IMG/VR virus record: IMGVR_UViG_3300030419_004139 | Span: 1-23,438 of that record | Origin: a virus | DNA length: 23,438 nucleotides | Strand: one strand, 5' to 3' | Part shown: positions 1 through 23,438 of the stretch, piece after piece | Position numbering within the stretch: the first letter of the stretch is position 1 | Layout of the letters: every line of letters starts with the position of its first letter | The notes under the pieces: model-generated | Databases searched by the model: none | The model's input: the letters and a program-made list of their open reading frames with translations, nothing else | What the model was told of the DNA's origin: nothing | Program-made: the position numbers and the translations under genes

Positions 1-341
1 ATCCTTTCCTTCTCGTTTTTCACTGGATCTAACCATTTAGTCCACCATTTGAAATCACCCCTATCAAAATAATCTAACCCCCTGACAGACATAAATCTCT
101 CATTATTGATAATCATATCTTTGATACAATCAGCAACAACATCTGGTTCCTTTTCGTGTAAGTCTATAAGATAATGACCAAATACATGTCTTGGTTCAGC
201 ATCAGGTGTTAATCTGACTAACTCTGAGGATGTGTATTCTTCTTCCTTAGAATACTCAAATCTTGGTGTAGGAATCTTGTATCGTTGACATATCTGGACA
301 AACTCATTAACTACCATTGTCCATTTTTTCATATTGTTCAT
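1..341 (-). CDS. Hypothetical protein, 3' end beyond the window
   Basis: An open minus-strand frame starts at ATG 341 and runs without a stop to the left edge, giving about 113 residues of an incomplete protein. The start overlaps the purM stop in an ATGA arrangement, which implies translational coupling; a second in-frame ATG lies at 332. GGAG stands about 10 bases upstream of 341, inside the purM end. The visible product is charged and soluble, with no signal peptide or membrane segment. It begins MNNMKKWTMVVNEF, contains HVFGHYLIDLHEKEPDVVAD near the middle, and has a Trp-rich stretch (FKWWTKW) near the cut end. I do not recognise the family. Co-transcription with gp46 and purM suggests a non-structural, early or middle gene. 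That it is a real gene is well supported by the long open frame and the coupling; its function is unknown. Confidence 0.75.
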   Translation of the reverse strand, partial: MNNMKKWTMVVNEFVQICQRYKIPTPRFEYSKEEEYTSSELVRLTPDAEPRHVFGHYLIDLHEKEPDVVADCIKDMIINNERFMSVRGLDYFDRGDFKWWTKWLDPVKNEKER

Positions 342-1306
342 TTTATTACAACTCCAATTTGGTTCTCCTTGATTTCCCCGATTTTTTTCACATGCTTGAA
401 TCTATTTAGTATGAACCTAGAACTGTCTGGATTTACAACAATTACCAACCCAACCCCCATATTAAAGGTATCAAACATTTCGGATTCACTCAATTCACCT
501 TTGGTTTTCAGAAATGGAAAGATGGGTAACGTGGGTAATAATTTTTTATCTATAACAGCACAACAATTCTCAGGTAAAATTCTAACTAGATTACCCGAAA
601 TACCACCACCTGTTATATGTGCTAACCCATGAATTGGTCGATAATGCTTAATGTATTCAATTATATCAACATAACTTCGATGATTTTTCAGTAGCTCCTC
701 TCCTACTGTACATCCCAAAACTTCAATATAATCGTCAGGTGAATACCCACACTTATCAAAGAAAATCTCTCTTGCTAATGTGTATCCATTCGTATGCAAT
801 CCCAAAGAAGGAACTCCAAGAACCACATCACCACTTCTGATATTCTCACCCGTTATCACTTGTTCTCGTTCAACCACACCTACAATAGTACCAACTAAAT
901 CATACTCATCCTCGTTGTAGAAATCTGCCATTTCAGCAGTTTCACCACCAATTAAGGATGCACCAATTTCCCGACATCCCTCAACCATTCCACTAACGAC
1001 TTCCAGAAGTACATCTCGATTTAGTTTGCTTGTACCGAAATAATCCAAAAAGAACAACGGTTCTGCACCCTGTACTGCTACATCATTGCCACAATGGGTA
1101 ACTAAATCATACCCAACTGTATCATGCTTGTTTATCATCGTAGCAACTTTCAACTTAGTACCAACACCATCTGTACTAGCAACTAACACAGGATTTTCAT
1201 ATTCCCGTAAAGCAAACAATCCCCCAAAGGAACCAATATCACTCAAAACTTCGGGTCGATTCGTAGACTTAACCATCTCACCAATTTTTGCTATAGTTTT
1301 ATCCAT
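338..1306 (-). CDS. purM: Phosphoribosylformylglycinamidine cyclo-ligase (AIR synthetase)
   Basis: PurM closes the imidazole ring of aminoimidazole ribotide from formylglycinamidine ribotide using ATP, the fifth step of purine synthesis. In a phage it is a host-derived metabolic gene that presumably boosts nucleotide supply. The 322-residue product has the family signatures in order: DGVGTKLK (46-53), the NDVAVQGAEPLFFLDY region (74-89), GGETAEM (120-126), HTNGYTLAR (171-179), ITGGGISGN (231-239) and FNMGVG (281-286). Bacterial PurM is about 345 residues. This copy lacks roughly the first 14, including the usual YKDAGVDI segment, and an in-frame stop at 1319-1321 rules out an upstream start. 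The start is preceded by GGTGGGGA, a modest ribosome site, and overlaps the end of a 28-codon ORF by 8 bases. The core is intact, so activity is plausible. The identification is secure. Confidence 0.95.
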   Translation of the reverse strand: MDKTIAKIGEMVKSTNRPEVLSDIGSFGGLFALREYENPVLVASTDGVGTKLKVATMINKHDTVGYDLVTHCGNDVAVQGAEPLFFLDYFGTSKLNRDVLLEVVSGMVEGCREIGASLIGGETAEMADFYNEDEYDLVGTIVGVVEREQVITGENIRSGDVVLGVPSLGLHTNGYTLAREIFFDKCGYSPDDYIEVLGCTVGEELLKNHRSYVDIIEYIKHYRPIHGLAHITGGGISGNLVRILPENCCAVIDKKLLPTLPIFPFLKTKGELSESEMFDTFNMGVGLVIVVNPDSSRFILNRFKHVKKIGEIKENQIGVVIK

Positions 1307-1385
1307 TTTTCCCCACCATCAGTATACAACATGCAAATATCACAACACCAATCGCAAACAACTCATTCACCATAATCATAACCAT
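1299..1385 (-). CDS. 28-aa hydrophobic peptide, possible membrane miniprotein
   Basis: A 28-codon ORF exactly fills the gap between gp46 and purM. Its ATG (1385-1383) follows the gp46 stop TAA (1389-1387) by one base. Its own TAA (1301-1299) lies just inside purM, an 8-base overlap (ATGGATAA). AGGG inside the gp46 end can serve as a ribosome site. The product begins MVMIMVNELFAIG and continues with an uninterrupted hydrophobic run (about residues 9-24, including VVIFACCILMV) and ends GKNG, so it could form one transmembrane helix. I know of no named family. Overlapping starts and stops on both sides argue for a translated, coupled gene, but a chance ORF this short cannot be excluded. Confidence 0.45.
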   Translation of the reverse strand: MVMIMVNELFAIGVVIFACCILMVGKNG

Positions 1386-1386
1386 A

Positions 1387-3099
1387 TTACACCACCCTAC
1401 TAAAATTCTGCACCTTTTCAAATTTTAATACATTATCGAACTTTTCATACAGGGTATCTCCCTTATGTGAAATCACAAAAACGTTGCTTTTCAACCCTAA
1501 TGATTGCAACAACTTCAAAAATTCATCTGTACCATTGGTATCGAGTGAACTATCAAACACCTCGTCTAAAATTAACAAATTGGTACTGGCACTATTTTTC
1601 ATCTTTGCCACTGCTCTCCAAGTGAACAACAATGCTAAATCAATCCGCATCTTTTCACCTTCACTGAACGAGTCATAACTGAATACATCACGATACCGAC
1701 TTTTTATAATCTCATTGAAATTCTCATCTATGGTGAAATTGAAATATGAATCCATGGCCGTAAGGTACTTATTAACTAAATTATTCATCACTGGTAGATA
1801 TTGCTTGATTATTTTAGTCTTAATGCCTGTGTCCTTCAACATTTCACTGGCACACATCAAATACAACCCATGAGTCTTAAATTCTTGTATTGCTTCACCA
1901 AGTCTATACCTTTCAGTCAACAAGTGTGTTAATTTTTCCTCATCCCCCTCGGACTTATCCTTAACCTTGTTCAGATATTCGCATTCCTTTTCTAACTTCT
2001 TAACATATTGCTCAATTGCCACAATCGAACTAGAACATTCTCGAATTTTATCATCTCTGTTGCCAATCTCTGAACTATATTCCTCTAATTTACCAACATC
2101 AGACTTGATATTAGTGATTTCACCCTGAAGTTCAGTGTACCCCTGTTCAATCTTTCGTATCTTCTCAAATTTCTCCTTGAGAATACTCTGAACATGCTGA
2201 TAATCCAAAACCTGACCACACACTGGACAATCATCATTTTCGTTGAAAAACGCAACCTCTTTGTTAATCTTCTTCAAATTATTCTGAATCTGACCATCAT
2301 ACATCTGCATCTTAGATAACTTATCCCTAACACCTAATAATGGTTCGATGGTATTAGAAAGTTCCGTTTTCTGTCGTTCCAGCACACCAATTCTACTTGT
2401 CAAATCTGAAACCTGAGATTTGGACTCAGAAATTTCACTTTCGGTATTCTCTATTTTATTCTCATTTATCTCCTTGACATCATCAATATATTTTTTCTGC
2501 ATGTTAATACGTTCTTCATTGATGTCGTATTGCTGTTGCTTTTCCTTCAAGACAAAGGTATTCTCAACTACCCTTTCCTTCAATAGAGTATTCATAGTTG
2601 AAAATACACCAATATCCAACAAATCCTCAATCACTTCTCTGCGGTTGTATGTGGATAATTGCATAAATGGTTGAAATGAACTGGAACCCAACACAATAAT
2701 CTGCGTAAAACTCTTATAGTTAAGTTTAAGGATATATTTCTCCAACCTATCTTGGTACAACTTAACCGTAGAATCCTGATCCATCAAATCACCATCAATA
2801 TATATCTCAAACAGGTTAGGTTTTACCCCACGTCTGACCATATACTCCCTACTTCCAGATTTGAACTCTACCTCGACCAACAATCCCTTTTCGTTGACCG
2901 AATTAACCAACTGAGGTTTATTAATCTTACGAAATGGTTTTGAGAACAACCCAAAAGTCAGAGCATCTAACATAGTGGATTTACCTGACCCATTTTCCCC
3001 AATAATTAATGTAGATGGTGATTTATCCAATTGCACCTCAGTGAACGTATCGCCAGTAGATAAAAAATTCTTCCATCTAATTTTACTGAAATGTATCAT
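1387..3099 (-). CDS. gp46: Recombination endonuclease subunit gp46 (Rad50/SbcC-like ATPase)
   Basis: With gp47 it forms the phage counterpart of Rad50-Mre11, which resects double-strand ends for recombination-dependent replication and degrades host DNA. The 570 residues (T4 gp46 is about 560) show an N-terminal ABC half with Walker A IIGENGSGKST (32-42). A long coiled-coil middle carries a zinc-hook CPVC (291-294) for dimerisation. The C-terminal half has the ABC signature SFSEGEKMRIDLAL (477-490), Walker B LLILDEVFD (508-516) and the H-loop histidine (FVISHKG, about 545). Its ATG overlaps the gp47 stop by four bases, as expected for subunits made in fixed ratio. It belongs to the 55-47-46-purM operon. 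Identification is secure. Confidence 0.96.
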   Translation of the reverse strand: MIHFSKIRWKNFLSTGDTFTEVQLDKSPSTLIIGENGSGKSTMLDALTFGLFSKPFRKINKPQLVNSVNEKGLLVEVEFKSGSREYMVRRGVKPNLFEIYIDGDLMDQDSTVKLYQDRLEKYILKLNYKSFTQIIVLGSSSFQPFMQLSTYNRREVIEDLLDIGVFSTMNTLLKERVVENTFVLKEKQQQYDINEERINMQKKYIDDVKEINENKIENTESEISESKSQVSDLTSRIGVLERQKTELSNTIEPLLGVRDKLSKMQMYDGQIQNNLKKINKEVAFFNENDDCPVCGQVLDYQHVQSILKEKFEKIRKIEQGYTELQGEITNIKSDVGKLEEYSSEIGNRDDKIRECSSSIVAIEQYVKKLEKECEYLNKVKDKSEGDEEKLTHLLTERYRLGEAIQEFKTHGLYLMCASEMLKDTGIKTKIIKQYLPVMNNLVNKYLTAMDSYFNFTIDENFNEIIKSRYRDVFSYDSFSEGEKMRIDLALLFTWRAVAKMKNSASTNLLILDEVFDSSLDTNGTDEFLKLLQSLGLKSNVFVISHKGDTLYEKFDNVLKFEKVQNFSRVV

Positions 3100-4127
3100 T
3101 CTACACTCACTGCCTCCAAATACAATTCACGTAACATCTTATCCAACTGAATTTTATCTAAATCAGTAGATAAATTAGTTACATGATTGCTAATTATAGT
3201 TACAGTATCTTCAGTACCTTCCAATTCAGTTTCATCTTCAATTCTATCAAAATCCTCAATAATTGATAATTGTGCTGGATTAACCGCATACAACTGCTCA
3301 ACAACCGAATCGAACTCGTATGGGTCTTGTTTTTCGGAAACAACTAACCGCACAAATTTATTTCCATATGCATTATAATCTATCTCCAACCCCTCTGTAT
3401 AGTAAATTTTATGAAATAAATCATTAGGATTTTTAATGAATTCCAACTCTAGTGTTTCTGTATCAAAAATATGAAAACCCCTTTCTGTATTGTAGTCAGA
3501 CCACATCATCTCATATGGTGTACCTAGATAATAAATATGACCATCATCATTTTTCATGTGAAAATGACCTGAAAAAACCTTATCAAACTTAAGAAAATCA
3601 TCCCGTTCTAAACCATGTTCTGACCTCATCCCCTTAAACATCAGATACCCTGATAATTCTAAATGCCCCATTGCAATTTTAGCATCAGTCTTATCCATTG
3701 CTATATAAGAATCATAATCATTATCTGAACACAGCCATGGGAGTAAAAAGATAGATAAACCACCAATCGAAACGGTTTGTGCTGTCTCATAGACCTTAAT
3801 TAGAGGTGATTGACCATACAACTCAGCAACTGAATTCAGTTTTAATGTATTCTTGTAGTATGAATCGTGATTTCCAACCAAAATATGAGTCTCAATTGAA
3901 TTATCATGCAACCGATCCATGAAATTATGACGTAAATGATTCAATGTCAAAAAGGAAACTGACTTCCGTTTATCCATCAAATCACCTAAATGTACTACCG
4001 TTTTGATGTTATGTTCTTCCAAATATGGAAAAAACACACTACCGAAAAATTGATTAATATGCTCCTGTATTACTTGATTGTCGTTTCTTGCCCCAAAATG
4101 AGTATCCGTAATTAATGCAACCTTCAC
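3096..4127 (-). CDS. gp47: Recombination endonuclease subunit gp47 (Mre11/SbcD-like nuclease)
   Basis: This is the metal-dependent nuclease partner of gp46 in DNA end resection. The 343 residues (T4 gp47 is about 339) carry the calcineurin-type phosphoesterase motifs: DTHFG (8-12), GDLMDKR (48-54), the GNHDSY motif near 85-90, MGHLEL (153-158) and SGHFHM (186-191). All metal-binding Asp, Asn and His positions appear present, so it should be active. The ATG overlaps the gp55 stop and its stop overlaps the gp46 ATG, each by four bases, showing tight translational coupling along 55-47-46. Identification is secure. Confidence 0.96.
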   Translation of the reverse strand: MKVALITDTHFGARNDNQVIQEHINQFFGSVFFPYLEEHNIKTVVHLGDLMDKRKSVSFLTLNHLRHNFMDRLHDNSIETHILVGNHDSYYKNTLKLNSVAELYGQSPLIKVYETAQTVSIGGLSIFLLPWLCSDNDYDSYIAMDKTDAKIAMGHLELSGYLMFKGMRSEHGLERDDFLKFDKVFSGHFHMKNDDGHIYYLGTPYEMMWSDYNTERGFHIFDTETLELEFIKNPNDLFHKIYYTEGLEIDYNAYGNKFVRLVVSEKQDPYEFDSVVEQLYAVNPAQLSIIEDFDRIEDETELEGTEDTVTIISNHVTNLSTDLDKIQLDKMLRELYLEAVSVE

Positions 4128-4693
4128 TCCATAAACCTCTCTAATGATTTTTTGTTCTTCTTTCGTTGCTCTCGTTTTTGAACCATTTTATTCTCATAGT
4201 CCTCTACATCAAAACCCTCATTAGGTTTAACATGGTCTAATAACCCCTTATTATCATTATCATTTTCATCATATAATGCTACTCGTTTTTCCTCAATCAT
4301 TCTCTCAGATAATTTATGTTTAACGTATGCTTGCTTCTTTTCACGTTCAATTCTACGAACAAAGGCATAATAGATAATCTGAGTAAAATAGGCAAATGGG
4401 TTCTTAGATTTCTCTGGGTTGAAGTTAGAACAATACTGTAAACAATTTTCAATACCATCCCCAATCATTTCTTCTTTGTAAGTATAGTTGACGAAATTAG
4501 GTTTATTGGATAAATTCATAGCAATATCCATAAAGCACTTACCCATAAATTCAGTTGCTGGTGGAAGTCGGATTTCATCATACGGAACACCCTCCCTAAG
4601 ACCCCTTTTTCTTGCTTCATCCACCATCTCACGATATACAAGCATCTCAATATAAAATTTTTTATTATCAATATAATGTGCTTTTCTTGCCAT
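4124..4693 (-). CDS. gp55: Late-transcription sigma factor gp55
   Basis: T4 gp55 is a reduced sigma factor that directs host RNA polymerase to TATAAATA-type late promoters, working with the sliding clamp. The 189 residues (T4 about 185) include a sigma region 2-like core: a conserved acidic helix around YKEEMIGDGIENC (72-84), then NPFAYFTQIIYYAFVRRI (98-115), which corresponds to the -10 recognition helix, and a basic EREKK tail. The protein ends in KSLERFME; in T4 the C-terminal end binds the clamp, and this hydrophobic-acidic tail may do the same (inference). AAGGA stands 7 bases before the ATG. A consensus sigma70-like promoter lies 30-58 bases upstream, so gp55 is probably made early by unmodified host polymerase. 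The late promoters listed elsewhere are its likely targets. Confidence 0.93.
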   Translation of the reverse strand: MARKAHYIDNKKFYIEMLVYREMVDEARKRGLREGVPYDEIRLPPATEFMGKCFMDIAMNLSNKPNFVNYTYKEEMIGDGIENCLQYCSNFNPEKSKNPFAYFTQIIYYAFVRRIEREKKQAYVKHKLSERMIEEKRVALYDENDNDNKGLLDHVKPNEGFDVEDYENKMVQKREQRKKNKKSLERFME

Positions 4694-4722
4694 AAATTAA
4701 TCCTTTGATATTATTTGAGTAT

Positions 4723-4751
4723 ATTATACCATAAAAAAATGCATTTGTCAA
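4723..4751 (-). promoter_or_regulatory. Consensus sigma70-type promoter for the gp55-gp47-gp46-purM operon
   Basis: On the minus strand TTGACA (4751-4746) and TATAAT (4728-4723) are both perfect matches, separated by exactly 17 bases. TGG directly before TATAAT also gives an extended -10. Initiation would fall near 4716, leaving a leader of about 20 bases before the gp55 ATG at 4693. This is a host-type early promoter, unlike the late promoters before the head and tail genes. Confidence 0.9.
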
Positions 4752-4763
4752 GTAAAAATAACC

Positions 4764-4792
4764 TTGACAATCGAAATAAAATATGGTATAAT
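4764..4792 (+). promoter_or_regulatory. Consensus sigma70-type promoter on the plus strand, antisense to uvsW
   Basis: TTGACA (4764-4769) and TATAAT (4787-4792) are perfect with a 17-base spacer and an extended -10 (TGGTATAAT). It stands back to back with the gp55 promoter, with 12 bases between the two -35 boxes. Transcription would begin near 4799 and run rightward into the uvsW coding region from its 3' end, where no plus-strand gene is visible. The product would therefore be antisense or a small RNA. Confidence 0.8.
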
Positions 4793-4807
4793 AGGTGTGT
4801 TGCACCT
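4793..4807 (+). repeat. Short inverted repeat at the plus-strand promoter start site
   Basis: AGGTG and CACCT flank the 5-base spacer TGTTG. The repeat covers the expected start point (near 4799) of the plus-strand promoter. It could be an operator or a small 5' hairpin. It has no T-run on either side, so it is a poor terminator candidate. A separate 15-base AT palindrome (TATAATA-C-TATTATA, 4817-4831) lies just beyond and overlaps the uvsW stop. Confidence 0.4.
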
Positions 4808-4826
4808 TAGAGGGGGTATAATACTA

Positions 4827-6296
4827 TTATAGTTTAAACTTCTTCATTCTATAATTAAACTTTTCACTATTGTATATCTTGATACGTTCAACTAAATGCT
4901 TGAGTGTATAGTTCTGGTATGATTTATGAGATAAGTCATCGGCAATATCAAAGAGATTAGCATTATTTTTCTTATCAGTTCGTCTTAATGCCCTTCCAAT
5001 AGACTGTAAATTACGTATACGAGATTTAGATGGACTTGCAAAAACAACATTATTGAGATTCCGAATATTAATACCAGTACTGTAAGTACCATAACTGGCA
5101 ACAATGACAACATTATCGTTGTTTTCTGCTTCTTCTCTGATTTGCTCCCTAACATCAGTTTTAACTCCGCCATGAATATATCGAACTATTTTACCTTCAA
5201 TTTCAGATAATAACCGATATAAAATATCCCCATGCTTTTCTACTAATTGATATAAGACTAACGTATTACCTGTTAATGCCGATACCATATTAGTTATGAA
5301 TTGATTTCGTCTAGGATTTCCAACAAGAAAATTTAATTCACCTTTGTAATCCATTGCCTTGACCTCTTTACATTCATCCTCAGTGTAATTCAAAACAATG
5401 CAATGTACATTTAAATCTGCCAAAACGTCAGTATCCATCAACTTTTTAGTTGTTGTTACCTGATACACTGGCCCGAATAGTCCTTCTAAAACCAATTGAT
5501 GTGTCTGTGTTCCATCCAGTGTACCAGTAGTTCCTACTTTATATTCAGAATTCACTAACTTGGTCATAATGGAAATTAGAGATTTGGATTTGAAACCATG
5601 TGCTTCATCACCAATCACCAATCCAAAATTCTCAAAAAACGTTTTTTTCAAACGATGAATTGACTGCCAAGTTGAAATAACCACTGGTTTATTAGTTTCC
5701 TTTTCATGACCAGAATAGATTCGATGACAGTTATCTTCAACCGACCAACCATTTGCAGTTGAATAGTCATGAAAATCCTTATACATCTGCTCAACTAATG
5801 AGGTAGTTGGAACTACGATTAGAGTAGGTAAGTTTAAATACCTAACCAACATATAAATGATTAGAGATTTTCCTGATGCTGTGGGTGAAACTAATAGTGA
5901 TTTTTTTCTGGTAAGTGCATGACGAACTGCATCCTTTTGATAATCACGAATTATCAATTCCTCACCCTTTGATTGTAGATGAAGTGAATCAATGAATTCA
6001 GATGAAACACTCACTGGTTCATACTTAAATTCATTTAAAAATACAACATGATAACTTCTCTGTTTGGCAAAATGCAATGCATGTTCTAAAAGTCCAGAAT
6101 ATAATTTCTGGTCGTATATCGAATAAAGTCGTATTTTCCCATCCCACAACTTTGAACGATAGGTTGGCATGAATTTATAGCCAGGTACATAAAAGGTAAA
6201 GAAGTCGCAAAGTTCTTGTGCTATACTGGGTTCACAGTTAAGTTTATTGTGAACCTCATCTATCTTTGAGACATATATAGTATCAGGAGACACCAC
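4827..6296 (-). CDS. uvsW: UvsW-type DNA/RNA helicase
   Basis: UvsW is a superfamily 2 helicase that unwinds R-loops and branched recombination intermediates, shifting replication from origins to recombination-dependent initiation. The 489 residues (T4 about 503) show an N-terminal domain ending near 115, Walker A SPTASGKS (137-144), VVPTTSLVEQM (161-171, motif Ia), DEAH (230-233), GTTGT (255-259, motif III), VASYGTYSTGIN (399-410) and QSIGRALRR (431-439, motif VI). The end, EKFNYRMKKFKL, is close to the T4 terminus. The longest frame begins with GTG at 6296, followed directly by a second GTG (6293); it overlaps uvsY by 14 bases, with GGAGAAAG upstream inside uvsY. Either GTG could be the true start. 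The gene follows uvsY in one transcript. Identification is secure. Confidence 0.95.
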   Translation of the reverse strand: MVSPDTIYVSKIDEVHNKLNCEPSIAQELCDFFTFYVPGYKFMPTYRSKLWDGKIRLYSIYDQKLYSGLLEHALHFAKQRSYHVVFLNEFKYEPVSVSSEFIDSLHLQSKGEELIIRDYQKDAVRHALTRKKSLLVSPTASGKSLIIYMLVRYLNLPTLIVVPTTSLVEQMYKDFHDYSTANGWSVEDNCHRIYSGHEKETNKPVVISTWQSIHRLKKTFFENFGLVIGDEAHGFKSKSLISIMTKLVNSEYKVGTTGTLDGTQTHQLVLEGLFGPVYQVTTTKKLMDTDVLADLNVHCIVLNYTEDECKEVKAMDYKGELNFLVGNPRRNQFITNMVSALTGNTLVLYQLVEKHGDILYRLLSEIEGKIVRYIHGGVKTDVREQIREEAENNDNVVIVASYGTYSTGINIRNLNNVVFASPSKSRIRNLQSIGRALRRTDKKNNANLFDIADDLSHKSYQNYTLKHLVERIKIYNSEKFNYRMKKFKL

Positions 6297-6714
6297 TTAA
6301 AAACTTTCTCCATTCTATTGCATTTTTTATATTCCAGTTTCTATTTTCAACGTTTTTTAAAGTTTTCTCTAGGAAATCCTTGATTGTAGAAACATATTCA
6401 ACCATATCAACTGCCTTTGCCAATTCAGGGTCTGCCTTTAAGTACATATCCAAATCTTGCTTCACTACCTTTATTCCAAATGGTGCTTTCTTATAAACCT
6501 CTGGGTCAGCATTACCCGAATAATATCTGTGCTTTTCTAATTTCAATTCATCATACTTGCGTTCAACTTCTCTTAGATGTAACTTCGTTTTCTGATACAT
6601 CTTAAGGTATTTATCATACAGGTATGGGGTTCTGAGGGATTCTCTGTCTAGTTCTGATTCTTCTATTCCTAAATCTCGTTTGGTATCATCAAAAAAATCT
6701 TCCAATGTTTTCAT
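6283..6714 (-). CDS. uvsY: UvsY recombination mediator
   Basis: UvsY helps load the UvsX recombinase onto single-stranded DNA coated with gp32, and it acts in recombination-dependent replication. The 143 residues (T4 about 137) are highly charged and helical. They include a long amphipathic region (about 30-65, TPYLYDKYLKMYQKTKLHLR onward) and the conserved C-terminal RNWNIKNAIEWRKFLSG (124-140), which I recognise from the family. GAGGTG lies 4 bases before the ATG and overlaps the stop region of the upstream gp3-like gene. The neighbours uvsW, 46 and 47 are functional partners, and uvsW overlaps its end by 14 bases. Its partner genes uvsX and 32 are not in this window. Confidence 0.92.
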   Translation of the reverse strand: MKTLEDFFDDTKRDLGIEESELDRESLRTPYLYDKYLKMYQKTKLHLREVERKYDELKLEKHRYYSGNADPEVYKKAPFGIKVVKQDLDMYLKADPELAKAVDMVEYVSTIKDFLEKTLKNVENRNWNIKNAIEWRKFLSGVS

Positions 6715-6722
6715 TCACACCT

Positions 6723-7247
6723 CTAGGTAACTGATTCAATAGTAAAGTCTGCGATATTAAATGAACATGTTGCTGTTATTGCTGTGATTTCTGTATCTTG
6801 TGTAGTGAATTCCAAAGCACCCAAATTTGTGGGAAATATTTCCTTATATTGGATATTTTTATTGGTATTCATGGAGTTGGTTAGGATATGTAAAGTTGCA
6901 TCTGAAACCAGACCACCCAAAACACCCAAACCATCATCAGTATTTTCTAATGTTGTACTGTATCCTGTAAATTTTTCGGGTGATGTTAAATCACGCATCC
7001 ATTTTTGGATTTCCATATAATTTGCCAAATCCTCATCAACCAAAAAACTAATTTCAAGTGTGCCAATCTCTAAATTATCACCAAACGTATTATAATCACG
7101 CAATGGTGTCGGTCTTGCTACAACCCCAACAGATAAATCTGGTATATTTGCAGTTTGGCAGAAAAAACTTACATTGGGTAATTTCTTGATTGAAAACCTA
7201 AAGGAAACAGGTGATAGAACGTTATAATTGCTTGGTAAATTTTGCAT
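6723..7247 (-). CDS. gp3: Tail completion / tail-tube terminator protein, gp3-like
   Basis: T4 gp3 caps the tail tube when the tail reaches full length. The frame extends up to 7307, but that start lies inside the gp23 terminator. ATG 7247 has a perfect GGAGGA (7253-7258) five bases before it, giving 174 residues, close to T4 gp3 (about 176). The product begins MQNLPSNYNVL. It looks like a beta-rich tube-family protein: FRFSIKKLPNVSFFCQTANIP near the N-terminus resembles the tube-protein pattern seen in gp19 of this window. Position between gp23 and uvsY matches where marine T4-like phages carry gp3. I rely on length, fold-like pattern and synteny, not a diagnostic motif. The alternative is another gp19/gp54-family tube or baseplate protein. 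Confidence 0.65.
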   Translation of the reverse strand: MQNLPSNYNVLSPVSFRFSIKKLPNVSFFCQTANIPDLSVGVVARPTPLRDYNTFGDNLEIGTLEISFLVDEDLANYMEIQKWMRDLTSPEKFTGYSTTLENTDDGLGVLGGLVSDATLHILTNSMNTNKNIQYKEIFPTNLGALEFTTQDTEITAITATCSFNIADFTIESVT

Positions 7248-7263
7248 AAAAGTCCTCCACCTA

Positions 7264-7270
7264 TATTTAG
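7264..7270 (-). promoter_or_regulatory. Possible late promoter variant before gp3
   Basis: CTAAATA on the minus strand, 16 bases before the gp3 start and just past the gp23 terminator, is close to the TATAAATA late consensus. A promoter is needed here if the terminator works, but the match is partial. Confidence 0.35.
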
Positions 7271-7274
7271 GCAA

Positions 7275-7306
7275 TAAAAAAGGGGGAGTCGTGAGATACT
7301 CCCCCA
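7275..7306 (-). terminator. Intrinsic terminator after the major capsid gene
   Basis: On the minus strand GGGGGAGT (7305-7298) pairs perfectly with ACTCCCCC (7289-7282) around an 8-base loop and is followed by TTTTTT (7281-7276). It begins 26 bases past the gp23 stop. This is a textbook rho-independent terminator and should end the abundant late capsid transcript. Confidence 0.9.
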
Positions 7307-7331
7307 ATTGATAGCCTAAGGTAGACTAAAC

Positions 7332-8702
7332 TTACATTAAGTTTGTAACTTTAAACTTTCTGTAATACTGATTGGTATTAGGAGTTAAAGTTTCTTGGTC
7401 GGCAGTTGATCCACCAATTGTGGTAGTAACATATGGATTGCTAACTAGACCATATCGGGTTTTAAATCCGATTTTTGGTTGGAAAGTTTGCTCACCAGTT
7501 GCTCGAACCATTTGTAGTGGTACATATGGACAATAGAATAGACCAGCATCGTAAGGTGAAGAACCTTTATAACCGATACAGACAAATTCTTGGTCAACTT
7601 TGGAATAATATGGGTCTACATAGACTTTATATTTTCCATTCAATGTACCTACGAAAGTATTGTTAGCAATACCATCGTCTGCTAATTGTCCACCACCAGC
7701 AGGATTTCCACCAGTATCCAAGTTACCCGTCATACTAAGAGCAGCTACTACATCGGCACTAGCAATAATAATATTACCACGTCCTCTGCGAGTATCAGTT
7801 GCGATAGCATTAGCATCACGTTCAATTTGGAAATGTAGACCTTTAAACTTTTCTACAGACCAACGACCATTGGAATCAGTATCCAAGTCGAAAGTACCAT
7901 CAGCAGTTGTATTGTTCAAAGCACCCGTTCTGGCAACAGTCAAAACTCTACGCACGACTTCACGATTGATTTCGGCAAGAATTTCAGTTGACAAGATGTT
8001 TGACAATTCTGCTTCAGCATCAAGACCGTGAACTGCTTTCAAGTCTTGTGCTAATTCAGTCGTGTATTCTGCTTTCAAAGCACGACTTTTAGCAGTAACT
8101 GATGTTTTGTCGATGGAGAATGCCATCTCACGGAAATAATTTTTAGAATCCGCACCAGAACCATCACCAAGTGCTTCTGCCGTAGCAGTAGACATAGCTG
8201 CACCCGTATCAGCGGCATAGTCAGTAGCAAACGGATCGGTTTCTGGAGTATCAGCATCGTCAATACCACCAACAGTAACATTAGAACCACTACCAGATTG
8301 TTCCGTAATTGCTTCTCCGAATAGTGCTTCGTAATCGTCAACAGTTTCTCCGTCTTTTTGGACGTAGTTTGATTTCATGGCAAATATTAAACCCGTTGGG
8401 CCAGTCATTGGTTGAACACCACAAATATCATAAGCAATAAGTTGTGGGGCGGCACGTCTAACTAGACTAATTAATACTGGGTCATAGGTGTCGATGTTGG
8501 AACCTGTGCTATTCACAGGTGCAGCTTCCGTCAGAAGTCCGACATTACCTTCAGCAATCCGTTGTTCACGGGTTGCGAGTTCTTGGTTTTCCAAGAGTAC
8601 TGCGGTAACAGCACGTTTGTATCTGTCGGTAATCTTCGGGAGAGTTTCATGATCCAACACAGGACTCCACTTCTCTTGAAGTTGTTGTGTGTTTAATTGC
8701 AT
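7332..8702 (-). CDS. gp23: Major capsid protein gp23 precursor
   Basis: It forms the hexamers of the capsid shell. The 456 residues (T4 precursor 521) contain the recognisable LVRRAAPQLIAYDICGVQPM stretch (about 79-98) followed by TGPTGLIFAMKS, a strong signature of T4-like major capsid proteins. In T4 the gp21 protease cuts after LTE; here LLTE ends at residue 59, so the cut LLTE/AAPV should leave a mature protein from residue 60. A second candidate, RIAE, ends at 51. There is no separate gp24 vertex gene beside it. A CATAAATA late promoter lies 21 bases before the ATG with GGAGAG between, and a strong terminator follows, so it can be transcribed alone at high level. Identification is secure. 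Confidence 0.97.
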   Translation of the reverse strand: MQLNTQQLQEKWSPVLDHETLPKITDRYKRAVTAVLLENQELATREQRIAEGNVGLLTEAAPVNSTGSNIDTYDPVLISLVRRAAPQLIAYDICGVQPMTGPTGLIFAMKSNYVQKDGETVDDYEALFGEAITEQSGSGSNVTVGGIDDADTPETDPFATDYAADTGAAMSTATAEALGDGSGADSKNYFREMAFSIDKTSVTAKSRALKAEYTTELAQDLKAVHGLDAEAELSNILSTEILAEINREVVRRVLTVARTGALNNTTADGTFDLDTDSNGRWSVEKFKGLHFQIERDANAIATDTRRGRGNIIIASADVVAALSMTGNLDTGGNPAGGGQLADDGIANNTFVGTLNGKYKVYVDPYYSKVDQEFVCIGYKGSSPYDAGLFYCPYVPLQMVRATGEQTFQPKIGFKTRYGLVSNPYVTTTIGGSTADQETLTPNTNQYYRKFKVTNLM

Positions 8703-8723
8703 TTTTTTCTCTCCTATTTTTAG

Positions 8724-8731
8724 TATTTATG
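8724..8731 (-). promoter_or_regulatory. T4-type late promoter for gp23
   Basis: The minus strand reads CATAAATACTAAAAA, one base from TATAAATA, immediately after the gp22 stop (8734-8732) and 21 bases before the gp23 ATG. The flanking CTAAAAA is the same as at the gp20 promoter. Confidence 0.8.
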
Positions 8732-10216
8732 TTATCTTTGAATTGAACGACTCAAGGCATTTGTATAAATGTCCATTGATTCTGTCAATACTTCAAAGGA
8801 TTCTTCTTGTTCTTCTTCTTGCTGAATGGGTTGTTTGGATGGGAAATAACTTTCTTTTAATGTTTCTAACTTAGAAACAAAATCTGAAACATCATCAAAG
8901 GTAATACCTTCGGATAGTTCTTTCAGTTTTTCCACTTCCGTAACCGTCAAATCAGAACTCACAGATTGAACGATTTCATGTCGTTTCAATTCTGCTAACT
9001 CTTGCTTCAAACTGATGTTTGAATTTAATTGCTCGTTCAAACTTGCTTTGGTTTCCTCAAGTTGTTTACCTAATTCTTCAAGAATATCGGTCTTTTCTTC
9101 AGGAACTTCAACATAGTTTTCAGTGAACAGAGTTTTCAACCCACTGATGAAATTCTCAGCAATTTCAGAACGAATGCCTGTGTCGATAGCAACCTTATTA
9201 TCTTCAAACCATTGGTCAGCAACATAGTCCAAATAACTATCTAATTGCTCGGTTAAATCAGATTTTGCATCTTCGATGGCAGAATCAAATACTTTGACTA
9301 CTTCTGCTTCGGCAAGTGCAAGTTGCTTATCAACTTCGTTATTGACAGCAGCTTCAAAGATAGTCGTTGCTTTTTCTTTGAATTCTTCTGACAATTCTTC
9401 ACCTGTTAGTAATGCACTAACATCGTTTGTTGGGTTGTAGGATTCTTCAGCAGATGCTCCACCTTGTGCTTTTCGTCTTGCACCACCAGATTTCCAGACA
9501 CGTTTCATTGCCTTAGAAATAGCAGTTTTATGAGCAGCTGACTTAGGCCCTTTGTTAATTCCTTTTTTACCTTTGGAAGTCCAACGTTTTACTTTCTTAA
9601 GTACTCCACCGACTGTTCTCCAAACCGTAACGTTATTTGGACGTGCTTGTGAACCAACGGTGTATTCGTCTAATTCTTGTTCACCGATTGTTTCGGCAGA
9701 ATCAGCGGCAACTTCGGATGGGTCAGCAGATGCATTTTGTCGTCTTCGGAATGCTAACATCTCTGCTGATGGAGCTCCAGTTCGTTTTTTTCGTTTTTTG
9801 GTTTCTTTCTTTACTGTTCCACCAATTAACTTTTTCCAAGTTTTCCCACCCTTACCTTTCATGACTTTATATCTACCTACTTCATCAAGTGTTATATCAA
9901 CGTCAGAAAAGTCGATGTCAGGGTTTTCCTTCTTAAGTTCAGCAAGGAATGCTTCCATTTCTGCTAAATCTTCTTCAGCAACATCTTCCCAACCATCTTC
10001 GTCAGCAAGTGCTAATTCCATTTCGTTATCTTCTTCGGTATCTTCTTCTAGGACTTCTTCGGTTTCTTCTACAGTTTCTTCTTCAACTGTAGTTTCTACA
10101 TCAGTGTCAGCATCAGCAGATAGAATCTGGTTGACTATATCTTCAACACTGTCATCGGTAGTAACCGTATCCTCAGAAGCAACTAGATCCGAAAAATCTT
10201 TTTCCAATGCTTCCAT
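8732..10216 (-). CDS. gp22: Prohead core scaffold protein gp22 with long N-terminal extension
   Basis: gp22 is the main internal scaffold around which gp23 assembles; it is later cut up by gp21. The C-terminal part (about 260-494) matches this role: VSALLTGEELSEEFKEKATT (266-285), followed by long acidic coiled-coil segments. That part alone approximates T4 gp22 (269 residues). The first 250 residues are extra: an acidic stretch (about 35-100), a basic block (114-159, with KKETKKRKKR), a short linker (160-197), and a second basic block (198-250) with a helix KTAISKAMKRVW. Candidate L/I-x-E cleavage sites for gp21 occur, such as LAE at 91-93 and 407-409 and IAE at 352-354. AAGGAG precedes the ATG. 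The extension may carry an extra core protein function, but that is unproven. Confidence 0.88.
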   Translation of the reverse strand: MEALEKDFSDLVASEDTVTTDDSVEDIVNQILSADADTDVETTVEEETVEETEEVLEEDTEEDNEMELALADEDGWEDVAEEDLAEMEAFLAELKKENPDIDFSDVDITLDEVGRYKVMKGKGGKTWKKLIGGTVKKETKKRKKRTGAPSAEMLAFRRRQNASADPSEVAADSAETIGEQELDEYTVGSQARPNNVTVWRTVGGVLKKVKRWTSKGKKGINKGPKSAAHKTAISKAMKRVWKSGGARRKAQGGASAEESYNPTNDVSALLTGEELSEEFKEKATTIFEAAVNNEVDKQLALAEAEVVKVFDSAIEDAKSDLTEQLDSYLDYVADQWFEDNKVAIDTGIRSEIAENFISGLKTLFTENYVEVPEEKTDILEELGKQLEETKASLNEQLNSNISLKQELAELKRHEIVQSVSSDLTVTEVEKLKELSEGITFDDVSDFVSKLETLKESYFPSKQPIQQEEEQEESFEVLTESMDIYTNALSRSIQR

Positions 10217-10247
10217 GTGTATTCTCCTTATGAATATTATCTAATCT

Positions 10248-10255
10248 TATTTATA
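10248..10255 (-). promoter_or_regulatory. T4-type late promoter for gp22
   Basis: A perfect TATAAATA on the minus strand in the 43-base gap between gp21 and gp22, 31 bases before the gp22 ATG and upstream of its AAGGAG ribosome site. Confidence 0.85.
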
Positions 10256-10259
10256 CAAA

Positions 10260-10913
10260 CTATAATTTTGACAAGAAGTTTTGAAATTCTTGTAATGCTA
10301 GTTCTTCACGTTCTTTTTTAGGTACATCTAACACCTTTTTCATTTGTGCGACATCACTTTCTTGTATTAGACCGTTATTCCAAACCCATTCTTTGCCTTC
10401 CATAATACCATTAACAAAGGCATTAGGTGCGGATGGGTCAGCAACAATATCAGCAGCCGTTGCTAAATGAAAATCATCCTTTACTACTTTAGTACCATTT
10501 GACTGTTCTTCCAGTGAACCCATACCCCTAGAGGAAACACCAAGTTTAGCACCCTCTTTTAGAATACTTTCAACAATTTTACCGTATGGAGTCTCACGCA
10601 TGACTTTTGCCTTTCCTACCCAATCGTTTCCACTTCTGCGTAGACCAGTTATCATATGAGAAACTCGTTCAAGATTAATTGTTGGCCCTTCTGGATGACC
10701 TAATTCACCAAATGCACGATTTTCCTTGATATAATCCTTGTTATAACGTTTAACTTCACGTTCAAGAATTTCTCTAGGATAAGACCTCTTATTTCTATTT
10801 ACTGTTTCAGATTGAAGAAAAATTCCTTCTAGGTAGAGACTTTTCTTACCACTGGAATCCTCATCTATCTCAAAAACTTCTAAATCTTCATTGATTTCAG
10901 TTATAAGTTTCAT
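10260..10913 (-). CDS. gp21: Prohead maturation protease gp21
   Basis: gp21 is the serine protease that cleaves the scaffold and gp23 inside the prohead before DNA packaging. The 217 residues (T4 about 212) show GELGHP with His73, GVSSRGMG with Ser128, and DIVADPSAP (155-163), the usual motifs of this herpesvirus-like protease family. The spacing from His73 to Ser128 is 55 residues, which matches the T4 His85-Ser140 spacing as I recall it. GAGGGGA stands a few bases before the ATG. Its substrates gp22 and gp23 follow immediately. All catalytic residues appear present. Identification is secure. Confidence 0.95.
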   Translation of the reverse strand: MKLITEINEDLEVFEIDEDSSGKKSLYLEGIFLQSETVNRNKRSYPREILEREVKRYNKDYIKENRAFGELGHPEGPTINLERVSHMITGLRRSGNDWVGKAKVMRETPYGKIVESILKEGAKLGVSSRGMGSLEEQSNGTKVVKDDFHLATAADIVADPSAPNAFVNGIMEGKEWVWNNGLIQESDVAQMKKVLDVPKKEREELALQEFQNFLSKL

Positions 10914-10922
10914 AATCCCCTC

Positions 10923-11345
10923 TTATGCACTGCTATAATCTGGACGTTGAGTATATCCAGTTACCTTCTTAACTTCGATTAATAGACTATAACTGGCATT
11001 TGAATTAGCCATACCAGCAGAATCTACATTGATATTAGCATCACCCGTAATAACAAGTGGTGCTGGCAAACCACGATTGTATCTATTCCAACTACCACTT
11101 CCACCAAGATTGAGTATTGCGGTAGAACCATCTTTAACAATCAAGTATCCACCACCTTGAATATTCCAAGTAACAGAAACAATTGAAATCTGTTGTGTTC
11201 CACTACCAAGATTATCACTGAAACTAGCATTTACATCAATGGTTTGCTGAGTTATACCACTCGACAAATCCCCTGCTTGTGTTGCCCGAAACAATGAAAC
11301 CCCATTGGGATTTGATTGTTCAAACACTTTAGTCATATTTGCCAT
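10923..11345 (-). CDS. Unknown 140-aa beta-rich protein in the head cluster
   Basis: This gene lies between gp67 and gp21, where T4 has gene 68 (prohead core), but the product does not look like a core protein. It is not strongly charged or coiled. It is rich in Gly, Ser, Asn and Val, with alternating hydrophobic patterns typical of beta structure (QQISIVSVTWNIQGGGYLIV at about 51-70, then STAILNLGGSGSWNRYNRG). It has no signal peptide, membrane segment or catalytic motif. A perfect GGAGGA (11353-11358) seven bases before the ATG suggests strong translation, as for a virion component. A head decoration or minor capsid role is a reasonable guess from position and composition only. Confidence 0.8.
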   Translation of the reverse strand: MANMTKVFEQSNPNGVSLFRATQAGDLSSGITQQTIDVNASFSDNLGSGTQQISIVSVTWNIQGGGYLIVKDGSTAILNLGGSGSWNRYNRGLPAPLVITGDANINVDSAGMANSNASYSLLIEVKKVTGYTQRPDYSSA

Positions 11346-11348
11346 CGG

Positions 11349-11537
11349 TTATTCCTCCTTTGTTTCGGTTTCCGTTGGCAAATCTTGTGGTAGATTATTC
11401 AACCAATCTCTTGCAACTTCTGGTTTTCTTAACTCCAGTTTTTGCATGATTTTATCTGCCAATGCTTGTTGGAACAAGGCAGTCGCATCAACTGTACTAT
11501 CATTATCTATTGCATTAATTATATCTTTAGCTGCCAT
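11349..11537 (-). CDS. gp67: Small prohead core protein, gp67-like
   Basis: T4 gp67 is a small acidic core protein that is degraded to an internal peptide during head maturation and sits directly after gene 20. This 62-residue product lies in exactly that position. It matches the start of T4 gp67 in pattern: a helix ending in AID, then DATALFQQALADKI and KPEVARDWLNN, against AARKLFAEAMAARTI and KIAIARNFL in T4 as I remember it. The long acidic tail of T4 is reduced to a short TETETKEE end. The ATG overlaps the gp20 stop by 11 bases, with GGGAG inside the gp20 end. A late promoter lies inside gp20 just upstream. Confidence 0.7.
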   Translation of the reverse strand: MAAKDIINAIDNDSTVDATALFQQALADKIMQKLELRKPEVARDWLNNLPQDLPTETETKEE

Positions 11538-13236
11538 TTATTGTTGCTCCCTTTAGTAAGTCCTGTATTCTATTTATATTGAGTTCATTTTCTGATTTTA
11601 AAAACTGTTTTTCTTCATTTGGTGGTTGTTGGTTGTTTCCATTCGGTGATGGATTTGGCATAGGATTTGGCATAGGATTTGGTGTTCCCTGTGCTGGTGG
11701 TTTTACACCACCTTCTTCTGGTGAAGCTCCACCTCCACCCATAGCACCCCATTCAATGGTAGCATCTTTTGCCAATGTTCCACCATCAACCTCGGCATCA
11801 ATTTCCTTCTTCATTTGTCTGATTTCTTTATCAGTCATTTGTAAAATATGCTTTTTGATATAATCCATTGAGAAATATCTACCAGCATATTCAGCAACTG
11901 TACTTAGTAACTCCATACGCATTTGTAATATTTCAGCAGTTTTCTGTTCACGATAATAGGAATCTTCTGCCCATTCATATTGGATTTCGTGTTTAATTTT
12001 ATCCCATTCATTTGGTTTAATGATTCCCATTAGAATCAATTGTGCTTTTAGCAATTGGTCAAAAAATTCACTGAACTTGTTGCGTAACCTATCTATGAAT
12101 TTGCTAAATTTCATTTCATCTCTGGAAATTTCAGATTCTCTGCCAAGTGAAAAACCAGATGATTGTTCATCCAATCGAGATGATGGTACATTTAACGACT
12201 TGTAAAGTTTAACTTGGAAATAAACCACATCTTCCATCTCACCTAAATTTTGACCACCCTGTAAAGTAGTAATCTCTGTACCACGACCACCTTCCCTTCG
12301 GGGCAACCAAAAATCTTCCAACATACTCATATGTTTTCTTTCGTCTTTGATTTCACCAGTATCAGCATTGTAGACTAACTTATTTCTATATTGACTCATG
12401 GTATCCCGTAGATACTGTTCTGCTTTTGCTTTGGGTAAGTTACCCACGTCAATATAAAAGATTCTACGTTCTGGGGCCCGACTAATACGATAAATGACTA
12501 GTGCATCTTCCATCATAGTCAATTGATTTAAAGGTTTGATTGCCTTATGCAAATACCCTAGAGTATTCATTTTTTTATAATCGAACTGACCACTAGTTAC
12601 ATGAGCAATCGCATCAGGGTTTACTTTGACACCCTCTTGAGTTGTTGAATCTGGTCTAGTCAATTTCTCATTATATACAAAAAATTCTTCTACTTTCTTG
12701 ACAATATCAACCCCATTGTCTGCTTTTGTTTTAACAGTTTCTCTGACTTTTCTGATTTTTCTTGGGTCGATATATCTGAGTTCTTGTATACCACGTTTTT
12801 TTCGTTCTTCATCTATCACAATATGATAATACAATCTACCATCAATATACCATTTTCTAAAGATTTCATAACCTTTTTTGTTAAAATCTAAATTTTGTAT
12901 AATTTTATCCCATGCTTCGTGGATTTTTTTCTTGACCGTATCGGGAGCTCCGAGTTCATTTAAATCAAGGTTTACAGCATTTTCTTTTTCGTCTGATACC
13001 ACGATTGCTTCATTTACTATTGCGTCTATTGCCATATCACATTCTGGATGGATAGACATCTCACGATATTTGTTAATTAGTTCAATCTCGTTTTTGATTG
13101 AACCATCCATATCAATATATTGTCCAAAAGCACCACCCGCTGCAATACCTAATGCACCATCATCGTTTTCTGGTGGTGCAAAGGTTTTGAGTTGCTTCTT
13201 TGCTTTTGTTATTTCAAATCCGAAAAATTTTGCCAT
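11527..13236 (-). CDS. gp20: Portal vertex protein gp20
   Basis: gp20 forms the dodecameric portal at one capsid vertex, through which DNA is packaged and to which the neck attaches. The frame opens at 13272, but ATG 13236 (MAKFFGFEI) is the likely start. AGGTG sits 5 bases before it, and the upstream candidate lies at the edge of a GC-rich hairpin. This gives 569 residues (T4 524). Portal-like features include the N-terminal YREMSIHPECDMAIDAIVNE region, RYIDPRKIRKVR, RISRAPERRIFYIDVGNLPK and RGTEITTLQGGQNLGE. The C-terminus is a Gly/Pro/Asn-rich tail with PNPM repeats, followed by a charged helix. The stop overlaps the gp67 start by 11 bases. Identification is secure. Confidence 0.96.
   Translation of the reverse strand: MAKFFGFEITKAKKQLKTFAPPENDDGALGIAAGGAFGQYIDMDGSIKNEIELINKYREMSIHPECDMAIDAIVNEAIVVSDEKENAVNLDLNELGAPDTVKKKIHEAWDKIIQNLDFNKKGYEIFRKWYIDGRLYYHIVIDEERKKRGIQELRYIDPRKIRKVRETVKTKADNGVDIVKKVEEFFVYNEKLTRPDSTTQEGVKVNPDAIAHVTSGQFDYKKMNTLGYLHKAIKPLNQLTMMEDALVIYRISRAPERRIFYIDVGNLPKAKAEQYLRDTMSQYRNKLVYNADTGEIKDERKHMSMLEDFWLPRREGGRGTEITTLQGGQNLGEMEDVVYFQVKLYKSLNVPSSRLDEQSSGFSLGRESEISRDEMKFSKFIDRLRNKFSEFFDQLLKAQLILMGIIKPNEWDKIKHEIQYEWAEDSYYREQKTAEILQMRMELLSTVAEYAGRYFSMDYIKKHILQMTDKEIRQMKKEIDAEVDGGTLAKDATIEWGAMGGGGASPEEGGVKPPAQGTPNPMPNPMPNPSPNGNNQQPPNEEKQFLKSENELNINRIQDLLKGATINGS
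11571..11578 (-). promoter_or_regulatory. T4-type late promoter inside the gp20 end, before gp67
   Basis: A perfect TATAAATA on the minus strand within the last codons of gp20, 33 bases before the gp67 ATG. It would give extra transcription of gp67, the 140-aa gene and gp21. Because it lies in coding sequence, chance is possible. Confidence 0.65.
11651..11682 (-). repeat. 12-base tandem repeat encoding PNPM units in gp20
   Basis: On the plus strand GGATTTGGCATA occurs twice in tandem, followed by a partial third copy. Read on the minus strand it encodes the PNPMPNPMPNPSPN stretch (about residues 519-532 of gp20), a Pro/Asn-rich flexible linker before the C-terminal helix. Confidence 0.75.
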
Positions 13237-13251
13237 AATAGCACCTAAAAG

Positions 13252-13271
13252 TGGGGGGAATAATCCCCCCA
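13252..13271 (-). other. GC-rich hairpin in the gp20 leader
   Basis: GGGGGG and CCCCCC, plus one flanking T-A pair, form a 7-bp stem with a 6-base AT loop. It lies between the late promoter (13283-13290) and the gp20 ATG, close to the predicted 5' end of that transcript. The minus-strand tail CACTTTT is a weak T-run, so partial termination of read-through from gp19 is also possible. The plus-strand tail AATTGTTTTT is likewise imperfect. Confidence 0.7.
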
Positions 13272-13282
13272 ATTGTTTTTAG

Positions 13283-13290
13283 TATTTATC
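13283..13290 (-). promoter_or_regulatory. T4-type late promoter for gp20
   Basis: The minus strand reads GATAAATACTAAAAA, one base off TATAAATA and overlapping the gp19 stop. The same CTAAAAA follows the gp23 promoter. The gp20 ATG is 46 bases downstream. Confidence 0.75.
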
Positions 13291-13913
13291 TAACCCTTTC
13301 CGAAACTAAAACTCGATGAAAAATCACCTAATGGTGTATCTATACTAATCTTAGCACCTAATGCACCCGTTTCTGAAGCATCAAATGTAGTATCTTTAGT
13401 TTCCCACCATGAGAATGACCAAGTTACCGAGAATTCTTCCAATGCATCATTGCTATCCCAACCCAATTCAATTCCTGAGATTGTAGTTGGAAATGCACCG
13501 ATCATGGCATATTCCCGAATTGGTTTTCCAGTTTTAGAAAATTGAATCACAGAAGCATTTGCCATGTACTGAGATGGGTCTGACGATGATGCTAGATTAT
13601 CTGCCTTCCCATTAATCAATTCTGCCCATGCCTCAACCATTCTTCTGACTTTAAAATCTTCGTCATTTATAATGGTAGTTTCCCAATCATCAAAAGTAAC
13701 ATTACCAGCAACCTTCAATATCCTACCCATATAAGGAACATCAACTGGGCCGATATTTTGGCCAGGGATGGCAGTGGTCTTAATCATAAATGGTGCTGAT
13801 TTAATTCCACCAAAATCATCTGCCAAACCAGATGGTGCATTGAGTTCAACTGCGAATAGGTTAGGTCTTGCACCACCACCAGCAAGAGACTGCCTAAATT
13901 GATTTATATTCAT
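13290..13913 (-). CDS. gp19: Tail tube protein gp19
   Basis: gp19 hexamers stack to form the inner tube of the contractile tail, around which gp18 assembles. The 207 residues (T4 163) show the tube-family pattern: RPNLFAVELNAP (17-28), a KTTAIPGQNIGPVDVPYMGR segment (about 46-65), then the VTFDDWETTIINDEDFKVRR region with the FDDWETTI core typical of tube proteins, and a C-terminal SVTWSFSWWE. The extra length is a C-terminal Gly/Ser tail (about 170-207). TAGGAG precedes the ATG, with a late promoter just upstream. Its place after gp18 matches T4. Confidence 0.93.
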   Translation of the reverse strand: MNINQFRQSLAGGGARPNLFAVELNAPSGLADDFGGIKSAPFMIKTTAIPGQNIGPVDVPYMGRILKVAGNVTFDDWETTIINDEDFKVRRMVEAWAELINGKADNLASSSDPSQYMANASVIQFSKTGKPIREYAMIGAFPTTISGIELGWDSNDALEEFSVTWSFSWWETKDTTFDASETGALGAKISIDTPLGDFSSSFSFGKG

Positions 13914-13935
13914 CTGTGTTCTCCTATCTTATCTC

Positions 13936-13943
13936 TATTTATG
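13936..13943 (-). promoter_or_regulatory. T4-type late promoter for gp19
   Basis: CATAAATA on the minus strand overlaps the gp18 stop codon (13941-13939) and lies 22 bases before the gp19 ATG, with TAGGAG between. Confidence 0.75.
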
Positions 13944-16152
13944 CTGATGCTACTTCAGAAAATGCAACACCAGTTCCAACAGCAACAAAGTTTAGTTGGA
14001 TGAAATTGATAGAACGTGCTGGTTTGATGAAAATATCACCAATAAACTCATTACGGTCTATAACATCACCTGTGTTGTTACTAGTATCACATACTACCAA
14101 ATAATCCTGAATACCACGTTGTGCTTTAATTCCGTTCAAGAATGGTTCTACCATATTACGGAATGATGCTCTGGTGAATTCATCGTTGAATTCAAACAAC
14201 ATAGACTTAGCTGCTCTGGAAATTGACTTCTCAAGAACAATAAACAGTCTACGAACGTTGATTCGGTCAAATGCACTTGGTTTTTCTAATAATGTTTTAT
14301 CACCAAACAATAGTGTTCCTTGGCCAGGCATTGCGACCACTGGATTGACTCTTGCTTTGTATAGTTTATCTCGGTCTACGTTAGTTGGATTCAACCACAA
14401 TTTTACTACATTCTTGATTTGACCTCGATTAAATCCTGCTGGACTCCACCAAGAAGCATTAGAATTATCGGTTGCTACCATTAAACCAGCAGTATCACCA
14501 TTTAGTGGAATATCAACATATTGATCGGTATAACGATTATATGTTCGTTTCCAACCAGAATCAGCAAAACCATAAGATGAACTGGTAAGTTTATCTGCCC
14601 AATCTTTAACTGAAGTTGCTTTAGTTGAAGAAATCGCATTACCAACAACAGCACCAGAATTAGGAGACATTGTTACTACACAATCTTTTCGTTTTCCAGC
14701 AATAGTCAGCAATGCTTCTGCTAATTTTGCGTCTGTATCTGCACTATTTGCCTCATCAACACCAGTGATTAAAAGACTAACATCAGATGTATCAACATCG
14801 TCAAATAAGTTATAACCCTTTCCACTAGCAGTTCTATTGGAATATGTATTTCCATCAGCAGTAGCATCAACACCACCTGTTAGAGTAATTGACTGTACTC
14901 CTATTGTACTATCAAATACAGTTGTAGTATTAGAATCTTTCCCTTCCCACGCAGTTGCTCCAGAAATATTATCCCATTGACCTGTACCATAGATATATTG
15001 TGAATCTCTACGTAGTACATCTTTCCAATAATTACTATTACCTTGAGCATCTTTGGCATCTGTTGCTAAAGAAACTGCTTCGTATTTTTCCAAAAGTAAA
15101 TCTTTAGTACCAGAAAGTTTACCATCAGCATCTTCTACCAAAATATGTATTTCATCTTTCATATCTCCACCCCTATCATTTACATAGGTGGAAGTACCTG
15201 GCGCACGATCAAAAACATCAGTAAATTCCTTTGCGGATGAATAACCAGATTGGTGTGCAACACGCACCCTGATACTATTACCTAAAGCACCAGCATATCT
15301 GGAAACAAATGATGCAGTACCTGTAGAAATACTACCACTATCAAAATCATCTTCGTTAGGTATTACCAGACCATCAGTAATTGTTGCTACATCAATAGTT
15401 ACTGTATGAGCAGTAGTACCCTGATCGGTAAGAACAATATCATCACCAGCCGCAAATCCACTACCACCTGATATTACAGAAACGGTTGGATTTCCTGATG
15501 CATCAGTTTCAACACTGAAGGTTGCCTTACCAGACCCTGTTATAACACCAGAACCAGTAGTAGAAGTTGCATCAAAAGTACCTGATGAGTTATTAATTTG
15601 AAAAATTTTGTGTATAGTAGCACCATCAGCAATGACAGCTGCAGTTGTACCATTAGTACCCCTTGCTACTGTAAGTGCGTTTGTAGCAACATTACTAACT
15701 GTTAGAATTTCAGAACCAATTCTCAAAAGACTAGTAGTCGAAATACCATGACCAGCATCAACATTCAAAGTTGTTGCAGATGCATTAATTCCTCCATCTA
15801 CAGTTGCTGTTCCAAGAGTTGGTGTTGTATCGGTGAGAGTTGCTATTTCACCACTTAAAGTTCCATTGGATGCACTTTTTGCATTATCCCCTAATGTTCG
15901 TACTATGTTTAATGACCCTGCATAAGCAAGGAAGTTTGATGCGACATGCCAGTTTTTTTCTACAGCAGTGGTTGTTGGTTTACCGAATATTTTAACCATT
16001 TCAACTTCTGATGTAACTGTAGTAATCTTATCTGCTGGGCCCCATAGAAATGCCGCGGCAAATCCAGCATCAGATGTACTAACGGATGGCACTACACTAG
16101 TAGCATCAATTTCCTTGACGAGTACGCCAGGACTTTGTAAATTGATTGCCAT
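13939..16152 (-). CDS. gp18: Tail sheath protein gp18 with inserted beta modules
   Basis: gp18 forms the contractile sheath. The product is 737 residues (T4 659). The N-terminus SPGVLVKEIDATSVVPSVST (7-26) and the C-terminus INFIQLNFVAVGTGVAFSEV are sheath signatures, and the C-terminal third (about 560-737, with NPVVAMPGQGTLLFGDKTL and INVRRLFIVLEKSI) is the conserved core. Residues about 113-258 are an extra beta-rich insertion in the region that in T4 forms outward-facing domains. The first half of the insertion is an INASATTLNVDAG...ILTVSN...TVARGTNGTTAA module; the second is a VSVISGGSGFAAGDDIVLTD module. Both are motifs common in phage structural proteins. AAGGAG precedes the ATG, and a late promoter lies about 75 bases upstream. 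Confidence 0.95.
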   Translation of the reverse strand: MAINLQSPGVLVKEIDATSVVPSVSTSDAGFAAAFLWGPADKITTVTSEVEMVKIFGKPTTTAVEKNWHVASNFLAYAGSLNIVRTLGDNAKSASNGTLSGEIATLTDTTPTLGTATVDGGINASATTLNVDAGHGISTTSLLRIGSEILTVSNVATNALTVARGTNGTTAAVIADGATIHKIFQINNSSGTFDATSTTGSGVITGSGKATFSVETDASGNPTVSVISGGSGFAAGDDIVLTDQGTTAHTVTIDVATITDGLVIPNEDDFDSGSISTGTASFVSRYAGALGNSIRVRVAHQSGYSSAKEFTDVFDRAPGTSTYVNDRGGDMKDEIHILVEDADGKLSGTKDLLLEKYEAVSLATDAKDAQGNSNYWKDVLRRDSQYIYGTGQWDNISGATAWEGKDSNTTTVFDSTIGVQSITLTGGVDATADGNTYSNRTASGKGYNLFDDVDTSDVSLLITGVDEANSADTDAKLAEALLTIAGKRKDCVVTMSPNSGAVVGNAISSTKATSVKDWADKLTSSSYGFADSGWKRTYNRYTDQYVDIPLNGDTAGLMVATDNSNASWWSPAGFNRGQIKNVVKLWLNPTNVDRDKLYKARVNPVVAMPGQGTLLFGDKTLLEKPSAFDRINVRRLFIVLEKSISRAAKSMLFEFNDEFTRASFRNMVEPFLNGIKAQRGIQDYLVVCDTSNNTGDVIDRNEFIGDIFIKPARSINFIQLNFVAVGTGVAFSEVASA

Positions 16153-16202
16153 GTCTGTTTCTCCTTAATCGTTTGGTTTATATAAACTTTCCCTACAAAA
16201 GT

Positions 16203-16221
16203 TACAAGTTGTATACTTGTA
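16203..16221 (-). other. Hairpin at the predicted 5' end of the gp18 transcript
   Basis: TACAAGT and ACTTGTA form a perfect 7-bp stem with a 5-base loop. If the late promoter at 16227-16234 starts about six bases past its last A, transcription begins at or beside the first base of this stem. The ribosome site AAGGAG is about 40 bases further on and is not covered. Confidence 0.55.
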
Positions 16222-16226
16222 CTGGT

Positions 16227-16234
16227 TATTTATA
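16227..16234 (-). promoter_or_regulatory. T4-type late promoter for gp18
   Basis: A perfect TATAAATA on the minus strand in the 87-base gap between gp17 and gp18. It lies close to the gp17-proximal end of the gap, leaving a leader of about 70 bases. Confidence 0.85.
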
Positions 16235-16239
16235 AAAAA

Positions 16240-17859
16240 CTACATTTCTGCAACTTCCCAAGTTTGACCATCGGAATCTACGAACATCTCATGTTCTAAT
16301 CCCGTATTCACTAACCCAAACGGTGTTAATTCTTCTTCTATTTCCCTCATTCTTTGTTCATACATTTTTAGTCGCAAATCCTGATCCATTAAATCTTTGA
16401 AGTAACGTTGATTTGCTACCCATGCAAACAAGACTAACGTCATGACAATATCATCATGTGAACCTTCAGTTGCCTGATAACTTTTTCCCTTTACGGCAAA
16501 ACATGTCAATTCAGCAATGGTTTGAAAATCTACAATCAATAACTGATCTTCTTCGATTAAATTTTTGAGTGTTCTACACCCAATTCTCTTAACTTGTGCT
16601 GTGGTTTTGATACCCATTTCTGTTCCTTTTCCAAATCCAGCACTAAGCACTTGTCCAGACCGACCTTTGACAGTCGATGATAAAATATTCTCATATTCTA
16701 AATCATAATGTAAAATATCAGCAACTTGTCCACCAATATCGTTTACTTCTAACATCACATGTGCTTCATTGTATTCCTTTGCCACCTCATAAATCATAGT
16801 TGGGTATAATAAAGGTGAAATGTGATTATCCCTAAAGACTGCTACCAATTTATATGGGGTATCAGTTGCATCTATAACTGTGAATGCACTATAATCTTTC
16901 CCTGCACCCCTAGCAACATCACATGCCATAAAATAAAATCTACCATCCTTTGGTCTTTCATATACAACTAACCCATCCTTTCTAAACAATGGGTCTTTAT
17001 ATGCTAAATTTGCTAACTTAGATGGTGCTATTAACGTATCAGTTGATCCAATAAACTCAGTTTCAAACTCAATTCTAAACTGGTCTTCGGATGTGTTTCT
17101 GATGGTTTGTTCTTTCCATTTACTATCACGGCCAGGCACTGCTGACCAATGAACATCAATTGGTACATAATCACTACGACCTTCTACTGAGTCAGTCCAC
17201 ATTTTATAGAACTGATTCATACCATTAGGTGTTGAGACTATTAATACTTTGGTTTTATTACCTGATGAAATTGTAGGATAGACTGCACGAAAAAATTCTT
17301 CGGCAATATTATCTGGTACAAAGGCAAATTCATCTAAAAATATGATATTAAACGTACCACCCCGAATTGCACTAGATGATGTAGAGGATGCTAAAACCTT
17401 TGACCCATTTTCTAATTCAACATTTCCCTTATTCCATTCCACCACACCTTGCTGTAACCATAGTGGTAAGTTTTCATATGCCAATCTCCACCTACCTAGT
17501 AATTCTCTTGCTGTTTGTCCTTTATTTGCTAATATACCAACTCTAACATCTTGGTTATATAACACATAATGCAACAAATAAGCAATAATCGTAGTGGATT
17601 TTCCTGTCTGTCTAGGCATTTTACAGATAACAAAACGATTATCCGCAAAGGTATTAATCATATCCTCTTGGAAATCCCACATATCAAAAGGCACAAGACC
17701 CTCATCTACATTTACAATTTGCATGTAATTTTTGATGAAATATATTGGATCCTCACCGCATTTGACATATTCTTCGATTTGTTCTGGTGTGAAATCAAAA
17801 GGAACATTTGCCTTTTTTAGTAAAGGATTGCCTAGATAATTAATCTTCTCCGTGTTCAT
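16240..17859 (-). CDS. gp17: Terminase large subunit gp17
   Basis: gp17 is the packaging motor: its ATPase pumps DNA through the portal and its nuclease cuts the concatemer into headfuls. The 539 residues (T4 610) contain Walker A MPRQTGKST (81-89), Walker B IIFLDEF (172-178) with the catalytic Glu in DE (176-177), the coupling motif IVSTPNG (207-213), and a C-terminal RNase H-like nuclease with Asp314 (ACDVARG), Glu371 (LEVND) and Asp469/470 (SHDDIVM). The Asp314-Glu371 spacing equals that of T4 Asp401-Glu458. All key residues are present. The start overlaps gp16 by 20 bases. Identification is secure. Confidence 0.97.
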   Translation of the reverse strand: MNTEKINYLGNPLLKKANVPFDFTPEQIEEYVKCGEDPIYFIKNYMQIVNVDEGLVPFDMWDFQEDMINTFADNRFVICKMPRQTGKSTTIIAYLLHYVLYNQDVRVGILANKGQTARELLGRWRLAYENLPLWLQQGVVEWNKGNVELENGSKVLASSTSSSAIRGGTFNIIFLDEFAFVPDNIAEEFFRAVYPTISSGNKTKVLIVSTPNGMNQFYKMWTDSVEGRSDYVPIDVHWSAVPGRDSKWKEQTIRNTSEDQFRIEFETEFIGSTDTLIAPSKLANLAYKDPLFRKDGLVVYERPKDGRFYFMACDVARGAGKDYSAFTVIDATDTPYKLVAVFRDNHISPLLYPTMIYEVAKEYNEAHVMLEVNDIGGQVADILHYDLEYENILSSTVKGRSGQVLSAGFGKGTEMGIKTTAQVKRIGCRTLKNLIEEDQLLIVDFQTIAELTCFAVKGKSYQATEGSHDDIVMTLVLFAWVANQRYFKDLMDQDLRLKMYEQRMREIEEELTPFGLVNTGLEHEMFVDSDGQTWEVAEM

Positions 17860-18280
17860 CTTCCTTCTTCTTATTCTTTATCAATTTTTGCAATTCAGCA
17901 GTAGAACCAACAAAAAGTGCATTTGTAACTTTAGTTGGATTTCCTTTTTTCTCTAATGCTTTCATTTGTTCCATTTTCATTTGTAATTCTAGGAGTCTAT
18001 CGTTGACTTCTGTAGTGTTTTTAAGCAATTGCCCAAAAACTTCAAATGCTCTTGGGTGGTCTGTTTGTTTAGCAATTTCCAATGAATATTCTAATGCATC
18101 ATTTCCCTTCTCTAGTAGTTTGTAGTAATGCTCACGACTCTTTTCGTAGTCAGCATTTATATCCACTTCACGATTTTCTGCATTAGATTCAATCACTTCT
18201 GGTTCAGAAATTTCTTCTTCGACTATTTCTTCTCCAACAACATCAAATAAATCATTTAATTGCACGTCAATTTTTCTCAT
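17840..18280 (-). CDS. gp16: Terminase small subunit gp16
   Basis: gp16 recognises phage DNA and stimulates the gp17 ATPase and packaging. The 146 residues (T4 164) have an acidic N-terminus (about 12-40), a conserved central helical region (EHYYKLLEKGNDALEYSLEI at about 50-69, then DHPRAFEVFGQLLKNTTEVN) that forms the oligomer-forming coiled coil, and a Lys-rich C-terminus. The ATG shares one base with the gp15 stop (TAATG), and the gene end overlaps gp17 by 20 bases, so 15, 16 and 17 are translationally coupled. Confidence 0.93.
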   Translation of the reverse strand: MRKIDVQLNDLFDVVGEEIVEEEISEPEVIESNAENREVDINADYEKSREHYYKLLEKGNDALEYSLEIAKQTDHPRAFEVFGQLLKNTTEVNDRLLELQMKMEQMKALEKKGNPTKVTNALFVGSTAELQKLIKNKKKEDEHGED

Positions 18281-19266
18281 TATATGTTATCCGTTTGTGT
18301 TTCTGTTACCGTATATGAATCATCTGCATCAGCAGTAGTTGGATTTGGAACTTGAACTGTTCTAATATTTGCAGTTGTCATTGCTATTTGTGTATCATCC
18401 AAACCACTAAAAACATTTTTAGTGTACAATTGTGTGATTGCTTCCTTTACTATATTAGATTCCTTTGCAGGGCCATAGAGGTATGTTTTTAATTGAAAAT
18501 TGAGAGTCCATGTGATTAATCTTCTTTCGTTTATTGCACCACCTTCCCACTCATCCATCTGAGAAACATCAGTTAAAACTACTGGCATATCATGTTTTTG
18601 GACATCATTAATGCTAACCGTCAACTCTGGTGTGAAATATGGCAATATTTGCTCAATGATTTTCAACCCATCTTCTGTTGTATCACAAGCAATTGCCAAA
18701 GCAACATCCATATTGTATGGTACACGTTGCCAAAAGTACAACACTTTATTAGCATTTGAAACATCTGCACTCGCAGATGCCAAAGTTCCCGTAGTATTAC
18801 TAGATGCACCTGTAATAGTTTCTGAATTAGTGAATGAACCACTCGCATCACGAACTCTAATTGTTGTTGATGATGGTTGGTCAACAACATATGCAGTAGT
18901 GGAACTAGTTCCACCAGTAACCTTTTCACCTGTGGTAAATAAATTCGGTGCAGAAGCAAAGGTTAGGGTTTTATATGTAACCGCAGTTTTTTGCATTGTA
19001 TTGAGTTTTCTGGTAGAATCATAAGTCAATCCTGTCCATTCAAAACTCATTCTCGGTAAACCACCCTGAACTTCAGCAACATTATTTGCTGTAGTTTGTT
19101 GTAAAATTTGCACAAACCTTGCTCTGGGTGCATATGCTAATGGAACACTAACACTTTGTATGGTAGTTCCAGAACCAGCACGTTTAATAGTAATTCCATT
19201 AAACAAAGTACCAAAGGCAACCAAAGACTTACGAATTGATTCGTTATAAAAAGTTGTACCTAACAT
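18280..19266 (-). CDS. gp15: Tail sheath stabiliser and completion protein gp15, with inserted repeat
   Basis: gp15 caps the finished sheath and tube and provides the surface that joins the neck. The 328 residues (T4 272) start MLGTTFYNESIRKSLVAFGT, a family signature, and the second half has RVPYNMDVALAIACDTTEDG and LTWTLNF-like sheath-stabiliser segments (ITWTLNFQLKTYLYGP at 251-266). Residues about 97-172 are an insertion of two related beta units, FTTGEKVTGGTSSTTAYVVD and FTNSETITGASSNTTGTLAS. Removing it leaves about 250 residues, near the T4 length. Both ends share one base with the neighbouring genes (TAATG). Confidence 0.93.
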   Translation of the reverse strand: MLGTTFYNESIRKSLVAFGTLFNGITIKRAGSGTTIQSVSVPLAYAPRARFVQILQQTTANNVAEVQGGLPRMSFEWTGLTYDSTRKLNTMQKTAVTYKTLTFASAPNLFTTGEKVTGGTSSTTAYVVDQPSSTTIRVRDASGSFTNSETITGASSNTTGTLASASADVSNANKVLYFWQRVPYNMDVALAIACDTTEDGLKIIEQILPYFTPELTVSINDVQKHDMPVVLTDVSQMDEWEGGAINERRLITWTLNFQLKTYLYGPAKESNIVKEAITQLYTKNVFSGLDDTQIAMTTANIRTVQVPNPTTADADDSYTVTETQTDNI

Positions 19267-19898
19267 TAAAATACACCAAAGGGATTGGATTCTGTAAAAT
19301 CGACAATTCCACCATCCGCATCTGTCTCGATTGCAGTACTTTGAGTGAAATTATCAGTGGGAGTAGTTCCAGTTGTTAAATTATCCACTTCGGTTATTCC
19401 CGTACTCATCGTATCTTCTGCATAACGGAATAACGAACATTCCATCTGCCAAATATAATTTTTACCTAACTGGAAAAAGGGAATCATATCTTCAGTAAAA
19501 GTAATTTCATAAATTTGTTTTGATAAAGGTAGATAAATTAAATCACCTTCTCTTGGTTTAGTGATAGACGCATCACCAGCAGTTACAACTTCGGTGAAAC
19601 GACTCAACGAACAAACCAACTGGCATGTATCTGTAACCTCAAACCCAAATCTAGTTATTATATCCCCACCACCACCAAAACCATTAATGGTATCCTGTCC
19701 AAAATACATTTCAATGGTATATGCCGTATTAAAACTATTGCTTTCTGCATCATCAAATAGAGTGTCCACGTCATTTTGTGTTCTTGGCAAATATTTAACA
19801 TCAAAACCAGCAATTTGAATGGTTTCCGTTACTAGATTTTGCACCAAACTTTGGTCTGTATTAGACGTATGATGGGTAAACCCTGTTCTGACTGTCAT
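19266..19898 (-). CDS. gp14: Neck protein gp14
   Basis: gp14 and gp13 form the head-completion neck that seals the packaged head and accepts the tail. The 210 residues (T4 256) begin MTVRTGFTHHTSNTDQSLVQ and include VKYLPRTQNDVDTLFDDAES and AYTIEMYF, a pattern I recognise from the gp14 family, followed by GDLIYLPLSKQIYEITF. The C-terminus is shorter than in T4. It lies between gp13 (4-base gap) and gp15 (one-base overlap), the T4 order. Confidence 0.9.
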   Translation of the reverse strand: MTVRTGFTHHTSNTDQSLVQNLVTETIQIAGFDVKYLPRTQNDVDTLFDDAESNSFNTAYTIEMYFGQDTINGFGGGGDIITRFGFEVTDTCQLVCSLSRFTEVVTAGDASITKPREGDLIYLPLSKQIYEITFTEDMIPFFQLGKNYIWQMECSLFRYAEDTMSTGITEVDNLTTGTTPTDNFTQSTAIETDADGGIVDFTESNPFGVF

Positions 19899-19902
19899 TT
19901 TT

Positions 19903-20643
19903 TTATCCTATTAGCATATGTGGCATTTCTTCGTAATTCATTTGCATTTGTGTTTCGAGTGTTTCTATCTCAGTCGTTGCTTCTTGCATTAGGGTTGCAC
20001 CACTATAGGTTACACCGCCGGGAAGTTGTAAACCTTCAAATTTGCTTAGGTTTTGACCCCATTGTCTTTTCATTAATGCAGTAGCATATCGTTTTAAAAA
20101 TCTATCGTTATAAACTGAAGTGTAAGTTGCAGGATCTAATAGTTCATGGACTTCAATTAGTAAATATTCATCAACTTCAATATCGTTTGTCCAATCCATG
20201 TAGATATATAATCGGTCTTGATGCCGACTAAATTGAAATGGGTGATGTCCAACCATCAAATTGTCGATAGTTTCCATATGACCACTAACCATTGCGTAAT
20301 GCATCATATGAACATCAGTGAAATCATACAAGTCATTCAATCTTAGTTGGTATCTTAAATCAAACATATTAATATTTGAATTCGATTCAATTGGAAACAC
20401 ATTAGATACACCTAATACACTTGTACCAATTGCAATATATTGATTAGTCTTATCAGTTGACGTAACCTGATGCTTTAAGTAACTTCTGGTTATCGCATCA
20501 TAATGATAATCCTGATAATATTGCAATGCATCATCAATAATATCATCTGCTTGGTCAGCAGTTACATTAACATCAACCATCCCATCACCAAGTTTTCGTT
20601 TACAATAACTAATTAATGTTGCTCTTGAATTTGGAGTTGCCAT
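19903..20643 (-). CDS. gp13: Neck protein gp13
   Basis: gp13 binds the portal after packaging and joins gp14 in the neck. The 246 residues (T4 309) show the family features: an N-terminal CKRKLGDGMVDVNVTADQAD with DDALQYYQDYHYD, a LDPATYTSVYNDRFLKRYAT segment, and MKRQWGQNLSKFEGLQLPGGV, a very characteristic gp13 stretch. The ATG shares one base with the stop of the upstream fibre-like gene. Order 13-14-15 matches T4. Confidence 0.93.
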   Translation of the reverse strand: MATPNSRATLISYCKRKLGDGMVDVNVTADQADDIIDDALQYYQDYHYDAITRSYLKHQVTSTDKTNQYIAIGTSVLGVSNVFPIESNSNINMFDLRYQLRLNDLYDFTDVHMMHYAMVSGHMETIDNLMVGHHPFQFSRHQDRLYIYMDWTNDIEVDEYLLIEVHELLDPATYTSVYNDRFLKRYATALMKRQWGQNLSKFEGLQLPGGVTYSGATLMQEATTEIETLETQMQMNYEEMPHMLIG

Positions 20644-21041
20644 TAGAAATCTCCCGTATTTGCATTTCCATCTATAGCGGCAAGTACATCAGTGTTCCAT
20701 TCATCCGATGATGGGTCTTTTATTCTGGTGATAGATAAATTGCCTGTTGTTTCTTCGATGTTAATTGAACCTACGTTAAATTTAATAGTAACATCATTTC
20801 CTACTACTGCGTTTGCACCATTAGTGATTATAACAGTTTGGTCAGCACCTAAAAGTGAACCTCTAGGTACGGATTGCATTGCATTAGCACCGTTTCCAAT
20901 TATAATATTTCCAATCGTTAAATTATTTGTGCCTGTACCACCATCAACCACACCAATTGTATCACTTAATTGATATTGGCCTAAACCCGTAACCTTGCCC
21001 GAATCATCAAATATTGCCCTAAGTGGTGTTTGGTCTGCCAT
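20643..21041 (-). CDS. Probable fibre-like structural protein, GGTG motif (A)
   Basis: A 132-residue acidic protein rich in Gly, Asn, Ile and Val. It resembles the 190-aa product at 21610-22182: both have a short N-terminus, DDSGKVTGLGQYQ (here 11-23), then GGTG (34-37) and an IIIGN stretch (46-50). Such GGTG units recur in tail-fibre and collar proteins, so a fibre, whisker or neck appendage role is likely. No catalytic motif, signal or membrane segment is seen. The stop overlaps the gp13 ATG by one base. Confidence 0.75.
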   Translation of the reverse strand: MADQTPLRAIFDDSGKVTGLGQYQLSDTIGVVDGGTGTNNLTIGNIIIGNGANAMQSVPRGSLLGADQTVIITNGANAVVGNDVTIKFNVGSINIEETTGNLSITRIKDPSSDEWNTDVLAAIDGNANTGDF

Positions 21042-21050
21042 TTCTCTCTC

Positions 21051-21257
21051 CTATGAACTCGGAATTATACCACAATCTATTACTACATCTCCAGTCGAAC
21101 CATCAGTTATCCTTAATTCCAAACCTGTTGTATTATCATGGAAGGTAGACAACACAACCTTTTTAGAGTGGTCTGCTTCTTTGAAAATGGTTAAATCTAT
21201 AAATTCTTTATATTTTGCCTTGACTTTGTTTAAATCTATACCAATATATTTAAGCAT
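21051..21257 (-). CDS. Small hypothetical protein, 68 aa
   Basis: A 68-residue protein beginning MLKYIGIDLNKVKAKYKEFI, with a Lys-rich helical first half and a beta-patterned second half (GLELRITDGSTGDVVIDCGI). Its ATG shares one base with the stop of the 116-aa gene (TAATG), and it ends 9 bases before the GGTG protein A. I do not recognise it. Its tight coupling to neighbours suggests a minor structural or assembly protein. Confidence 0.75.
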   Translation of the reverse strand: MLKYIGIDLNKVKAKYKEFIDLTIFKEADHSKKVVLSTFHDNTTGLELRITDGSTGDVVIDCGIIPSS

Positions 21258-21607
21258 TATGTTATCTCCAAAACCGAAGCAACAACATCCAAATCAGTTC
21301 CTTGTGTGGCAGACACCTTTAATTGCCTTGCATCAGAGGTTGAAGTGGATGTTGTTAAATTTATTGGTTTTTCGATTACTAGTGTTGATTTGGGTGCAAT
21401 CTCAACCTGATGAAGAATTTTTGCCTTTTCCTGACTTGGGTCTTGATTATCATGAAGGGATAAGTTAAATCCAATTGTATTTGTGGAATGGGTATTTGAC
21501 ACATAGATTGCATGTACCGTAACATCCCCTGCCGTAAATACACCAGACAATGCAGTCATGGTAGTACTCAAATTTTGAAGTTCTTTAGTACGAAATTTTG
21601 TTGCCAT
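21257..21607 (-). CDS. Hypothetical structural protein, 116 aa
   Basis: The product begins MATKFRTKELQNLSTTMTAL and alternates hydrophobic and polar residues in a beta-sandwich-like way (VTVHAIYVSNTHSTNTIGFN; IAPKSTLVIEKPINLTTSTS). There is no charged core, signal or catalytic motif. It overlaps the next gene by one base and starts two bases after the upstream gene. Position and composition suggest a minor virion protein. I do not recognise the family. Confidence 0.75.
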   Translation of the reverse strand: MATKFRTKELQNLSTTMTALSGVFTAGDVTVHAIYVSNTHSTNTIGFNLSLHDNQDPSQEKAKILHQVEIAPKSTLVIEKPINLTTSTSTSDARQLKVSATQGTDLDVVASVLEIT

Positions 21608-21609
21608 TA

Positions 21610-22182
21610 CTATCCTCCAAAGACAATTCCCATCGCAACTGCTAAACTGGATGCATCATTGGTCAATCTAGTTACATTATCCTCACCCTTCCCAAGAGTT
21701 AAACCCGTCAATGTTATTAATTCTCGTTTTATTTCCGTTACCCTACCAGCATCATCGACTTTTATTGCCTTAACCACTTCTAAATTAACCTCAGTGGCAA
21801 AGTCAGAAACACCAGAAGATGCTTCAGGAACTGGTGCGAGTTTGATATTTCCTTGATTGTCTATTTCCAGACCACCATCCACTGGAACCTTAACCGTACC
21901 CAAGTTATTTTGAGTAGCAATACCAAGTCCAAGAGAGGGGTCGAGGGAAATGGTGATAGTACCATCTCCACTCGTTACTATGACTTGCCCTGCTTGCCCT
22001 TGTATTTTATTTCTTGTTAGTTGACCAGATGAATTACCGACTAAAATCTCACCACTGGAATAGGTGGTCTGTCCAGTTCCACCAAATGGTGTAGAAATGT
22101 ACTCACCTGACTGATATTCAGATAAACCTGTTGGTGTTCCAGATGAATCATAATCTCCCCTAACAGGAATTTTAACTGGCAT
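21610..22182 (-). CDS. Probable fibre-like structural protein, GGTG motif (B)
   Basis: A 190-residue protein with MPVKIPVRGDYDSSGTPTGL, then SEYQSGEY, FGGTGQTTYSSGEILVGN (about 33-50) and a beta-rich middle (GQVIVTSGDGTITISLD). The segment from GGTG to the ILVGN motif is the kind of unit found repeatedly in phage tail fibres. It is clearly related in layout to GGTG protein A four genes downstream, probably by duplication, but has an extra C-terminal domain (about 110-190). A fibre or neck-appendage role is inferred. Confidence 0.8.
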   Translation of the reverse strand: MPVKIPVRGDYDSSGTPTGLSEYQSGEYISTPFGGTGQTTYSSGEILVGNSSGQLTRNKIQGQAGQVIVTSGDGTITISLDPSLGLGIATQNNLGTVKVPVDGGLEIDNQGNIKLAPVPEASSGVSDFATEVNLEVVKAIKVDDAGRVTEIKRELITLTGLTLGKGEDNVTRLTNDASSLAVAMGIVFGG

Positions 22183-22185
22183 TTA

Positions 22186-22557
22186 TTATACCTCTTTTAC
22201 ATCTCCGTCTTGAAATGCTTCACTAGTTTCATCACCGAATTTGAAATTGCCCGTTGGGTCAACTTCTTCTGATGATGGTTGTGTTCCGTTATTACTAACA
22301 TTACCCCCTTCTTGCAAACCTTGTTGTTCCTCTGAAACTACTTCCAAAGCACCTGTATCGGTGTTTAGAGTGTACTGTAGATTAGGATCACCACCTTTTG
22401 ATTGAATATGGGTATTGATTAAATCACGAAAATCGTTTTCTAATTCCCGAGCTGCGTATTGTGCTGATTCAAGTTTGCGATATGCCTTTTGAATCAGGTT
22501 GATGTGAGTTTGTGCCTCTGTCAATTCATTTTGGTCTAAGGTTAATTGTTCAGACAT
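22186..22557 (-). CDS. Helical hypothetical protein, 123 aa
   Basis: The first half is a probable coiled coil (TEAQTHINLIQKAYRKLESA with ARELENDFRDLINTHI following), and the second half is low in hydrophobic residues and rich in Glu, Gly, Ser and Thr, so probably flexible. There is no signal or catalytic motif. AAGGAG lies upstream of the ATG, and the stop is 3 bases from the next start. The shape would suit an assembly chaperone or a trimeric appendage part, but nothing proves it. Confidence 0.75.
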   Translation of the reverse strand: MSEQLTLDQNELTEAQTHINLIQKAYRKLESAQYAARELENDFRDLINTHIQSKGGDPNLQYTLNTDTGALEVVSEEQQGLQEGGNVSNNGTQPSSEEVDPTGNFKFGDETSEAFQDGDVKEV

Positions 22558-22563
22558 AATTTA

Positions 22564-22839
22564 CTATTCTCCTTTTTGGTTTGTAACTAGAAATTCTAAA
22601 ATTCTATCTTTGTGTTTCTCAAATAACTCATCGTCAGTTTTATTTATATCACCAGTATCCATAGGTACATTTCTTATTTTTCTTAGTTCAAATGGGGTTT
22701 CATCTGCTTCATTCATAAAAATATGAATTACAATATGCAAATCTCCATCTCTTTTAAGATTGACCACTTTATAGTAAACTGGAAATGATACATGGTCAAT
22801 ATAACATCTTGACCAAAAATTATTTATATAACCTTCCAT
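22564..22839 (-). CDS. Small hypothetical protein, 91 aa
   Basis: Begins MEGYINNFWSRCYIDHVSFP and continues through a VVNLKRDGDLHIVIHIFMNE beta-like segment to a charged helical end (DDELFEKHKDRILEF). It starts directly after the stop of the Cys/Trp-rich gene (22840) and ends 6 bases before the next start. I do not recognise it; it has no signal or membrane segment. Confidence 0.7.
   Translation of the reverse strand: MEGYINNFWSRCYIDHVSFPVYYKVVNLKRDGDLHIVIHIFMNEADETPFELRKIRNVPMDTGDINKTDDELFEKHKDRILEFLVTNQKGE
22641..22648 (-). promoter_or_regulatory. Possible T4-type late promoter inside the 91-aa gene
   Basis: A perfect TATAAATA on the minus strand, 83 bases before the ATG at 22557. It is in coding sequence, so chance is possible, but the distance resembles that of the gp18 promoter. 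Confidence 0.4.
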
Positions 22840-23438
22840 TTATCCAAATCCACCATTATCTTCGGCAATTACACATAGTTGTCTTACGAGTGATTTATAA
22901 ATACTACAACCTAATGAGCCAGGAAAATAAGAATAATTAGACCATCCATCTGTCATGTGCCAATTATTCCAAACAAAAATATTATTACAATTATAGTAAG
23001 AACTATTAAAATCAGCAGAACCACTATTAGTCATTTGCCCACCACACCATGCAAAATTTCTCCACTGATCTGCTTTATTCCAAGTACCTGTCTGCACAGG
23101 AACCATATAACAAACCCCACCACTGGTTCCGTTTGCTAAACTTTTAAGATAACCGTGAGTACTATTATTCAATTGTGATGTCCATTGTGGTGAATGATAT
23201 ACAGATAAAGAATAAGTAGCAGAAGGATCACCATTGCCATCATTCCATGCCCATTGAGTTCCAACAAAAATACATTGATTACAGTGCAAAGTAAATCTTG
23301 AGTGTTGATCCCCAGATGCTTGCATGTTGGTTTCTTCACCACTTCTATAACCATCATTTCCTTGCATATTATTTGGGTAATAATGTGCATGAGAAACCAT
23401 ATTACTACAAGACCCATAACCATCAGAACCCCAATTAG
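22840..23438 (-). CDS. Cys/Trp-rich protein, 5' end beyond the window
   Basis: The frame stays open from ATG 23400 to the right edge (12 further codons, with NWGSDGYGSCSN), so 23400 need not be the start; at least 198 residues are visible. The product is unusually rich in Trp, Asn, Gly, Ser, Tyr and Cys (8 Cys in the visible part), with segments such as LHCNQCIFVGTQWAWNDGN, GVCYMVPVQTG, FAWCGGQM and NIFVWNNWHMTDGWSNYSYF, ending CVIAEDNGGFG. There is no coiled coil or catalytic motif. This composition suits a folded surface-exposed domain at the end of an adhesin, fibre or collar protein. That role is inferred from composition and from neighbours that look structural. Confidence 0.8.
   Translation of the reverse strand, partial: NWGSDGYGSCSNMVSHAHYYPNNMQGNDGYRSGEETNMQASGDQHSRFTLHCNQCIFVGTQWAWNDGNGDPSATYSLSVYHSPQWTSQLNNSTHGYLKSLANGTSGGVCYMVPVQTGTWNKADQWRNFAWCGGQMTNSGSADFNSSYYNCNNIFVWNNWHMTDGWSNYSYFPGSLGCSIYKSLVRQLCVIAEDNGGFG

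Follow-up and report, generated by a model that had tools for sequence, protein, structure and literature searches.

The window analysed here, a 23,438-nt IMG/VR fragment from a T4-like phage, carries every recognisable gene on its minus strand; those named by PHROGs encode phosphoribosylaminoimidazole (AIR) synthetase (purM type), gp46, gp47, gp55, uvsW, uvsY and the tail tube protein. The late sigma factor gene gp55 (4124..4693, minus; phrog_234, E = 7e-53) is separated by a gap of 133 nt from the uvsW helicase gene (4827..6296, minus; phrog_16, phrog_9690), behind which lies the gene for the recombination mediator uvsY (6283..6714, minus; phrog_231). Just downstream of gp23, a strong intrinsic-terminator-like hairpin on the minus strand (GGGGGAGT...ACTCCCCC followed by TTTTTT; 7282–7305) precedes the tail-tube, uvsY and uvsW genes and could limit read-through into uvsW. 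Within the gp55–uvsW gap, the plus strand carries a sigma70-type promoter (4764..4792) composed of TTGACA (4764–4769), a 17-nt spacer and TATAAT (4787–4792), with TGG at 4784–4786 forming an extended −10 (4784..4792). The original prediction of a perfect consensus promoter at this site is confirmed in the sequence, and with all recognisable genes on the minus strand the promoter is antisense, as had been proposed. The similar promoter reported alongside is an equally perfect TTGACA-17-TATAAT element with an extended −10 that faces gp55 (4723..4751, minus). Apart from this back-to-back pair, no perfect consensus promoter occurs in the 23.4 kb; 0.08 perfect matches are expected per dinucleotide shuffle and 0 of 100 shuffles contained two, in keeping with the earlier view that chance is an unlikely origin. 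From the spacing, the predicted +1 of the antisense promoter is G4799, the position given originally. Judged from sequence, transcription from this start would point into uvsW, the first antisense gene, and then uvsY, and we found no intervening terminator before uvsW.

To define the conservation of the antisense promoter, we collected about 280 gp55 loci together with cultured reference phages, and scored promoter hexamers out of 12 in 145 dereplicated gp55-upstream gaps of 80–250 nt each alongside shuffled controls. Of the 145 gaps, 94% contain an antisense promoter with a score of 10/12 or better, compared with 6% of shuffles; 67% reach at least 11/12 (shuffles 0.6%) and 23% reach 12/12 (shuffles 0%), and the sense promoter of gp55 scores about equally. 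TTGACA/TATAAT-type hexamers at 16–18-nt spacing are thus present at the antisense site above chance. The original prediction was staked in part on conservation of the hexamers in relatives with the same junction, and they are indeed kept there. L088 and L089, the two close relatives whose sequence spans the gap, retain the −35 and extended −10 region, with TATACT in L089, while much of the spacer differs. The antisense promoter is present in cultured phages S-PM2, HTVC008M, Mosig, Syn19, S-SM2, P-TIM68, ACG-2014b, S-P4, S-CRM01, Bellamy and Syn1; all cultured cyanophages and pelagiphages examined share the arrangement, with a weaker site (10/12) in P-RSM6, and outside that family it recurs in Stenotrophomonas phage DLP6 and Sinorhizobium phage phiM7. 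The element is absent at about 20 loci with a gap below 25 nt, mostly with uvsW abutting gp55, and at about 20 loci with a 25–79-nt gap; these short-gap loci indicate that it is not essential and can be lost. No promoter or RNA is annotated at the site in any database record that we inspected, and we found no description of the element in the open-access literature; earlier experimental detection, for example among start sites mapped in Syn9, may exist. That the promoter module is real and conserved is well supported. Its retention across very different phages makes it probable that the antisense promoter has a function; we infer that it most likely controls neighbouring genes through antisense RNA or polymerase collision.

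The antisense −10 is adjoined on its 3′ side by an inverted repeat that the original prediction did not foresee. In the window this dyad reads AGGTG-TGTTG-CACCT (4793..4807, plus; arms 4793–4797 and 4803–4807), with the predicted start at 4799 inside its centre. The corresponding dyads are AACTCT-GTCG-GGGGTT in S-PM2, AACGG-TGT-CCGTT in Mosig, AGGC-ATGT-GCCT in HTVC008M, CAGGA-ATG-TCCTG in phiM7, TCAGG-TGTCG-CCTGA in DLP6 and AGTG-TGATG-CACT in L088/L089, which differs from the window by one compensatory pair change. Between phages the arms co-vary and the centre stays TGT: this triplet occupies the start position (offset 5–7) in 92% of loci compared with 10% of shuffled sequences, and perfect arms of at least 4 pairs occur at 53 of 140 loci compared with 10.6 ± 3.4 after shuffling. 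Left and right arms pair with a mean helix of 3.42, compared with 2.45 (s.d. 0.08) for arms swapped between loci, a test thinned to 73 distinct left arms in which 0 of 200 permutations per replicate reached the real value. As a control, gp55's own promoters have TGT in 2% of cases, no folding excess and no start-site dyad. We know of no named counterpart of a co-varying start-site dyad. Just 3′ of it, a conserved GGGTATAATAC/GGGTATATTAC block (4809–4830) overlaps the uvsW stop, is found at the homologous L088/L089 positions and constitutes a second −10-like element lacking a −35.

We considered a hairpin at the 5′ end of the RNA as the main reading of the dyad and rejected it for two reasons: its loop would contain the predicted start, and, when arms were permuted in the thinned set, G–U pairs (possible in the antisense RNA) add no more than A–C pairs (sense RNA), the two contributing about equally. 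Folding energies alone favour the antisense strand. With +1 in the dyad centre, the RNA would carry the right arm only, and given also the G–U/A–C equality we read the dyad as a DNA-level start-site element, either an operator or an extruding hairpin. Its loop ranges from 3 to 8 across phages, with 15 and 16 bp both found within one arm type, and thus departs from the fixed half-site spacing of a dimeric repressor operator; such variation is easier to reconcile with extrusion, or with a partner that is flexible, than with a rigid dimer. As in such an operator, the inverted repeat is common to several, putatively co-regulated promoters of one genome.

Whole-genome scans revealed 1–3 copies of the promoter module per genome, with arms that are the same or closely related. 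There are two copies in S-PM2 (AACTCTGT), Syn1 (ACTCTGT), S-SM2 (ACCTTTGT) and S-P4 (AACC[T/A]TGT), three in ACG-2014b (AACACTGT) and Syn19 (AACC[A/T]TGT), and related AGCTATGT copies in Melnitz. Where annotations were read, the additional copies are in sense orientation, most of them ahead of cpeT or of small genes with no known function, and in several phages they lie near gp5, cpeT or gp25. This sense use of the same promoter type before early genes was likewise absent from the original prediction, and it indicates that antisense orientation is not an inherent property of the module. Strong intergenic promoters in 14 genomes, surveyed with crude gene calls, are mostly sense; the recurrent antisense one is the gp55 copy, found in 12 of 14 and the only antisense copy seen consistently, and in DLP6 no strong intergenic promoter other than the gp55-linked one was detected. 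We tentatively suggest, at clearly less than even confidence, a previously undescribed early promoter class with a start-site dyad (lineage-specific arms, centre TGT) that would control a small early regulon, including a conserved antisense promoter timing uvsW or origin use.

The 5′ neighbour of gp55 is either uvsW or a 130–280-aa protein annotated as methylamine utilization (phrog_471). The S-PM2 member of this group, p113 (L086:2957–3352; phrog_471, T4-GC139), matches the Pfam Sm_like family PF16243 above the cut-off, so the methylamine label is probably misleading. In most relatives this Sm-like gene lies between uvsW and gp55 and would be the first antisense target, with uvsW behind it; at the window junction there is no Sm-like gene. 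A few gp55 neighbours gave no BLAST match, but their sequences resemble the Sm-like family by eye. The idea that the promoter tracks gp55 whatever the neighbouring gene failed on these cases, as the uvsW operon is therefore nearby in the contexts seen. In S-PM2-type loci, the final six codons of the Sm-like gene, which adjoin the antisense start, are 0.82 identical at the synonymous level, compared with roughly 0.48–0.68 elsewhere. The antisense start region may require this conserved sequence; codon bias at the 3′ end could also account for the conservation.

The reading we prefer, and hold at close to even confidence, is that the site is a conserved host-sigma70 early-promoter module that acts in antisense through uvsW to hold its operon back early in infection. 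Early host RNA polymerase would start gp55-47-46 in one direction and an untranslated antisense RNA in the other, and the antisense arm would run through uvsW, or through the Sm-like gene and then uvsW. Polymerase collision, RNA pairing or both would keep uvsY–uvsW output low until the early promoters fall silent and give way to late transcription in the sense direction, and a factor or strand extrusion acting on the dyad could provide shared start-site control. Firing, start position, timing, silencing and the action of a factor or extrusion at the dyad are all elements that we infer. In T4, UvsW is a late product that unwinds the oriF and oriG R-loops from which early replication starts (PMC3016281), so early silencing would make sense, and silencing specific to uvsW is plausible. 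In marine T4-like phages, which lack MotA and AsiA, early and middle control has been described as unclear (PMC2984593). The module persists beside a late sigma gene and an R-loop helicase in phages as different as those of cyanobacteria, Stenotrophomonas and Sinorhizobium, and the antisense site offers a control point, open to testing, at which phages may turn to late transcription and to recombination-dependent replication.

The original prediction had envisaged an antisense RNA or small RNA, and a discrete small RNA was not borne out. Such an RNA, acting in trans or in cis with its own fold and terminator and possibly partnered by the adjacent Sm-like protein, would suit a strong orphan promoter, the PF16243 gene between uvsW and gp55, and the extra synonymous conservation in its last codons. 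However, structure from +1 to +44 shows no excess over dinucleotide shuffles, the loci compared hold no conserved antisense terminator or ORF above background, and neither the window nor its relatives match Rfam, so these searches gave the predicted RNA neither a described family nor a conserved fold. A terminator-like stem on the plus strand (6228–6256) is broken in three of five near relatives (L089, L090 and L091). Because the dyad's left arm precedes the predicted start, the RNA would be left without the hairpin, and the window junction lacks the Sm-like gene; we consider a small RNA improbable, by a slight degree less so than two other accounts. One of these is that a small early gene once diverged from here, or still does in some phages, and that the site is its remnant or an alternate leader, now mostly reduced to a promoter. 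In phiM7 the divergent promoter and dyad do precede an annotated 50-aa ORF, gp36 (L332:802–954, minus; phrog_28687, function unknown), and the forward copies at other sites drive small genes. This account is opposed by the lack of a conserved ORF in the 140 loci other than phiM7, with an SD-like start in only 7, and a remnant without a product would not be expected to conserve hexamers and dyad over the long term, which makes the remnant an unlikely explanation.

The other account, to which we assign the same low likelihood as the remnant, is a replication-origin promoter, at which an antisense R-loop would prime leading-strand synthesis as at T4 oriF and oriG, the non-template strand, once displaced, would fold at the dyad, and UvsW would later remove the R-loop. 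T4 oriF lies at uvsY, minimal T4 origins consist of a promoter and an A+T-rich stretch, and oriE uses an early promoter (PMC3016281). The site combines a promoter with A+T-rich sequence, a pairing that does not discriminate an origin from other readings; the lack of an ORF in the AT-rich antisense region and the extra copies near gp5, cpeT or gp25 are in line with this account. T4 oriE, oriF and oriG coincide with compositional and strand switches, whereas the gp55 site shows no shift in GC or AT skew in 12 genomes, which weakens this account, and the genes on both sides run in the same direction. Skew and strand switches are a typical correlate rather than a strict requirement, as T4 oriA and oriC also lack them (PMC3016281). 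The forward copies, moreover, serve genes as ordinary promoters. In T4 oriF [ori(uvsY)] and oriE, as predicted here, promoter-driven RNA arises near uvsY/uvsW, and the oriE promoter is early; oriF differs in its MotA middle promoter and its strand and composition switches, neither of which holds at this site. Bidirectional promoters are common in bacteria, and the region is A+T rich, such that back-strand −35 and −10 matches might arise as a by-product of a divergent pair and have no role. The 94% occurrence compared with 6% in shuffles, the near-consensus hexamers and a start-site dyad that the gp55 promoter itself lacks make this the least credible explanation.

Antisense control of the kind we favour has a partial precedent in CfrI, an experimentally confirmed antisense RNA of about 225 nt at the S-PM2 psbA/homing endonuclease locus (PMC2984593, PMC5931967). 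Both cases involve antisense transcription, predicted here, that overlaps a sense gene on its 3′ side in a T4-like cyanophage-type genome; unlike CfrI, the present site lies at uvsW/gp55, occurs in many phages and has an RNA that is predicted. The module resembles ordinary host-sigma70 early promoters of T4-like phages in its hexamers, spacing and extended −10, and in the early-type genes that follow its forward copies, but differs in the antisense orientation conserved at one locus and in the co-varying dyad. P-TIM68 (W08, 152765) and P-RSM6 (W07, 14261) also share a repeated TTGACA-17-CATAAT promoter, AACTTTGTG, that is module-like and lacks the dyad.
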